Source: Pseudarthrobacter sp. PS3-L1 | Lineage (GTDB): Bacteria > Actinomycetota > Actinomycetes > Actinomycetales > Micrococcaceae | DNA: 64,000 nt | NCBI RefSeq assembly: GCF_030063285.1 | Contig: NZ_JASISU010000003.1 | Coordinates: 372,001 to 436,000 of the forward strand | Reading direction: 5' to 3' | Shown here: piece by piece, positions 1 to 64,000 of the stretch | How the letters are laid out: each line of letters begins with the position of its first letter | Position numbering within the stretch: position 1 is the stretch's first letter | Notes under the pieces: model-generated | The model's input: only the letters and a program-made list of their open reading frames with translations | Databases searched by the model: none | What the model was told of the DNA's origin: nothing | Position numbers and translations under genes: made by a program

Positions 1-33
1 GCGGGACCGGCCCGGCTGGACTAGGCTTCAAAG

Positions 34-867
34 ATGACCACCGAGATGATCACCACCCCTGGCGGCGGGACCCTGGAGTTGTTCACCACCGGCGCCGAGC
101 TCTCCGGATCGGGTTCCGGAATTGTCGTTGTCGCAGCCTCCATGGTGACTGCTGCCGACTACGCGAAGTTTGCACAGAAACTCAGTGCCGCCCTCGGACG
201 GCCGGTGCACACGTTCAACCGTCGGGGGCGTGGCAAATCATCCCCCCAGCCTGAGAATTACACCCTGGACGTGGACATCCGTGACCTGGACGCCGTCATG
301 TCGCACACCTCTAGTACCGACGTCTTCGGCCACAGTTTCGGAGGCGCGGTGGCCCTCCATGCAGCGCGGACCCTCCCGGTTGAGCGGCTGGCAGTCTACG
401 ATCCTGCCGTTTCGGTGAACCACAGCGTCACGGCGGACTGGACGGGTGAATACGAGCGCGCCACAGCCACCGGAGACGACGACCGTGCGTTGGCGGTGCT
501 GACCAAGGGCCTGGAAACAAGCGTGCATTTCGCCCGCATGCCGCTTTCCATGCTCACCATCGCCAACAAGATCACGGCCGCAACCCCCATGGGCAAGCAG
601 ATGCGCGAGCTCATGCGGACCGGCGTCCGGGAAATCAAAGCCATCATCGCTGCGGATATGCCCGCCGAGCCCTTCCTGGAACTGCCGCTGGAAACACTCA
701 TCGTGGTGGGAGAAAAGAGCCCGGCCCACTTCGGGGTAGCCTGCGGGCAAATCCAGAATGTTCTCTCCGGGTCCAGCTATAGCATCCTGACCGGTTACGG
801 CCATGATGGCGCAGTCAGGGCACCGGACAAACTCATCACCGAACTGAGTGAGTTTTACTCCGGCTGA
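34..867 (+). CDS. alpha/beta hydrolase
   Basis: 277-residue alpha/beta hydrolase. The nucleophile elbow GHSFGG lies near residue 99, after a strand and an NRRGRG oxyanion-type segment. A late HD pair in the segment GYGHDGAV is the probable catalytic His. No signal peptide, so probably cytoplasmic. The substrate cannot be read from sequence; the fold covers esterases, lipases and haloperoxidase-like enzymes. No strong ribosome site precedes the ATG, and a second in-frame ATG at 46 is possible. It converges with the exporter gene downstream. Confidence 0.8.
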   Translation: MTTEMITTPGGGTLELFTTGAELSGSGSGIVVVAASMVTAADYAKFAQKLSAALGRPVHTFNRRGRGKSSPQPENYTLDVDIRDLDAVMSHTSSTDVFGHSFGGAVALHAARTLPVERLAVYDPAVSVNHSVTADWTGEYERATATGDDDRALAVLTKGLETSVHFARMPLSMLTIANKITAATPMGKQMRELMRTGVREIKAIIAADMPAEPFLELPLETLIVVGEKSPAHFGVACGQIQNVLSGSSYSILTGYGHDGAVRAPDKLITELSEFYSG

Positions 868-896
868 CCCCCGTTCACTCCCGGGACCCGCACGCC

Positions 897-2462
897 CTAG
901 TGGATGGGAGCCCCGGCTACCGCTGACGTCTCGGTTTTGCGCATCATCGCGGCCAGCACGACGGCGGCCAGGGCTATGAGCGTTGCCGTCATGAAGGCGG
1001 CCCTCGTCCCCGCAACGAGTCCGGACGATGCCGAAACGACCGAGTAAATGGAGATCATGAGCGCTGTCCCCGCTGCTCCAGCAACTTGCTGGGTGGTGCT
1101 CATGATCGCGGACCCGTGCGAGTACAGGTCTGGCGTCAGCGGGTTGAGGCCGGTAGTGAAGGCCGGGGTGAAAAGCAGGGACAGGCCAATGCTGAGCGTG
1201 ACGTGCAATCCGACGATCCAGCCCACGGACGTTGTCTCGCTGAGCATGGAGAACTGCCAGAGCGCCACCACCATCAGGATTGAACCCGAGAGGGTCAGCG
1301 GCAGCGGACCAACCTTGTCGAACAGGCGCCCCACAAAAGGACCCAGCAGACCCATTGCTAGGCCTCCGGGCAGCAGGACCAGCCCGGTCTCCAGCGATCC
1401 GAGGCCCAGTACCTGCTGCAGGTACAACGGCAGCAGGATCACGCTGCCAAAGAGTGCCATCATGGCCACGACCATGAGCAGCACCGAAACCGTGAACATC
1501 CGGAAGGCGAAAACCCGAAGGTCCAGCAGTGGTGAGCGTTTCGCACCCATGGAAGCTTTGGTGGCACGCGGCGCACCCGTGGCGGATGCATCGCCGCGCA
1601 CCGGGGGCGTGGTTTGCTGCAGCTTCAGCTGACGCAGGACAAACACCACCAGGGCTGCGATACCTACCACCAGGGCAAGGATTGCCGTGGTGCTCGGGCC
1701 AGCGGAATCGCCACCGTGGCCGCCCCCGAGCTGGCTGAGACCATAGACCAGGCCACCGAAACCGGGGACCGTGAGAAGCACGGAAATGACATCGAGGCGG
1801 ACCTTGCTGGTAGCCCCAATATTGGTGAGGTATTTGGCCCCAATGGCGAGCGCGGCCAATGCGACGGGAAGCACGAAGATGAAGATGAAACGCCAGGTGA
1901 AGTGTTCCAGGATGAACCCGGACACCGTGGGTCCCATGGCGGGGGCCACGGAAATGGCGATGCTTACATTGCCCATGACGGCGCCCCGACGCTGTACTGG
2001 AACAAGTGTCAGGATCGTGGTCATCAGCAGGGGCAGCATGATCGCTGTTCCACCGGCCTGCACAATCCTGGCGAACAGCAGGACCTCAAAACCCGGCGCC
2101 AGGGCCGCCAGGGCTGTGCCAACGCTAAACAGGCCCATCGCGAGCAGGAACACGGACCGCGTCGCCAGTCGCTGCAGGATGAACCCGGTGGTCGGAATCA
2201 CCACCGCCATCGTCAACATGAACCCCGTGGACAGCCACTGCACGGTAGGTGCGTCCACCTGCAGGTCCACCATGAGGCGCTGCAGCGCTACGTTCATGAT
2301 GGTTTCGTTGAGAATCACTACAAAGGTGGCCACCAGCAGCGTCGCTATGACAGTCACGGACGCACGGGACATCTTGTCATCGGAGGACGCCGGTCCAGCA
2401 GCTTTCGACAGCGACCCCGCATCGGTGTTGTTCGCGGCGTCTGGGGAAACGTCTGTAGACAT
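897..2462 (-). CDS. MFS transporter, DHA2 family drug exporter
   Basis: 521-residue polytopic membrane protein with about 14 hydrophobic segments, the usual size for DHA2 (EmrB/LmrB-type) exporters. The N-terminal half carries the LNETIMNVAL segment of helix 1 and TTGFILQRLATRSVF, typical of proton-driven multidrug efflux. The MSTDVS start is preferred over an upstream ATG at 2522 because the extra 20 residues are low in coding character and TAAGGG lies just upstream of 2462. A long central loop at residues 280-320 is polar and basic. The substrate is unknown. No linked regulator is visible, so drug resistance is inference only. Confidence 0.85.
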   Translation of the reverse strand: MSTDVSPDAANNTDAGSLSKAAGPASSDDKMSRASVTVIATLLVATFVVILNETIMNVALQRLMVDLQVDAPTVQWLSTGFMLTMAVVIPTTGFILQRLATRSVFLLAMGLFSVGTALAALAPGFEVLLFARIVQAGGTAIMLPLLMTTILTLVPVQRRGAVMGNVSIAISVAPAMGPTVSGFILEHFTWRFIFIFVLPVALAALAIGAKYLTNIGATSKVRLDVISVLLTVPGFGGLVYGLSQLGGGHGGDSAGPSTTAILALVVGIAALVVFVLRQLKLQQTTPPVRGDASATGAPRATKASMGAKRSPLLDLRVFAFRMFTVSVLLMVVAMMALFGSVILLPLYLQQVLGLGSLETGLVLLPGGLAMGLLGPFVGRLFDKVGPLPLTLSGSILMVVALWQFSMLSETTSVGWIVGLHVTLSIGLSLLFTPAFTTGLNPLTPDLYSHGSAIMSTTQQVAGAAGTALMISIYSVVSASSGLVAGTRAAFMTATLIALAAVVLAAMMRKTETSAVAGAPIH

Positions 2463-2584
2463 GGGGAAACCCTTAAAGCTTGATGAGTGATGGCAGGGCG
2501 TTTTTGGTCCCGCTGCTGGCACAACACACGAAGGGGCTGGTCCATTCCCGGCGAGGAAAGCCAGCGAACATGCAGCCGGGAGCT

Positions 2585-3481
2585 TCAGCTGGAGAGCGGC
2601 ACGTTGTCTATCAGGCGAACGGGGCCAACACGGCCTGCAATCAGTGCCAGTCCTCCGCCGCGAAAGGGAGCGTCCCGTTGATTTCCGGCAAGCGGCTTCA
2701 GGGTCAAGGGATCAACCACATCGAAGTAGTCCAGCTCAACCAGCGGCTCGGACTCGACCATGGCACGCGCAGATTCTAGGTCCAACAACTCATGCGCATC
2801 AGCCCGGGACTCCAGGAGCCGGAGGGCCCTGGAGAGGACAAGGGCCGCTGTCCGCTCCTCGCCTGAGAGGAAGCGGTTCCGGCTGGACAGCGCCAGTCCG
2901 TCAGCTGACCGCACGGTGGGAACTCCTACAATCTCCACCGGGAAGTTCAGGTCGGCTACCATCCGCCTGACCAACGCCAGTTGCTGGGCATCCTTCTGCC
3001 CAAAGTAGGCACGGTAGGCGGCCTGGCCCTGCCCTGGCAATCCATAGTGCAGGAGTTTGGCAACAACCGTGAGCGCCCCGTCGAAATGGCCCGGCCTTGA
3101 GGCGCCCTCCCAGGCATCGCCCAGTGGCCCGGACGTCACGCGGACCAGGGGCTCGCCGCCCGGATAGATTTCTTCAAGCTCCGGCACGAATGCGAGCTGG
3201 ACGCCCTGTTCCGCCAAGAGCGCCAGGTCAGCGTCAAGTGTGCGGGGGTATCTGTCCAGATCCGCTGCCTCCCCGAACTGCAGTGGGTTCACAAAGATCG
3301 TGGCCACCACTAGGTCGTTCTCTTCCACGGCAGTCCTGGCGAGCGCGGCGTGGCCTTCGTGCAGCGCACCCATGGTTGGGACCAGTGCCTGCGAGGCTCC
3401 GCCTAGGGCCAACAGCCGGGCACTCTCGGCCCGGAGCTCAGCGGCAGTGGTGAGGACTTTGATGTTCCTGGATATGCCCAT
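2585..3481 (-). CDS. panC: pantothenate synthetase
   Basis: 298 residues. Condenses beta-alanine with pantoate using ATP in the last step of pantothenate (CoA precursor) synthesis; cytoplasmic. The adenylate-forming signature is clear: [10 protein letters not shown] with the HxGH motif near residues 41-44, then GQKDAQQL and the KMSKS-equivalent LSSRNRFL. Length is slightly above the usual 280. The gene starts 2 bp after the DUF2520 stop, so it is probably the last gene of the folate/FtsH run. panB and panD are not in the window. Confidence 0.96.
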
Positions 3482-3483
3482 TG

Positions 3484-4377
3484 TCAGAGTCCTTCCGGGT
3501 CAAGTGCGCTGCGGACCGCCGCCGCCTGGTCAGCTTTTAGCAGTCCGCGGCTTTCCGCACGGCGGGCCGTGGCAGTTGCCATGGCCCTGTATGCAGCCAG
3601 GACGTCGCCGCTGGTACCGCCGTCGTAATCAAGAAGGGCCTCCGTGTGGGCAGCAACGGTGCCGGCATCCCCCCGGACCACGGGACCGGTCAGCGCGCCC
3701 TCGCCGGAAGCCAGTGCGTTCTCCAGGGTGGCGCGGAGCAGTGGTCCAAGCATCCTGGCCGGGGACTCGACCCCGACGGCGCGCAATAGCTCTGCAGACT
3801 GCGCGGCGATCGTGGCAAGGTGATTGGACCCATGTGCCAGCGCTGCGTGATACAGCGGCCTGTCACCCTCGGCAATAGCGACAGGCTCGGCACCCATCTC
3901 CACCACCAGGGCCTGCGCAATTGGCAACATCGCTGGGTCCGCGGTGACGCCAAAGGAACAGTCCGGCAGCCTGGTCAGGTCCAGGCTCATACCGGTGAAT
4001 GTCATAGCCGGGTGCAGGGCAAGCGGGATTGCCCCAGCAGCTCTGATGCCACGCAGGATGCCGACACCGAACCGACCTGCGGTATGCGCTACAAGTTGGC
4101 CGGGCTGCCACGCGCCCAGCGCGGCCAGTCCATCCACCAGGGCTTCGAGTGAATCGTCCGGCACAGCCAGCAGCACCAGTTCGGAGCGCTCCACGATGTC
4201 CTGGATCTCCAGAATTGGAACACCGGGCAACAGGGTTTCTGCCCGCTCCCGGCTGGCATCCGAGACTGCGGACACCCCCACCACAGCATGTTCGGCTGCA
4301 CGCAGGGCGGCACCAAGAACGGCTCCCACCCTGCCCGCTCCGATGATTCCGATTCCGAGCCTTCCGGGCCTAGACAT
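3484..4377 (-). CDS. Rossmann-like and DUF2520 domain protein
   Basis: 297 residues. The N-terminal NAD(P)-binding fold has [13 protein letters not shown] at residues 8-20, and a C-terminal helical DUF2520 domain contains ALHPAMTF and HGSNHL, a layout like ketopantoate or pyrroline-5-carboxylate reductases. It sits directly before panC with a 2-bp gap, so a ketopantoate-reductase-like role is tempting but unproven. The ATG at 4377 is chosen because the longer frame adds 78 Arg/Pro-rich residues that only mirror the overlapping gene. With this start it overlaps the upstream PH-domain gene by 8 bp. Confidence 0.85.
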
Positions 4378-5965
4378 GGCGCTGGTCTTCTTCCTGCAGG
4401 GGTGTGGACGTAGGGGCTGGCACGAGGCCGGTTTCCGGTAGCGGATCGGGCACCGAGGCCTGGCCATGGGCGGCGGTAAGCGCCTGTGCCTCCGCCTGGC
4501 TGATGGGGCTGCCGGGCCGGGCAACCACCTGCGCCAGCCACTGTTCGCTGGTCTGGCTGCGCCGCGCCTCCCGGGCCCGGGCAGATTGTTCGGTAAACAG
4601 CATCTGCGCAACCCTCACATCCGCCTGGTACAGGCGTGCAGAAACGGGACCTGGCGTGGTGTGCAACACCAGGTCGAGGACGCCGAACCGGCGGGCAAGC
4701 GGTCCCTGCTGTAGCGCCATGGACTGGGTTCGCTGATGCGGAACAACGGCCAGGGAGCGCCACCAGCGGCCTGAGCGTAGCAGCAGCGCCGTGGTGGTCA
4801 CAGCATAGGCATTTCGCCGCCACCCCAGGGGGCTGATGGGACGGACCCTGCGCGGTGAGGTGACAAAACCGCCGTCGGAGTCCATGCCGTTGATCCCGGC
4901 AGCAAAGACATCCACCGGGTTGTCCGTTCCCGGGTCGGGCAGCACCAGCGCCATCATGCTCAGGACGTCATCGAAGGTGCCCACGGGCAGGAGGAGCGTC
5001 CGGGAGCTTGTGGCATTGGCATCCGCGGCATTTCCATAACCGGCCACGTTGATGTGCATGCGATACCAGCCGAAAATGCGCCACAGGGGCGCCTGGTGAA
5101 TTCGGACGGCCTGGACCCTTCCGGGTGGAACCGTCTGGGCCTGCGTGTCGAGCAGCCCGTAGCGCAGCCTGATCCCATCTGGGGAAATGGCAGCGGTGAA
5201 GTTGTATCCCTTGTTGAAGGAGCCCCAAAAAGAGGCGGCAAGTCCCAGTGCGGCCGGGAAAAGATAAACATAAAAACTGAGGTTCTCCGTCAGGGAGGAC
5301 AGGACAACGGCCCCCACAGCGCCCAAGAGGATGCCCACCGTCTGTTCGCTCAGCAGGAGGGATCCCAGCAACCGGCCCGGCCGGATACGGAGAATGTGAT
5401 GCTCTGGCGCTTCTGGGACAGTGTCTTCGGGCATCCCGGGATCCGGAACAATGCCGGCGGCCCGGGCCAGGATGGTGGCGCGGAGCTTCTGCGCATCGGC
5501 CTTCTTCAGGTATGCGAGATGTACTGCGGATTCACCGGAATCCGCTACCTCGAACTTGAGTTCCGCGAGGCCAAAAATTCTGGCCACCAGCGGTTGGAGG
5601 ACGTCGATGGCCTGGACCCGGTCCAACCGCGCCTGCCTCTGCTGCCGGGAGAAAATTCCGCTGGCTACGCGGACGTATCCGTCGGCAACCTGATAGCGCG
5701 TGAAATACCAGCTCAGCACAAAACCCAGCACCGCCAGGAACAGGATTCCGCCACCAATGATCAGGAGCCAGGGCGCACGCTGCGCCATTTCATCGTCAAG
5801 GACGGCGCGGCCCTGGAGCAGGCGCTCGAAAAAATCCCGTCCAACGAAGAAGGCAATGGCTACCAGCGCCACCCAACCCCGGACAAATGGCGACGCCGGG
5901 TGGACACGCAACCAGCCGCCGTCGGACGCCGTGAGCTTCACGCCATCCGGTGACGGAGCCGTCAC
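4370..5965 (-). CDS. PH domain-containing membrane protein (YdbT-like)
   Basis: 531 residues with several membrane helices (around 29-45, 70-92 and a pair near 200-250) and repeated bacterial PH (bPH2) units of the type YFTRYQVADGYVRVASGIFSRQQRQARLDRVQAIDVLQ. This resembles B. subtilis YdbT, which acts with its partner YdbS. The GTG start overlaps the YdbS-like gene by 4 bp (GTGA), so the pair is probably translationally coupled. The C-terminal 60 residues are polar. Cellular role is unclear; membrane or envelope stress functions are proposed for the family. Confidence 0.85.
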   Translation of the reverse strand: MTAPSPDGVKLTASDGGWLRVHPASPFVRGWVALVAIAFFVGRDFFERLLQGRAVLDDEMAQRAPWLLIIGGGILFLAVLGFVLSWYFTRYQVADGYVRVASGIFSRQQRQARLDRVQAIDVLQPLVARIFGLAELKFEVADSGESAVHLAYLKKADAQKLRATILARAAGIVPDPGMPEDTVPEAPEHHILRIRPGRLLGSLLLSEQTVGILLGAVGAVVLSSLTENLSFYVYLFPAALGLAASFWGSFNKGYNFTAAISPDGIRLRYGLLDTQAQTVPPGRVQAVRIHQAPLWRIFGWYRMHINVAGYGNAADANATSSRTLLLPVGTFDDVLSMMALVLPDPGTDNPVDVFAAGINGMDSDGGFVTSPRRVRPISPLGWRRNAYAVTTTALLLRSGRWWRSLAVVPHQRTQSMALQQGPLARRFGVLDLVLHTTPGPVSARLYQADVRVAQMLFTEQSARAREARRSQTSEQWLAQVVARPGSPISQAEAQALTAAHGQASVPDPLPETGLVPAPTSTPLQEEDQRHV

Positions 5966-6474
5966 AGCCCGGCCAACCGTGCTTCGCCGCGGGCGGAGAG
6001 CTGTTCGCGGAGCCTGGCGCCCTCATCGGCGGGCAGGCCCGGGATGGTGGCATTGGTCCCGGCAGAGGCGGTATGAAGTTTCAGGGTGCACAGCCCCAGG
6101 GATCGCTCGAAGGGCCCGGCTGCAATATCCACGTACTGCATCCTGCCGTAGGGAACCACCAGCGTTCGCTGGAAAATGATTCCGCGGCGCACCAGGAGAT
6201 CATCGTCGCGTTCGGCGTAGCCCAGGGCCCGCACCTGACGCGGAATGAGCAGAAGTTCCCACAGTTCCAGGAGAAGAACCACTGCAGGGACGCCAATGGC
6301 CAGCCACAGCGGCGGCCAGCTCCACCAGCCGAGGAGCACAAAGACCAGCGGCAGGGACAATACCAGGACCGTGATGGCCGCTGTGATTCCCCATGTGATC
6401 AGCCGCAGCCTCAGATACTTTGATGAGACCCGCTGCCACGTGAGATCTGGTGGATCAATCGCCTCGGTACGCAT
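5962..6474 (-). CDS. PH domain-containing membrane protein (YdbS-like)
   Basis: 170 residues: two adjacent N-terminal transmembrane helices (about residues 25-75), then one bPH2 domain with the motif RRGIIFQRTLVVPYGRMQYV, matching YdbS-type proteins. The start MRTEAIDPP at 6474 gives the normal family length; the upstream extension is Arg/Ala-rich and unsupported. It overlaps the upstream DUF3180 gene by 20 bp and the downstream YdbT-like gene by 4 bp, so it lies inside the folate-to-panC transcription unit. Confidence 0.85.
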   Translation of the reverse strand: MRTEAIDPPDLTWQRVSSKYLRLRLITWGITAAITVLVLSLPLVFVLLGWWSWPPLWLAIGVPAVVLLLELWELLLIPRQVRALGYAERDDDLLVRRGIIFQRTLVVPYGRMQYVDIAAGPFERSLGLCTLKLHTASAGTNATIPGLPADEGARLREQLSARGEARLAGL

Positions 6475-6982
6475 ACTCGCCTTCCCCCTCGGTTTCGCCG
6501 CGGTTCCTGCGCACACCGTTTCCGGGTGCAGAGTCTCCATCATCCGGCGGAATCTTGCAGAACCACTCAACCACAAGGCCCACCACCAGCATCACCAGGC
6601 CACCCGCTGCAACCCCAACGGCCTGCCAGGTAAGGCCCTGCGAGGTGCTGAATCCCCACGTGCTGAACTGGTCCAGGAAGATGCCCACATGCCAGCCAAG
6701 CAGCACTGTCCCGGCGTAAGCGCAGGCCTGCGCCAGGATCAGGGTCCTCGCGGCAAGGATCGGATCAAGGAAGGTCTTCTTTTTGGTGCTATTGCGCCAC
6801 CGGAACACCCGAAGGCCAAGCACCAGCGTCAACACAACGATGACCAGCATGCTGATCAGCGCAGCTGCAGGGAGCAGGGGCGTCGACCAGCTATAGCGAC
6901 TGGCCAGGACAGTTCCAGCCCAGCCCAGGAGCGCGAGGACTGCCCCGAGGAAAACGAGGCGGAGCGGATTGATGGGTTTCAT
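6455..6982 (-). CDS. DUF3180 membrane protein
   Basis: 175 residues with four predicted helices (about 7-25, 35-58, 85-105, 118-140), consistent with DUF3180, an actinobacterial family of unknown function found next to folK. The ATG at 6982 (MKPINPLRL) leaves a 4-bp gap to the folK stop. A GTG/ATG further upstream would overlap folK by more than 50 bp and is less likely. The C-terminal tail is charged and cytoplasmic by the positive-inside rule. No function is assigned. Confidence 0.85.
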   Translation of the reverse strand: MKPINPLRLVFLGAVLALLGWAGTVLASRYSWSTPLLPAAALISMLVIVVLTLVLGLRVFRWRNSTKKKTFLDPILAARTLILAQACAYAGTVLLGWHVGIFLDQFSTWGFSTSQGLTWQAVGVAAGGLVMLVVGLVVEWFCKIPPDDGDSAPGNGVRRNRGETEGEGEYAYRGD

Positions 6983-6986
6983 GGCG

Positions 6987-7526
6987 TCAGTCCGCTGCTC
7001 CCTGGCGGGGGAGCTCCTGGGATTCGCTGAAACCGTCAAAGAGGGAAAGATCCGGGTAATCGTTGGCCCGGACCGCCAGGTCTGCCACGGATTCCCCGGA
7101 CAGGAGAGCTGAAGGTTCGATCAGTGACCACGGGTAGAGCACAAAAGCGCGCACCGATGCGCGCGGATGGGGAATGACCAGGTTGGGGTCGTCACTGACA
7201 AAATCGCCGAAGGTGATGATATCCACGTCCAGGGTCCGGGGTCCCCACCGCACCTCGCGGACCCTGTGGTAGCTGTTTTCCACGCCTTGGCAGTGCCACA
7301 GGAGTTCCAGAGGCTCCAGTGAGGTTTCAAGGGTGATCACCATGTTGAGGAAATCTGGCTGCCCGGCCGGGCCACCCACGGCTTTCGTCTGCACCACCGG
7401 AGAAACAGCAAGGAGCCGCACCTCCGGCGGATCCACCAGCCCAGCAACGGCTCCGCTAAGGGTGTCATGGCGCGCACCAAGATTACTGCCAAGGGCTATG
7501 ACGGCTTTGGTATAGCTGGGCATCAT
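6987..7526 (-). CDS. folK: HPPK, 6-hydroxymethyl-7,8-dihydropterin pyrophosphokinase
   Basis: 179 residues. Transfers pyrophosphate from ATP to 6-hydroxymethyl-dihydropterin in folate synthesis. Family motifs: AVIALGSNLG at the N-terminus and RWGPRTLDVDIITFGD with the metal-binding DxD near residues 97-99, then IPHPRA. Its ATG overlaps the folB stop by 4 bp, so translation is likely coupled. Length is normal. Confidence 0.96.
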   Translation of the reverse strand: MMPSYTKAVIALGSNLGARHDTLSGAVAGLVDPPEVRLLAVSPVVQTKAVGGPAGQPDFLNMVITLETSLEPLELLWHCQGVENSYHRVREVRWGPRTLDVDIITFGDFVSDDPNLVIPHPRASVRAFVLYPWSLIEPSALLSGESVADLAVRANDYPDLSLFDGFSESQELPRQGAAD

Positions 7527-7882
7527 GACCGGCTCCGGGAAACACTCACGGCAACGTCGCCAAAGGGAACGGCAATGGGGGCCTGCGGTTTGTGGACTGT
7601 GACATCCACGGCGTCCACGTGAAATTCAGCCAAGAGGGTCTCGGCGATACCCACCGCCAACTTCTCGATAAGATTCACCGGCTCGCCCTCGATGAGCCCC
7701 GTGATCCGCTGCGCCACTTCACCGTAGTGGGCCGTCCGCAGGACATCATCGGTTTCCGCTGCCGCCGTGAAATCCAGGTACAGAACCGTATCAACCACAA
7801 ACTTCTGTCCCTCCCGGCGCTCAAAATCGAAAACGCCATGATATCCGACGGCGGTGACTCCGGTGAGGGTGATCCTGTCCAC
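7523..7882 (-). CDS. folB: dihydroneopterin aldolase
   Basis: 119 residues, the usual size. Cleaves 7,8-dihydroneopterin to 6-hydroxymethyl-dihydropterin and glycolaldehyde. Visible signatures are the N-terminal GVTAVGYHGVFDFERREGQ, with the substrate-binding Glu region, and the C-terminal VTVHKPQAPI with the active-site Lys. It starts 9 bp after the folP stop and overlaps folK by 4 bp, within the folE-folP-folB-folK order. Confidence 0.96.
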   Translation of the reverse strand: MDRITLTGVTAVGYHGVFDFERREGQKFVVDTVLYLDFTAAAETDDVLRTAHYGEVAQRITGLIEGEPVNLIEKLAVGIAETLLAEFHVDAVDVTVHKPQAPIAVPFGDVAVSVSRSRS

Positions 7883-7891
7883 GCTACCGTC

Positions 7892-8812
7892 CTACCGTCC
7901 GGGGTGCGGAGCTTTGATCTGCATGGCGACCTTGACGGCGTCGAGGCTCGGTCCGACATCGTGGACCCGGACAGCCCAGGCGCCACGGGCTGCGCTGATG
8001 GCAGTGATGGCCACCGTCGCGTGATCGCGTTCCTCAGGAGCTGCAGCCTTTCCCGAAACGCTCAGCAGTGAGCCAAGGAAGCGCTTGCGCGACGCCGCGA
8101 CCAGGACTCGGTGGCCCATCTCCTGCAGGACATCGAGGCCGGACAGCAGCTCCCAGTTCTGGGCATCCTTCTTGGCAAAACCGATACCTGGGTCCACGAT
8201 GATCTGCTCCGGGGCGACACCGGCGGCGTAGAGCTTTTCACGGACTTCAGTCAGTTCGGCCACAACGTCCGTCACGACATCCGTGTAGTCAGTCTTGGTA
8301 TTCATGGTCCGCGCATCACCACGGCGGTGTGTCAGCACGTACGGCACCCCCCGGGTTGCAACGAGTTCGGGCATTCCCGGTTCAATGGTGAGACCGGCAA
8401 CGTCATTGATGATGCTGGCCCCTGCATCCAGGGCAGCCGCAGCTGTGGATACGTGCGTTGTGTCGATGCTGACCAGCGCCCCGGCCTTCACCAAGGCCTG
8501 GATCACCGGAAGCACACGCCGCTGTTCTTCCTCTGGGCTAACTTCCTCAGCACCTGGCCGGGTAGATTCTCCGCCTACGTCGATGATGTCGGCGCCGGCG
8601 TAGTGCATCCGCAGTCCCGCGGCAATGGCCGTGTCCGGTGTGGGGTGCTTGCCGCCGTCACTGAAGGAATCGGGCGTGACGTTCAGGACGCCCATCACCA
8701 GCGTCCTGCCGGTGGGCAACTTGTCGAAGCTGGCTTTCGCCTGCGACGTGCGCAGGACGGGCATGGGACTGGTGGCCGGGCCGGTGCCGGGTGCTGCAGC
8801 GAGTGAATCCAT
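7892..8812 (-). CDS. folP: dihydropteroate synthase
   Basis: 306 residues. Joins para-aminobenzoate to the pterin pyrophosphate; the target of sulfonamides. Diagnostic segments are MGVLNVTPDSFSDGG near residue 40, IIDVGGESTRPGAEEV, and VDPGIGFAKK. The roughly 35-residue N-terminal extension before the TIM barrel is longer than in many homologues and may be unstructured, or a later start may be used. The folE stop TAA lies 10 bp upstream, with GGAAGG covering the junction as a likely ribosome site. Confidence 0.95.
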   Translation of the reverse strand: MDSLAAAPGTGPATSPMPVLRTSQAKASFDKLPTGRTLVMGVLNVTPDSFSDGGKHPTPDTAIAAGLRMHYAGADIIDVGGESTRPGAEEVSPEEEQRRVLPVIQALVKAGALVSIDTTHVSTAAAALDAGASIINDVAGLTIEPGMPELVATRGVPYVLTHRRGDARTMNTKTDYTDVVTDVVAELTEVREKLYAAGVAPEQIIVDPGIGFAKKDAQNWELLSGLDVLQEMGHRVLVAASRKRFLGSLLSVSGKAAAPEERDHATVAITAISAARGAWAVRVHDVGPSLDAVKVAMQIKAPHPGR

Positions 8813-8822
8813 AAAAAAGTCT

Positions 8823-9467
8823 TTACCTTCCGATGATGAGGCTCATGGCCTCTGCGCGGGTGGCGGGATCATGTAGCTGGCCGCGGACTGCGCTGGTGAC
8901 GGTCTTGGCGCCGGGCTTGCGGACGCCGCGCATAGACATACACATGTGTTCGCATTCAATGACAACGATGGCCCCGCGGGGTTTGAGATGGCTGACCAGC
9001 GCGTCTGCGATCTGGGTGGTGAGTCGCTCCTGGACCTGTGGCCGGCGGGCAAAGATATCCACCAGGCGGGCCAGCTTGCTCAGGCCGGTGACCTTGCCCT
9101 CATGTGAGGGGATATATCCCACGTGGGCAACCCCATGGAAAGGGACCAGGTGGTGTTCACAGGTCGAATAGAACGGAATGTCCTTGACCAGCACCAATTC
9201 CTCATGGTCCAGGTCAAAAGTGGTGGACAGGACATCGGAGGGGTCCTGGTGGAGCCCGGCAAATACCTCCGCGTAAGCCTTGGCGACGCGCTTGGGAGTG
9301 TCCAGCAGACCACTGCGGTCCGGGTTTTCTCCAATGGCCAGCAGCATTTCTCGAACTGCTGCCTCAATTCGCGGCCGGTCTACTGTGTTGCCTGGTTGCC
9401 CGGCCGGGCCCCCGTCAGCCGGGAATGCTGCGGGGGCGTCGGCGTCGTCGTCGTCGAAATGATTCAC
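8823..9467 (-). CDS. folE: GTP cyclohydrolase I
   Basis: 214 residues. Converts GTP to 7,8-dihydroneopterin triphosphate, the first step of folate synthesis. [10 protein letters not shown] carries the first zinc Cys and the His pair, and [13 protein letters not shown] holds the second zinc Cys. The first 30 residues are acidic and low complexity; a GTG start is used. It begins 9 bp downstream of the ftsH stop and leads the folate genes of the run. Confidence 0.96.
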
Positions 9468-9476
9468 AGAAGAAGT

Positions 9477-11543
9477 TTAGCCGGGCAGGCCGTCCGACGG
9501 TTTATCGGTGGCCCCGCCCTGGAACGGATCTGTGCCGGCGACACCCTGGGGGTGCGGAGGCTGCAGGTCCAGGGGTTCTTCCAGCCGGGCTTCCGTAGCC
9601 TCTTCCTGGGCTTCGCGCTCGGCACGCTCCCGGCGTGATTCTACGGGTCCGGCTTCCTGCACGGGGCGGGAATCCTTGGACAGCCAGATCTGGCGGAAGT
9701 CGCTCTTGCGAACGTCGGTGAAGATCTCCGCAATCTCTGCCTGGTTCAGGGTCTCGCGTTCGAGCAGTTCCACGGCGAGCTGGTCCAGCACGTCCCGGTT
9801 TTCAATCAGGATGGCGTAGGCCTCGTCGTGTGCCTGGTCGATCAGCCGGCGTACTTCCTCGTCAATGACAAACGCCACCTGGTCCGAGTAGCCACGATCA
9901 CTCCCGCTATCCCGTCCCATGAACGGTTCGCCAGCGGCTTGGCCCAGCTTCACGGCACCCACCCGCTCGCTCATGCCGTACTCAGTCACCATCTTGCGGG
10001 CAATTGAGGTGGCTTTCTCGATGTCGTTGGAGGCGCCCGTGGAAGGGTCGTGGAAGACGATTTCCTCGGCTACGCGGCCGCCCATGGCGTACGCCATCTG
10101 GTCCAGAAGCTCGTTCCGGGTGACGGAGTACTTGTCGTTGTCCGGAACCACCATGGTGTAGCCCAGTGCGCGGCCGCGGGGCAGGATGGTGATCTTGGTG
10201 ACTGGAGCGGAGTTGCGCAGCGCGCCGGCCACCAGTGCGTGACCACCTTCGTGGTACGCGGTGATCTTGCGCTCGTGCTCTTTCATGACCCTGCTGCGTT
10301 TCTGCGGGCCGGCCATCACGCGGTCAATGGCCTCATCCAGCGCACGGTCATCAACCAGGTTGGCGTTGGAGCGGGCGGTCAGCAGTGCCGCTTCGTTCAG
10401 GACGTTGGCAAGGTCTGCGCCCGTATATCCGGGGGTCTTCTTTGCGACCGCCTTGAGGTCAACGCCGGGCGCCATGGGCTTGCCCTTTGAGTGCACCTGA
10501 AGGATCTGTTCGCGGCCCACCAAGTCCGGTGCTTCCACGGCAATCTGGCGGTCGAACCGGCCCGGACGCAACAGGGCCGGGTCAAGGACGTCGGGACGGT
10601 TGGTTGCGGCGATGAGGATCACGTTGGTTTTGACGTCGAAACCATCCATTTCAACCAGGAGCTGGTTGAGGGTCTGTTCACGTTCGTCGTTGCCGCCACC
10701 AATACCTGCACCACGGTGGCGACCGACTGCGTCGATCTCATCCACGAAGATGATGGCTGGAGAGTTGGTCTTGGCCTGTTCGAACAGGTCCCTGACCCTG
10801 GAGGCGCCCACGCCAACAAACATTTCAACAAAGTCCGAACCGGAAATGGAGAAGAAGGGAACCCCTGCCTCACCTGCAACAGCCCGCGCCAAGAGGGTCT
10901 TGCCCGTACCTGGCGGTCCGTAGAGCAGCACGCCCTTGGGGATCTTTGCACCAACGGCCTGGAACTTGGCGGGCTCCTGCAGGAATTCCTTGATTTCCTG
11001 GAGTTCCTCGACTGCTTCGTCCGAGCCAGCAACGTCGGAGAAGGAAACCTGCGGCATGTCCTTGCTGACCATCTTGGCTTTGGACTTGCCGAACTGCATG
11101 ATCTTGGAGCTGCCACCCTGGGCGCGTGTCATCAGGAACCAGAAAAGGCCACCGAGGAGGATCACCGGCAGCAGGATGGTCAGGAGGCTGCCAAACCAGT
11201 TGCTCTCGATCGGCTGGTCGGTGAAGCCATCGGCTGGCTTCGCATCCGTCACAGCCTTGACGACGTCGGCCCCGCGGTCATTGACGAAGAAGAACTGGAC
11301 GCTCTTGCCCTTGTCCTGCCCGTCGAGGACCAGGCTGTCTTTCAGCGTCAGGTCAACACGGTTTTCGCCATCAAAAATCTTGGCCTGCTCCACCTTGCCA
11401 CTGTCGGCGAGGAGCTCGAGGCCCTTGTCTGTATCGATCCGCGCAGATCCACCCGGGGACAGTGTTGTGAAGGCAACCAGAAGGATGCCGATCACAACGA
11501 CGATCCAGATTCCTGGGCCCTTGAAGAAACTCTTAGCTTTCAT
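9477..11543 (-). CDS. ftsH: ATP-dependent zinc metalloprotease FtsH
   Basis: 688-residue membrane AAA+ protease for quality control of membrane proteins. Transmembrane helices at about 11-29 and 118-138 flank an extracytoplasmic domain. Walker A GPPGTGKT is at 209-216, Walker B IIFVDEID at 264-271, the second-region-of-homology [19 protein letters not shown] follows, and zinc motif HEGGH is at 431-435. The C-terminal tail is acidic and Pro-rich, as in actinobacterial FtsH. A 250-bp gap with the hpt terminator lies upstream, so ftsH probably has its own promoter and starts the fol transcription unit. Confidence 0.98.
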
Positions 11544-11735
11544 CTGATCGGGGGTTTACCCCGTCCCTCCTGGTAGTGCGTGGTGCTGCACGGCGGATTT
11601 TCTACGCACGTGTGGTGCGGCGTCAGCCTCTAGCTATACACCGTTCGCAGTAGTTCACGCACAGTCAGGAGTTAAAGTTCCCTCTCGGCGTAGCGTTTCA
11701 GGTAACTCCCAGGCACCTCGCACCAGAGGTTAACA

Positions 11736-11765
11736 AACGACGGCGGCCCGAAGGCCGCCGTCGTT
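11736..11765 (-). terminator. hairpin terminator after hpt
   Basis: Perfect inverted repeat with 13-bp arms (AACGACGGCGGCC and its complement) and a four-base loop that reads TTCG on the minus strand, 28 bp past the hpt stop. A UUCG loop on a GC-rich stem is a very stable terminator form. It separates hpt from the ftsH promoter region. Confidence 0.8.
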
Positions 11766-11793
11766 CACTGGAGCGTAGGGAAAACGGAAGTGC

Positions 11794-12345
11794 CTACTCG
11801 TAGACGTGCGGAGCCAAGGTTCCCACGAAGTCCAGGTTGCGGTACTTTTCCGCGTAATCCAGGCCGTAGCCCACAACAAATTCGTTCGGGATGTCGTAGC
11901 CGACGTATTTGACGTCGATCTCCACCTTGGCTGCTGTCGGCTTGCGGAAGGCGGTGCAGATCTCGACGGACGCGGTGCCACGGGATTCCAGGTTTGTCTT
12001 CAGCCAGGAGAGCGTCAGCCCGGAGTCAATAATGTCTTCGACAATGAGCACGTCCTTGCCCATCAGGTCCGTATCAAGGTCCTTCAGGATGCGGACCACT
12101 CCAGAGGACTGCGTGCCGGAGCCGTAGGAAGACACCGCCATCCAGTCCATCGAAACGTGGCTGTGCAGTGCGCGGGCCAGGTCAGCCATCACCATGACTG
12201 CGCCCTTGAGGACACCGACCATGAGAATGTCGCGTCCCTGGTAGTCCTTGTCGATCTGGGCAGCAAGCTCAGCGATCCGGTCCTGGATCTGCTCTTTTGA
12301 ATAAAGAACATGCTTGAGGTCTGCATGGACGTCGGTTGAATCCAC
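11794..12345 (-). CDS. hpt: hypoxanthine phosphoribosyltransferase
   Basis: 183 residues with the start used here. Salvages hypoxanthine and guanine with PRPP. The PRPP loop VLIVEDIIDSG is near residue 104, and KGAVMVMADL and the C-terminal VGYGLDYAEKYRNL fit the family. The GTG at 12345 is preferred because AGGAG lies 7-8 bp upstream and it gives the normal length; the longer frame from 12423 would run into tilS. tilS next to hpt and ftsH is a widely conserved order in Gram-positive bacteria. Confidence 0.95.
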   Translation of the reverse strand: MDSTDVHADLKHVLYSKEQIQDRIAELAAQIDKDYQGRDILMVGVLKGAVMVMADLARALHSHVSMDWMAVSSYGSGTQSSGVVRILKDLDTDLMGKDVLIVEDIIDSGLTLSWLKTNLESRGTASVEICTAFRKPTAAKVEIDVKYVGYDIPNEFVVGYGLDYAEKYRNLDFVGTLAPHVYE

Positions 12346-12377
12346 CAATAACTCCTGTGTAGATGCGGGGATGCGGA

Positions 12378-13595
12378 CTAAAAATGGGGCGGTTTCTGAG
12401 GCCGGAATACAAGCTTCCCACAATGGGCAGCCGCACGGGGAACACGCGTGGCCTGCGAATCTCCGCTGCCCTCCTGCCTGGCAGCAAGTTCAGCGAGTGA
12501 AAGTCTGTACACGCTGACACCACCGGGCAGTTCAACCGGGCCCGCGGATCCCTGCCGCCGCAGCAGTGCCTCCGCAGCGATAAGGCGACGGTAACTGGGC
12601 TGCTGGCCTCCGACGTCGGCGGCTGCGAGGGCAATCACCCGGAACCGAATGGCGGGGGCCAGATCAACCAGGGCGGCTTCGGGAAGGCTGAGCATTCCGC
12701 CGTCGCGTTCAGCGAGAGTCGCGAACGTAGCTGTTGCGACACCATCCAGGTAATCGGAATCCTGCGCCAAAATCGCAGCCGTCCGTGCCAGGGACTCGGC
12801 AACACCGGGCCCCAGTTTCTCCTCAAGGTGCGGGAGGACTTCAACGCGGGTACGGGATCTCGCGAAGGCCGGATCCGAGTTGCTGGGATCCAGCCAAGGA
12901 TCGAGCCCCTCCACGTCGCAGATCTCTTCCGTGTCCGATCGGCGCAGCCCCAGGAAGGGTCGCAGCAGAATTCCGCGGGCCTGCCGCATGCCCGCCAGGG
13001 ATCGTGTTCCGGAGCCACGTGCCAAGCCCAGCAGCACCTGCTCCGCTTGGTCGTCAAGGGTGTGTCCGAGCAGGACGGCGGTTGACGCGGTGTCAACCGC
13101 CGCGGACGCGAGCGCTTCATGCCTGGCATCGCGTGCCGCTGCTTCGGGGCCCATGCCGGTTGCCACCACGTCCACGGGAACCACCAGGACAGGATCCAGT
13201 CCCATGTCCGTGAGCGTCCGGGCTGTCCGGTGCGCAACCGCTGCTGACCCTTCCTGAAGCTGATGATCAACCACGACGGCGCCCACTGTCAGCGGGTGCC
13301 CAGCGACGTTGCCGCGACGGGCGAAGTATGCCGCCACGGAGGCAAGTGCCAGCGAGTCCGGGCCTCCACTGCAGGCCACCAGGACACGCTGCGGATAGCC
13401 AGCCTGTTCGAGGGCACGCTCGAGATGCTTTCTTGCCGTTCCCACTACCGGCGCAAGCCGGCCCGGGGTCCGCCGCCCCTTCCTGACGACTGGCTGGACT
13501 CCTTCTTCGCCCTGCCCGTCGGGGCCGAAAACGCCGTCCCGCTTGGCGGTCTCAGCGTCGGACACGGCCCTCAAAGTCCCATCCGCTGCAGCCAC
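12378..13595 (-). CDS. tilS: tRNA(Ile)-lysidine synthetase
   Basis: Modifies C34 of the CAU-anticodon tRNA-Ile to lysidine using ATP and lysine. The PP-loop SGGPDS is at residues 76-81 in the 405-residue frame, followed by HTLDDQAEQVLLGLARGSG and LRPFLGLRR, both typical of TilS. The PP-loop usually lies near residue 30, so the first 40-50 residues may not be real. The GTG at 13595 overlaps the upstream gene by 25 bp; a GTG at 13445 is another candidate. The function call is firm, the start is not. Confidence 0.92.
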   Translation of the reverse strand: MAAADGTLRAVSDAETAKRDGVFGPDGQGEEGVQPVVRKGRRTPGRLAPVVGTARKHLERALEQAGYPQRVLVACSGGPDSLALASVAAYFARRGNVAGHPLTVGAVVVDHQLQEGSAAVAHRTARTLTDMGLDPVLVVPVDVVATGMGPEAAARDARHEALASAAVDTASTAVLLGHTLDDQAEQVLLGLARGSGTRSLAGMRQARGILLRPFLGLRRSDTEEICDVEGLDPWLDPSNSDPAFARSRTRVEVLPHLEEKLGPGVAESLARTAAILAQDSDYLDGVATATFATLAERDGGMLSLPEAALVDLAPAIRFRVIALAAADVGGQQPSYRRLIAAEALLRRQGSAGPVELPGGVSVYRLSLAELAARQEGSGDSQATRVPRAAAHCGKLVFRPQKPPHF

Positions 13596-14707
13596 AGTGA
13601 GGAATCATGGATTTCTTTTTCTGTGGGCAGGTGCTCCACGGATTCCCAGACCATGTTGAAACCGTCCATGCCAGCAACGTCGACCACTCCGCGGACAAAG
13701 CGGGCGCCGTCGGAGTACTGCCGCATTTTGGCATCCAGCCCCAGGACGCTGCGGATAAGTTTTTCCACGGCTCCACGATCCTTGCCGCGGGCATTAAAGC
13801 GCTGCCGAATGGTCCTTACCGAGGGAACGATCCGGGAGTCCACTGCGTCCATCACAACATTGGCGTGGCCTTCCAGGAGGCTCATGACAGCGGTGAGGTG
13901 GGAGATTGAGGCCTTCTCGTCCGGATTCTGCAGCAGGTCAAGGACCGCTCCCCGCCCAGGCACGTCCGACGCGCCAGTCCTGTCCCGCAGTGCCTTGGTG
14001 GCTGCGGTGGCCCTTTCCATCAGCGAATCCATATTGCCCAGCAACTGGCCGCTGAGTTTCTCGATCTCCTCGAGCATGTGGTGCCGGAGCCACGGTGCGG
14101 CGGCAAACTGGACGCGGTGTGTCTGTTCGTGCAGGCAGACCCAGAGCCGAAAATCGTCAGGGGTAACATTTAGGTCGCGTTCCACGGAGATGATGTTGGG
14201 AGCCACCAGCAACAAACGACCGCCAGCAGGGGCCGCGGAATCCTCCGCAAGCGCAGAAAATGGATCGTACTGGCCCAGGACCTTGCTGGACAGGAACGCC
14301 AGGACCGCGCCCAGCTGAGCCCCTGTAATGGCGCCGCTGAAACCAACCGTCGCCGAACTGATGCTGCCTTTCTGGCTCTCCACCATGGCCTGCATGGCGG
14401 GCTTGAGCATCACGGCAAAGCTCTGGGTGTTGGCTTTGGCCCAGGATGCCCGGTCAACAACGAGGACCTCTGAATCACGCAGGTCCCTTGCTGCTTCCAG
14501 GCCTGTGATGTCGTGGACGTAGGGAACCGACCTGTCGGCCATGAGCCGGATGCGTTCCACCGCTGCGCCGATCTCGCGGCCAGAAAGATCAGGACCCGCC
14601 GGCGCCAACCGGGCAGCCGTGGACGCGGCCAGGTCCCAGTTAATCAGCGCCTCCGCGGCAGAGGCGGATTCTGTGGTCGCTCCCTGAGATGAGTCCATAG
14701 TTCCCAT
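13571..14707 (-). CDS. zinc-dependent metalloprotease, DUF2342 family
   Basis: 378 residues of an actinobacterial family (DUF2342, sometimes labelled F420-biosynthesis-associated). The metallopeptidase motif HEQTH occurs in VCLHEQTHRVQF near residue 192, and GHANVVMDA further on may give a third ligand. No signal peptide or membrane segment is visible, so it is probably cytoplasmic. The family's substrate is unknown; its constant place between dacB and tilS suggests cell-wall or housekeeping links by inference only. An ATG at 14698 is an equally good start. Confidence 0.85.
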   Translation of the reverse strand: MGTMDSSQGATTESASAAEALINWDLAASTAARLAPAGPDLSGREIGAAVERIRLMADRSVPYVHDITGLEAARDLRDSEVLVVDRASWAKANTQSFAVMLKPAMQAMVESQKGSISSATVGFSGAITGAQLGAVLAFLSSKVLGQYDPFSALAEDSAAPAGGRLLLVAPNIISVERDLNVTPDDFRLWVCLHEQTHRVQFAAAPWLRHHMLEEIEKLSGQLLGNMDSLMERATAATKALRDRTGASDVPGRGAVLDLLQNPDEKASISHLTAVMSLLEGHANVVMDAVDSRIVPSVRTIRQRFNARGKDRGAVEKLIRSVLGLDAKMRQYSDGARFVRGVVDVAGMDGFNMVWESVEHLPTEKEIHDSSLWLQRMGL

Positions 14708-14774
14708 CAGAACACATGCGCGGCGCCTCCCAGCCCGACGCCGGGTCTATTTCGCTGACCGGCGAACCCTCGAC

Positions 14775-16268
14775 TTACTGGCAGCCGCACCCAGCCACGG
14801 CGGAGGCGGCCTGGTCCAGTGCCGCCTTGTTTGCCGGTGCCCCAGGTTCCAGGTTGTTTCCGATGAAGGAGAACACCAGCAGCCTGCCATCGGCGTCGAC
14901 CACATAGCCGCTGAGCGCCAGCACAGTATTGAGCGTGCCGGTCTTCGCCCGCACCAGGCCCGCTCCGCTGGCAGATGCGCCGGAAAGGTACCTGCCATTG
15001 AGGGTTCCGGTCAGGCCAGCTACGGGGAATCCGGGCAGCGCGGCGCGGAGCCGCAGATCCGTGCCGCTCGTCATGGCCCGCACAACATCCGTGAGTTCTG
15101 CCGCCGGGATGGTGTTGTCCAGGGTGAGGCCCGAGACGTCGGCCAGCTGCACCCGGCCCGGCGCGATCCCCAATGACTCCAGTTCCTGCAGGACAACGTC
15201 CACTGCCCCTGCGCTGCTTGCGGCAAGCTCCTGGCTGTCCGCTGCCATTCGGCCAAGGACTTCCGCGAGGTAATTGTCAGAGGTCTCCAGCATCAACTGC
15301 ACCTGCTCACCCACCGTGGCGGACTCGGCAGTGGCAAGCTCCGGCGCACCAGCCAGGGGAGCACCGGAATAGCGCCCGACGTCGGTACTGACAGTCAGCC
15401 CCTGGACAGCGCCTGCGCTGCCCAGGGCCGCAGCGAAAGCCTGGCCTGCGGTCAGCGCCGAGTCTTGCGGTCGGGGACCTGACGTACTGCCGGGATCGTA
15501 CCGGGCCGAGTTCAGTGCCAGTGAGTAGACCGGGGCGATCTCGCCCACCGCAATGTCACCGTCTTCCCACGCCGGGCTGAGGTTGGGACCACTGAACAGC
15601 GAATCATCCACCGACACGGTGACGGAGCCCGCGTAGCCCGCGGCAACCAGGGACGCGACTGTATCTTCTGCCAGGGTTGCCAGTCCCACGTGGCCGAGCG
15701 TCAGTCCGGGCTGGGATGCACCAGCTGCGAGAAGCACGTCGCCCCCGCCTACCAGGACGACCGCACCGGCTGCAGGCCCCGACACCACCCGCGTCTGGAA
15801 CTTTCGGTCCGGACCCATGGTCTGAAGAGCTGCAACAGCGGTCAGCAGTTTGGTGTTCGATGCCGGGACCACGGCGCGCGTTCCGTCCCGGCTGTATAGG
15901 ACCTCCCCGGTCAACGCGTCCTGGACTTCAGCGGTAAAGGACCCCCCGCCGTCGGCGTTCAGGAGCGGATCCAGTGTGGCCGCAAGTGCGGTTCCACTGG
16001 GCAATGGCGCGTCCGTCGCCAACGGTCCGGGAAGCAACAGGTTGCCAGGCGGTTCCTGCGACAGGCTGGTGGGCGCCTGCTGCCAGGGCGGAACTGACGG
16101 AGGCGCCGTCACGGCAGGACGCTCGGGCCCGGTCACAGCCGGCACGACGGCGGCTATCCCGGGAGCTGCCACCACTGCGGCGAGAAGCAGTGGCACCACA
16201 GCGCTCCCGCGGCGGAGGGCGGATCGCCGTCGGCCGGGTAGGGACGGTGGGCCCTGCGGTGACGCCAC
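14775..16268 (-). CDS. dacB: D-alanyl-D-alanine carboxypeptidase/endopeptidase (PBP4 type)
   Basis: 497-residue secreted or membrane-anchored class C penicillin-binding protein, family S13, trimming or cutting peptidoglycan peptides. An Arg-rich N-terminus (RRRSALRR) and a hydrophobic segment at 22-42 form the signal or anchor. Active-site motifs are complete: SNTK at 137-140, SDN at 330-332 and KTG at 442-444. A Pro-rich linker at 50-90 spans the wall. It heads the minus-strand run and diverges from ppa, with 161 bp between the two starts for both promoters. Confidence 0.94.
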   Translation of the reverse strand: MASPQGPPSLPGRRRSALRRGSAVVPLLLAAVVAAPGIAAVVPAVTGPERPAVTAPPSVPPWQQAPTSLSQEPPGNLLLPGPLATDAPLPSGTALAATLDPLLNADGGGSFTAEVQDALTGEVLYSRDGTRAVVPASNTKLLTAVAALQTMGPDRKFQTRVVSGPAAGAVVLVGGGDVLLAAGASQPGLTLGHVGLATLAEDTVASLVAAGYAGSVTVSVDDSLFSGPNLSPAWEDGDIAVGEIAPVYSLALNSARYDPGSTSGPRPQDSALTAGQAFAAALGSAGAVQGLTVSTDVGRYSGAPLAGAPELATAESATVGEQVQLMLETSDNYLAEVLGRMAADSQELAASSAGAVDVVLQELESLGIAPGRVQLADVSGLTLDNTIPAAELTDVVRAMTSGTDLRLRAALPGFPVAGLTGTLNGRYLSGASASGAGLVRAKTGTLNTVLALSGYVVDADGRLLVFSFIGNNLEPGAPANKAALDQAASAVAGCGCQ

Positions 16269-16429
16269 GGTGGTTCCTCACGTTTGAAATTTCCCGCAAG
16301 TTCCTGAAACCCGGGCCTGTCGCTATATCCTCATAGTAGTAGGCAGCCCGGGGGGGAATCCTCGGGGGCTGCGAAGACCTGACAGCTACTTCTGCACCCT
16401 TTACCAGTGCAGAATCCAAAGGAGCATCC

Positions 16430-16921
16430 ATGAAGCACGATGTCACCATCGAGATCCCCCGTGGATCCCGCGTCAAGTACGAAGTCGACCACGAGACCGG
16501 GCGCGTTCGCCTGGACCGGGTTCTCTTCACCTCCATGCAGTACCCCACGCACTACGGATTCTTCGACAACACCTTGGGCGAAGATGGCGACCCTTTGGAC
16601 GCACTGGTCCTGATGCAGGACTTCGACCTGCACCCCGGCGTCATCGTTGAGTCACGCCCCATTGGTGTGTTCAACATGACTGACGATGGCGGTGGCGACG
16701 CCAAGGTTCTCTGCGTGCCGGTCGACGCCCGTTTTGACCACATCCAGGAGATCACTGACGTGAGTGATTTCCTCATCAAGGAAATTGAGCACTTCTTCAC
16801 CCGTTACAAGGACCTGGAGCCGGGCAAGTGGGTCAAGGCCGAAGGCTGGGGCGACCGCGCTGCCGCCGAGGCTGAACTCGAGGCGTCCATCAAGCGCTAC
16901 GTGCCGGCCGCCGGACACTAG
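16430..16921 (+). CDS. ppa: inorganic pyrophosphatase
   Basis: 163-residue soluble family I pyrophosphatase, normal actinobacterial length. Hydrolyses PPi to phosphate and drives biosynthetic reactions. The metal signature DGDPLD is at 52-57, with [11 protein letters not shown] before it and [15 protein letters not shown] near the C-terminus. AAAGGAGC lies 5-8 bp upstream of the ATG. It is monocistronic, ending at the hairpin at 16948-16985. Confidence 0.97.
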
Positions 16922-16947
16922 ATTTCCTGCCGCCCACAAACGTGGGA

Positions 16948-16985
16948 GCAGGACGCCCAGGCTCACGTGAGTCTGGGCGTCCTGC
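16948..16985 (+). terminator. hairpin terminator after ppa
   Basis: Inverted repeat with perfect 13-bp arms (GCAGGACGCCCAG and complement) around a 12-base loop, followed by GTTTA, 26 bp after the ppa stop. It may act in both directions, since the convergent VOC gene ends at 17002. Confidence 0.75.
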
Positions 16986-17001
16986 GTTTAAGCCGAAGAC
17001 G

Positions 17002-17394
17002 TCAGGACGCGGCGAAAAACTCTAGGGCAATTCCGTCTGGGTCCTTGAAGCTGAGCACTGTCCCATAACCCGCCTCCACGAGGCCGCTGTGCTCCACACC
17101 AAGATGCTCCAGATGAGCGGCCCATTCCCTGAGTTCAGCCACAGTGTCCACGGCGAATCCTACGTGGTCCAGCCCCGGGTTCAGGGCGTCGAAAGCGCTA
17201 GCGCCCTGACCGGCAGCATGCTGGGTCAGTCCCAGGCCAAGCCCAGCCCCGAGGTCAAACTTGCGCCGAACAAAGGGCCCGTCCGTCAGGGTCGCTGATG
17301 GCTCGGTGCCCCAGAGCGCAGAGTAGAAGGCAACGCTCCGCTCAACATCCGTTACGGTCAGGGCAAGGTGATCAATACTGGGCAACGATGGCAC
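17002..17394 (-). CDS. VOC family (glyoxalase-like) protein
   Basis: 130 residues with two beta-alpha-beta-beta-beta halves of the vicinal oxygen chelate fold: IDHLALTVTDVERSVAFYSALWG at the start, GLDHVGFAVD in the middle and LSFKDPDGIALEFFA at the end. Candidate metal ligands are His-9, His-76 and the Glu near residue 126. The substrate is not predictable; such singletons include dioxygenases, thiol transferases and binding proteins. Convergent with ppa. Confidence 0.8.
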   Translation of the reverse strand: MPSLPSIDHLALTVTDVERSVAFYSALWGTEPSATLTDGPFVRRKFDLGAGLGLGLTQHAAGQGASAFDALNPGLDHVGFAVDTVAELREWAAHLEHLGVEHSGLVEAGYGTVLSFKDPDGIALEFFAAS

Positions 17395-17603
17395 TGCGGC
17401 TCCCTTGTCTGGCTTGCATCGAAGAACCAGTATGCATGGCGCGCACAGGCAGCAACCTGTCCACAGGAAATCCAGTCCGGCCGCATCGAGAGGAAAATTT
17501 GTGGTTTAAATCACAGCACTGACCCATCCGCCCACCTCAGGGCTCCGAATCAGGGGTGTCACACCTTCAATCAATGCGTCACTCGCATGAGGAGTTTTTC
17601 CTA

Positions 17604-18371
17604 ATGAACAAGACACTTCGCTTTTTGGCTGTTCCGACTTTGGCTCTTGGTGCCCTGGCGCTTTCGAGTGCTCCGGCGATGGCCCATGATGGGGATCATT
17701 CGTACCAGTCCACGTTGGGCCAGCTTAATGGGAGCACGGCTACGGGTACTGTCACTGTGGACGTCACCGGTACTACTGCCCATGCTGTCCTGAAGGTTTC
17801 CGGGTTGCCGGAGACATTCATGGATGCCCCGTACCCGCACGTGCAGCACATCCACGTGGGTGCTCAGGGTGTGTGCCCGGCGCCGTCGGCTGATACCAGT
17901 GGTGATGGGGTTATCTCCACGACCGAGGGCGCCCCGTTCTACGGTGCTATTGGCACGACGCTCTCAACCAGTGGTGATACCAGCCCTGCTGCCGGTCTTG
18001 ACCTCACTGTCGCCGGTCAGGGTTCTTCCTACACGGTGGACCGGACCTTTGAGTTGAACGCTGAGACCGCGAAGTCCCTCCATGATGGCACTGCTGTTGT
18101 TGTTGTCCACGGCCTGGACCCGGCAACACTGAGCCCTGAGGCTGCTGCTGCACCCTCTGACCTGGTGCCTTCACTGCCGTTGGCAGCTACCTCACCGGCC
18201 CTGTGTGGAACTCTCGCTGCAGGGCAGATGGCCATGCCTGTCGGTGGCGCTGATACCGGTGTTGCCACAACGGCTACTGATAACACCGGGGCTATTGCCC
18301 TTGGTGGTGGCCTGGCACTGGTAGCTCTTGCTGGCGGGGCCTACATGATCCGTCGCCGGGCCGCAGCCTAA
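17604..18371 (+). CDS. secreted CHRD-like protein with C-terminal sorting-like signal
   Basis: 255 residues. Signal peptide ends at APAMA-HDGDHS (about residues 1-27). The body resembles CHRD-type beta domains, with PYPHVQHIHVG near residue 78 and two Cys (91 and 201) that could pair. The C-terminus has MPVGGADTGVA at 211-221, a hydrophobic helix at 229-248 and an RRRAAA tail: the layout of a wall-sorting signal but with no LPXTG. GAGGAG is 9 bp upstream of the ATG. The class F sortase lies 33 bp downstream, so this protein is its probable substrate. The role of the mature domain is unknown. Confidence 0.75.
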   Translation: MNKTLRFLAVPTLALGALALSSAPAMAHDGDHSYQSTLGQLNGSTATGTVTVDVTGTTAHAVLKVSGLPETFMDAPYPHVQHIHVGAQGVCPAPSADTSGDGVISTTEGAPFYGAIGTTLSTSGDTSPAAGLDLTVAGQGSSYTVDRTFELNAETAKSLHDGTAVVVVHGLDPATLSPEAAAAPSDLVPSLPLAATSPALCGTLAAGQMAMPVGGADTGVATTATDNTGAIALGGGLALVALAGGAYMIRRRAAA

Positions 18372-18404
18372 GCACCTGTCCCTGCCTGAATCGATCATCC
18401 CTTG

Positions 18405-19073
18405 ATGACACGCTCGAACGGTTACCGCGGATGCCTCACAGCATCCGCGGTCGCCGCGATCATCGCCTTGACCGGGTGCGCGGGAACACCCGCTGCAGGC
18501 CCGGAACCCACCTCAGGGCCTACCTCCGCAACCACCACACCACCACCGGCACCTTCACCGTCAGGGCCGGCAGCGTCGGGGCCCGTGGCTGCCCCTACCC
18601 AGGAACCGGTCCCGGTACGGACCTCGCCGCCGGTCTCTTTGGAGATCGCTTCCGTTGGCCTTAGTACCGAGTTGTTATCCCTGGGCTTACGTGAGAACAA
18701 GTCCCTGGAGGTACCCTCAGCGACGGAAAACAACGTTCCCGCGAGTTGGTATAACGGCTCGCCGGTCCCTGGCTCACCAGGGCCAGCGGTCATGCTCGGA
18801 CACGTGAACTCACCCGATGGTAGCGCTGGTGTCTTCGCCAGGCTCCGGGACCTCACCCCTGGAGAGCCCATCACCGTGAGGGCCGAAGACGGCTCGATCA
18901 CCACGTTCACCGTCACCCGCGGCGCGGCCTACAGCAAAGAAGACTTCCCCACCCTGGAGGTCTACGGAAACACCCCCGGCCCGGAACTACGCCTGATCAC
19001 CTGCGATGGCTACGACCCCGCCACGGGCCTCTTCGATGACAACTACGTCATCTACGCCCAACTCCAAACCTAA
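18405..19073 (+). CDS. class F sortase, lipoprotein type
   Basis: 222 residues. A lipobox (LTGC, lipidated Cys at residue 25) replaces the usual membrane anchor, then about 50 Pro/Thr/Ser-rich linker residues and a sortase domain. Catalytic His is in MLGHVN (133) and Cys in LRLITCDGYD (200), matching actinobacterial class F enzymes. The C-terminal segment LFDDNYVIYAQL has Asp where many homologues carry an active-site Arg before DN. It presumably attaches or processes secreted proteins such as the CHRD-like neighbour. Base use becomes C-rich and G-poor towards the 3' end. Confidence 0.8.
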   Translation: MTRSNGYRGCLTASAVAAIIALTGCAGTPAAGPEPTSGPTSATTTPPPAPSPSGPAASGPVAAPTQEPVPVRTSPPVSLEIASVGLSTELLSLGLRENKSLEVPSATENNVPASWYNGSPVPGSPGPAVMLGHVNSPDGSAGVFARLRDLTPGEPITVRAEDGSITTFTVTRGAAYSKEDFPTLEVYGNTPGPELRLITCDGYDPATGLFDDNYVIYAQLQT

Positions 19074-19103
19074 CCACCACACCGCACTGCGGATGACCTG
19101 CAT

Positions 19104-19151
19104 GGCAGGAGACCGGCACGGCAGGAGACCGGCACGGCAGGAGACCGGCAC
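19104..19151 (+). repeat. three tandem copies of a 16-bp repeat
   Basis: Three exact head-to-tail copies of GGCAGGAGACCGGCAC fill most of the gap between the sortase stop and the next lipoprotein gene, with a partial GGC after the last copy. Each unit holds an AGGAGA ribosome-site-like core. Too short and lacking spacers to be a CRISPR array; probably a slippage product. Confidence 0.85.
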
Positions 19152-19180
19152 GGCTTATTGAGTATCAGGACAGGAACACC

Positions 19181-19825
19181 ATGAATCATCCACACCGCTG
19201 GATCAGCACACTGGCTCTTTCGACCCTGCTCCTCTCTGGCTGTGCCGCGGCAACAGGAGCCACCACCGCAGCCCCAGGAAACGAGGCCGGTACCGCCAGC
19301 GCCGCTGCTAGTACCCCAGCGGCCGGGGCCAGTCATCACGGCGGGGGATCCACCACAGCCCAGACCACCGCGCAGGGCCCCACCGAAGCGGCGCAAATGG
19401 TCTGCGGCGACGAAGTCAAAAAAGACATGGCCACCCGGCTAGGCCTACCCCAAGCCCCCCACAGCATCAGTGACTTCACCGATAAAATCTTCACCTGCAC
19501 CTACCACCTCACCGAGGGCGACTTCATCATCTCCGTGAAGGAAACCCCCGACCCAACAGCCGCGAAAACCTACTTCGAAGCCCTCCAGGTAGAAGTCCCC
19601 AACGCCACCGACATCAAAGGCCTAGAAAACCTCGGCTTCCCCGCCTACAAAAACACCGCAGGATCAGTCGTCTTCCTCAAAGACAACATGATCCTCCACG
19701 TCAACGCCACCAACATCACCACACCACTAGGCCCAGAAAAAATCACCCCCGCAGCCTTCGCCTACCAAACCGCCACCACCATCCTCGCCTGCTGGAAAGA
19801 ACACCCAGAACAAGCCACCCACTAA
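19181..19825 (+). CDS. lipoprotein of unknown function
   Basis: 214 residues with a type II signal peptide (lipobox LSGC, Cys at about residue 21), a Gly/Ala/Thr/Ser-rich linker to about 65, then a compact domain with Cys near 73, 106 and 206. The domain (SVKETPDPTAAKTYFEAL and VFLKDNMILHVNATN) resembles the DUF3558/DUF3515 style of surface lipoprotein, but I cannot assign it. From about 19430 the codons are strongly C- or A-ending with few G, unlike most neighbours. CAGGACAGG precedes the ATG. It follows the sortase gene in the same direction and may belong to the same locus. Confidence 0.75.
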   Translation: MNHPHRWISTLALSTLLLSGCAAATGATTAAPGNEAGTASAAASTPAAGASHHGGGSTTAQTTAQGPTEAAQMVCGDEVKKDMATRLGLPQAPHSISDFTDKIFTCTYHLTEGDFIISVKETPDPTAAKTYFEALQVEVPNATDIKGLENLGFPAYKNTAGSVVFLKDNMILHVNATNITTPLGPEKITPAAFAYQTATTILACWKEHPEQATH

Positions 19826-19882
19826 CCCCCACCTCCATAACGTCCAGAGAAAACGTCCAGAAAAATGTGGAAGGGTTGGAGC

Positions 19883-21208
19883 ATGAATGCCAGCCCTACC
19901 TTCTCTCCCCCGTGTGGCCCGATCACAGGATGGCAGGACGGAGCCGTCCTCCGAGCTACCGGGATCCCCTACGCGGAAGCAGCGCGGTTCAAGCCGCCGG
20001 CGCCACGGCCCGACTGGACCGAAACGTACCCGGCAACCGAACTCTCGCCAGCATGCCCACAGGGTCCTGTGCCATTCCTCGACGAGGTGCTGGGGACGCA
20101 CTACGGTGAACTTCCGGGCAGCGAGGACTGCCAGAGACTCTCCATCACCATGCCTGGTGACCTTCAGGACGGCGAGCGCCTGCCCGTCATGGTGTGGCTC
20201 CATGGCGGCTCCTACACCACGGGGTCCGGAGACCTGGCGATTTTCAAGCCCAATGCGCTGGTGAGTGAAAATCGTGTCGTCGTCGTCTCGGTCACCTACC
20301 GTCTTGGACTTTTTGGCTACCTGGGCACGTCCCAGGGACGCCCGGCTAACCTGGGTCTCTTGGACCAGCTTGAGGCGTTCCGCTGGGTCCAGCGGAACAT
20401 TGCGGCGTTCGGCGGAGATCCAGGCTGTGTGACGGCGTTTGGACAATCAGCCGGTGGTGACGCCGTGGCCCACCTGATGGCAATCCCGGAGGCCCCCAAG
20501 CTATTTCAACGGGCCATCATACAAAGCGCTCCTCTGGGGATCACCCGCGGGAGGGCAAAAATGAATGCTGCAATGGCTGTGGCGGCAGAAGCTGTCACCG
20601 AAGACACCCCGATGCTCGAAGTAGTGGAGCGCGAAGCCCAGGTCACCCACACTGCCCGGCGCTTCGGCCTGCTGGCTGCCATGCCCTTCGGAATCCAGTA
20701 TGGCCATGCGCCACTCCCCCCGGAAGAAGATATCGATGCTGCCTGGGACGCCACCGCGCCCGGGATTCAGGTGCTGATTGGCCATACGTCGGAGGAATCC
20801 CGGCTTTTCCTGCCCCGCAACAAGGTCTTGGGCCACGTGGCAAAGGTTCCCGTCCTTGGCCCCCTCGCTGTTAAGGCTGTGGACCGCATCATCACGGAGG
20901 CAGTTTACGGCCGCGCGTCACGCGCGTTCGCCAAGCGCCACGCGAAGGCAGGCGGCAGGGCCAACAGGTACATGCTGTCCTGGAGTGCACCCGGGAATAT
21001 TTACGGCGCCGCGCACACAGTGGACCTTCCACTACTCCTGGGCGACGAAGATACTTGGCGTGGTGCGGGCCTGCTTGAGGGTGCGACCTGGGCAGAGATT
21101 AACGCCACCGGATACCTGATGCGCAACGTCTGGGCCAGCTTTGCCCGCAACGGCACCCTGGGTGGACCAGCAGGAGTTCCTGGGACACTCAAGCTCCGGG
21201 CCCCCTGA
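19883..21208 (+). CDS. carboxylesterase, type B family
   Basis: 441 residues, somewhat short for the usual 480-520. The oxyanion region MVWLHGGSYTTGSGD and the nucleophile elbow FGQSAGGD (Ser near residue 197) are clear, EDCQRLSITMP is the family's EDCLxLN region, and GAAHTVDLPLL holds the probable catalytic His. No signal peptide, so probably cytoplasmic. The ATG at 19883 is chosen over 19865 because GAAGGGTTGGA lies just upstream. Hydrolyses carboxylic esters; natural substrate unknown. The DUF429 GTG begins immediately after the stop. Confidence 0.88.
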   Translation: MNASPTFSPPCGPITGWQDGAVLRATGIPYAEAARFKPPAPRPDWTETYPATELSPACPQGPVPFLDEVLGTHYGELPGSEDCQRLSITMPGDLQDGERLPVMVWLHGGSYTTGSGDLAIFKPNALVSENRVVVVSVTYRLGLFGYLGTSQGRPANLGLLDQLEAFRWVQRNIAAFGGDPGCVTAFGQSAGGDAVAHLMAIPEAPKLFQRAIIQSAPLGITRGRAKMNAAMAVAAEAVTEDTPMLEVVEREAQVTHTARRFGLLAAMPFGIQYGHAPLPPEEDIDAAWDATAPGIQVLIGHTSEESRLFLPRNKVLGHVAKVPVLGPLAVKAVDRIITEAVYGRASRAFAKRHAKAGGRANRYMLSWSAPGNIYGAAHTVDLPLLLGDEDTWRGAGLLEGATWAEINATGYLMRNVWASFARNGTLGGPAGVPGTLKLRAP

Positions 21209-21958
21209 GTGCGGACAGTAGGGGTAGACCTCGCGGCCGCCACGAAGAAGACAGCAGCTGCTGCCGTGGAGTGGACTGACGGCCGTGCGCGCCTTGTGCA
21301 TCTGGAGTTGGAGGTCACGGACCAGGACATTGTTGACCTTTTCGCTGGGGCTGCCATGACTGGGATTGACTGCCCGGTGGGATGGCCTGATGCATTCCTG
21401 CCGTTCATCACCGGACACCTCACCGGAGATCCGCAGCACGTCCTGGATCATGACGGCATTGCCGGACGCCGCTTGCTGGCCTATCGCGAAACGGACAGGT
21501 TTGTTACGGCGCAGACCAAGCTCATCCCTTTGAGTGTCTCGGCCGACAGGCTGGCACACCCGGCCATGCGGTGTGCAGTCATCCAGGCGAAAATTGCCCA
21601 GGACCACCAGCGCCAACCCCGCGATGGATCCGGACGGCTGGCGGAGGTCTACCCAGCTGCTTCCCTCAAGATTTGGGGGCTGACAGCGCGTGGCTACAAG
21701 GGACGCGGCGTGGACGAAGCCGGGCGACTGGCAGCCCTGGTAACCGCGCTGGAGTCACTGGCGCCATGGCTGGACCTCAACGGACACCAGAGCAAGCTCC
21801 GGGCCTCCGATGATCTCTTTGACGCCGTCGTAGCGGCCCTGGCAGCCCGCGCCGTAGCCCTTGGAATCACCCTCCGGCCAGACGAACATCACGCAGGTCC
21901 AGCACTGACCGAAGGCTGGATCCACCTGCCCACCGGCACTCTTGACGACCTCAGATAA
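21209..21958 (+). CDS. DUF429 domain protein (predicted RNase H-like fold)
   Basis: 249 residues. TVGVDLAAATKKTAAAAVEW at the start, the acidic strand MTGIDCPVGWPDAF and LRASDDLFDAVVAALAARAV near the end fit DUF429, whose conserved acids suggest an RNase H-like nuclease fold. The GTG directly abuts the esterase TGA, so it is probably co-transcribed and coupled. Biological role unknown. Cytoplasmic. Confidence 0.78.
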   Translation: MRTVGVDLAAATKKTAAAAVEWTDGRARLVHLELEVTDQDIVDLFAGAAMTGIDCPVGWPDAFLPFITGHLTGDPQHVLDHDGIAGRRLLAYRETDRFVTAQTKLIPLSVSADRLAHPAMRCAVIQAKIAQDHQRQPRDGSGRLAEVYPAASLKIWGLTARGYKGRGVDEAGRLAALVTALESLAPWLDLNGHQSKLRASDDLFDAVVAALAARAVALGITLRPDEHHAGPALTEGWIHLPTGTLDDLR

Positions 21959-22011
21959 TGCCTGGATCTACCCCTTGCCCGATCCCTGCCACCGGGTAAT
22001 GTTGTCCCAGA

Positions 22012-22611
22012 ATGTTCACACTGACCATCAACCAAACGGATAGCAGACGCGATGGCGACTGCGTGCCGCAGCTCCTGAAAGACCTGCGGCACATTCCTGC
22101 GCGCCTGGATTTTGACCGGTCCGTGGAAGATGAAGTGCAGGGCATCGTGGACTCCCCGGACCAGGCCGTGGACGTGGCGCTGGTTGCCCTGCGCAGTGGA
22201 AACTGGTTTGTGGGCCTTGGAGTTGGACCAGTCAACGAGCCACTGCCGAACCAGATCAAGGACGCTTCCGGGCACGGCCTCGTTTATGCCCGCCGCGCTG
22301 TCGACCGGCTACGCAGCGGCAGGGACCGCATCCCGGTTGCCGTCGAGGGCCCGCTTCCTGACATTGCCTCAGAATCGGAGGCTGTATTGCGGCTGCTTGG
22401 GCACATCGTCAGTTCCCGTAGCTCAGCCGAATGGCGAGTCCTTGACCTCCTAACTCCGGGTGTCCGCGGGCAGCAGAAGTTTGTTGCGCAGGAGTTGGGC
22501 ATCACGGCGCAGGCCGTCAGCAAGGCAATGTCCCGGGCGCAATGGGCAGAAGAACACGCCGCGAGGCCTGCAGCAGCACGGCTGCTTTCCCTCATCCTTG
22601 AGGTTCGCTGA
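22012..22611 (+). CDS. SatD-like protein with C-terminal helix-turn-helix
   Basis: 199 residues. The N-terminal part carries TDSRR, SVEDEVQGIV, GLGVGPV and GHGLVYARRAVDRL in the order seen in SatD family proteins. The end (KFVAQELGITAQAVSKAMSRAQW) is a clear helix-turn-helix. It may therefore be a small-molecule-sensing DNA-binding protein. It lies 53 bp after the DUF429 gene on the same strand. Family assignment is from remembered motifs and is tentative. Confidence 0.6.
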   Translation: MFTLTINQTDSRRDGDCVPQLLKDLRHIPARLDFDRSVEDEVQGIVDSPDQAVDVALVALRSGNWFVGLGVGPVNEPLPNQIKDASGHGLVYARRAVDRLRSGRDRIPVAVEGPLPDIASESEAVLRLLGHIVSSRSSAEWRVLDLLTPGVRGQQKFVAQELGITAQAVSKAMSRAQWAEEHAARPAAARLLSLILEVR

Positions 22612-22752
22612 CCGTCGAGGGCTCCGTGGCGGGCTCGCTACCGCGGTCCGTGGCGTACACAGTAGGATTGGCAACACCCTGACATGCGCGTGCCCGCCCT
22701 GCCAGGCCAACAAGCACTGACTCCACCGCCTCATCCAGCGAAAGGACTGCCC

Positions 22753-23382
22753 ATGCTCTCGCGCGGCTTCCTTCGCCTGGCCAGGACAGCGTTGGTGACG
22801 GCGTTGATCATCGGGTTCGCGGCTGGCGGTCACCGGATTGCCGGCGGAGTCCTCCCGCACCCGGCAATCGTTGCGGCCCTGTGCTCCCTCACGCTCCTGC
22901 CCGTCATGCTGGCCACACGGCGTAGGCTCTCCTTCACAGTGCTGACTGCACTGTTGGGCGGCGGACAGTATTTCCTGCACTGGGCCTTTACAGCACTCTC
23001 GGTCTCCATGCCTCAGCCAGCGCAGTCGCTAGCCGGCCACGCGGGCCTTGGGCACGCGGGGAGTCACGACGTCGGCCCGGCGACATTCGCGGCGCTGGGC
23101 ACCGCCCTGGGGGTAGCTCCGCCGTCGCACGGCCATCACCAGATGTTCGCCGCCCATGCCCTGGCGACAGTGGCCACGGCGTTACTGCTGGCGTTCGGCG
23201 AGCGTGCACTGTGGACAATGGCGGCCTGGCTCCGTCCCCTCGTAGACCTGCCACGCCCCGCCCCTCTTCTTGCGACGCCCACCTCGGTTCCGGCGCTGAT
23301 TGAAGCGGCCCCGCGGCGTCGTAGGGTCCTGCTGTCCCTACCTGCCTGGCGTGGTCCCCCGGACGCACTGGCCGCCCCCTGA
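22753..23382 (+). CDS. His-rich membrane protein, putative metal-related
   Basis: 209 residues with four hydrophobic segments: about 10-30, 35-50, 58-75 and 130-155. A loop rich in His and Gly (AGHAGLGHAGSHD, then PSHGHHQMFAAHAL) is likely extracytoplasmic and suited to binding Cu or Zn. The C-terminal 50 residues are Pro/Arg-rich. AAAGGA lies 6 bp before the ATG. It precedes YcnI and PepSY genes on the same strand, a combination linked to copper handling in actinobacteria; that role here is inference. Confidence 0.65.
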   Translation: MLSRGFLRLARTALVTALIIGFAAGGHRIAGGVLPHPAIVAALCSLTLLPVMLATRRRLSFTVLTALLGGGQYFLHWAFTALSVSMPQPAQSLAGHAGLGHAGSHDVGPATFAALGTALGVAPPSHGHHQMFAAHALATVATALLLAFGERALWTMAAWLRPLVDLPRPAPLLATPTSVPALIEAAPRRRRVLLSLPAWRGPPDALAAP

Positions 23383-23483
23383 CCACCCACATCGCGAAGT
23401 ACTGCGCAGGGATGGCGGGCCGGCCAGTTTTCAGCTGACCCTCCCAATACTTTCCTGACTGCTTTGCGAAAGGCTCTTCCGCC

Positions 23484-24203
23484 ATGACTTCTTCACGTCG
23501 CCGCGCCCTCATGGGCTCCTCTGCCGCACTCCTCGCTGCAGGCCTGCTGGGACTTACCGCGCCCGCTGCCTCCGCCCACGTCCGGGTGGTACCTGCGAAC
23601 CCGGTCGCAGGGGGCTACAGCCAGCTCACCTTTTCCGTTCCCAACGAGTCCGCCACGGCCAAGACAAACTCCATTGAGGTAAGTCTGCCCACCGAGACTC
23701 CTCTGACGTCCGTCTCGGTGCGCCCCATGGACGGCTGGACAGCAACTGTGACCACCAGCGATTTGCCGGCGCCTGTAACCATGAACGGCGCCACCATCAC
23801 CAAGGCCCCGAGCTCCGTCAAGTGGACAGCAGACGAAGCCCATCAGATCGGGCCGAACGAATACCAGCAGTTTGCAATTTCCGTAGGTGTCCTGCCCGAC
23901 GCCGGAACCACCCTGGTGCTGCCGACCGTCCAGACCTACACAGACGGTGAAGTTGCAACGTGGGACGAAGCAGCCGTTGAAGGACAGCCGGAACCGGAGA
24001 ACCCAGCACCCTCTTTTGTCACCGAAGCTGCAGCACCCACAGCGGCCGAGCCTGCGGCCACACCTGAGTCCAGTAACAAAACCGGCACACCAGCAGTTGC
24101 CTGGTGGGGACTTGCCGCAGGCCTTGTGGGCCTCGGCGCCGGTATCACTGCGCTGATCCGCAGCAGGCCGGCAACCGCCGCGCCGCGCTCCACCGGCAAG
24201 TAG
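23484..24203 (+). CDS. YcnI family copper-binding protein (DUF1775)
   Basis: 239 residues. The signal peptide ends at ASA-HVRVVP, so the mature N-terminus is His-32, matching the monohistidine-brace Cu site known for B. subtilis YcnI. The domain continues with GYSQLTFSVPNES, VSVRPMDGW and ITKAPSSVKWTA, where a conserved Trp completes the site. A Pro/Ala/Thr linker and a C-terminal helix (AVAWWGLAAGLVGLGAG) anchor it outside the membrane. The PepSY gene starts 11 bp downstream. Confidence 0.88.
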   Translation: MTSSRRRALMGSSAALLAAGLLGLTAPAASAHVRVVPANPVAGGYSQLTFSVPNESATAKTNSIEVSLPTETPLTSVSVRPMDGWTATVTTSDLPAPVTMNGATITKAPSSVKWTADEAHQIGPNEYQQFAISVGVLPDAGTTLVLPTVQTYTDGEVATWDEAAVEGQPEPENPAPSFVTEAAAPTAAEPAATPESSNKTGTPAVAWWGLAAGLVGLGAGITALIRSRPATAAPRSTGK

Positions 24204-24214
24204 GGACAACTCGC

Positions 24215-25753
24215 GTGTCCGTCCTCATCCCTCCACGCGATTTAGGACAGCACGGCCCAGCCGCTGGACCGACACCGGCACCATCCGCCGGCTCGGGCTG
24301 GTTCCGCGCGTTCCTGCTGCGCCTGCACTTCTACGCCGGAATCCTTGCTGCGCCGTTCCTGCTTGTTGCTGCCGTCTCCGGTGGTCTCTATGCCATGACC
24401 CCCCAGCTGGAAAAGGCGTTGTACCCCACGGAGCTGCACGTCCCCGCCGTTACGCAGCCGCTTTCCCTTGCAGAGCAGGTCTCTGCGGCGGTGGTTGCTG
24501 CAGAAGGCGCAACGCCGGTAAAGGTTAGGCCGGCGCCAGGTCCGGAAGACACAACGAGGGTACTCTTCGCTGACCCCACGCTGGGTGAATCTCAACTGCG
24601 GACCGTCTTCGTCAATCCGGAAACAGCCGAGATCCGTGGGGACCTGCCAACGTACGGCAGCAGCGGATCCCTGCCGCTGCGGACCTGGATTTCAACCCTG
24701 CACCGTTCCCTGCATCTTGGTGAGGCTGGCCGCATCTACAGTGAGCTGGCCGCATCATGGCTCTGGGTTGTTGCCCTGGGCGGTTTTGCTCTCTGGATCG
24801 ATCGGCTCCTGCGCCGCCGGGGACCAAGGGCTCAGGCCACTGGCCTGGGCAGCGGCACGAGCGCGACAGGGTCCCCGGCAAACAATCCGGCTCCCGGTGC
24901 CGGAGTGAGCGCTACGGGCACAAAGGGCAAACAACGCACCGGCAGGGCCCGCATGGCCTGGCTCCACGGAACACTGGGAACAGTACTTCTGGTGGGTTTC
25001 ATGTTCCTTTCGGCCACGGGGCTTTCTTGGTCCGCCCAGGCTGGCGGAAACATTGGCACACTGCGCAGCGTGATGGGCTGGGAAACACCTGTGGTCTCCA
25101 CCTCGCTTTCCGGCGCAGCGGCCCAATCAGGCGCGCACGCTGGTCACGGCGGGAGCACTGCCGCTGCAGTGGAGGCAACTGCAACGCCTGCGGAATTTGA
25201 TACCGTCCTGGGCGCAGCGAGGGCCAGCATCATCAGCTCGCCCATGGTGGACATCAGGCCACCGGCTTCTGCGGGCAAGGCCTGGACCTTCACGGAAGTA
25301 GGCCGGCAATGGCCCGCAACGGCAAGCGTCGTGGCAGTCGATGGCACCACCGGTGAGATTACCAGCACCGCAGACTTCAGCGAGTTTGGCCTGATGGCAA
25401 AGCTGACCAACTGGACTATTGCGGCCCACATGGGCATCTTGTTTGGCCTGGCCAACCAATTGGTGCTCCTAGGAGTCGCCGCCGGCCTGGCTGTGATGGT
25501 GGTCCTGGGTTACATGATGTGGTGGAAGCGCAGGCCCATCCGCGGCAGTTCGTGGGCCTTGGGCCGTCCCGCCCCGCGCGGCGCGTTCCGCCGGGGTAGC
25601 TGGCTGGGCATCCTGGCCGTCATTACCGTCATGGTGGGGCTGGGCTTCGCGCTGCCGCTCCTGGGCTGGTCGCTCCTGATCTTCCTGGGCATTGACCTGG
25701 CCATCGGTTTCGTAAAATCACGACGCCGGAGGGCATCCAGCATCGCCGTTTGA
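24215..25753 (+). CDS. PepSY domain membrane protein
   Basis: 512 residues with four main membrane helices (about 28-52, 168-190, 235-255, 390-415) plus a helical pair near 445-485, and PepSY-type periplasmic regions. RLHFYAGILAAPFLLVAAVSGGLYA and LHRSLHLGE carry His in the positions seen in PepSY-TM (PiuB/YcnJ-neighbour) proteins. A loop with SGAHAGHGG may bind metal. The GTG at 24215 follows AGGGA and lies 11 bp past ycnI, whereas the longer frame overlaps it by 100 bp. Probably acts with YcnI in copper or heme/iron handling. Confidence 0.82.
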   Translation: MSVLIPPRDLGQHGPAAGPTPAPSAGSGWFRAFLLRLHFYAGILAAPFLLVAAVSGGLYAMTPQLEKALYPTELHVPAVTQPLSLAEQVSAAVVAAEGATPVKVRPAPGPEDTTRVLFADPTLGESQLRTVFVNPETAEIRGDLPTYGSSGSLPLRTWISTLHRSLHLGEAGRIYSELAASWLWVVALGGFALWIDRLLRRRGPRAQATGLGSGTSATGSPANNPAPGAGVSATGTKGKQRTGRARMAWLHGTLGTVLLVGFMFLSATGLSWSAQAGGNIGTLRSVMGWETPVVSTSLSGAAAQSGAHAGHGGSTAAAVEATATPAEFDTVLGAARASIISSPMVDIRPPASAGKAWTFTEVGRQWPATASVVAVDGTTGEITSTADFSEFGLMAKLTNWTIAAHMGILFGLANQLVLLGVAAGLAVMVVLGYMMWWKRRPIRGSSWALGRPAPRGAFRRGSWLGILAVITVMVGLGFALPLLGWSLLIFLGIDLAIGFVKSRRRRASSIAV

Positions 25754-25785
25754 CTGGTCATCGCAGCACCGGAAGCTGAACTACC

Positions 25786-25826
25786 AGGCAGCCGGACAGC
25801 CACCTCGTGTGGCTGTCCGGCTGCCT
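25786..25826. terminator. bidirectional terminator between convergent genes
   Basis: Perfect 18-bp arms (AGGCAGCCGGACAGCCAC and complement) with a 5-base loop CTCGT, between the PepSY gene (+) and the HAD gene (-). A TTCTT tract follows on the plus strand. Confidence 0.85.
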
Positions 25827-25838
25827 TCTTCTTTGTGG

Positions 25839-26681
25839 CTACAGGAGACCGCGCAACACCACGGCGGCGCCGTCGTCGTATACCGAGTGCGTAACTTCGT
25901 CGGCGGCATCAACTACTTCCTGCGGAGCCTGGCCCATGGCCACACCGCGGCCCGCCCAGGCAAGCATCTCAATGTCATTACGGCCATCCCCCAAGGCCAC
26001 CGTGTGCCTGGGATGAATTCCGAGCCTTGCGCGGAGATCCTCCAGTGCGCTGGCCTTTGTCACGCCAGCAGCAGCAATGTCCAGCCATGCTGTCCACCCC
26101 ACAGAGTAGGTGACGCCGGAAAGCCCAATCTCGGTGATGACCTGGGTGAACTCTTCAGGCGTGTTGTCCGCGCTGAAGACGACCACCCGGACGGCGACGG
26201 CGTCCAGCAGGGTTGCAAAGTCCACTCCGATGGCCTCGACGCCAAAGCTGGCATCTTCAAAGCGCTCGGTGGCCAGGAAGTTACCCTCGCCGTCCTCGAG
26301 GGCGTACTTGGCGTTTGGCAGCTTCTCCCGGAGGGCGCGGAGGGCAGGCGCGGGGTCAAAAGTGGATTTGCTGATGATCTCATAGCCATCCGGGAGCGTC
26401 CGGTCCAGGCGGAGGGTTACGCCGCCATTGCAGCAGACGGCATACCCGCGTTCAACCCCGATCTTCTCAATAATGGGCAACGTCGCATTTAGTGAACGGC
26501 CGGTGGCAATCATGACCTCATGGCCTGCGGCAACCACTGCCTGCGCCGCCTCACGGACAGCGTCGCTCATGACGCCGTCGTGGTCCACCAGGGTCCCGTC
26601 AACGTCCAATGCCACCAGAAGCGTCTGGGTCCCGCGCCGGTCGTCGATGCCGGAGACTGTGTATTCAGTCGAAATAGTCAT
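25839..26681 (-). CDS. Cof-type HAD hydrolase
   Basis: 280 residues. HAD motif I is DVDGTLVD near residue 25, motif II is IATGRS, and motif III/IV is the GDGRNDIEMLAWAG block, with a C2B cap between: the Cof/YidA-like sugar-phosphate phosphatase layout. Start ATG 26681 is preferred over GTG 26705. A similar enzyme lies at 51955-52776. The upstream gap to serS holds an unusual palindrome and a DnaA box. Substrate unknown. Confidence 0.88.
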   Translation of the reverse strand: MTISTEYTVSGIDDRRGTQTLLVALDVDGTLVDHDGVMSDAVREAAQAVVAAGHEVMIATGRSLNATLPIIEKIGVERGYAVCCNGGVTLRLDRTLPDGYEIISKSTFDPAPALRALREKLPNAKYALEDGEGNFLATERFEDASFGVEAIGVDFATLLDAVAVRVVVFSADNTPEEFTQVITEIGLSGVTYSVGWTAWLDIAAAGVTKASALEDLRARLGIHPRHTVALGDGRNDIEMLAWAGRGVAMGQAPQEVVDAADEVTHSVYDDGAAVVLRGLL

Positions 26682-26748
26682 TGATCCAGTATCGCAACGG
26701 CGCACGCATATCGCCTAGGATCCAGGCCACAGGCTCCGTTAACTTGCG

Positions 26749-26804
26749 GTAAATATTCACAGGCTGCCCACACTGTGAATATTTACCTTTGCTGGTTATC
26801 CACA
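26749..26804. promoter_or_regulatory. AT-rich palindrome with DnaA-box-like elements
   Basis: Perfect 14-bp inverted arms (GTAAATATTCACAG at 26749-26762 and complement at 26773-26786) with a 10-base spacer. Each arm contains a near DnaA box (ATATTCACA, one mismatch to TTATNCACA), in opposite orientations. A perfect DnaA box TTATCCACA follows at 26796-26804. The AT-rich block stands out in the GC-rich region. It could be a DnaA binding cluster or an operator for the HAD gene read leftward from 26681. Confidence 0.6.
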
Positions 26805-26846
26805 GAGCCGCAACGTTTGGCAGAGGCTCAGCGGCAGAAACAGCAA

Positions 26847-26880
26847 CGGCCGCCGCCCCCTTTAGCGGGTGCGGCGGCCG
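26847..26880 (-). terminator. hairpin terminator after serS
   Basis: 10-bp perfect arms (CGGCCGCCGC and complement) around a 14-base loop, 22 bp beyond the serS stop on the minus strand. No long T-tract, as is common in high-GC genomes. Confidence 0.6.
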
Positions 26881-26902
26881 TGTGGGTCCCGTCCGGGTGG
26901 GA

Positions 26903-28183
26903 TCACAGGACCGGGAAAACCTCCAGGCCACCCAGGTATTTCTGCAGGGCCCTGGGCACGTTGACCGATCCGTCCGGGTTCTGGTGGTGCTCAAGAATTG
27001 CCACGATCCAGCGGGTGGTGGCGAGCGTACCGTTCAACGTTGCCACGGCACGGGTTCCCTTGGTGACGCCCTCGGTAGTGGTCACGCGTTCACGGATGTT
27101 CAGGCGCCGGGCCTGGAACGTAGTGCAATTGGATGCAGAGGTGAGTTCGCGGTAGGCGCCCTGCGTGGGAACCCAGGCCTCACAGTCGAACTTGCGGGCT
27201 GCGGACATCCCCAGATCGCCAGCAGCGGTTTCAATCACGCGGTAGGGCAGCTCGCACTTGGCCAGCATCTCCTCTTCCCAGGCCAGCAGTCGGGAGTGCT
27301 CGGCGGCCGCTTCCTCAACAGTGGTGTAGACAAACATTTCCACTTTGTTGAACTGGTGTACGCGGATGATTCCGCGGGTGTCCTTACCGTGCGAGCCAGC
27401 CTCCCTGCGGAAACAGGAACTCTGGCCGGCAAAACGGATAGGCCCTGCGGACAGGTCGAGGATCTCATCGGCATGGTAGCCAGCCAGCGCCACTTCCGAG
27501 GTACCCACAAGATATAGGTCATCCTCGGCAAGGCGGTAGATCTCGGCGTCGTGCTTAATATCAAAGCCAGTTCCCTGCATGGTCTCCGGCCGCACCAGCG
27601 TGGGCGTGATCATGGGGACGAAGCCGGCATCAATAGCCTGCTCCATGGCCATCTGCAGCAGTGCCATTTCCAGCCGCGCGCCAACGCCACGAAGGAAATA
27701 GAACCTCGAACCCGATACTTTGGCGCCGCGTTCCATGTCGATCGCGCCGATAAGTTCACCGATTTCCAGGTGGTCCCGCGCAGTGAAGTCGGTGAACTCA
27801 CGCGGCGTGCCCACTGTCTTGAGGACCACAAAGTCATCCTCCCCGCCCGCTGGAACATTGTCCTCAACCAGGTTGGGGACCGAACGCAGCAGGTCTTCCT
27901 GCCTCGCCTGCGCACCATCTGCCTCGGTGGAGGCGGCCTTCACAGAATTTGCCAGCTCACGGACCTCGGCCAGCAGCGCCTGCTTTTCGTCACCCTTGGC
28001 CTGTGCCACCCGTTTCCCATAAACGTTCTGCTCGGCCCGGAGGTTCTCGTAACGGATCAGGGCAGCCTTCCGATCCGAATCTGCGGAGATGATCGAGTCC
28101 ACCACTGATTCGTCGGCGCCGCGGGCGCGCTGGCTGGCACGGAACTTGTCCGGATTTTCGCTGAGTTCTTTTACATCGATCAC
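26903..28183 (-). CDS. serS: seryl-tRNA synthetase
   Basis: 426 residues, normal class II SerRS length. The N-terminal coiled-coil arm spans about 30-100 ([13 protein letters not shown] and [12 protein letters not shown]); motif 2 is [15 protein letters not shown], and the late segment [16 protein letters not shown] belongs to the serine and ATP site. Start is GTG. Read away from the divergent diacylglycerol-kinase gene, with 79 bp between the starts. Confidence 0.97.
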
Positions 28184-28262
28184 CCGCCAAGCCTATCGAA
28201 TCCCTGGCACTGCCACTGCTGCCCGCATGTTGTTACGCCCCGCAGGATACTGTTGGAACACC

Positions 28263-29411
28263 ATGGGAGATTGGCTGCTGTACCTTCTGATCGCTGGGGG
28301 CGTGGCATTTGCCGCCACCAGCTGGTGGGGAGTGCGCAGGCTACGGGCCCTGCACATCCGCAGTGCCGTCCAGGAGGACCCCCATGATCCCGGGGTGGGC
28401 AAGCAGCGTGTGGCAGTGATCATCAACCCCATCAAGAACCGGTCCCACGAGGCGAGGGCTCTTATCCAGCGGGCCTGCCTGTCGGCTGGCTGGGACGAAC
28501 CGACGTTTTTTGAGACTACTGCCCTTGATCCCGGCCATTCCCAGGCGAAGGCAGCCCTGGACTCTGGCGCAGATCTGGTCCTGGTGGGCGGTGGCGACGG
28601 CACAGTGCGCGTGGTGGCAGAAACCCTGGCCCACTCTGGCGTTGCCATGGGGCTCATTCCGCTCGGTACGGGAAACCTGTTGGCTCGCAACGTGGACTTG
28701 GACGTCCATGATCTGTACGGCAGCGTCACCACAGCGCTCTTTGGCCGCCAGCGCTTCATCGATACCGCCACCATCACCATTGAGAACAGTCAGACTGGTG
28801 AGTCGTCGAGGCACGCGTTCCTGGTGATTGCCGGTATTGGGCTCGACGCCGAGGTATTGGCCGACACCAATGATGACCTCAAGAAACGCGTTGGCTGGCT
28901 GGCGTACACAGAGGCTGGCGTCCGGCATCTTCCTGGCCGCCGGAAACGGGTGCGGATATCCCTCGACGGCGAACCAGGTCAAAGCAGGAAGATCCGTAGT
29001 GTCCTCTTCGCAAACTGCGGCCTGATTCCCGGTGGGATAGATTTCCTGCCGCAGGCCATGGTGGATGACGGAATGCTGGACGTTGTAGTGATGAGCCCGC
29101 GCAGCATCATCGGCTGGCTCGCCATGTACGGAAAAATTGTCCTGCGCAGCGCCGGAAGCCTGCCCTTCATGACCGTGTACCGTTCGCGAAGCATCAGCAT
29201 CGAATGTGCAGAGCCCATGCCGGTCCAGCTGGACGGAGATACGGCTGGGCAGGCCACCAGGGTGGCTGTCGAAGTATCACCCAGATCGCTGCTGGTCCGG
29301 GTCAAGGGGACCAGGACCAACGCCACCGAGGTCAGCGGTACCGCGTTCGACACCGCTGCGCTGGCCGCCAATCGCGTTAACGGCGAAACCGGCCAGCCGT
29401 TCCACAGCTGA
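28263..29411 (+). CDS. diacylglycerol kinase family lipid kinase
   Basis: 382 residues with one N-terminal membrane helix (about 3-20), then the DAGK catalytic domain: VAVIINPIKN for nucleotide binding, the glycine-rich GGGDGTVR near 115, and IPLGTGNLLARN. The C-terminal half has the beta-sandwich PVQLDGD. Phosphorylates diacylglycerol or a related lipid, as DgkB or LCB5-like enzymes do. Start MGDWLL at 28263 is chosen; an ATG at 28227 is possible. Confidence 0.88.
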   Translation: MGDWLLYLLIAGGVAFAATSWWGVRRLRALHIRSAVQEDPHDPGVGKQRVAVIINPIKNRSHEARALIQRACLSAGWDEPTFFETTALDPGHSQAKAALDSGADLVLVGGGDGTVRVVAETLAHSGVAMGLIPLGTGNLLARNVDLDVHDLYGSVTTALFGRQRFIDTATITIENSQTGESSRHAFLVIAGIGLDAEVLADTNDDLKKRVGWLAYTEAGVRHLPGRRKRVRISLDGEPGQSRKIRSVLFANCGLIPGGIDFLPQAMVDDGMLDVVVMSPRSIIGWLAMYGKIVLRSAGSLPFMTVYRSRSISIECAEPMPVQLDGDTAGQATRVAVEVSPRSLLVRVKGTRTNATEVSGTAFDTAALAANRVNGETGQPFHS

Positions 29412-29429
29412 CCGGTTTCCAGATGTTGG

Positions 29430-29621
29430 CTACTTGCTCTCGGTCTCCGCAGAGTCCTTTGCGGCTTCGCGGGCCTCTGACTGCTCACGGATGAGCGCCT
29501 GTTCTTCTTCGAAACGCAGGCGGTCGGCACGGTCAGCCTCGTCGCCGTCCCATTCCTTGTTTTCGCCGGTCGACTTAGGGTTAACGATCATTCCCTGGCC
29601 GTCGTTGTCTTCAGTACTCAT
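29430..29621 (-). CDS. small acidic hypothetical protein
   Basis: 63 residues, highly charged, largely predicted helix or coil (RADRLRFEEEQALIREQSEAR). No Cys, no membrane segment. AGGTGCC precedes the chosen ATG at 29621; a second start 9 bp upstream is possible. Function unknown. It converges with the diacylglycerol-kinase gene, 18 bp apart. Confidence 0.6.
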   Translation of the reverse strand: MSTEDNDGQGMIVNPKSTGENKEWDGDEADRADRLRFEEEQALIREQSEAREAAKDSAETESK

Positions 29622-29742
29622 ATCAGGCACCTGCTTCGTCGTCGTTGGGGTTCACCCACGTGTGAATAAGTAAGCATACGCACAATCTCCGCTGTGGCTG
29701 TGCCAGCGCTTAGACACGCCGCGGACGCGTTGACACCAGGAG

Positions 29743-30069
29743 CTAGAGCACCAAGGGCTTCAACCCGTTGTCGGAGACCAGCGGCTTGCCTACTTCCAGC
29801 CACTGATCCATGCCGCCAGCCACGTTGGTGGCGGAGTAGCCCTGCCCTGCCAGCCACTGTGTGGCACGCAGCGAGCGCCCACCGGTCCGGCAGATGACAA
29901 ACAGATCCTGGTCCGGGTCCAGCTCGCCAAGGCGCTCGGGCAGCTGATCCAGGGGGATGTGCCGCGCGCCCTCGGCGTGGCCGGCAACCCACTCGTAGTC
30001 CTCACGGACATCGAGCACCGCTGCGCCCTCGGGAACGGCAGTTACGGAAACAGTCTCAAAATCGCTCAT
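29743..30069 (-). CDS. rhodanese-like domain protein
   Basis: 108 residues, one rhodanese domain. VLDVREDYEWVAGHAEGARHIPL is the family's first half; the active loop ICRTGGRS contains the sulfur-carrying Cys (about residue 60) followed by GYSATNVAGGMDQW. Single-domain forms act as sulfurtransferases or redox sensors. No neighbouring sulfur-metabolism gene points to a partner. Confidence 0.9.
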   Translation of the reverse strand: MSDFETVSVTAVPEGAAVLDVREDYEWVAGHAEGARHIPLDQLPERLGELDPDQDLFVICRTGGRSLRATQWLAGQGYSATNVAGGMDQWLEVGKPLVSDNGLKPLVL

Positions 30070-30276
30070 GGAAGTCCTCTTCTCTCACCACATCCGGGCA
30101 TTAAACTCCAGCGTAGCGCCCGAGCCCACAGGAGAGACAGTGCAGGTCCGGGCCAGGAGTCTTGCCGCGCTAGGCTTCTGGGAACAGCCTCGTGCCGGCT
30201 GCACGCCCGCGGAGGTGGGCAGCGACAGAAGGGGCGATGTTCCAGACTGCACACGCATCACCGAAAGGGTTCAGCC

Positions 30277-30648
30277 GTGCCAGCTTCCCAACCCACCATC
30301 CTGGCTACCTCCGGTGTATACGGCCCAGGCAGCCGGACCCGCCCAGAGTTCAACTCCCTGGTGCACCACGCCGTCGAACTTTCCGGCGTGACTGGCCGCG
30401 CCCCGCGGGTTGCCGGGTTCACTTTCAGCCACCTGAACCTCTTTCCGATGCCCACCATTGCGGATCCGGAGGCCCCTCTGCTGGAACAGGACGTGGTGTG
30501 GGTCGACGGCGTGGGGCTGGTCTATCACGGAACGACCCTTGTGGAAGCGGTCACCGAGGTCCGCGGGAAGGGCGCCTACCGCGTCACACGGGAGGCCGCG
30601 GACCACTCCTGCTCCGAAGAGCGGTTGGAGACCCGCTTCCTTGGCTGA
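30277..30648 (+). pseudogene. peptidase E (S51) remnant with internal in-frame deletions
   Basis: 123 residues where the family has about 230. The N-terminus (TILATSGVYGPGSRTRPEFNSL), a middle piece (HLNLFPMP and LLEQDVVWV) and the C-terminus (DGVGLVYHGTTLVEAVTEV) match peptidase E, but the pieces are fused in frame. About 20-25 residues are missing after GRAPRV, and roughly 80-90 after VVWV, including the catalytic-Ser SAGS region. The GTG at 30277 keeps a good ribosome site (AAAGGG), so a short product may still be made. It should be inactive as a dipeptidase. Missing lengths are estimated from memory of the family. Confidence 0.72.
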
Positions 30649-30652
30649 TCCA

Positions 30653-32161
30653 ATGCCCAACTCGTTACCCAAATCCCCCGTAGCTGCCGCAACGGATAGC
30701 GCAGGCATTAGTTCTCTTTCCGCCGTTCGGTTGTGCGCTGCCCTACGGTCCGGCGAAATCTCCGCAAGGGAAACCACTGCGCATTTCCTGGACCGAATCA
30801 CGGCGTCCAACACCGCCCTTGGGGCCTTCGTGAGCGTCAGCGCCGAGCACGCCCTGACAGCAGCTGCCGAAGCAGACGCCAGGTGGGCCCGTTGGAACTC
30901 GCTGACCGACAGCGCGCCGGAAACCAATACCGGGCCCCGTGGGCTTCCCCTGCTGCACGGCATGCCCACGGCATTCAAAGACCTGACAGATGTTGCAGGC
31001 ATGCCCACAACCCACGGGAGCGCAGCCCTGGAGCACCGCCCGGCAGTCGTGGACAGTCCACTAGCTGCCGGCCTGCGGGCAGCAGGGGTCATCTCCCTGG
31101 GCAAGACGCAGGTTCCTGAATTTGGCCTGACCGCCTATAGCGAAAATGCCGTGGCGGCACCGTCACGCAATCCATACTCCCTGCAGCGCAGCTCCGGCGG
31201 TTCCTCGGGCGGGAGTGCGGCGGCCGTTGCCGCAGGGCTGCTTCCGTTCGCTCCGGGATCCGATGGCGGCGGCTCCGTCAGGATCCCTGCGGCAGCATGC
31301 GGGCTCATCGGACTCAAACCGGGCCGGGGAGTACTTCCTGGCGCCAACCCTGCCGGAGACCCTGCACAGCTGGTGGTCAACGGCCCGCTTGCGCATACTG
31401 CCGCGGACGCGGCTCTTCTCCTCGATGCACTGATGTCCTCCCCCACAGCCCCAGACCGGCGGCGCCAGCATTTTTTGGCCTCTGTGGACAGGGCACCGCA
31501 GAGGCTGCGGATCGGCGTCACGCTGGACAATCCATGGACGTCTGCCTACCCCATCGAGGTTGAGCCAGCAGCGCAGGACGCCCTCGGCGCGGGCATTGCC
31601 CTGCTTGAGCACGCCGGCCATGCAGTCGAAGAAACGCGGATTACCTACGATCCCCGCTATCCGGAAACCTTCACCACGGTGTGGACTGCCGACGTCGGGA
31701 CCGCACGGATAGCACCCCACCAGGAACCATCCCTCATGCCCCTGACCCGGGTGTTCCGGCGTCGGGCGCAGCGGCGCAGTATGGAAATCCTGGAGCAATC
31801 CTTGGCCGTTCTTCAGCAGTTTGAGCGTGACACTGTTGCCCAGTACGGAAAATGGGACCTGATCCTGACACCGTCGCTGGCGCAGACTCCACGCCCCATC
31901 GGCTGGTTTACCGGGCTGGGCGCCCTGGGCGAGATCGATCCGGCGGACCTTGACCACGTGGCCGACGACGACTATCGGCGGCAATGCCAATACGCCCCGT
32001 GGTCCTCCCTGATCAACGTGTGCGGGCTGCCTGCGATCACGGTGCCAGTGCACTGGACCGGCGGTGCCGCGGGGCGCGGGCTGCCCATGGGCATACAGCT
32101 GGTGGGAAGGCCAGGCGCGGAAGCACTCCTGCTGCAGGTTGCTGCGCACCTGGGTTTCTAG
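30653..32161 (+). CDS. amidase, amidase-signature family
   Basis: 502 residues. The Ser-cisSer-Lys triad is in place: Lys-109 in TAFKDLTD, the Gly/Ser-rich SSGGSSGGSAAAVAAG with the bridging Ser near 184-185, and the nucleophile Ser-208 in SDGGGSVRIPA. Hydrolyses amide bonds of small molecules. It is not a GatA clearly linked to gatB or gatC here. The start at 30653 lies 4 bp after the peptidase E remnant; the longer frame would cover that gene. Substrate unknown. Confidence 0.88.
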   Translation: MPNSLPKSPVAAATDSAGISSLSAVRLCAALRSGEISARETTAHFLDRITASNTALGAFVSVSAEHALTAAAEADARWARWNSLTDSAPETNTGPRGLPLLHGMPTAFKDLTDVAGMPTTHGSAALEHRPAVVDSPLAAGLRAAGVISLGKTQVPEFGLTAYSENAVAAPSRNPYSLQRSSGGSSGGSAAAVAAGLLPFAPGSDGGGSVRIPAAACGLIGLKPGRGVLPGANPAGDPAQLVVNGPLAHTAADAALLLDALMSSPTAPDRRRQHFLASVDRAPQRLRIGVTLDNPWTSAYPIEVEPAAQDALGAGIALLEHAGHAVEETRITYDPRYPETFTTVWTADVGTARIAPHQEPSLMPLTRVFRRRAQRRSMEILEQSLAVLQQFERDTVAQYGKWDLILTPSLAQTPRPIGWFTGLGALGEIDPADLDHVADDDYRRQCQYAPWSSLINVCGLPAITVPVHWTGGAAGRGLPMGIQLVGRPGAEALLLQVAAHLGF

Positions 32162-32218
32162 CCACGGCCACCTTCTGCGAACGTGACAATACCGGGGCAC
32201 ACTGTCAGCATTAACTAA

Positions 32219-33688
32219 ATGAGCAAACCTCATTTATCTGATTCCGCCGCCGCAACCCAGGGCGACACCTCCTTTTTTGGCCAACCAAAGATGCTGGCCA
32301 GCCTCTTCTCCGTAGAAATGTGGGAGCGCTTCTCCTTCTACGGCATGCAGGGCATCCTGCTCTACTACATGTACTTCACGGCGTCCCAGGGCGGCCTGGA
32401 CATTGACCAGGGCCTGGCTGCAAGCCTGGTGGGCGCCTACGGCGGCGGCGTCTACCTTTCCACCATCCTTGGCGCATGGCTGGCCGACAGGCTGTTCGGG
32501 TCAGAACGCGTGCTCTTCGGCTCGGCGATCATGATCATGGCTGGCCACATAGCCCTTGCCCTTATCCCCGGCATTCCGGGCCTGATCACCGGCCTGCTGC
32601 TGGTGGCAGTGGGCTCCGGTGGCCTCAAGGCAAACGCCACCGCCCTGGTGGGCACCCTGTACAAAGAGAATGACGAGCGCCGCGACGCCGGCTTTTCCAT
32701 CTTTTACATGGGAATCAACCTCGGTGGCCTGATTGGCCCCCTGGTGACAGGCTTCCTCCAGGAGAGCCAGGGCTTTCACTGGGGCTTTGGTGCGGCGGCG
32801 ATCGGCATGGCCATAGGTTTGGGCATTTATGCCATGAACCGCAAGAGGCTGCCCGAAGCAGCGCACCACATTGCCAACCCCCTGCCTGCAAAAGACCGCC
32901 TCAAATACGGCGCTATCTTCGCCGCCATTGTTGTGGCCATTGCAGCGCTACTGGTAACCGGAGTGGTCAATGCAGAAAACCTCGCGCTGAGCATGGCCTA
33001 TGCCGCCATCGCGGCGTCGGTGCTGTATTTTGCCCTGATTTTCAGCAGCAACAAGGTGGACGGCACTGAACGCCAGCGCGTGGTCGCCTTCATTCCCCTC
33101 TACATCGCCTCAGCAGCGTTCTGGGCCCTCTTCCAGCAGCAATTCACCTTTATCGCCGTGTATTCGCAGGAGAAGCTGGACCGTAACCTGTTTGGGTGGG
33201 AGATGCCGGCAGCCTGGGTGCAGTCCATCAACCCGGTCTTCATCATCATCTTCGCCGGCGTCATGGCAGCTCTCTGGACCAGGCTCGGCCACCGACAGCC
33301 CGGGTCGGCCCTGAAGTTTGCCATTGGCCTGTTCGTGATGGGCCTGGCGTTCCTGGCCTTCATCCCGCTGGCAGGCGACGCAAAAACCCCGCTGCTCGCC
33401 CTGGTCGGCATCCTGTTCCTGTTCACGCTCGCCGAACTGTTCCTCTCTCCTATCGGGCTCTCAGTGACCACCAAATTGGCACCCAAGGCCTTCCAGACAC
33501 AAATGGTGGCACTGTTCTTCCTCTCGGTATCGCTAGGAACCACGCTCGCCGGCATCCTGGCCGGACTCTATAACCCGGAAAACGAGCTCCCGTACTTCAT
33601 CGGTATCGGCGGTACAGCCATGCTGCTGGCCTTGGGTATGGCAGCAGCTTCACCAGCCATCAGGAAGCGCATGGGCGGCGTCCGTTGA
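32219..33688 (+). CDS. POT family proton-dependent oligopeptide transporter
   Basis: 489 residues with about 12-14 helices. The family signature occurs at EMWERFSFYGMQGILLYYM (ExxERFxYYG type, residues 27-45), and FSIFYMGINLGGLIGPLVTG is the PTR2 second signature. Takes up di- and tripeptides with protons, as DtpT does. Starts 57 bp after the amidase. Glutaminase follows on the same strand, which could fit amino-acid salvage but shows no overlap. Confidence 0.93.
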   Translation: MSKPHLSDSAAATQGDTSFFGQPKMLASLFSVEMWERFSFYGMQGILLYYMYFTASQGGLDIDQGLAASLVGAYGGGVYLSTILGAWLADRLFGSERVLFGSAIMIMAGHIALALIPGIPGLITGLLLVAVGSGGLKANATALVGTLYKENDERRDAGFSIFYMGINLGGLIGPLVTGFLQESQGFHWGFGAAAIGMAIGLGIYAMNRKRLPEAAHHIANPLPAKDRLKYGAIFAAIVVAIAALLVTGVVNAENLALSMAYAAIAASVLYFALIFSSNKVDGTERQRVVAFIPLYIASAAFWALFQQQFTFIAVYSQEKLDRNLFGWEMPAAWVQSINPVFIIIFAGVMAALWTRLGHRQPGSALKFAIGLFVMGLAFLAFIPLAGDAKTPLLALVGILFLFTLAELFLSPIGLSVTTKLAPKAFQTQMVALFFLSVSLGTTLAGILAGLYNPENELPYFIGIGGTAMLLALGMAAASPAIRKRMGGVR

Positions 33689-33760
33689 GCCAATGACGCG
33701 GCGCCCCGGGCGGGGCCCTGTCGGAGTGACGCAGCACAGCAACCGGAGGTACTCCACACC

Positions 33761-34672
33761 ATGGATTTTCAGAACCTACTCGATGACATCGCGGGCACCG
33801 TAGCAGCGTCCCCGCCCCGTGGCGAAGTGGCCGCCTACATTCCGCAACTGGGTGCGGTGAATCCCGATCAGTTCGGCATCGCCGTGGTCACAGGGGAAGG
33901 CGAGGTCTTTTCGGCTGGTGATGCCAACGTGCCGTTCTCGATCCAGAGCATTTCAAAGGTTTTCGCCCTTGCGCTGGTGCTTGCCACTGACGGCGACGGC
34001 GTATGGCAGCGCGTATTCCGGGAGCCCTCAGGCAACCCGTTCAACTCGCTGGTCCAGCTTGAACAAGAAGCCGGGATACCACGCAACCCCTTTATCAACG
34101 CTGGTGCACTGGTGGTGACGGACAGGCTCCTGAGCGTGACGGGCGATGCCGCCGGGACCGTGTTGGACCTCATGCGCCAGGAGAGCGGCAACCCGGGTGT
34201 GGGAGTGGATCCGGTGGTCGCCGAATCAGAACACCTGCACAGCAGCCGCAACGCTTCCTTGGCGTATTTCCTTGCCAGTTGCGGAAACCTGGAGAACCCG
34301 GTGCCAGATGTCCTGGATAACTACATCAGACAGTGTTCGCTGGCCATGAGCTGCGTGGACCTGGCACTTGCCAGCCGATTCCTGGCCAGCAACGGGGTAC
34401 GGGTGGACGGCACGGCGCTGCTGTCCTCTTCACAGACCAAAAGGATCAACGCCGTCATGCTCACCTGCGGAACCTATGACGCAGCGGGCGAGTTCGCCTA
34501 CCGGGTGGGCCTGCCCGGGAAGAGCGGAGTCGGCGGTGGGATCGTGGCTGTGGTTCCCAACAACCTCACAGTGGTGGTCTGGAGTCCTGGACTGGGACGC
34601 TCCGGAAACTCTGTGTCCGGCCTCAATGCGCTCGATGAATTCACAACCCGCACGGGGTTGTCCATTTTCTGA
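33761..34672 (+). CDS. glsA: glutaminase A
   Basis: 303 residues. Hydrolyses glutamine to glutamate and ammonia; beta-lactamase-like fold. The Ser-x-x-Lys motif SISK is at 63-66 (FSIQSISKVFAL), with NPFINAGALV and AGEFAYRVGLPGKSGVGGGI, both typical of the family. GGAGGT lies 9 bp before the ATG. Standard length; cytoplasmic. Confidence 0.96.
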   Translation: MDFQNLLDDIAGTVAASPPRGEVAAYIPQLGAVNPDQFGIAVVTGEGEVFSAGDANVPFSIQSISKVFALALVLATDGDGVWQRVFREPSGNPFNSLVQLEQEAGIPRNPFINAGALVVTDRLLSVTGDAAGTVLDLMRQESGNPGVGVDPVVAESEHLHSSRNASLAYFLASCGNLENPVPDVLDNYIRQCSLAMSCVDLALASRFLASNGVRVDGTALLSSSQTKRINAVMLTCGTYDAAGEFAYRVGLPGKSGVGGGIVAVVPNNLTVVVWSPGLGRSGNSVSGLNALDEFTTRTGLSIF

Positions 34673-34724
34673 GCACAGCTGGGAATTTGCTGTCGCAGGT
34701 ATGCTCCGACCCGCAGGAAAGTGC

Positions 34725-35348
34725 TCAGACGGACTGTGATCCGGATGTTCCATATCCGGTGTCCGAGAAAAATGTGGCGAAGAAAATAATCATCACCAGC
34801 CACAGCAGTCCATACCCAACAAAACACAGGTAGCCAAGGACCAGTCCCGTGATGGACATGCCCTTGCCTGCTGGCTCCCGACGGAGCCCAAGGTGGCCTG
34901 CGATGACGGCGGCGATCTGTGGAATCATGAATGCCCCAAAGAACAGTGAGACTAGGCCCAGCACAAGGCTGACAATGCTCAGCGTCCTGGGCTGGGGCGC
35001 TGTACCCCTTCCTCCGTAAGGTCCGGCGCCATAGTATCCCGGACCTGGCTGGGCTGCAGAGGAATTCTGGCCGTAGCCGGCAGGCGGACCATACTGCGGG
35101 TAGGGCCCCGGCACCGAAGGGGTGCCAGCGGAATAACCGCCCGTGGCATAAAAGTCGCCGGAACTGGAATCCTGACCGGACCCACCGTTCGTGTACCGGT
35201 CCCAGGCAGGAGCTGCTGTGTCGCCCCGGGCCGCAGGGATATAAGGCGGCGGCTCGTACCCTACCGGCCGTCCGGCGCCATCCTTGCCGGAGGCAGTGGC
35301 GTCTCCGCCCTCCCAGGCATCACTGTTTCCACTGGGCTGATCGGTCAT
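34725..35348 (-). CDS. DUF4190-type membrane protein
   Basis: 207 residues. The first 120 are Gly/Tyr/Pro/Ser-rich and disordered ([15 protein letters not shown]). Two helices near the end ([18 protein letters not shown] and [20 protein letters not shown]) flank a short basic loop, as in DUF4190. GGGGAG precedes the ATG at 35348. Function unknown; such proteins are common surface or membrane proteins in actinobacteria. Divergent from pgm. Confidence 0.78.
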
Positions 35349-35475
35349 GGGCTCCCCTGATATAGCGATTTCTTCAAGCGTACCGCCGGCGTATCCGCGA
35401 TGGTTGGCAGGATCCCACAGGACCAAATTCTGGACTGACAGTTCTGCACGGCCCATCGTCTGGCATGCTGGTCCC

Positions 35476-37137
35476 ATGGCTAGCCGCGCGGGCACAGTTG
35501 CCCAACCCCAGGACCTTGTAGATATCACCGCTTTGCTTGACGCGTATTACGACGTCTCGCCAGACCTCAGCGACGCCGGACAGCGGGTAGCCTTCGGCAC
35601 GTCCGGCCACCGCGGATCGAGCCTGAAGGCGTCCTTCAACGAAAAACACATCGTCGCAATTACCCAGGCGATCGTTGAATACCGGGCCGGGCAGGGCATT
35701 ACCGGGCCGCTGTACCTCGCCAAGGACACCCACGCGCTCAGCGAGCCTGCACAGAACACGGCCCTTGAGGTCCTGGCAGCCAACGGCGTCACAGTCCTGG
35801 TAGATGCCCGGCACGGCTACACCCCCACACCGGCCCTCAGCCACGCCATCCTGACCCACAACAGGAATGCTGGCCCGGGGGCTCCGCAGGCCGATGGAAT
35901 TGTTGTCACGCCCAGCCACAACCCACCCGGCGACGGCGGCTTCAAGTACAACCCGCCGCACGGTGGGCCTGCAGATTCGGACGCCACAGGCTGGATCGCC
36001 AACCGGGCCAACGAACTGCTCGAAGCGGACCTGCGCGGAATCAGGCGGCTTCCATTGGCCGATGCCATGGCTGCGGAGACTACCGGCAAATTCGATTTCC
36101 TGAGCAGCTACGTGGACGACCTGCCTTCCGTCCTGAACCTCGATGCCATCCGCGAAGCGGGCATCCGGATCGGGGCTGACCCCATGGGCGGCGCAGCAGT
36201 GGACTACTGGGGCGAGATCGGCGAGCGCCACCACCTGAACCTGACAGTCGTCAACCCCACCGTGGATCCCCAGTGGGCTTTCATGACCCTGGACTGGGAC
36301 GAGAAGATCCGAATGGACTGCTCCTCACCGTCAGCCATGGCTTCCCTGATAGCGAGGATGTCCGACGGCGCCGCTTTCGACATCGCTACGGGCAATGACG
36401 CCGATGCCGACAGGCACGGGATCGTTACGCCCATGGTGGACGGTCACGGCGGACTAATGAACCCCAACCACTACCTGGCCGTGGCGATCGACTACCTGTA
36501 CCGCAACCGCAGTGGCTGGAACCCCGATTCCGTGGTGGGCAAGACCCTTGTGTCCTCCTCCATGATTGACCGTGTGGCGCACAGCCTGGGCCGCAAGCTG
36601 GTGGAGGTTCCGGTGGGCTTCAAGTGGTTTGTTCCGGGCCTGCTTTCCGGCGAGGGTGCCTTCGGTGGCGAGGAATCAGCTGGCGCCTCATTCAACAAAC
36701 TCGATGGCAGCGTTTGGACCACGGACAAGGATGGCATCCTCCTGGCGCTTCTTGCCTCGGAGATTACTGCCGTCACGGGGCAGTCTCCGTCCCAGCTCTA
36801 CCGCGGTCTCACTGACCAGTTCGGTGACCCTGTCTACGCAAGGATTGACGCTGCAGCCACGCGGGATCAGAAGTCGGCGCTGGCCAAACTTTCGTCCTCG
36901 GATGTCACTGCCACCGAACTGGCCGGCGAGACCATCAAGGCCAAGCTGACGGAGGCTCCGGGGAACGGCGCAGCCATCGGCGGGCTCAAGGTTGTGACCG
37001 AAAATGCCTGGTTCGCAGCGCGGCCCTCGGGCACGGAAGACGTCTACAAGATCTACGCCGAGTCATTCAAGGGCTCGGACCACCTCAGGCAGGTCCAGGC
37101 CGAGGCCAAGGCACTGGTGGACGGCGTTATCGCCTAG
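35476..37137 (+). CDS. pgm: phosphoglucomutase (alpha-D-glucose phosphate-specific)
   Basis: 553 residues. Interconverts glucose-1-phosphate and glucose-6-phosphate for glycogen, trehalose and wall sugars. AFGTSGHRG is near 39-47, the phosphoserine loop TPSHNP at 145-150 (Ser-147), the metal loop NDADADRHG near 308, the sugar loop GEESAGASF and the phosphate loop ARPSGTED. Start MASRAG at 35476 is preferred because the upstream in-frame segment overlaps the divergent gene's start region. Ends at a strong bidirectional hairpin. Confidence 0.95.
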
Positions 37138-37152
37138 GTCCCCTAAGGCACT

Positions 37153-37200
37153 AAAAACACCTCATGCACCCGTAAAACACAGGGCGCATGAGGTGTTTTT
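37153..37200. terminator. bidirectional terminator after pgm
   Basis: 15-base perfect arms (AAAAACACCTCATGC and complement) separated by 18 bases, with a run of seven T on the plus strand. The A-tract on the left arm makes it work for the convergent reductase gene as well. Confidence 0.88.
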
Positions 37201-37218
37201 TTCGTCGCAGGAGTGGCG

Positions 37219-37824
37219 TCAGACAGTACGGACAACATCCTGGTAGGCAAACTTGGGCTTTGATTCGCCCCAGGCATCGGTACCTGCCTGGCCGATGTTG
37301 ATGACCAAAAAGCTCTTCTGGTCCCCGGCGGGGAAGAAGGACGCGTCGATTGCGGAGAAGTCGGCGCCCGTCATTGGTCCGGCCGAGAGGCCGAGCGTGC
37401 GCACGGCCAGGATGAAGTAGCCAGCCTGCAGGTGGGCGTTGTTGTTGCCTGCAGCAGCTGCCATCTCGGGGGCTGCGTCATACATGGCCTTGGGTGCGTT
37501 GTATTCCGGCATGAACTCATCCCAGCGTCCTGCCCAGTCAGTGTCGTAGCTGAGGATAGCTACCAGCGGAGCTGCTGCAGTCTTGGCGCGGTTGCCAGCC
37601 ATGAGGCCTGCTGCCAGCTTCTCGCGGGCTGCTTCCGAGCGGACGTACGTCACGCGCAGCGGCTGGGAGTTGAAGGCCGTCGGGCCAAACTTGGTGAGTT
37701 CGTAGATAGCCTGCGCCTGGGCCTCCGTGACGTCACCGGTAAAAGTATTGGCCGTGCGCGCCTCGGTAAAAATGGTATCGACGGCTGCGGCGTCTACTGT
37801 TGCCTCATCGTGGGCAATGGTCAT
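37219..37824 (-). CDS. malonic semialdehyde reductase-like (RutE) nitroreductase-fold protein
   Basis: 201 residues of the RutE/HadB-like branch of the nitroreductase fold (FMN enzyme). TKFGPTAFNSQPLRVTYV is the FMN-binding N-terminal motif, MTGADFSAIDASFFP lies in the middle and SFLVINIGQAG near the end. In E. coli, RutE reduces malonic semialdehyde in pyrimidine breakdown; the nearby uracil/xanthine permease is compatible with that, but no rutA-D genes are seen. AAAGG precedes the ATG at 37824. Confidence 0.85.
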   Translation of the reverse strand: MTIAHDEATVDAAAVDTIFTEARTANTFTGDVTEAQAQAIYELTKFGPTAFNSQPLRVTYVRSEAAREKLAAGLMAGNRAKTAAAPLVAILSYDTDWAGRWDEFMPEYNAPKAMYDAAPEMAAAAGNNNAHLQAGYFILAVRTLGLSAGPMTGADFSAIDASFFPAGDQKSFLVINIGQAGTDAWGESKPKFAYQDVVRTV

Positions 37825-38056
37825 GGTGGAACCTTTCGCTGAGCCGAGCTGGTCCGGCTGTGGGATGATCGCTTTCTTGTTAGTTGCAACTTCAAGTACT
37901 TTTGCATTCTTCCCACCCTGGGTGTGATCCTGCTCACCCCCGGCCGCAGGTGGCGGTGCACGCCACCACTGTAAAGTTGCATCCGATCCCCGCGCCCCAC
38001 GCCAGCTCGCCGTAGAAGCCTCCGGCCGCGGCGCCACCTTTCGAAAGGCACGTCCC

Positions 38057-39361
38057 ATGAGCATGCTCGGAACCAAATGGACCCTGCACGGCAATGGCAA
38101 GTCAGTCCAGCCCGGCAAAGTCGTAGCCCCCGGCGAACGACTTTCCTGGCCCCTGACCATTGGAATTGGCATGCAGCACGTCGTTGCCATGTTCGGTGCC
38201 ACATTCCTTGTTCCCATCATCACCGGCATGCCGCCAGCAACCACCCTGCTTTTCTCGGGAATCGGAACCATTCTGTTCCTGGTCATCACCCGCGGCCTGG
38301 TTCCCAGCTACCTAGGCTCCAGCTTTGCCTTCATTGCCCCCATTGCGGCCTCCCAGGCGCAATACGGCATTCCCGGCGCCCTGGGCGGCGTGGTGATGGC
38401 CGGCGTCGTCCTGGCAGCAATCGGTGCGGTGGTCCAAAAATTCGGCGCAGGGTGGATTAACAGGCTCATGCCTCCCATCGTGACCGGTGCAATTGTCGCG
38501 TTGATCGGGCTGAACCTGGCACCGGCCGCCAAGGCAAACTTCGATGCCGCACCAATCACAGCACTGGTCACGCTTGTCACCATCATCCTTGTAAGCGTCC
38601 TCTTCCGGGGCATCCTGGGCCGCCTCAGCATCCTTGTCGGTGTCGTCGTCGGCTACCTCGTCGCCATGCTGCGTGGCGAGGTCGACTACGCAAAGATGGA
38701 TGCGGCATCCTGGATTGGCCTCCCACCGTTCCAGACCCCGGAATTCCACCTCGGAGTCATCGGCCTCTTTGTCCCAGTGGTACTGGTGCTGGTCGCCGAA
38801 AACGTCGGCCACGTGAAGTCCGTTGCGGCCATGACAGGACAGAACCTCGACGGCGTCTCCGGCCGTGCACTGATGGCCGACGGTGCCGCGACGGTGCTGG
38901 CCGGCCTTGGCGGTGGCAGCGGCACCACCACGTATGCAGAGAATATCGGTGTCATGGCAGCCACCAAGGTCTACTCCACAGCCGCCTACTGGGTAGCCGG
39001 AATCTTTGCAATACTCCTGAGCTTCTCGCCCAAGTTCGGCGAACTGATCGCAACAGTTCCGGCGGGAGTGCTGGGAGGCGCGGCCACCATGCTCTACGGC
39101 ATGATCGGCGTTTTGGGTGTGAAGATCTGGGTCCAGAACAAAGTCAACTTCGCCAATTCGATCAACCTCACCACCGCTGCCGTGGCGCTCATCATCGGCA
39201 TTGCCGACTACACCTGGGTCATCGGTGATCTCACGTTCACCGGCATAGCGCTGGGCTCAGCCGCCGCCCTGCTGATCTACCACGGTATGAAGGCGATCGC
39301 CCGACTGCGCGGCACAGTAACCGAACCAGAGACCGAGGAGGGCACCGTCCAATCGGTGTGA
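38057..39361 (+). CDS. uracil-xanthine permease, NCS2 family
   Basis: 434 residues with about 14 helices. Starts with a short polar tail, then LTIGIGMQHVVAMFGATFLVPIITG, typical of UraA-type permeases. VLVAENVGHVKSVAAMTG carries the conserved Glu of the substrate site and GGGSGTTTYAENIGVMAATKVYS the second conserved block. Imports uracil or xanthine with protons. Start is at 38057 or the ATG 6 bp later. Divergent from the RutE-like gene, with 232 bp between. Confidence 0.92.
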   Translation: MSMLGTKWTLHGNGKSVQPGKVVAPGERLSWPLTIGIGMQHVVAMFGATFLVPIITGMPPATTLLFSGIGTILFLVITRGLVPSYLGSSFAFIAPIAASQAQYGIPGALGGVVMAGVVLAAIGAVVQKFGAGWINRLMPPIVTGAIVALIGLNLAPAAKANFDAAPITALVTLVTIILVSVLFRGILGRLSILVGVVVGYLVAMLRGEVDYAKMDAASWIGLPPFQTPEFHLGVIGLFVPVVLVLVAENVGHVKSVAAMTGQNLDGVSGRALMADGAATVLAGLGGGSGTTTYAENIGVMAATKVYSTAAYWVAGIFAILLSFSPKFGELIATVPAGVLGGAATMLYGMIGVLGVKIWVQNKVNFANSINLTTAAVALIIGIADYTWVIGDLTFTGIALGSAAALLIYHGMKAIARLRGTVTEPETEEGTVQSV

Positions 39362-39461
39362 CATAGATCACCCGTGATAGTCCGTGACGAATTGTCCTCC
39401 CGGTGCGTCTTATGTATGAACCGGCAAACAGCCGGATGCAACGGATATCAGGAGAATGCAG

Positions 39462-39959
39462 ATGACCTCGCAGCCACAGTCAACATCTTCCACAACGGAA
39501 CACCCCACCACCGCCACCCCCACTGACGTGGCCAAGATCCAGTCCTCGGACAAGCCTGGCGAACGCGGCCAGACCACCGTGGTGGACAGCGTCGTTGCCA
39601 AGGTCGCTGGCATTGCCACACAGAACATTCCGGGCGTCTACGCACTGGGCGGCGGCGCAACGCGCGCACTGGGTGCAGTCCGCGAGGCAGTTGGCCAGAA
39701 AGACCTAGCACAGGGAATCAGCGTTGAGGTCGGCCAGACCCAGGTAGCTGTTGATGTGACACTGGTGGCCGAATACCCGCACCCGCTCCAGAAAGTAGCG
39801 GACGACGTCCGCAGCGCCATCTTCGAGTCCATCGAGGGACTGGTGGGCATGGAGGTCACGGAAGTCAACATCACCATCACCGACATCCACATTCCGTCAG
39901 CCGACGATGACAAGGATGACGAGAAGGAAGAAGCCCCCAAGGAGGCCCGCGTCTCATGA
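39462..39959 (+). CDS. Asp23/Gls24 family envelope stress response protein
   Basis: 165 residues: an acidic/Thr-rich start, then the Asp23 domain (VVDSVVAKVAGIATQNIPGVYALGG, VEVGQTQVAVDVTLVAEYPHPL, VTEVNITITDIHI) and an acidic Lys/Glu tail. The family associates with the membrane through AmaP-like partners and supports envelope homeostasis. AGGAG sits 7 bp before the ATG at 39462, so the earlier in-frame ATG at 39456 is too close to it. First of five genes joined by 4-bp overlaps. Confidence 0.9.
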   Translation: MTSQPQSTSSTTEHPTTATPTDVAKIQSSDKPGERGQTTVVDSVVAKVAGIATQNIPGVYALGGGATRALGAVREAVGQKDLAQGISVEVGQTQVAVDVTLVAEYPHPLQKVADDVRSAIFESIEGLVGMEVTEVNITITDIHIPSADDDKDDEKEEAPKEARVS

Positions 39960-40147
39960 GTCCCACAGTTGCAGGCACCGCAGCCGGTGCAGTCCTGGCA
40001 TTCGCAGCCCTGGCGTTCGGATTCTGGGGATTCCTCCTGATGGCGATCTTCATGGGCCTCGGCGCAGTCCTTGGCCGCAGCGCCGAAGGGAAGCTTGACC
40101 TCGGCGGCGTCGTGGATGCACTCCGCGGCAAGCGCTCCTCGTCATGA
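39956..40147 (+). CDS. small membrane protein of the Asp23 cluster (DUF2273-like)
   Basis: 63 residues: one long hydrophobic stretch, about 8-40 (VLAFAALAFGFWGFLLMAIF), with GLGAVLGRSAEGKLDL after it, resembling DUF2273 proteins found beside Asp23 genes. The ATG overlaps the Asp23 stop by 4 bp (ATGA). Likely a membrane anchor or partner of Asp23; this is inferred from context. Confidence 0.78.
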   Translation: MSPTVAGTAAGAVLAFAALAFGFWGFLLMAIFMGLGAVLGRSAEGKLDLGGVVDALRGKRSSS

Positions 40148-40548
40148 CCGCGCACGCACTCCCGGCTGGTCCGCATTCATCGCGTGGCCCGGAGTTCGTG
40201 GCGGCAGGACATACCCGGATTACCGCAAACGCCATGTCGAAGGCTGTCACAGCAGTGGCCGCGCAGGCGCTGGCGGTCCCGGTCGCCGCCATTAAAGTCT
40301 CCCTGGATGATGACAACGGAAAGTTGGCTGCCAGTCTTACGGCGCCACTGGCCGTTCCCACCCTGGAGGAGCTTGTTTCAGACCCGGAGGTCCTGGCGTC
40401 CAGCGGTGGATCGATATTTGATCGGGCATCCGAGGCCCGGCGCAGAATATCCGCTGGCATCACAGCCATTACCGGATCGGACGTCGGCCGTGTCGATATA
40501 AGAATCTCCGGAGTCCATCACGCACGAAAGCAGGTGAAATTGCAGTGA
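40144..40548 (+). CDS. hypothetical protein of the Asp23 cluster (Asp23-like fold possible)
   Basis: 134 residues, soluble. ITANAMSKAVTAVAAQALAVPVAAIKVSLDDDNGKLAASLTAPL followed by SDVGRVDIRISGVH resembles half of an Asp23 domain (alternating strands with a final I-x-I-x-x-V strand). The ATG overlaps the previous stop by 4 bp and its own stop overlaps the next GTG by 4 bp. No other hint of function. Confidence 0.7.
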   Translation: MTAHALPAGPHSSRGPEFVAAGHTRITANAMSKAVTAVAAQALAVPVAAIKVSLDDDNGKLAASLTAPLAVPTLEELVSDPEVLASSGGSIFDRASEARRRISAGITAITGSDVGRVDIRISGVHHARKQVKLQ

Positions 40549-41141
40549 GCAGACAGTCCACAGCAGATGCTCCCTACGCTGGCCGCATAGTCCGTCGTGA
40601 GACACATTCGTCCCGGGCCGTCCCTGCCACCATCACGGCGATCCTGCTTCTGGCGGCCGTTGCCTGGGCCGGAGTGGAAATTCTTCTTTCCCTTCTGGAG
40701 AGCGATCCACTTCTCGTTTCGCCGGCAGCAGCTGAATCATGGCTCCTCGGCTTACCTGATGCGACGCTCCAGGCGGGCCTCGCAGCAGCGGGAATTGGTC
40801 TTGGCATCATCGGCTTGGTCTTTCTTGGCCTCGCCGTGTCGCCTGGCCGCAAAGGCAAACACGCCCTGGCCAGCGACCGCAGCGCCGTGGTCGCCGACGA
40901 TCGAGTCATCGCCTCGGCAATCTCCCGGCAGGCAAGCCTTGCCGCAGGGCTCTCCCCTGACCAGGTGGTCACCACCATCGGTACCCGGACGGTGGAGGTC
41001 ACCCTTCACCCCAGTACTGGCAGGCCAGCGGACCGGGCCCCGGTCCTGGACGCCATAGCGCAGGAACTTGACAGGTATCAGTTGAAACCAGCACCCAAAA
41101 CGAAAGTGCGCATCACCGAGAAAGGAGCGTTGGGAGTATGA
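40545..41141 (+). CDS. DUF6286-type membrane protein of the Asp23 cluster
   Basis: 198 residues. An N-terminal Arg-rich stretch (GRIVRRETHSSRA), two helices (about 28-48 and 78-102), then a soluble alkaline-shock-like domain (VIASAISRQASLAAGL, then VEVTLHPSTG). GTG start overlapping the previous gene by 4 bp. Probably a membrane-bound partner of Asp23, analogous to AmaP. The domain name is recalled, not searched. Confidence 0.75.
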   Translation: MSRQSTADAPYAGRIVRRETHSSRAVPATITAILLLAAVAWAGVEILLSLLESDPLLVSPAAAESWLLGLPDATLQAGLAAAGIGLGIIGLVFLGLAVSPGRKGKHALASDRSAVVADDRVIASAISRQASLAAGLSPDQVVTTIGTRTVEVTLHPSTGRPADRAPVLDAIAQELDRYQLKPAPKTKVRITEKGALGV

Positions 41142-41749
41142 CCTCCACACATCGCGGCCTCAACAGGCTGCTGCTCGGACTCGTGGGACTGGTCATTCTG
41201 GCCGTTGGCGCAGCCGTGACTGCAACAGCGCTCCTTCCAGGCGGCGCCACCACCTGGAAGGACGTGACAGGTCAGGCGTCCGAAAGCGCCCACTCCGCGC
41301 TGGACAGCACCCCCCTGCCCGATGGGCAGACCAGCTGGTGGAGCGTCGGGATTCTTGCCGCTGGGTTGATCCTGATCATCCTCCTGGCTGCCTGGATTTT
41401 CTCCCAGGGCGGCGGAAAGACTCATCGAATTCTCCGGGAGAAGGATTCCTCCGATGCCGAAGGCAGTACCACCGTCGACACCGGCTTCGCGGCCGAAGCG
41501 ATCAAGACTGCGCTGAAGGAGGACCCCAGAATCCTCGGAACCAGTGTCTCCAGCTGGGATATCAAAGGAACTGATGGACTCAAAATTTCCATCCAAGCTC
41601 GAAGGGGCGCTTCACCGGCGGACATCACCACCACTGTGGAACGGCTACTCGGCGGGCTGGACTCCCTCCTAGGGAAGACGGTTCCGGTCCTGATCTACAT
41701 TGGGTCGGGAACCCGCACCAATCTGGCCAGAGCGCAGCGCACCCTCTAG
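41138..41749 (+). CDS. AmaP-like membrane protein of the Asp23 cluster
   Basis: 203 residues. Two helices (about 9-35 and 66-88) separated by a short extracytoplasmic loop, then a C-terminal Asp23-like domain (TVDTGFAAEAIKTALKEDP and KISIQARRGASPADITTTVERLL). The layout matches AmaP, the membrane anchor of Asp23 in Staphylococcus. It overlaps the previous gene by 4 bp and ends the five-gene chain 107 bp before csbD. Confidence 0.78.
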   Translation: MTSTHRGLNRLLLGLVGLVILAVGAAVTATALLPGGATTWKDVTGQASESAHSALDSTPLPDGQTSWWSVGILAAGLILIILLAAWIFSQGGGKTHRILREKDSSDAEGSTTVDTGFAAEAIKTALKEDPRILGTSVSSWDIKGTDGLKISIQARRGASPADITTTVERLLGGLDSLLGKTVPVLIYIGSGTRTNLARAQRTL

Positions 41750-41856
41750 GCACTTTCACCAGGCACCCCCCCGGGAACAGTCAGCTAAGGAATTTTTCCA
41801 AGGCTTCACCAAAAGCACCATCCACCGATGCAGTACCCACTCGAAAGGAATTCACT

Positions 41857-42087
41857 ATGGGAATCGACGACAAAGCAGAAAACGCCACCAACAAGCACCT
41901 GGGCAAGGCCAAAGAGGCTTTTGGCGACGCGACAGGTAACGACGATCTCAGGGCCGAGGGCCAGGCGGACCAGGCCAAAGGCCACGTCGGCGAAGCTGCA
42001 GAAAAGGCAAAGGACGTTGCTGGCGATATTGGCAGCAACCTCAAGGCCGCGGCACAGAAGATCAAGGAAGGCTTCTCCAACAAGTAG
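41857..42087 (+). CDS. CsbD family stress protein
   Basis: 76 residues. GIDDKAENATNKHLGKAKEAFGDATGNDDLRAEGQADQAKG is the CsbD signature: a small hydrophilic general-stress protein with a helix-rich structure. AAAGGA is about 7 bp before the ATG. It follows the Asp23 cluster, in keeping with a shared stress regulon, and ends with a very long terminator hairpin. Confidence 0.92.
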   Translation: MGIDDKAENATNKHLGKAKEAFGDATGNDDLRAEGQADQAKGHVGEAAEKAKDVAGDIGSNLKAAAQKIKEGFSNK

Positions 42088-42098
42088 CCCCCAACACG

Positions 42099-42143
42099 AC
42101 AACGACGCCGGTACTGCACAGTGTGCAGTACCGGCGTCGTTGT
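42099..42143. terminator. 22-bp-arm terminator hairpin after csbD
   Basis: Perfect inverted repeat: 22-base arms (42099-42120 and 42122-42143) with only a single central base, starting 12 bp after the csbD stop. Because the centre cannot close sterically, the working loop is a few bases. Arms carry ACGACGCCGG and GTACTGCACA in succession. Confidence 0.85.
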
Positions 42144-42289
42144 CGCTGCGCCACCCGGGCCCCCGGCTGCTTGAGGTCCCGGCTGGCTCTCATCCAGGGC
42201 GGGCATTGACCACGCCGCATGTCATCATGCAATCAGTAGTCGATCAATGCTCCTGTCCCTGGTGGCTGGTGCACCGAACCGGGCCGGGA

Positions 42290-42724
42290 CTAGTCCTGGG
42301 TTTCGGGAACGGCGGCGCCGGGCTCAGTCGTTCCGGTGTTGTTCTCGTCAAGTTCAGCGTCGGCGGAGGGCACATCGACGTCGTCTTCCGCGCCGAATTC
42401 CGCTTCCTGGGCTGGCGCCTCGAACCCGGCGTCCTCGCTCTCATTTTCCGAAAGGCGCTGGTCATCGGTGCCGCCGAAAGTTCCAGCCCCTGGCTCGCCG
42501 GAGCTGTCGGCGTCCTCTCCACCAAAGTGGCTCAGGTTGGGCGAGCCGGTCTCGTAGATCTCACCATCGGGACTGTTCTGGTTCAGTCCAGCCGCATCAA
42601 AGTCTTCTTCATCGCGAGGCTGGGCAAACTGCTTTTTATCCACGCCCGCTGATTCCTGCTCAGCTGTGGGTGTGCCGTAGCCGCCGGCTTCTTCTTCGGG
42701 CACTGAATGCTGCTGATCGCTCAT
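42290..42724 (-). CDS. acidic hypothetical protein
   Basis: 144 residues, strongly acidic and probably disordered (DEEDFDAAGLNQNSPDGEIY, FGGEDADSSGEPGAGTFGG). No Cys, no membrane segment. AGGAGGAAT lies directly before the ATG, an optimal ribosome site, so expression is likely. Function unknown. Lies between csbD and the CHRD/sigma locus. Confidence 0.7.
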   Translation of the reverse strand: MSDQQHSVPEEEAGGYGTPTAEQESAGVDKKQFAQPRDEEDFDAAGLNQNSPDGEIYETGSPNLSHFGGEDADSSGEPGAGTFGGTDDQRLSENESEDAGFEAPAQEAEFGAEDDVDVPSADAELDENNTGTTEPGAAVPETQD

Positions 42725-42882
42725 TATTCCTCCTGTGCTGGACCTGCATGGATAAAAACTCGAGTCATAAGCAAACTTATCAAACGATTCTCCATCATGC
42801 AGGCCCCGGGGATCCAGCGGGACGCCGGGAGCGCCCCGCTGGTCACCATGCAGAAGGAACGGGTGTGATGATGGAGCCTAAC

Positions 42883-43593
42883 TCAGCTGTTCCGGGTCCT
42901 GGCTCGCACCACAACCACTGTTCCCAGCGCAGCAACACCAAGCGCACCCAAGGCAACAGGAAGAACGACGCCGGGCGCCGCGGCTGGGCCGACCGCCACG
43001 CCTGTGTCGACTCCACCCATGGGAAGCATCGTCAACTGCCCGCGGACCGCACCGGGAACGAACGCTGAGGTATGGGTATCAGCGGCGAAACCCGCCGGGT
43101 TGGCTTCGATCTGCTTCAGCGTGAAACCTTCACCAGTGTCCTTGCCGTTGTCGCCCATGAGCCCGGTAGTGAACGGTCCCTGCATGCAGCCTGAGCTGGT
43201 TGCCGTGCCCTCCCCTTCCGGATTGGGGAAGGCCAGCCGCGGTGGACCGCTCTCACCCTTGGCTGCCTCGTGGAGGTGGGTCGAGGTTTTTGCCTTGCTC
43301 TGATACGGCGCTGTCACATTGTTCAGGGTGATGTCGTAGCAGACCACATCGAGGTCCGAATTGATCATGAGGTTGAATGTGCCAGTTGCGCCCGGTTGTC
43401 CTGGCGCCAACGCCCCATCAGGACCCACCACCTGATCCGGTGTTGCAGCCGCGCTGAAAGCACTGGTGAAAGAGTCGGGACGGTCCACAGTGGTCTCGGC
43501 CGACGCTGGCGATGCCACCATCACGGCCAGCAGGGTGGCAGCCCCGGCAGCTCCAGAGAATGTGGCGACCCGTGCTTTGATGCTCGTTTTCAT
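42883..43593 (-). CDS. secreted CHRD domain protein with C-terminal sorting-like signal
   Basis: 236 residues. Signal peptide about 1-32 (ending SPASA), then a CHRD domain with FNLMINSDLDVVCYDITLNNV and STHLHEAAKGESGPP, and two Cys (85 and 136). The C-terminus has LPMGGVDTGVA at 190-200, a helix at 207-229 and an RARTRNS tail. The motif nearly matches that of the CHRD-like protein at 17604-18371. GAAAGGGAC precedes the ATG. Divergent from an ECF sigma/anti-sigma pair, which probably controls it. The molecular role of CHRD domains in bacteria is not established. Confidence 0.85.
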   Translation of the reverse strand: MKTSIKARVATFSGAAGAATLLAVMVASPASAETTVDRPDSFTSAFSAAATPDQVVGPDGALAPGQPGATGTFNLMINSDLDVVCYDITLNNVTAPYQSKAKTSTHLHEAAKGESGPPRLAFPNPEGEGTATSSGCMQGPFTTGLMGDNGKDTGEGFTLKQIEANPAGFAADTHTSAFVPGAVRGQLTMLPMGGVDTGVAVGPAAAPGVVLPVALGALGVAALGTVVVVRARTRNS

Positions 43594-43848
43594 GGTGTCC
43601 CTTTCAATGCGCGGCTCCGTGAATCGGTGCCGCCTCGTGAAGGTATACTCGCGTTTTGGCCCCAGCGTTCATGGTCAGTTCAAAAGTTTCTATTTTCTTT
43701 TTTGTCCATGGCGGTGAAAGTTTCTGGCAGTCATGAACAAAGGTCCCGCAAGCGACGTATACCTCCTGACGGCCCTTCAGGGTCGATGAATGGACACGAT
43801 GCAGCAGACCATCAGCGAGGAAGGACGGTTCGCCGCGACAGGCATGCC

Positions 43849-44352
43849 ATGGGCGACTTTGATGTTCATCAGGCATTCGTGGAGCACGGCCGCGCCCTCT
43901 ACGGCTTTGCCCTCAACACCATGAAAGATGCCCCCATTGCGGAGGACTGCGTCCAGGAAACGTTCGTGCGGGCATGGCGGGCACGCGCCACGTTCGATCC
44001 TGGCCTCGCGTCGGAGCGTACCTGGCTCTTCGCAATTGCCCGCAATGTCATCATTGACGAGATGAGGGGACGGTCGCGTCGGCCACTGCCGATCCCTGAG
44101 GAACGGATGGAAAGTGCCGCGCCGCCCGTCACCGTTTTTGGCGCAGCAGAAGACCAGATAGTGCTCACCAGTGGCCTGGCCCGCCTCAGCGAGGAGCATC
44201 GGAACGTCATAGTGGCCATTTCACTTGACGGCCTGACGTACCAGGAGCTTGCCGAGCGTACGGGTGTTCCAGCGCCAACACTGCGCACACGGATGTACTA
44301 CGGCCTCCGGGCACTGCGGAAAGCAATAGGCGAAGAAGAGGAGGAGCAGTGA
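43849..44352 (+). CDS. ECF RNA polymerase sigma factor (SigK/SigL-like)
   Basis: 167 residues with the ATG at 43849; an ATG at 43786 would add 21. Sigma region 2 is seen in DAPIAEDCVQETFVRAWRAR, with FAIARNVIIDEMRGR after it, and region 4 in LSEEHRNVIVAISLDGLTYQELAERTG. The downstream RskA-type anti-sigma ATG overlaps the stop (TGATG). An ECF with RskA and an adjacent secreted protein resembles the SigK/RskA/MPT70-83 arrangement of mycobacteria. The inducing signal is unknown. Confidence 0.88.
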   Translation: MGDFDVHQAFVEHGRALYGFALNTMKDAPIAEDCVQETFVRAWRARATFDPGLASERTWLFAIARNVIIDEMRGRSRRPLPIPEERMESAAPPVTVFGAAEDQIVLTSGLARLSEEHRNVIVAISLDGLTYQELAERTGVPAPTLRTRMYYGLRALRKAIGEEEEEQ

Positions 44353-45194
44353 TGGTGGACCCGTCACGCCGGGACGAGCTGGTGGCAGCGGCCCTCGCCG
44401 GCGAACTTGATGGCCAGGAACAGGAAGAGTTTGATGCCCTTTGTGCCGGCGATCCTGCGCTGTTGCGTGAACTTCACGCACTGCAGCGGCTGACCCAGCG
44501 CCTGAGCAATTCCGATCTCACCTGGGAAGAGCCTGCCCTGCCCCCGGGCCTCGGAGCGAAGATCCTGGCCGCCACGAACGGATATGGCGCGGATGGATCA
44601 CCTGAACCACAGGCAGGTGCATCCGGAGTCCCGCCACGGCTGCCTGGGCTGGCTCAAAAGCCGCACACCACCCCGGGCGCCGACTCTTTGCGCTCTCGTG
44701 GGAACGGCTGGTCCCGTCCTGGTGGGAAGCGGCATTCGCGTGGGATCCTGGCCGCAGCGGCGGCAGCCCTGCTGGTGGTTGGCGGTCTTGGCGGTGCCGG
44801 AATTGCCGGGCTTTCATATCCACCGTCAGGCAGCGGGGCAGAAGAAACCGCGCAGGCCGCCCCAACAGGGCCACCCGGCACCCTGGGCGCAGTGGAGAAC
44901 GTAGCCCTTTATGGCACCCCCGCCGGTACCTCGTTTGAGGCGTCAGTGATAGCCCATACCTGGGGTACAGAGACGGTGCTGGCCATCGACGGGCTCCCCG
45001 CCGGAGACTCTTTTGAGGTGGTCCTGGTTACAGCGAACGGCCAGGAACTCGTCTCGGGAACATTTTTTGGTGCGCAGCAGACAGTCACCTGCCGCATGAA
45101 CGCAGCAGTCATGCGTGCTGACGTCGCCAGCCTCCAGATCCGCCAGGACACTGGCGCGGTGGTTGCGTCGTCGTCAGCCCTGCCCCGCACCTGA
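44352..45194 (+). CDS. anti-sigma factor, RskA family
   Basis: 280 residues. The N-terminal cytoplasmic part (about 1-70, DELVAAALAGELDGQEQEEFDAL) binds the sigma factor in this family. A Pro/Gly-rich linker with an RGILAAAAAALLVVGGLGG transmembrane helix follows near 125-145. The C-terminal external domain (GTSFEASVIAHTWGTETVLAI onwards) is the RskA sensor. The ATG overlaps the sigma stop by one base, with GAGGAG upstream. Confidence 0.87.
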   Translation: MVDPSRRDELVAAALAGELDGQEQEEFDALCAGDPALLRELHALQRLTQRLSNSDLTWEEPALPPGLGAKILAATNGYGADGSPEPQAGASGVPPRLPGLAQKPHTTPGADSLRSRGNGWSRPGGKRHSRGILAAAAAALLVVGGLGGAGIAGLSYPPSGSGAEETAQAAPTGPPGTLGAVENVALYGTPAGTSFEASVIAHTWGTETVLAIDGLPAGDSFEVVLVTANGQELVSGTFFGAQQTVTCRMNAAVMRADVASLQIRQDTGAVVASSSALPRT

Positions 45195-45218
45195 CCCGGG
45201 CGTCGCGGGCCACGGTGG

Positions 45219-46355
45219 CTACGCCCCTTCGAGCAATTGCATGGTGACTCGGGTCAGGTAGGTACCAGCGTTACCCATGGCGTCTTCGGGCCCCCGCGCC
45301 ACATCAAGCAGTTGGGCGGCCGCCTGCACACCGTGCTCAGCCAGCTCCTCCATGGAGACCAGGATGCGGCCAGCCACTACCAAAACTGGGATGCCGCGGT
45401 CGCTGGCCGCATCGGCGAGCGCAATAGGCGCTTTGCCTGCCAGCGATTGGGAGTCCAGCGATCCTTCTCCAGTGATGACCAGATCTGCAGTGTCGAGCCG
45501 CCCCGAGAGGTCGGTCAGGCCGGCAACCAGGGCAAACCCGCCTTCCAGCTGAGCGTTTGAGAGGGCCAGGAACGACGCCGGGAATCCACCGGCTGCTCCC
45601 GCGCCCGCCACATTGACGTCCCGGCCAGTAGCCTCCCGCAACACTGAGGCCCAGTTGCGCAGACCGGCGTCGAGCTGTTCAACGCCCTCCTGGTCCGCAC
45701 CCTTCTGCGGTCCAAATACGTGGGCAGCGCCGTCCGGACCATACAGCGGGTTCTGGACGTCAACGGCAATGCGGAAGGTTGTGCGTTCGAGTCGTGGATC
45801 AAGTCCCGACATATCCAGGCGTGAGACCTGGTCCAGGGAGCCACCTCCCAGCGGAACTATCGTGCCTGCAGCATCAAGGGGAATCAGCCCCAAAGCACGC
45901 AGTGCACCACTGCCACCATCTGTCATGGCAGATCCACCCAGGCCCAGAACAATTTCCGTTGCCCCAGCGTCCAGGGCAGCAGCAATGAGCTGCCCGCAGC
46001 CGTAGCTGTGGGCCCGGAGTGCATTGGCCGGAGAGGCTTCCATGTGTTCAAGCCCGCTGGCCTGGGCTGTTTCGATCACAGCCACCACCGGCTCCGTTCC
46101 GGAGTCCGTCCGGGGGTCGAGCAAGGCCCAGGCAGCTCCGACGGGCGCCAGAATTGGCCCAACAACTGCGTTGAGCCGCTCTTCATAACCAGCGGAAACG
46201 GCGGCTTCCAGGGTTCCCTCGCCGCCGTCGGCAATGGGAAACTGCGTCACCACGGCATCCGGATAAACGCGCAACGCACCCTGGGCGATGGCACTGGCCG
46301 CCTCCGCCGCAGTGAGGGAGCCTTTGAATTTGTCCGGTGCAATGAGAATGCGCAT
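45219..46355 (-). CDS. glycerate kinase
   Basis: 378 residues with the family signature at both ends: RILIAPDKFKGSLTAAEAA and ADGGEGTLEA near the start, LGLGGSAMTDGGSGAL in the middle, and VITGEGSLDSQSLAGKAP, all typical of the GckA/GlxK class. Makes 2- or 3-phosphoglycerate from glycerate, the exit of glyoxylate/tartronate semialdehyde metabolism, which could use the glyoxylate from allantoin or purine breakdown. Start 46355 gives the usual length; the upstream frame adds 15 unconvincing residues. Confidence 0.93.
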   Translation of the reverse strand: MRILIAPDKFKGSLTAAEAASAIAQGALRVYPDAVVTQFPIADGGEGTLEAAVSAGYEERLNAVVGPILAPVGAAWALLDPRTDSGTEPVVAVIETAQASGLEHMEASPANALRAHSYGCGQLIAAALDAGATEIVLGLGGSAMTDGGSGALRALGLIPLDAAGTIVPLGGGSLDQVSRLDMSGLDPRLERTTFRIAVDVQNPLYGPDGAAHVFGPQKGADQEGVEQLDAGLRNWASVLREATGRDVNVAGAGAAGGFPASFLALSNAQLEGGFALVAGLTDLSGRLDTADLVITGEGSLDSQSLAGKAPIALADAASDRGIPVLVVAGRILVSMEELAEHGVQAAAQLLDVARGPEDAMGNAGTYLTRVTMQLLEGA

Positions 46356-46528
46356 GCTGTCCATCTTGCCAGCCACCACCAGAAAGCGCTTCCTCTGCAC
46401 CCTTCACCAATTGTCGGGCGGCACATCCCAGCAGCTTCCCTCAGCAGCAGCTTCACACGAGGGGAGGCGTGGTGGGCGACACCATACAATGAACACACGT
46501 GGGAACTAAGGGGTGCTCTGCCATAATC

Positions 46529-48187
46529 ATGAAACAAGCAATCGACATTCGCCACAGCGCCATCGTCGCTGACCACGATCCGAAACGCAGGGCAGCCACA
46601 GCAGGTATTCTCCGCCAGGCAGGGTTTGCCGTCGAAGTTGCCGCCGAGTCTGCGTCCCTCGCCATGCTGCTCTCCGAGGGGACACACCACATCCTGGTGG
46701 CAGATTCAGCTCTGGCGAGTATTTCTACCAGCGTTCCGGTACTCCTGATGGCCGATGCCGCTGATTCCATCACCGCCCAGCACATCGTTGCCGACTACAC
46801 GACCGCGGCGGCCGCACCGGGAGAGCTCGCCATGCGGGCCACGGCTCTGATCGCACGCAATGCCGAACGGCTGGCAGTCCGCGAACGTGCTGCAACTCTC
46901 CGCGAGGGTATCCGCTCTGTCACGGCAAGCATGCGCTCTACCAATGATGCGCAGCAGATCGCAGATACCTTGGTGCGGGGGCTTTCTGAGTGCTTTGAAG
47001 CAGACCATGTACGCCTCGTCATCTTTGCGGACCAGCGAATCGGCGCCCTCGATGCCGAATGGATCCGCCCCGCTGGCCGCACGTTGCCCGCCCAGGCCTG
47101 GAAAGACCGCGCGCCGCTGAAGGCTCTCTCCGATCAATTGTGGGAAAATGCCGAAGTCCTCCTTGGTGGCGGAGACCAAAACACTGGTCACCAGGATCAC
47201 GCACGGCTCCTCCCTCCGGGAATTCTTCCGTCCGCACGTTCGGGTTTCACACCTGGCGGCCCAACTCTGCTGGTACCTGTTGGTGAGGGCAGTTCCGCCC
47301 TGGGCATCCTGCAGATCGCGCCCCTGGGCTCCCACGGGCACTGGGGAGCCACAGAACTTGGCCTTGTCCAGCACGTGGTGGGAAATGCGGCGTACAGCCT
47401 CCTCCAGAGCCACCTCATTGCACGGCAGCAGGAAGTACTCCAGCGACTGCGGCAGTTGGACCAGGCCAAATTGGACTTCCTGTCGACCGTCAACCATGAA
47501 CTTCGCACACCGCTGACGTCAATCGTGGCCTACCTGGACCTTCTCCAGGACGGGAGTGCCGGCCCACTCTCCGTGGACGTGCACCGAATGCTGGACATCA
47601 TCTCCCGCAACGCAACCCGGCTGAGCGACCTGGTTGGCAACATGCTGGGGGCGTCAAACTCCGCGCCTGAGGGCAATCACATCACGTCCGCTCCCCTGAA
47701 CCTTGGCCGCACCCTACAACTGGTTACCCTTGCCCTTCGACCGCTCGCAGAGCAGCAGGGTGTGACCATCTCCTACACGGACGAAACCCTTGACGTAGAA
47801 ATCCCGGGTGACGAGGTCCAGTTGCAGCGGCTGTTTACCAACATTGTCTCCAACGCGATCAAGTTCACTCCCACCGGCGGTAGCATCCACGTCACCAGCC
47901 AGTTACCCCGGCTGGGGATGGCGGGACGAATTCCCGACGGCGGGCCGGCGGTGGAAATCCGGGTGATTGACTCCGGTGTGGGAATTCCCCCGGAAGAGCT
48001 CCCCGAGGTCTTTACCCGTTTTTACCGGGCATCCAATGCCATGAACGGCGCCGTGCCCGGCAGCGGCCTTGGCTTGGCCATCTGCGAGGGAATCGTCCGC
48101 GGCCATGGCGGGGACATCTCCGTGACTTCAACGCTGGGCAAGGGAACGCAGGTCCGGGTGCGCCTCCCTTTTGAGCCACCCGAGTAG
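46529..48187 (+). CDS. sensor histidine kinase with degenerate receiver and GAF
   Basis: 552 residues. At 10-110 lies a receiver-like fold (HSAIVADHDPKRRAATAGIL, VADSA with Asp-59), but the conserved Lys-Pro is replaced (DYTTAAAAPGEL). A GAF-like region spans about 130-290, HisKA follows with His-323 in STVNHELRTPLTS, then HATPase_c (FTNIVSNAIKFTPTGG, DSGVGIPPEELPEVFTRFYR, SGLGLAICEGIV). No membrane helix, so cytoplasmic. No response regulator gene is adjacent. The start may instead be the GTG at 46499. Confidence 0.88.
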   Translation: MKQAIDIRHSAIVADHDPKRRAATAGILRQAGFAVEVAAESASLAMLLSEGTHHILVADSALASISTSVPVLLMADAADSITAQHIVADYTTAAAAPGELAMRATALIARNAERLAVRERAATLREGIRSVTASMRSTNDAQQIADTLVRGLSECFEADHVRLVIFADQRIGALDAEWIRPAGRTLPAQAWKDRAPLKALSDQLWENAEVLLGGGDQNTGHQDHARLLPPGILPSARSGFTPGGPTLLVPVGEGSSALGILQIAPLGSHGHWGATELGLVQHVVGNAAYSLLQSHLIARQQEVLQRLRQLDQAKLDFLSTVNHELRTPLTSIVAYLDLLQDGSAGPLSVDVHRMLDIISRNATRLSDLVGNMLGASNSAPEGNHITSAPLNLGRTLQLVTLALRPLAEQQGVTISYTDETLDVEIPGDEVQLQRLFTNIVSNAIKFTPTGGSIHVTSQLPRLGMAGRIPDGGPAVEIRVIDSGVGIPPEELPEVFTRFYRASNAMNGAVPGSGLGLAICEGIVRGHGGDISVTSTLGKGTQVRVRLPFEPPE

Positions 48188-48336
48188 CCATTCGCAGCTG
48201 CCCCTGGTTGCAGTCCCTGTAACGATTCAAGGCGGCATAAGCACTACCATGCGTAGAATAGGAGATAACTGTAGTATCAGGAGTTCTCCGGTGCATCGTC
48301 GCGGGGAGAGCACCACCTTAAAATACCAGGGGTAGT

Positions 48337-49410
48337 ATGTCGTCTGTTCGAGAGCAAGCATGGGGCATTGTGGCTTCCGTCCTGGCGGATAACGATCCCG
48401 CCTTGGCCGCAAACCGGGAGCAGCTGTGCACGCTGCTGGCCCAGTTTCCCACAGAGCCCGAGCGCGCCCTTTTCCTCCATATGCAGGAAAGCCGGCTCAG
48501 TGGCGCCACGGATCTTCCCGGTGTGCCCCTCGCAAAGCCGCAGGACACCAGCTGGGCAGCACCATCTGCCGCATCCGAGGACGCAGGTGCCCCCGAGGCC
48601 CTCAGCGAGGTGGACCGCAACCAACGGATCAGCGAGCTCTTGCACCAGCGGATGCTGATGACAGCTTTCCAGCCGATCTTCGACCTCGACACCAACTCCG
48701 TGCAGGGCGTCGAAGCGCTGTCAAGATTTGTGAGCGATGACGGAGCAACCGCGGACCTCTGGTTCGCCGAAGCCGCGTCCCTGGGACGTGGCATTGAACT
48801 CGAGTTTTCGGCACTGGGATCAGCACTTGTCACTGCCGAGCAACTTCCTGGAGAGCTGTACGTTTCGATCAACCTCTCTCCGGAATCCTGCCTTGATGCA
48901 AGGCTTCCGGAGCTCCTCGAAGCTACATCGATGCCTCTCAACCGGATCGTCTTGGATCTCACCGAGAACATCTCCGAATCTGACTACATGGCGTTCATCA
49001 CCATCGTTGCCCCCCTGCGTGCCAGAGGCCTCAGGGTCGCAGTGGACGAATCCAGCGCCTCCCTGGGTGCGATGAGTCGGATGGTCCAGCTGAACCCTGA
49101 CTACATCAAAATCGGCCGGAACATCATCACTGATCTCGAAGATGACCCCGAACAGCAGGCTCTCGCTGCGGGTATGGTGTCATTTGCCCACCGCGTGGGT
49201 GCCAGCCTGATTGCCGAAGGCATCGAGACAGCAACTGAGCTCGCAGCACTGCGGGGACTCAGGGTAACCGGCGGTCAGGGCTACTTTCTGGGCCGGCCCA
49301 CGGTCAGGCCTGAAGACTGGGCCACCTGGGCTCCAGCTACTGTCCCGGACAAGGAAACGTCGCACCAAAAAACGGCTGAGGACACCGCTCCGGGACTGGC
49401 CCTTAACTAA
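48337..49410 (+). CDS. EAL domain protein with altered active-site loop
   Basis: 357 residues. The first 90 residues have no recognised domain. The EAL fold keeps FQPIFDLDTNSVQGVEALSRF (E126-A-L), SINLSPES, VLDLTE, YIKIG and LIAEGIET. The loop-6 motif, normally DDFGTGYSSL, reads VDESSASLGAM, and the usual KID is KIG. So one metal-linked Asp is Glu and the loop is rewritten, which suggests weak or no c-di-GMP hydrolysis. AGGGG precedes the ATG. It follows the histidine kinase by 149 bp. Confidence 0.85.
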   Translation: MSSVREQAWGIVASVLADNDPALAANREQLCTLLAQFPTEPERALFLHMQESRLSGATDLPGVPLAKPQDTSWAAPSAASEDAGAPEALSEVDRNQRISELLHQRMLMTAFQPIFDLDTNSVQGVEALSRFVSDDGATADLWFAEAASLGRGIELEFSALGSALVTAEQLPGELYVSINLSPESCLDARLPELLEATSMPLNRIVLDLTENISESDYMAFITIVAPLRARGLRVAVDESSASLGAMSRMVQLNPDYIKIGRNIITDLEDDPEQQALAAGMVSFAHRVGASLIAEGIETATELAALRGLRVTGGQGYFLGRPTVRPEDWATWAPATVPDKETSHQKTAEDTAPGLALN

Positions 49411-50207
49411 CGTTTTCGGGAGCCCCGTTCGCGCAGCACGTCCATCAGCAGGTCCGCACGGTCGGTCACAATCCCGTCGAACCCCAGGTCCAGCAGTGCG
49501 TGCATCACCACAGGCTCATTGACTGTCCACACGTGGACTTGCAGATTGCACGAGTGAGCCCTGTGTACCAGCCCGCGCGTAGCGGTCCGCACCGGTCCAA
49601 AACGTTCGGGTATCTGCAACGCATCAACGCCGGGTAGCAGGCGCGCCATGACGCTGGCCCGGAATCGCTGCGGAACAACGGGTGCCAGCAGGACAAAAAG
49701 CGCGTTGCCCACGACCCCGGCAGATCCTGCCACCGGCCGGCTCAGGCGTTTCTGAACGGCACGGCGTCGGCGGTCCGAGAAACTTGCCACCAATACCCTG
49801 TCATGCAGCCCCAAACGCTCTATCAGTCCAGCAACAGGGGCAACACTGTTCCATTCCTTGACATCCAGGTTGATCCGGACGTCCGGCAGCTTGCTGGCAA
49901 GTTCTTCCAGGGTGGGAATCGCCTGGCTGCCGCCAATCCTTGCACGTGCGACCACCCGGGCGGGGAGCGCGGAAATCTTGCCGCTGCTGCCCGTCACCCG
50001 ATCGAGGGTGGAATCGTGGAAGAGCAGCACCACGCCGTCGGCCGTCGCCTGGGCATCCGTCTCCACATGCGTGCAGCCGAGGTCAACGGCTGCACGGAAC
50101 GCAGCCATGGTGTTCTCCAGACCGGTCAGGGAAAAACCGCGGTGGGCCAGGACCAGCGGATGCGAGGTAGCGAAGTACGGCAGAGAGTCAGTCACGTTCG
50201 CCAGCAT
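49407..50207 (-). CDS. glycerophosphodiester phosphodiesterase
   Basis: 266 residues. VLAHRGFSLTGLENTMAAFRAA holds the catalytic His and Glu, and HVETDAQATADGVVLLFHDSTLDRVT the metal Glu/Asp and second His. TIM-barrel GDPD of the short (GlpQ/UgpQ) type; no signal peptide, so cytoplasmic. Releases glycerol-3-phosphate from lipid or teichoic-acid headgroups. Stop overlaps the EAL gene's stop by 4 bp in convergent orientation. Confidence 0.92.
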   Translation of the reverse strand: MLANVTDSLPYFATSHPLVLAHRGFSLTGLENTMAAFRAAVDLGCTHVETDAQATADGVVLLFHDSTLDRVTGSSGKISALPARVVARARIGGSQAIPTLEELASKLPDVRINLDVKEWNSVAPVAGLIERLGLHDRVLVASFSDRRRRAVQKRLSRPVAGSAGVVGNALFVLLAPVVPQRFRASVMARLLPGVDALQIPERFGPVRTATRGLVHRAHSCNLQVHVWTVNEPVVMHALLDLGFDGIVTDRADLLMDVLRERGSRKR

Positions 50208-50244
50208 ACCGAGCCGTACGAAGCTGACACCCCCACATACAAGT

Positions 50245-50286
50245 GACCCCGCACTGCCCTGGCAAATGCCAGCGCTGTGCGGGGTC
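50245..50286 (-). terminator. hairpin terminator after alcohol dehydrogenase
   Basis: 10-bp perfect arms (GACCCCGCAC and complement) enclosing a second small stem, CTGGCA/TGCCAG, at about 50259-50272. It lies 33 bp beyond the ADH stop on the minus strand. Confidence 0.65.
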
Positions 50287-50318
50287 GACCACCGGGCCCT
50301 TGGAGCCAGGTGTTTCGT

Positions 50319-51359
50319 CTAGAGTGTTGCCGTATCGATCACGAAGCGGTAGCGGACATCGGAGGCGAGGACGCGCTCGTATGCCTCGTTGATCTGGTCA
50401 GCAGAGATGACCTCAATTTCTGCACCCAGCTTGTGCTCGGCACAGAAGTCCAGCATCTCCTGTGTTTCCTTGATGCCACCGATCATGGATCCGGCGAAGG
50501 ACCGGCGGCCGGCGATCAGCGAGAAGGCGTTCACGGGCAGTGGCTCTGCCGGGGCACCCACATTGACCATGGCGCCGTCCAGGGACAGCAGTCCGAGGTA
50601 CGCGCTGATATCAATCTTGGCGCTGACCGTGTTGATGATCAGGTCGAAGCTGCCAGCGAGTTCCTTGAACGTGTTCTCGTCGCTCGTGGCGTAGTAGTGG
50701 TCGGCGCCGAGGCGCAGTCCATCTTCCTGCTTCTTCAGTGACTGGGAGAGAACAGTGACCTCTGCACCCATGGCGTGGGCAATCTTGACGCCCATGTGTC
50801 CCAGGCCGCCGAGGCCAACCACGGCAACCTTTTTGCCGGGGCCTGCGCCCCAGTGGTGCAGCGGCGAGTAGGTGGTGATTCCGGCGCACAGCAGGGGTGC
50901 TGCGACGTCGAGCTCAATACCCTCGGGAATGGAGACAACGAAGTCTTCGGTCACTACCACGTGGGTGGAGTAGCCGCCCTGGGTGATGGTCCCGTCGCGG
51001 TCCTCGGCGCCGTAGGTGCCCGTGTTGCCCTTGAGGCAGTACTGCTCTTCGCCCTTTTTGCAGTTGACGCATTCGCGGCACGAGTTGACCATGCAGCCAA
51101 CGCCCACGCGGTCGCCCACGGAGTGGCGGGATACCTCGGAGCCGACTTCGGTGACAATGCCAGCGATTTCGTGTCCGGGGGTCAGCGGGTACTGGGCCGG
51201 TCCCCAGTCACCCTTGACGGTGTGGATGTCTGAGTGGCAGATACCTGCAAATTTGATGTCAATCAGGACGTCATGCGGTCCCAGATCGCGGCGTTCGACG
51301 GTGGTCGAAACCAGCGGTCCGGTGGCGTCTGTTGCGGCGTACGCTTTAACTGTAAGCAT
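50319..51359 (-). CDS. NAD(P)-dependent zinc alcohol dehydrogenase
   Basis: 346 residues of the cinnamyl/YahK-like MDR branch. Catalytic zinc Cys in [16 protein letters not shown], then [14 protein letters not shown]; the structural-zinc Cys cluster is [15 protein letters not shown]; the cofactor loop is [19 protein letters not shown]. Oxidises alcohols or reduces aldehydes; the natural substrate is unknown. Starts at ATG 51359, with 225 bp upstream that hold no other gene. Confidence 0.94.
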
Positions 51360-51584
51360 GTAAATACTCCTGCGTTTGTTGGTGTTTCACCTTCCACACA
51401 ACCATGGCTGGCATGTGCGGAGGGAGTCACTGCTGAACAACGCACCGCTGGTACATCCCAGGGAGGGAGCTTCCTGGCGGCGGTTCAGCATCCGGATCGG
51501 GGGAACCCAGGTGTTAAAGCCTACTCCTGAGTAGAAGGGTCCGCTCCCACGGGGCGGCTGGGGGTCAGGAGCGTGCGGCCCGGA

Positions 51585-51833
51585 TCAGGCCTGTTCGGCC
51601 AGGATCTCTACTCCGTCGGTGCAGTGAAGCAGAATCCGCCCGCGGCCAGCATCGAGGTCTACCCACACGGATGCATGGTCGCGCGTCAGGTCAAAAATGC
51701 TTCCGCTTTCCTCGAATCCCTTGGAAAGGAGGACCCGCACCCGCTCGCCTCGACGCAGGTCGTGCCAGTGCGGCGCAGGGTGGGCTGCCTGCAGTGTGGT
51801 TTCGGTTCTTCTGGACATCACTTTGCGGGTCAT
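51585..51833 (-). CDS. small hypothetical protein
   Basis: 82 residues, mostly predicted beta strands (RVRVLLSKGFEESGSIFDLT, ASVWVDLDAGRGRILLHC). Two basic residues start the protein (MTRKVMSRR). AAGGGAG lies just before the ATG. No assignment to a family. An imperfect dyad ACAACC-TTT-GGTTGT lies upstream at 51857-51871. Single gene; both strands around it are otherwise gene-free. Confidence 0.6.
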   Translation of the reverse strand: MTRKVMSRRTETTLQAAHPAPHWHDLRRGERVRVLLSKGFEESGSIFDLTRDHASVWVDLDAGRGRILLHCTDGVEILAEQA

Positions 51834-51954
51834 GGCTCTCCCTTGTGGCTCGTTTCACAACCTTTGGTTGTCTTGCCAGCCTAAAATCACAAAGTGAACG
51901 GGGAATGAGCGCAACATGAGAAAACGGTGTGAAAACCAGATCCCTCGAAGGTCC

Positions 51955-52776
51955 TCAGGCGGTGGCTTCAGCGTTCAGCTCCGCGAGCCTACCCTCCAAC
52001 ACCTGCGCGACGCCGTCGTCGTCAAAGTGCGGGGCGCTTTGCCCAGCAGCACTGATCGCATCCGGGTGGCCGTTGGCCATCGCATATCCGTGGCCTGCCC
52101 AGCGAAGCATCTCGACGTCATTGGGCATATCCCCGAACGCGAAGACATCACGTGCGTCGATGCCCAGCGAATCGGCGTAGGCCGCCAACGTCACAGCCTT
52201 GTTGATGCCCGGGAGCGCGATTTCCAGCATGGCCACCGACGGGGTGGAATGTGTCACTGAGGCGAGATCACCGACGGCGGGACGCACCGCGGCAAGGAAT
52301 TCGTCGGCGGTGCCCTCCCGCACCACGGCCAGGAATTTCAGGACGCCAGAATCGCGGCCGAGGGTTTTTTCCAACGGCGCGGGGGTGATGTCCGCCAGGA
52401 TTCCACTCTCGTCATTCTCGACAAATCCGGGCTCCACGTGCAGCCCTGTCAGTGTCTCTGCAGCGAAGATCGCCGAGGGCCGCAGCTCCTTGATGATGTC
52501 CCTGACCCGAAGCACAAGATCAAGTTCCATGGCGTGGGCAGAGACCACCGAGTCCACCTCAAGGTTCCACACAACGGCTCCATTGGAGCAGATCACCGTG
52601 CCCGTATGGCCCATCTGCTCCCGGAGGGGCTGGAGCCAACGCGGTGGGCGCCCGGTGACAAAAACAGTTTCAATACCTGCATCTCGGCAGGCATGAAACG
52701 CCCGGATTGTACGTTCGCTGATTTTCCCGTCGTGCCCAAGGATGGTTCCGTCAATGTCGCTCGCTATCAACCGCAT
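51955..52776 (-). CDS. Cof-type HAD hydrolase
   Basis: 273 residues. Motif I ASDIDGTILG starts the protein, motif II is VFVTGRPP, motif IV FAFGDMPNDVEMLRWAGHG, with a C2B cap between. Similar in layout to the HAD protein at 25839-26681, especially around PND/RND-x-EML-x-WAG, so the two look like diverged paralogues. Probably a sugar-phosphate phosphatase. Divergent from uraD. Confidence 0.88.
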   Translation of the reverse strand: MRLIASDIDGTILGHDGKISERTIRAFHACRDAGIETVFVTGRPPRWLQPLREQMGHTGTVICSNGAVVWNLEVDSVVSAHAMELDLVLRVRDIIKELRPSAIFAAETLTGLHVEPGFVENDESGILADITPAPLEKTLGRDSGVLKFLAVVREGTADEFLAAVRPAVGDLASVTHSTPSVAMLEIALPGINKAVTLAAYADSLGIDARDVFAFGDMPNDVEMLRWAGHGYAMANGHPDAISAAGQSAPHFDDDGVAQVLEGRLAELNAEATA

Positions 52777-52812
52777 GCCTCAAGTCTACGGTGGACATGT
52801 AGCGCAAAACAC

Positions 52813-52875
52813 TTGACCGACACTGGGGTCATCCCGCTAATATTGCGTTATGTGGAATATAAATTCCACATAACG
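52813..52875 (+). promoter_or_regulatory. promoter and palindromic operator ahead of uraD-uraH
   Basis: A -35-like TTGACC (52813-52818) and -10-like TAATAT (52838-52843), 19 bases apart, lead into an almost uninterrupted palindrome: 13-bp arms CGTTATGTGGAAT (52846-52858) and complement (52863-52875), spacer ATAA. The operator would overlap the transcription start, which implies repression. The half-site ATTCCACAT recurs upstream of the NCS1 permease (57735-57743). GTGGAAT/ATTCCAC cores resemble IclR-family sites; that link is inference. Confidence 0.65.
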
Positions 52876-52968
52876 GTATTAATGGAACGCTGGCACCATG
52901 CCTAAAGGTCCCCCGACAGCGTTCCCGCCACAGCACCGCAGATTTCGCCCAAGCCAAGGACCCGTCCC

Positions 52969-53466
52969 ATGCTGCTTTCCGAGTTCAATACAGCCCCGCC
53001 CGAAGCGGCTACTGCTGCCCTGCGCCCTTGCCTGGACATCCCTCGCTGGATCGCAGACATTCTGGCAGCCAGGCCCTTTCCATCGACTGAAGCCCTTCTG
53101 GCCGCGGCGGCTACAGCTGCGGATCCCTTCACATCCGCGGAAGTGGACGCAGCGCTGGCACACCACCCGCGCATTGGCGAGCGCCACGCCGGAACGGGGG
53201 CAGAAGCAAGGCTTTCGGCCCAGGAACAGCAGAGCCTGGGTGCCGCAAGCGCGGAAACCGTGGACGCCCTGGCCGAGGGAAACCGCGTGTACGAGGAAAA
53301 GTTCGGCCAGGTCTTCCTGATACGGGCGGCTGGCCGTACTAAACCCGAGATCCTGGCAGCACTGCTGGAGCGGCTGGAAAATACACCTGAACAGGAATTA
53401 CCCATCATCCATGAGCAGCTGCGCCAGATCGCACTGCTGCGCCTCGAAGGAGCCATGAGCCAATGA
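52969..53466 (+). CDS. uraD: OHCU decarboxylase
   Basis: 165 residues. Converts 2-oxo-4-hydroxy-4-carboxy-5-ureidoimidazoline to S-allantoin, the last step of urate oxidation. The signature HHPRIGERHAG near residue 64 holds the catalytic His, and EGNRVYEEKFGQVFLIRAAGRTKPEIL is the family's C-terminal core. The ATG at 52969 gives normal length. Its stop overlaps uraH by 4 bp. Uricase is not in the window. Confidence 0.94.
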   Translation: MLLSEFNTAPPEAATAALRPCLDIPRWIADILAARPFPSTEALLAAAATAADPFTSAEVDAALAHHPRIGERHAGTGAEARLSAQEQQSLGAASAETVDALAEGNRVYEEKFGQVFLIRAAGRTKPEILAALLERLENTPEQELPIIHEQLRQIALLRLEGAMSQ

Positions 53467-53804
53467 CCGTCTCGCACATCACCACGCACATTCTGGATAC
53501 CACCACCGGCACGCCGGCGCACGGCGTCTCCGTCGAGTTGTTGGCGCAGCGAGGCAATGCCTGGGAGGTCATCGGGTCCTCCACAACCGACGCAGACGGC
53601 AGGGTCAAGGACCTGGGACCGGAAGCAGTTGAGACGGGTACCTACCGCCTGCAGTTTGCAACGGCCCCTTACTTTGCCGCACTGGGAACCGAAACGTTCT
53701 TCCCGGAAGTGGTACTGACGTTTTCAGTGCAGGCCGACCAGGCGCACTACCACGTCCCCCTCCTGCTGAGCCCGTTTTCATTCTCGAGCTACCGAGGAAG
53801 CTAG
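53463..53804 (+). CDS. uraH: hydroxyisourate hydrolase
   Basis: 113 residues, transthyretin-like. Hydrolyses 5-hydroxyisourate before UraD acts. ITTHILDTTTGTPAHGVSVELL carries the conserved His, QAHYHVPLLLSPFSFSSYRGS ends in the diagnostic YRGS tail. The ATG overlaps uraD by 4 bp, so the pair is translationally coupled. It converges with the membrane protein gene downstream, overlapping its end by 4 bp. Confidence 0.95.
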   Translation: MTVSHITTHILDTTTGTPAHGVSVELLAQRGNAWEVIGSSTTDADGRVKDLGPEAVETGTYRLQFATAPYFAALGTETFFPEVVLTFSVQADQAHYHVPLLLSPFSFSSYRGS

Positions 53805-54316
53805 CGCTTGGGCACCGGCCGCTGAGCCACAGCGCGCCGGCTTATTGCAATCACTGCCACCACCGCCATGGCGATAACGCAGGCCAGGCCACCGTTGTAG
53901 AGCACAGGAACCAACGCGCCGCTCTCCATGTTGAAGTCAGCGGCAGCCATCACGGCTACCAGGTAGCCCGCAGTGAAGAGTACCCAAAGTGCACCCAGGG
54001 CCCCGACCCCTCGGGTCCACCGGGAAAACACTGGCGGCTGCGCACCGTAGGACATGCCCATTGCAATCATGGCAATACCGGCCACGGCGACAAGCTGGAC
54101 CAGGAGCACGTAGGAGCCGCCTAGCAACCCCACGGGGATGCAGACAGCGCCAATCAGGATGAGCCTGCGGGACCACAGGGGCGACGCAGGGCTACTGGCA
54201 CCAGGTGTCCGCGTTGACGCAAAAGACGCCGCTCCGGCCTGGGGAACACCTGGTTGTGCTGGTTCGGGCTTGCGCCCTGCTGGCTCGGGCTGCTCGGGCG
54301 TAATGGGCTGTTCCAT
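53801..54316 (-). CDS. hypothetical membrane protein
   Basis: 171 residues. A Pro/Glu/Ala-rich tail of about 45 residues, then four helices (about 50-65, 68-88, 102-122, 135-158) and a basic end (SRRAVAQRPVPKR). No known domain. Ends 4 bp inside the uraH stop in convergent orientation. It is downstream of the SDR gene but separated by 161 bp, so operon membership is uncertain. Confidence 0.65.
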   Translation of the reverse strand: MEQPITPEQPEPAGRKPEPAQPGVPQAGAASFASTRTPGASSPASPLWSRRLILIGAVCIPVGLLGGSYVLLVQLVAVAGIAMIAMGMSYGAQPPVFSRWTRGVGALGALWVLFTAGYLVAVMAAADFNMESGALVPVLYNGGLACVIAMAVVAVIAISRRAVAQRPVPKR

Positions 54317-54477
54317 GGGTAATCCTGTGTTCTTGGGCGGGACGCCGATCCTGGTGTCCGCGCGCTCATGAGGCTACAGGATCCACCTGATACACCGAGG
54401 TAGCTGGATCGGCTCGAAGTCGCTGGACCCACCCCGCGAACTCAGCGCCGCTGCCGCGAATCCACCATCGTGGACCC

Positions 54478-55242
54478 CTAGCCGCGCCCCTGGAAGGGCA
54501 TCCCGGCGGCCGAAATCACCAGAGAACCGACATTTGCCGACGCCGGCATCTGGGCCATCAGCAGCACCGCCTGGGCAGCGTCCTTCACGGGGAACGTCGG
54601 CTCAACCTTGCGGCTGCCATCGGGCTGGACCGCGCCATCGCCAACACCAAGAGTGCTCATGATGTCCGTGGCGGTATTGCCTATGTCGATCTGCCCACAC
54701 GAGATTCCGTAGGCCCGGCCATCCAGGTCGATACTTTTGGTCAATCCCGTCATGGCGTGCTTGGTGACTGTGTAGGCGACACTCCGGGGCCTGGGCGAGT
54801 GGGCTGAAATAGAACCGTTGTTGATGATCCGGCCACCCTGCGGGCTCTGGCTTTTCATGGTCCGCATCGCCGCCGCAGCACATAGCATCGAGCCCGTGAG
54901 ATTCACGGCCAGAACAGCATTCCAATCCTTGGGGCTGATTTCATCGACTGCGGCAGTCGGCCCAAAGATGCCCGCATTGTTAAAGAGGACGTCCACGCGG
55001 CCCCATGCATCAATCGCGTGCCTGAAGAGACGGTCGACGTCGGGCTCCTGGCTGACATCGCACGGCACCACTAGCGCCCCAGGGTGTCCAGCGGCCGCTT
55101 CACGCAACGGCTCTTCGCGTCGCCCCGCCAGGACGACCCGAAATCCTTCCTCGAGCATCAGTCGTGCGACGGCCCTGCCGATTCCGGTGCCTGCTCCGGT
55201 GATAACGGCAACGGGACCGGGGAAGGATGCAGTGGTCGTCAT
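54478..55242 (-). CDS. SDR family oxidoreductase
   Basis: 254 residues of the classical short-chain dehydrogenase type. TGAGTGIG near 16-23 binds the dinucleotide, NNAG (in LFNNAGIFG) stabilises the fold, and the catalytic Ser-x12-YTVTK set is present. Third gene of the NCS1 permease-racemase-SDR run, 57 bp after the racemase stop. Substrate unknown; context suggests a step in hydantoin, ureide or related nitrogen-compound breakdown. Confidence 0.88.
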   Translation of the reverse strand: MTTTASFPGPVAVITGAGTGIGRAVARLMLEEGFRVVLAGRREEPLREAAAGHPGALVVPCDVSQEPDVDRLFRHAIDAWGRVDVLFNNAGIFGPTAAVDEISPKDWNAVLAVNLTGSMLCAAAAMRTMKSQSPQGGRIINNGSISAHSPRPRSVAYTVTKHAMTGLTKSIDLDGRAYGISCGQIDIGNTATDIMSTLGVGDGAVQPDGSRKVEPTFPVKDAAQAVLLMAQMPASANVGSLVISAAGMPFQGRG

Positions 55243-55299
55243 GATGCTCCTGGTGGACTGGATTGGGTGCGAACGCGGATTTCCCGCGAGGGCTGGCGC

Positions 55300-56031
55300 T
55301 CAGCTACCGGGCAGGATGAGTGGCCAGCCTACGACGGTCTTGGGGCGCGGCGATGCATAGGTCCGCACCTTGGAAGTGCTCAGGTTCATGCGCACCAGGG
55401 CCTCCGCGATAGTGACTGCCGACGCAACGCCGTCCACCACAGGCACGCCAGCCCGTTGCCGAATCTGCTCATCGAGCCCAGCCATTCCGCCGCAACCCAG
55501 CACAACCACCTCCGCTTTGTCTTCTCGTACAGCACGGAGCGCCTGGTCAATGATGGCCTCGACGGCCCGCTCAGGCTCCTCCTCGAGCTCCAGGACAGCC
55601 ATACCGCTGGCTCGAACCGAGGCACACCGCTCCTGGAGACCGGCCAACTTCAACCTGTCCTCGATCAGTGGCACTGTCCGATCCAGGGTAGTGACTACGG
55701 AATATTTATGGCCCAGGAACATGGCCGTGCTGGCCGCAGCTTCGGTAATGTCCACGACTGGCACGTCCAGGAGTTCCTGGAGTCCCTCGCGTCCATGTTC
55801 GCCATAGCCGGCCTGGATCACGGCGTCGAACGGGTCCGGATAATTCACCACGGCATCCATGACGGCAACGGCAGCGAGGTAACTCTCGAAGTTTCCCTCG
55901 CACGAGTCCGCACCGAACCGCGGTGTCAGCCCGATGATTTCCGTCCCTGCAGACGCAATGGCTTGGGCCTGGGCGGCTATGGAAGCGGTCATTGAAGCAG
56001 TGGTGTTGACGTTGACAACGAGGATGCGCAT
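55300..56031 (-). CDS. aspartate/glutamate racemase family (hydantoin or allantoin racemase)
   Basis: 243 residues. RILVVNVNTTASMTASIA, GADSCEGNFESYLAAVAV and VVLGCGGMAGL carry the two catalytic Cys of the hydantoin-racemase group. Racemises 5-substituted hydantoins or allantoin, cooperating with stereospecific hydrolases. ATG 56031 is chosen as it gives the normal length; the longer frame overlaps the permease stop. 76 bp separate it from the NCS1 gene upstream. Confidence 0.88.
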   Translation of the reverse strand: MRILVVNVNTTASMTASIAAQAQAIASAGTEIIGLTPRFGADSCEGNFESYLAAVAVMDAVVNYPDPFDAVIQAGYGEHGREGLQELLDVPVVDITEAAASTAMFLGHKYSVVTTLDRTVPLIEDRLKLAGLQERCASVRASGMAVLELEEEPERAVEAIIDQALRAVREDKAEVVVLGCGGMAGLDEQIRQRAGVPVVDGVASAVTIAEALVRMNLSTSKVRTYASPRPKTVVGWPLILPGS

Positions 56032-56107
56032 GAATTTCCCTCCGGTCGTGCTGGCTGAACTGGTGCTGGATGTCACGGTGCTGAAGAATCTTGGTGCTGA
56101 TGGGACG

Positions 56108-57691
56108 TCAGTGTGTACTCGCAACAGCTATCGATTCGCCGTCCACGTCGTCAAACTGCTGGCGCCGATCAGAAATCAGGAAGTAGGTCAACGCTGCTAC
56201 ACCTGCCCCAATAAACCAGGCAAAGGGTGCCACCGCGGCGAATGCCGGAACGAATGCCACGCCGAGCGAAAGGATCGAGGCTGGAATCAATGCCGCAATT
56301 GCTTTGGGGTTGACGCCGCGCCGGTAGAAGTAAGCACCGCCCGGCTGATCGCTGTACAGCTCGGGAACGTTGACTTTTCCGCGACGGAGGAGCCAATAGT
56401 CGGCCATCACCACACCGAAGAGCGGTCCCAGCAGGGCGCCAAGGCCGCCCAGGAAGTAGACGATCACGATGGGGTTGTTGTAAAGGTTCCAGGGCAGGAT
56501 GAGCAGTCCGATGGTGCCACTGATCCAGGCGGCCTTGCGGAAGTCCAGGTGCTTGGGAAAGAGGTTGGTCAGCGCGTACACGGGAGCTACGAAGTTGGCC
56601 ATCAGATTCACTGCCACCGTCAAGATCAGGATTGCCAGGCATGCAAGGACCAAAAAGAGAGTGTTGGGAATGCTGGCCACAATGTCAGACGGCGATTCGA
56701 TGACGGTTCCGTTGATCTTGTACTGGCCGCCGGCAAGGACCACCACGATGGCGCCAAAGAGCAGCATATTGACCGGAATACCCCAGAAGTTTCCCCTGAC
56801 CACTGACTTTTTGGACACTGCAGACCGCGTGAAGTCACAGAAGTTCAGAACGAATGTTCCGTAGATCGCAACCCACAGTGCACCGCCGGCAAAGATGGTG
56901 CGCCACATCTCACCGGTCTCCAGGCCCCTGATCCCGGACCACTGAATCTGCCCTTGGGCTTCGACGAAGATCCAGACCGCCAGGAGGACCATCGTGACCA
57001 AGATGATGGGGCCGGCAAAGGCCTCGTACTTGCGAATCATCTCCATCCCGAAGCTGACAATGACCAACTGCACAATCCAGAGCGCCCCAAATGCCATCCA
57101 GCCAAGCGAGGAAAGCCCCAGGATGGAGTTGCTGTCCAGTTCACGCAGCGATGGAGCTACAGCCACCAGGAGGACCCGCAGCACCACGGAGGCGAGGAAG
57201 GTCTGGATCCCGAACCAGGCCACAGCCACCGCACCACGCAGGAGGCTGGCAAGCTGTGCGCCCCGGATGCCGAAGCTGATGCGGCTCATCACGGGAAACG
57301 GAACACCTGTTTTTTCGCCCATGAATCCAGAGAAGCTGAGCAGTGCAAAGAGCAGCACGGCACCAATCCCCAGTGCCACAAGAATCTGCCACCCGCCGAG
57401 GCCCAGGGAAAACAGACCAATAGCAAAGGCGTAATTTCCTAGGCTGTGCACGTCGTTGGCCCACAGGGTGAAAATGCTGTAGCCGGTCCAGCGGCGACCC
57501 TGCCGCTTGGTAGGAGCCAGGTCTACGTTGTAGAGAGAAGGGCTGATGGGCTGTCCCGACGTCCTGCTGGCTGCATCGCAGAGGGCATCGTTGCCGGCTG
57601 CGGGATGCAGTACAAGTTCTGGCGGTACGGGCTGCTGGGCATCCCGGGGTTCTGGCATGTCAGTCCCGCGGACTGATGGGGTTCTCTGCAT
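56108..57691 (-). CDS. NCS1 family nucleobase/hydantoin:cation symporter
   Basis: 527 residues with about 12 helices. SPSLYNVDLAPTKRQGRRWTGYSIFTLWANDVHSLGNYAFAIG is the family's N-terminal hallmark (Mhp1/PucI/AllP-like). Imports hydantoins, allantoin or purines with Na+ or H+; its racemase neighbour favours hydantoin or allantoin. The second ATG of a MM pair is favoured because GGAG lies 6 bases upstream. The C-terminal tail is polar and short. Leads the operon. Confidence 0.9.
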   Translation of the reverse strand: MQRTPSVRGTDMPEPRDAQQPVPPELVLHPAAGNDALCDAASRTSGQPISPSLYNVDLAPTKRQGRRWTGYSIFTLWANDVHSLGNYAFAIGLFSLGLGGWQILVALGIGAVLLFALLSFSGFMGEKTGVPFPVMSRISFGIRGAQLASLLRGAVAVAWFGIQTFLASVVLRVLLVAVAPSLRELDSNSILGLSSLGWMAFGALWIVQLVIVSFGMEMIRKYEAFAGPIILVTMVLLAVWIFVEAQGQIQWSGIRGLETGEMWRTIFAGGALWVAIYGTFVLNFCDFTRSAVSKKSVVRGNFWGIPVNMLLFGAIVVVLAGGQYKINGTVIESPSDIVASIPNTLFLVLACLAILILTVAVNLMANFVAPVYALTNLFPKHLDFRKAAWISGTIGLLILPWNLYNNPIVIVYFLGGLGALLGPLFGVVMADYWLLRRGKVNVPELYSDQPGGAYFYRRGVNPKAIAALIPASILSLGVAFVPAFAAVAPFAWFIGAGVAALTYFLISDRRQQFDDVDGESIAVASTH

Positions 57692-58012
57692 CATGTGCTC
57701 CGATTCGAAAATCCTGTTGTTTCGCCGTGCCCCAATTCCACATTGCGAAATTTGTATATTGAAGAGTGGAACAAATATATGATTCAGGTCACTTTTGGTC
57801 AAGGGATGTATCCGCAGCACCGGTCACAATTGGTTAGCGACGCTAGCCCCGGGGTGCACCCGGGTAGTCGATCTGCAACTCCTCCCGGGGGTCGAAAGAA
57901 TCCGTGGTCTGCGCCCCTTCACCAGGGGCCAATGGCCTTGTGGACTAACTTGAATCAACAAGTAATGAGGCAGTATCCTGAGCTTCTACTCAACAAAATA
58001 GAGGGAAATTCG
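57692..58012. promoter_or_regulatory. 321-bp gene-free region between NCS1 permease and DUF1059 gene
   Basis: Divergent promoter region. Two half-sites, ATTCCACAT (57735-57743) and GTGGAA (57766-57771), face outward in an inverted arrangement; the first is identical to the arm of the uraD palindrome. AT-rich stretches flank them (GAAATTTGTATATTG and ATATATGATT). Nothing protein-like is seen in the rest; a ribosome site GAGGGAAA precedes the DUF1059 gene. Confidence 0.5.
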
Positions 58013-58189
58013 ATGAAGGCTTTTGCATGTGGCGACGTAGTTCCCGGCTGTGAAGCACAGTGGGTTTGCAGCACGGAAGATGAGATTCTCAGCGCGGTAG
58101 CCGGGCATGCAGTGTCTGCCCACGGTCTTCACAGCATTTCCGAGGAACTGAGCGCCTCCGTCAGAGGCTCAATCACTACCGTTTCTTGA
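58013..58189 (+). CDS. DUF1059 domain protein
   Basis: 58 residues. KAFACGDVVPGCEAQWVCSTEDEILSAVAGHAVSAHG has the three Cys and His spacing of DUF1059, a short family possibly binding metal. GAGGG lies 8 bp before the ATG. The TGA stop overlaps the TTG start of the EAL gene (TTGA), suggesting translational coupling. The partnership is unusual to my knowledge. Confidence 0.85.
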   Translation: MKAFACGDVVPGCEAQWVCSTEDEILSAVAGHAVSAHGLHSISEELSASVRGSITTVS

Positions 58190-59355
58190 CGCCTGGGAAC
58201 GAGACCGCCCCTTCGTCCGTAAGGGTGCCGGAGTCCGACGCACAATGGTTGATCAACCTCCACACCGCGTGCAGCGGAGAGGGCATGGCAGCGTCGTTCC
58301 AGCCGATTGTCGATACCGCTCGGGGCACAGTTGTCGGCTACGAAGCCCTGGCACGATTTCCAGGCTTTGGCGAGAAAAATCCAGAAGCTTGGTTTGCGGC
58401 CGCGCGGCGGCACTCACTGGCTGCCCAGTTGGAAGCGGCGGCACTGCGGCGCGCGCTGGCGTTTCGCCCGTCCCTCCCGACCAACTGCTTCATGGCCGTG
58501 AATGTCTCACCTGATCTTCTTGGAACCGAGGACGTTCGTTCCGTTTGGCGAGAGCACAGCGACCTCGGGGGCATCGTCGTTGAACTGACGGAACAGATGC
58601 CCATAGAGTCTTATGTCGATCTGGAGCCGGATCTCAACAGCCTCCGTGCGGCTGGGGCGCTGATCGCGGTCGACGACGCCGGGGCCGGCTACGCGGGCCT
58701 CCGACACCTGCTCTCCATTAGGCCCTCGCTTATCAAGATTGACCGCGAGCTGGTTCAGGGGGTGGACCGCGACGAAGCAAAACGCGCCCTGATTAGGATG
58801 CTCGGAATGTTTGCAAGCCAGGTGGATGCGTGGATCCTTGCCGAAGGTGTGGAAACAGCCCAGGAGCTCGATGCCCTGGCGTCCCTGGGAGTTCCGCTGC
58901 TCCAGGGCTATTTCCTGGCGCGCCCTGCCCCGGCATGGGCCACACTAGACGTGGATGTCGCCCACCGGCTCGCATCGAGGCCGCTGGCAAAGCATCCCCA
59001 GATCCTGCGGGACCTGGTGGAATCTGCAACAACGGCAGAGAGCACCCCACGGGCACAAAAGGCTTTTCTAGCAGACCAAGGGCTCGACGTCGTAGTTCTG
59101 ATGTCCGCGAACGGCAGGCCCGAAGCTCTCCTGGACGCATCGGGTGCCGGGCTGGGTGTTGTCAGCCCGGGAATGCGTGCAAATCTGGATACGCCGATCG
59201 CCCAGGCCCTGGACCGGGCCATGACCCGCCCGGCGTCTAGCCGGTTCCATCCGCTTTTGGTGACTGACAACGCTGGCCGGTTCGCTGGCATTGCACGGCT
59301 GGAGCGGATGATCACTGCGTTGACCACAGCCGCCAATTTCGATCCACAGTCCTAG
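58186..59355 (+). CDS. EAL domain c-di-GMP phosphodiesterase, canonical
   Basis: 389 residues. All catalytic landmarks are present: YEALARF (E53), NVSPDLL, VELTEQ, VDDAGAGYAGL, IKIDREL, LAEGVET and QGYFLARP, so it should hydrolyse c-di-GMP to pGpG. The C-terminal 110 residues end in RFHPLLVTDNAGRFAGIARLERMI, a CBS-like module. No membrane segment. A TTG start overlaps the DUF1059 stop by 4 bp; a later start such as the GTG before PESDAQW is possible. Confidence 0.87.
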   Translation: MTPGNETAPSSVRVPESDAQWLINLHTACSGEGMAASFQPIVDTARGTVVGYEALARFPGFGEKNPEAWFAAARRHSLAAQLEAAALRRALAFRPSLPTNCFMAVNVSPDLLGTEDVRSVWREHSDLGGIVVELTEQMPIESYVDLEPDLNSLRAAGALIAVDDAGAGYAGLRHLLSIRPSLIKIDRELVQGVDRDEAKRALIRMLGMFASQVDAWILAEGVETAQELDALASLGVPLLQGYFLARPAPAWATLDVDVAHRLASRPLAKHPQILRDLVESATTAESTPRAQKAFLADQGLDVVVLMSANGRPEALLDASGAGLGVVSPGMRANLDTPIAQALDRAMTRPASSRFHPLLVTDNAGRFAGIARLERMITALTTAANFDPQS

Positions 59356-59413
59356 GCACGCCGTGGATTCGAATGAGCCCGCCCTGCCGGCCAGAAGGTA
59401 ACATCGCAGCGAA

Positions 59414-60328
59414 CTAGGACTCCGCACTGGACGGCTCAGGCCGCTGGGCCGCGACGGACGTGTGGACAGTGGCAGCCTCCTGTGTTGCCGCCCAACTCGA
59501 GAGCAGCCGCAGGCCAACTTCCGATGGCGAGCCAGCGGCAGCAGTGTAGATGGTGAGGTTCAGTCCGCTGTCAGCATTGAGGTCCAGAGCCTCATAGGTG
59601 AGCTCAAGGTTTCCAACAACAGGGTGCCCAAACGTTTTTGTTCCCGCCGCATGCAGCCTGACGTTATGTTTGGCCCACCGTTCCCGGAACTCGTCACTGC
59701 ACGTCGAGAGTTCTCCCACCAGGTCCTGCAGATCGCGATCGTGGGGATCCCGGCCAGCCTCGGTCCGCATGATGGCCACCGCAACATCAGCTGCCCCGTT
59801 CCAGTCCGGGTAGAAATTCTCGGCGCGCTGACGATCAAGGAAGGTGTAGCGGGCGAAGTTCGGGGTCCGCTGCGCATCCCTGTACATTTCCGAATACAGC
59901 GCCCTGCCCAAGGCATTGGCAGCAATGAGGTCCATCCGCCCGTTGCGGACAATCGCAGGGCCGTTGCTGATCGCGTCGAGGGTCTGCTGCAGCCCCGCCC
60001 GAACCTCTGCTTTTTTCGCGTCCCTCTTGGTGCGCCGCATCAGAGAGGAACTTGCGGCCTTGGCAAGGTCAAAGAGATGGGCAGTCTCGGCCGGGTCCAG
60101 TTGAAGCGCCCGCGCCACGGCGTACAGGACAGATTCAGAAACACCTGACAGATTCCCGCGTTCCAGCTTCGCGTAATACTCGACGCTGATATCAGCCAGT
60201 GAGGCCACCTCCGTGCGCCGGAGCCCGGGTACCCGGCGTTGGGATCCGGAGGGCAAGCCAGCCTGCTCGGGTGAGATCCGCGACCTTCGGGAAACGAGGA
60301 AGTTCTTGACCTCTTTCGTGTTGTCCAT
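59414..60328 (-). CDS. MmyB-type XRE transcriptional regulator
   Basis: 304 residues. The N-terminal XRE helix-turn-helix (VPGLRRTEVASLADISVEYYAKLERG, RARALQLDP-like region to about 90) is followed by the MmyB ligand-binding domain with GPAIVRNGRMDLIAANALGRALY and LNLTIYTAAAGSPS at the end. Such regulators usually repress a neighbouring gene; here the divergent MFS exporter. Start ATG 60328; seven further residues upstream are possible. Confidence 0.93.
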   Translation of the reverse strand: MDNTKEVKNFLVSRRSRISPEQAGLPSGSQRRVPGLRRTEVASLADISVEYYAKLERGNLSGVSESVLYAVARALQLDPAETAHLFDLAKAASSSLMRRTKRDAKKAEVRAGLQQTLDAISNGPAIVRNGRMDLIAANALGRALYSEMYRDAQRTPNFARYTFLDRQRAENFYPDWNGAADVAVAIMRTEAGRDPHDRDLQDLVGELSTCSDEFRERWAKHNVRLHAAGTKTFGHPVVGNLELTYEALDLNADSGLNLTIYTAAAGSPSEVGLRLLSSWAATQEAATVHTSVAAQRPEPSSAES

Positions 60329-60405
60329 GCTCTTTACCGTACGGCGCATTCCCTCGCCGGACCATGCACTGTCAGTACACCTTCCAAGGTAGTATTCCTC
60401 CCTTC

Positions 60406-60465
60406 AGGCGGCAGTGATTGACTTTTCCATGCGGCATCAGGAGGGCGAGAAAATCACTGCCGCCT
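60406..60465. promoter_or_regulatory. paired 14-bp inverted operator between MmyB regulator and MFS gene
   Basis: Two perfect 14-bp inverted copies, AGGCGGCAGTGATT at 60406-60419 and its complement at 60452-60465, with 32 bases between. Outward-facing copies lie between the divergent starts at 60328 and 60509, about 40-100 bp from each. Probably the target of the MmyB regulator, with two dimers bound on one face; inference. Confidence 0.65.
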
Positions 60466-60508
60466 CTTGGTTCCGCTCCACCATCACGACAACCAAGCGA
60501 ATGGCCAC

Positions 60509-61708
60509 ATGAGCACCTCACCCTCCACCAGAACACCAGACGCGAGCCTGGGAACAGGTGGGTTCCCGTGGGGCCCACTGCTGATCATGGCACTCGCCGG
60601 ATTCATCCTGATCGCGACGGAGACCATGCCTGCTGGCCTCCTTCCACAGATCGCATCAGGCATGGACATCACTGAAGGCGCCGTGGGTCTGTACGTCCGC
60701 GCCTATGCCCTCGGCACCGTACTGGTGACCATTCCGGCCATCACCCTCACCCGTGGCATGAGCCGGAAACCACTGCTCATTTTCAGTCTCAGCGTGTTCC
60801 TCGCAGCCAATTCCATCACTGCCTTATCAGAAAACATTGTCCTGTCCCTGGCCACGCGGTTCGTGGCTGGCGCCTGCTCGGGACTGCTCTGGGGCATGCT
60901 GGCCGGATACGCCAGGCGCATTACTGCCCCCCAGCTTGCTGGGCGAGCCCTCTCGATTGCTTCGCTCGGAACGCCCATCGGCCTGGCGGTAGGAACGCCT
61001 TTTGGTTCGTGGCTGGGAACAGCGCTGGATTGGCGCTGGTCCTTTGGCGCTCTTTCCATCCTGACCACTGCGGCCATAGCGCTGGTTATTTTTTTTGTTC
61101 CACCCGCAGCTGGACAACCGGCCGAGACCCAGGCTCCGCTGCTCCGCGTGGCCGCACTGCCTGGCATCGCCGTGATCCTGGCAGTTGTCGTCGCCTGGAT
61201 GCTCGCACACAACACCATGTACACGTACATATCCGCATACCTGCGCAGCGCCAACACGGGCCTTTCAGTGGACGTGTCCCTAATCCTGTTTGGCGTTGCA
61301 GCCCTCGGCGGCATCTGGCTCACTGGATTATTCGTGGACCGGGCACTGCGTGTCCTTGTCCTCGTCAGCATTGCACTTTTTGCCGTTGCTGGCGTCGTTT
61401 TCATTGTGGGCAATGGGTCCACTGTTGCCATCATCTCCGCTATTGCCCTTTGGGGCCTGGCCTTCGGTGGCGCGGCTGCCCAGCTGCAGACCGCAATCGG
61501 AGAAGCCAGCGGTGAGAACGCAGATGTTGCTAACGGGCTCCTGGGTGTCTCGTTTAATCTGGCTATTTTCGGCGCGGGACTCATCGGCGCGGTCCTCATC
61601 AGCGGCGGGAGCGGACTTGTCCTCCCCTTGTTCATGGTGGCGCTGGCCTTGGTGGCCCTTGCTGTCGCGGCCTTGGCCCGACGGACCGGCTTCCCAGCGG
61701 GGCGGTGA
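60509..61708 (+). CDS. MFS transporter, DHA1-like exporter
   Basis: 399 residues with 12 helices, of the YdhP/AraJ-like exporter type (FIATETMPAGLLPQIA at helix 1; ALGTVLVTIPAITLTRGMSRKPLL at the first loop). Small-molecule or sugar efflux. The ATG at 60509 fits length and follows the operator pair. Probably regulated by the divergent MmyB protein. Substrate unknown. Confidence 0.9.
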   Translation: MSTSPSTRTPDASLGTGGFPWGPLLIMALAGFILIATETMPAGLLPQIASGMDITEGAVGLYVRAYALGTVLVTIPAITLTRGMSRKPLLIFSLSVFLAANSITALSENIVLSLATRFVAGACSGLLWGMLAGYARRITAPQLAGRALSIASLGTPIGLAVGTPFGSWLGTALDWRWSFGALSILTTAAIALVIFFVPPAAGQPAETQAPLLRVAALPGIAVILAVVVAWMLAHNTMYTYISAYLRSANTGLSVDVSLILFGVAALGGIWLTGLFVDRALRVLVLVSIALFAVAGVVFIVGNGSTVAIISAIALWGLAFGGAAAQLQTAIGEASGENADVANGLLGVSFNLAIFGAGLIGAVLISGGSGLVLPLFMVALALVALAVAALARRTGFPAGR

Positions 61709-62060
61709 ACCGTGCACCGGGCAAACCTCACTGCGGCACTTCTTGACGCCGCCAATCCTCACCATCACCGGCATGCCGGATCAAGAAAGAAACCCCGTGC
61801 GGCAGTCCATGACCATCGCTACTGCTACTGCGCTCCTGCCCGTCTCAAGCGGATGCAGCTCCGCAGCAACAACGCGAGCCGGCAGCCACGGTGGAAGCTC
61901 GCCGGACTCCACTCTGTCCAGGCTCCTACATCGCCCCGCGCGAGCAACTCAACGAGCTGGCCAAGGGCGAAGTTAAAGTGACAGTCGTGAACTGACTCGC
62001 GAACGTGATGGCGGACGGATTCTGAAGATGGGAGTCGATGGTTGCTCCCGTGAGAACGGA
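61709..62060 (+). pseudogene. 352-bp region with a frameshifted short lipoprotein-like remnant
   Basis: No complete gene. An ATG at 61773 opens a short frame with a lipoprotein-like segment (LLPVSSGCSSAATT, Cys near residue 31) that decays into an Arg-rich stop at 61976. In another frame, a well-coded tail (CPGSYIAPREQLNELAKGEV from 61915) ends at 61995. Together they look like a decayed gene with a frameshift, but no family is recognised. The rest of the region shows nothing. Confidence 0.35.
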
Positions 62061-63440
62061 CTATTGATTTCCGGAAAGCACCGGCTTCAGGGGCTTCGGA
62101 TGCCGCAGGCTCCCGGTCTGACGGCGCGCAAAAGTCCTGGACCTTTCGCTGGACAGCGCCAGGATCAGCAGGATGTCCAATGAAAAACTCACCAGCGTGG
62201 TGTTGAAAGAAATCGCATCGCCACCGCTGAGGACGTTGGAGAACTGCACCACGATGGACCCCGCCCCTAGCGTCATGGCCACTACCCGGGCACGGTTTCC
62301 ACCCCTGAAAATGAACCAAGCCACAGTGAATTCCGCCACGGCAAAAACCGCCAGCCCAACGGCCCCCGGGATGATGACAGTCCGCAGATCCAGGCCTGCC
62401 ACGGAATCACCGAATGCCTGAATCATGGCAGGTTCATCGGTGGAGAGCGCCATGAATGTCGCGGCAAGGACAAGTGACGACATGCCGCGCCCCAGGACCA
62501 TGATTCCGCCAAGCAGCGTGGGTAGCGGACGTCTTTTCTTCTGGGCCGGCTGGGCCATGGCTGGGCCGCCACCGGCCTTGAGCGCCGATAGGTCCACGAT
62601 GGGAAGATCACCGTCGGTAACGATACTGTCCCCTCCCCCATTGCGGGAGTGATATCCCGTGGAGAAATCCCGGATGAGGGTCAACGACGATTCCGGCGCC
62701 GCCGCCAGCACGGACTGCACCACGTAGTCCCGTTCCACGTCGATGCTGGCTTCGATCTTGTGGGTGATCTGCAAGGTGAAGAGGGAAAAACCTACGGCGC
62801 GGTCGTAGGTGCCAGCGGCCAACCAGTCCACGGGGATCCCACCGGGCAGCAGCCACCCGGGTGGTGCTTTCCAGAACCGGATGTGGTGGCGTTTGCCGGG
62901 GTTTCCGTCCACTTCCTGCTGGTAGGCGAAGTCCTGTTGCCTGCTGAAGAGGAATAGCGGACTCACCGGCGCCTCGTCGTAGCTCCTTTGGGTCAGCGTG
63001 GAGCTCACAATATGCCAACTCGAGGCCAGCGTCACGGGATCCGCCAATGTCCATTGGGAAGTGGACATTGCCGTGTGGACCTGCGGTGCGCTACCCAGGA
63101 ATGCCACATTGACCGGGTCGCCCAGCAACCCATCGCTGGTCCTGGACCGGCCAATGAAGTAATCAGGCAAGTAGATCCGGGTGAAGATTCTATGCAGGCG
63201 CGGCAGGACAAGGTATGCAAGCGCAGCCCAGAAGACCACCAGGAACCAGACATGGCGCCAGCCAAGACTCGCCTGGAACAGGACAATGGCGAACCAGACC
63301 GAACTCAACCCACTGAAGACGAAGAAAACGCGGTCGGCCAGGGTCTCCGCAGCCGCGTCCTCTACTGTTTCGGAGACACCCGCCAGGTCGCCGTCCGCCT
63401 GGCCTGGTTCCGTCTTACCTGGCGCCGTGTCCTCATCCAT
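62061..63440 (-). CDS. membrane protein with LssY C-terminal domain
   Basis: 459 residues. Two helices at about 38-85, a soluble region (about 85-320) whose core matches LssY_C (RIYLPDYFIGRSRTSDGLLGDPVNVAFLG, RSYDEAPVSPLFLFSRQQDFAYQQ), and about four further helices near 310-430. LssY_C is known from Legionella and PAP2-type proteins; function here unknown. An acidic N-terminal stretch of 30 residues precedes the first helix. Length is long for the family because of the extra helices. Confidence 0.8.
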   Translation of the reverse strand: MDEDTAPGKTEPGQADGDLAGVSETVEDAAAETLADRVFFVFSGLSSVWFAIVLFQASLGWRHVWFLVVFWAALAYLVLPRLHRIFTRIYLPDYFIGRSRTSDGLLGDPVNVAFLGSAPQVHTAMSTSQWTLADPVTLASSWHIVSSTLTQRSYDEAPVSPLFLFSRQQDFAYQQEVDGNPGKRHHIRFWKAPPGWLLPGGIPVDWLAAGTYDRAVGFSLFTLQITHKIEASIDVERDYVVQSVLAAAPESSLTLIRDFSTGYHSRNGGGDSIVTDGDLPIVDLSALKAGGGPAMAQPAQKKRRPLPTLLGGIMVLGRGMSSLVLAATFMALSTDEPAMIQAFGDSVAGLDLRTVIIPGAVGLAVFAVAEFTVAWFIFRGGNRARVVAMTLGAGSIVVQFSNVLSGGDAISFNTTLVSFSLDILLILALSSERSRTFARRQTGSLRHPKPLKPVLSGNQ

Positions 63441-63544
63441 TTCCTTGGTTCCCCGTCATGCCCACACAGTACCGCTGTCCGGGGCCTGGGAAAGCAGGCA
63501 GCAACTGTGGAACGAGAGGCATGGAGTTCCAACGACGTCGGAAA

Positions 63545-64000
63545 TCACGCTTCCGCTTCGTAGGGCTCCGGAACCAGGCCCGCATCGAGTAGCCCCAAGT
63601 AAATTCGGTCCCGCGAGAGGGGCAGTTGCGCAAATCGCACTCCAGTAGCGTTGCGGATGGCGTTAGCCAACGCCGGTGCAACCGGATTGAACGGACTCTC
63701 ACTCATGGATTTGGCTCCTAGCGGCCCCATCGTGTCATCAGTCTGCGCAAAGTACACCTCACTGCGGGGAACGTCAGCGTAGGTGGGAATGTGGTAGTGA
63801 CGCAGGATGTCAGTGGTGACCCTCCCGGCGTCGTCCACCACTACCTCCTCATAAAGCGCAGCTCCGATAGCCTGGGCAATGCCGCCCTCGATCTGCCCCC
63901 GACACTGCCGTGGGTTGATGACTACACCCGCATCGGCAGCCTGGACACTCTGCAGGATCTTCAGTTCCCCCGTTGCCCTATTGACCGCCACCCGGAAGCC
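63545..64000 (-). CDS. xanthine dehydrogenase-type molybdopterin-binding subunit, C-terminal part (runs off the window)
   Basis: Partial: 151 codons to the stop, continuing beyond base 64000. DAGVVINPRQCRGQIEGGIAQAIGAALYEE and GPLGAKSMSESPFNPVAPALANAIRNATG are typical of the XdhB/PucD large subunit (Glu at the Mo site in SESP). Oxidises hypoxanthine and xanthine to urate, upstream of UraH/UraD in this window. The rest of the gene is not visible, so other xanthine-oxidase-family members remain possible. Confidence 0.85.
   Translation of the reverse strand, partial: GFRVAVNRATGELKILQSVQAADAGVVINPRQCRGQIEGGIAQAIGAALYEEVVVDDAGRVTTDILRHYHIPTYADVPRSEVYFAQTDDTMGPLGAKSMSESPFNPVAPALANAIRNATGVRFAQLPLSRDRIYLGLLDAGLVPEPYEAEA

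Follow-up and report, generated by a model that had tools for sequence, protein, structure and literature searches.

The window, that is, the whole stretch of 64,000 nucleotides of Pseudarthrobacter sp. PS3-L1 analysed here, contains a block of three genes, which encode a CHRD-like protein, a class F-type sortase and a small lipoprotein. The gene of a CHRD-domain protein is positioned about 25 kb away from this block, on the opposite strand. The features are as follows.

17604..18371, + strand: CHRD-like secreted protein of 255 residues with a type-A sorting tail, a likely substrate (NF058571, 35.3 bits; PF07452 below threshold)
18234..18359, + strand: type-A sorting tail, P-V-G-G-A-D-T-G, membrane helix and RRRAAA (genome match C12:390234-390359)
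18402..19073, + strand: class F-type sortase with a lipoprotein signal (LTGC) and H134, C201 and N214; branch A, assigned through an identical copy
19181..19825, + strand: small lipoprotein, function not assigned, a recurrent third gene near the sortase (tblastn)
42883..43593, - strand: CHRD-domain secreted protein of 236 residues with a type-A tail, a likely second substrate in trans (PF07452, 55.8 bits)
42898..43023, - strand: type-A sorting tail, P-M-G-G-V-D-T-G, helix and RARTRNS (NF058571, 18.2 bits in the genome search, cut-off 29)

The CHRD-like protein ends with MPVGGADTGVATTATDNTG, a helix and RRRAAA, and the CHRD protein with LPMGGVDTGVAV, a helix and RARTRNS. The string common to the two tails is P-x-G-G-x-D-T-G-V-A, followed by a hydrophobic helix and a basic tail. 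When the two tails are read directly, L-P-x-T-G before the helix is absent from both. A preliminary description of this DNA had pointed out the two tails and a class F-type sortase downstream of the first, and all three are present where it placed them. It had also called the bodies of the two proteins otherwise different, and BLASTP indeed finds no significant similarity between them (E=0.93). As regards its label 'CHRD-type', the protein at 42883-43593 is a clear match that exceeds the PF07452 cut-off of 24.1 bits, and the protein at 17604-18371 is only a match below this cut-off (16.3 bits, E=0.019).

The sortase reading frame starts with TTG at 18402 and its next codon is ATG at 18405; the gap between the stop codon of the CHRD-like gene and the sortase start is 30 or 33 bp, depending on which start codon is used. 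The lipoprotein that follows has no family match. With tblastn it is matched in 16 further loci, which represent 15 distinct places and are all near a sortase because only sortase flanks were searched. It is perhaps an accessory of the sortase system. Beside the CHRD gene, at about 43780-45194, lies a divergent pair composed of a sigma-factor-like reading frame, recognized by eye, and an anti-sigma-like protein, the NCBIfam matches of which are below threshold. Judged by its position, this pair could possibly regulate the CHRD substrate.

The sortase and its copies

The window sortase scores 149.6 bits against the class F model NF033748, below the curated NCBI cut-off of 166; the next best sortase class reaches 19.9 bits. 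The identical copy of the enzyme is nested, on the tree described below, among sortases that exceed the NF033748 cut-off, and the lipobox LTGC is seen in this copy.

The protein has a sortase fold with catalytic-type His134 and Cys201 and an Asn at the usual Arg site. H134, C201, N214, W116 and G127 are invariant in all 89 aligned class F sequences. The canonical catalytic Arg is therefore absent and an Asn is invariant in its place; this is not claimed as new because the Arg-to-Asn change in class F sortases is already stated in excerpts of an earlier paper (PMC6998099). Compared with solved sortases, the predicted structure (pLDDT 84) gives Z scores of 14-17 (up to 16.7). A Protein Data Bank search with the window sortase sequence gave one distant class A chimera and no class F entry. 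A profile search gave five entries, none of them labeled class F. They comprise class C sortases, an LPXTG-site transpeptidase, an entry named simply 'SORTASE' and a sortase family protein that a later listing gives as sortase D.

A second copy of the block (17577-19830 in the window) is found at about 901 kb of contig C10 (L012). It is 97.8% identical over 2,254 bp, and its sortase and lipoprotein are identical to those of the window at the amino acid level. A third copy, at about 7 kb of C10 (L011), lacks the sortase; about 260 bp separate its CHRD-like gene from its lipoprotein gene. The three copies look like the products of recent duplication or gene conversion. Since a second, identical sortase exists, the knockout of one copy would probably be masked, and so would the single sortase deletion that had been proposed earlier as a check.

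The genome has three class F matches and three further PF04203 genes. A branch-B sortase (see below) at C12:339202 adjoins a B-tailed DUF4397 protein, so that this genome has both of the systems described here. At C11:173-177k (L014), two convergent sortase genes are accompanied by two nearby proteins ending with LPLTGG, a predicted LPXTG-type system that is separate from these.

The tail motif and its distribution among genomes

The DNA pattern for P-x-G-G-x-D-T-G, CCNNNNGGNGGNNNNGAYACNGG, has two matches in the window, which are exactly the two tails, and none in 100 dinucleotide shuffles. It has four matches in the 3.57-Mb genome, all in tails (the three CHRD-like copies and the CHRD protein), and the reversed pattern has none. 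The shuffles and the reversed-pattern scan of the genome rule out a chance motif.

The motif itself is not new, because it is catalogued as NCBIfam NF058571, GVDTG_CTERM ('GVDTG sorting domain'). The C terminus of the CHRD-like protein, which carries the same tail as this entry, exceeds the curated cut-off of 29 bits (35.3 bits, 39.5 in the genome search). The CHRD protein has the core P-x-G-G-V-D-T-G, but scores 14.3 bits (18.2 in the genome search) and stays below the cut-off. Furthermore, the catalogue output names no sortase. The Asp of P-x-G-G-x-D-T-G is not essential, since E, Q, A and other residues occur at that position. An Ala replaces Thr (G-G-[VA]-D-A-G) in type-A tails of two genomes, G043 and G129 (L036, L115, L119 and L120), and the residue before the presumed cut may therefore vary.

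No paper naming an enzyme for the NF058571 tail was found in a literature search the scope of which excluded subscription papers and preprints. A full-text search for GVDTG gave only papers with unrelated titles. No paper joining the DUF4397 or CHRD domain with a sortase, or sortase sorting signals with Arthrobacter, was found, and among the titles and first lines of abstracts listed none links the A or B tails to class F.

The distribution of the tail was studied in 198 genomes of the order, where class F sortases were called at E up to 1e-15, and in 296 genomes of the phylum, where tails were called at E up to 2e-6 and class F sortases at E up to 1e-25. Only so many candidates from a first look were scored in each genome, and the numbers of tails and sortases given here are therefore minimum values. 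In the order, class F sortases are common (at least 99 of the 198 genomes), and at least 56 tails above the NF058571 cut-off are found in at least 36 genomes. In each of these 36 genomes, a class F sortase reaches 140 bits or more. An equal frequency of the motif in genomes lacking class F, named in the preliminary description as the outcome that would count against its reading, is not found: among the matches listed, above-cut-off tails occur in 36 of 99 order genomes with class F vs 0 of 99 without it (Fisher p ~6e-13, a statistic that ignores kinship, which is unevenly sampled), and in 17 of 58 phylum genomes with class F vs 0 of 238 without it. Thus, all 17 tail-bearing phylum genomes have class F. 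Among the order genomes with class F, again for the matches listed, the tail is present in 36 of the 69 that have a sortase of at least 140 bits and in none of the 30 with lower-scoring sortases only. NF058571 matches below the cut-off do occur in genomes without class F, and many of these span only the helix part of the model.

Many tails are also adjacent to the enzyme. For 36 of the 56 above-cut-off tails listed for the order, and for 17 of the 20 listed for the phylum, a class F sortase follows closely on the same strand. The distance between tail and sortase in these pairs is within about 650 bp, except for one of 1.3 kb. The other 20 of the 56 order tails have no listed sortase neighbor. 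Sixteen of them belong to one genus, g28 (six in a single genome, G059), which has four listed sortases in the branch-A range without a tailed neighbor; three are in two genomes of the window's family, and the last is the third block copy of the window's own genome. Some of these tails are near contig ends and a sortase neighbor might have been missed. From their positions, the distant tails look as though they belong to substrates processed in trans, which would also be the case for the CHRD protein of the window. The best evidence for this protein as a candidate substrate comes from its relatives in G133, G147 and G167, with 56-65% identity to it across 170-223 residues: their tails are of the same kind, and they directly precede branch-A class F sortases.

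The preliminary reading of the string as a dedicated non-LPXTG motif is supported by the association of above-cut-off tails with class F genomes. On these genomic patterns, recognition of such a motif by the neighboring sortase is the best explanation of the tails.

Two sortase branches and two tails

The neighbor of a class F sortase was defined as the nearest reading frame with a C-terminal anchor within 600 bp upstream. Two patterns were used for its tail, A (P.G[GA]..[TA]G) and B (P.[GASE][VA].[SAG][GA]). The order set comprises 88 of at least 150 tabulated class F sortases and was partly chosen by hand; it deliberately took in 20 low-scoring sortases and those without a listed tail. The named set comprises 79 of 80 loci and is biased to A, as it was retrieved with branch-A sortase queries. 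The locus dropped from it, L159, is on a contig titled Vibrio cholerae strain 35D and encodes a close relative of the window sortase (51% identity); it is probably a mislabeled or contaminated assembly. The patterns were written after reading the tails and the loci were partly hand-chosen, so the counts are neither blind nor random.

In the named set, the 79 sortases have 60 A-tailed neighbors, none with a B tail, two with neither, and 17 for which no neighbor was found. The 66 order-set sortases of at least 140 bits have 49 A-tailed and 5 B-tailed neighbors, one with neither tail and 11 without a neighbor. The 22 sortases below 140 bits have no A-tailed neighbor, 19 with a B tail and 3 with neither. 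The 246 other anchored reading frames of the same loci give 11 matches to A and 5 to B, and, by their appearance, most of the 11 extra A matches look like further genuine tails.

In a maximum-likelihood tree of 167 sortases, a single change is enough to separate the A (109) and B (24) labels, and none of 500 label shuffles gave so low a number (mean ~22). The split has a bootstrap support of 75 and an SH-aLRT of 99; there are long branches, and one row, L196, is odd. The window enzyme is represented on this tree by its identical copy. Neighbors of branch A carry P-x-G-[GA]-x-x-[TA]-G and those of branch B carry P-x-G-V-x-[SAG]-G. A profile made from 18 B tails has at least 50 matches in the order at E up to 1e-6, about half of them at its source loci; among the matches listed, 47 of 50 have a class F sortase after them, at a distance of up to 3 kb. 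What is new, as far as sequences can tell, is that the class F sortases split into two branches, each with its own tail type.

The pre-tail parts of 162 proteins fall into 18 clusters. The largest cluster contains 90 proteins of the CHRD-like family. The second contains 42 proteins, including 14 A-tailed and 24 B-tailed sortase neighbors, and the three members that were scanned (one A-tailed and two B-tailed) contain DUF4397 (PF14344, 106-114 bits). An NCBIfam scan of one A-tailed and two B-tailed DUF4397 proteins gave no match; some other A-tailed DUF4397 proteins match NF058571 in genome searches. PF14344 is found at 11 of 49 A-tailed and at all 24 B-tailed loci of the order set. Thus, one body carries either tail, matching the branch of the adjacent sortase. 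The A tails occur on varied bodies, namely CHRD-like, CHRD, DUF4397, Excalibur (PF05901) and several unmatched ones, which rules out that the motif belongs to the CHRD body. The B tail is less secure as a portable tag because all 24 order-set B bodies are DUF4397.

Among the DUF4397 matches listed, 89 of 107 have a listed class F sortase at a distance of 3 kb or less. Fifteen further DUF4397 stretches served as a control. In four of them (L258-L261) the protein stops right after the domain, and the stretch contains no motif, helix or class F sortase; in L258 the contig ends soon after the gene, and L260 is from a genome without a class F match. Six stretches (L262, L263, L264, L269, L270 and L271) have both the tail and a class F-like sortase, and in five (L265-L268 and L272) the contig ends after the tail before a sortase could appear. 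On this small control, the four motif-free proteins rule out that the B motif is a part of the DUF4397 fold. The proteins of L262-L265 have a third form of the tail, P-x-x-V-x-T-G-x-G-G, which is between types A and B and is followed by a class F-like sortase in L262-L264. The P-x-x-V-x-T-G of this form suggests that A and B align at their [VA]-x-[TSA]-G ends, with the spacing of the Pro differing by one residue.

A helix with a positively charged tail is alone enough for anchoring, and cleavage is a step that we infer. The tail might then be a membrane anchor only, the string having some other role and the adjacent sortase acting on other proteins. This is unlikely, however, because the string recurs on different bodies, above-cut-off tails occur only in genomes with a high-scoring class F sortase (among the matches listed), and on the same DUF4397 body the tail varies with the sortase branch and is missing where no sortase is near. 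Part of the concordance between tail and branch has been inherited together, as 77 of the 110 A-tailed neighbors belong to one CHRD-like cluster. As an account of the whole match, joint inheritance of neighboring genes without specific recognition is just as improbable as the plain anchor: A-tailed DUF4397, Excalibur, CHRD and other proteins are found by branch A and B-tailed DUF4397 by branch B, and, among the matches listed, above-cut-off A tails without a sortase neighbor are still found only in genomes that have such a sortase. Processing of the tails by another sortase of the genome, presumably the class E enzyme with the LPLTGG-ending neighbors on C11, is less probable still: the T-G is common with LPXTG and the genome has three further PF04203 genes, but Leu-Pro-x-Thr-Gly is absent from both window tails, and the above-cut-off tail tracks genomes with high-scoring class F in a survey that covered class F only.

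Proposed processing and relation to known systems

The tail architecture, the co-occurrence in genomes, the adjacency, the concordance of branch and tail and the different tails on a shared body are established. Both CHRD proteins are likely substrates of class F sortases, which would form two branches with different tail specificities. After export, the proteins would be retained in the membrane through their C-terminal helix and positive tail, and then handed over to the sortase encoded at 18402-19073 and to its identical second copy. All the steps after the arrest in the membrane, including recognition, the cleavage site, the acceptor and covalent attachment, we infer by analogy. The sortase, as a lipoprotein outside the membrane, would recognize P-x-G-G-[VA]-x-T-G, cut most likely between T and G through Cys201, and pass the protein on to an envelope amine, for which a peptidoglycan precursor is the most likely candidate. 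Branch A would read P-x-G-[GA]-x-x-T-G, and branch B the one-residue-shorter P-x-G-V-x-[STAG]-G. It is rather likely, if less so than the substrate assignment itself, that the tail codes of the two branches are mutually exclusive and one residue apart in spacing, that the DUF4397 tail follows the accompanying sortase, and that the A tail has spread to proteins encoded at other sites of the genome, CHRD and Excalibur proteins among them.

The LPXTG signal of class A and other sortases likewise ends with T-G before a helix and a basic tail. Unlike it, the window tails lack Leu-Pro-x before T-G and have a Pro six residues before the T, with G-G in between. The LAXTG signal of class E sortases, as described in parts of PMC13257024 and PMC5148588 and otherwise generally known, is actinobacterial, contains T-G and has the same tail layout, but the residues before T-G and the sortase class are different. 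The class F enzyme of Propionibacterium acnes (SrtF) shares the class name with the window enzyme and, according to excerpts of PMC7451113, is an active transpeptidase, but it acts on LPQTGE-type (LPXTG-type) peptides. This counts against the proposed explanation of the A tail. So does Actinoplanes missouriensis, in which, according to excerpts of PMC13251363, sporangium formation was normal after all four class F sortases had been deleted. That study, as far as its excerpts tell, sought substrates by LPXTG-like pentapeptides, a search that would not include A or B tails.

Excerpts of PMC6998099 and PMC13251363 call the function of class F undesignated, or its physiological role unknown, and describe substrate searches by LPXTG-like pentapeptides or the Pfam anchor model. 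When this model was run on ten proteins with A or B tails, none exceeded the cut-off and one gave a match below it. With likely substrates and two separate tail codes named, the function of class F becomes directly testable. The A and B codes could also give new sequence specificities for protein ligation. In soil actinobacteria, some surface proteins appear to be marked by P-x-G-G-x-x-T-G and a helix; a sister branch of these sortases is associated with another tail, and the one that matches this mark probably cuts it and thereby attaches the proteins to the cell envelope.
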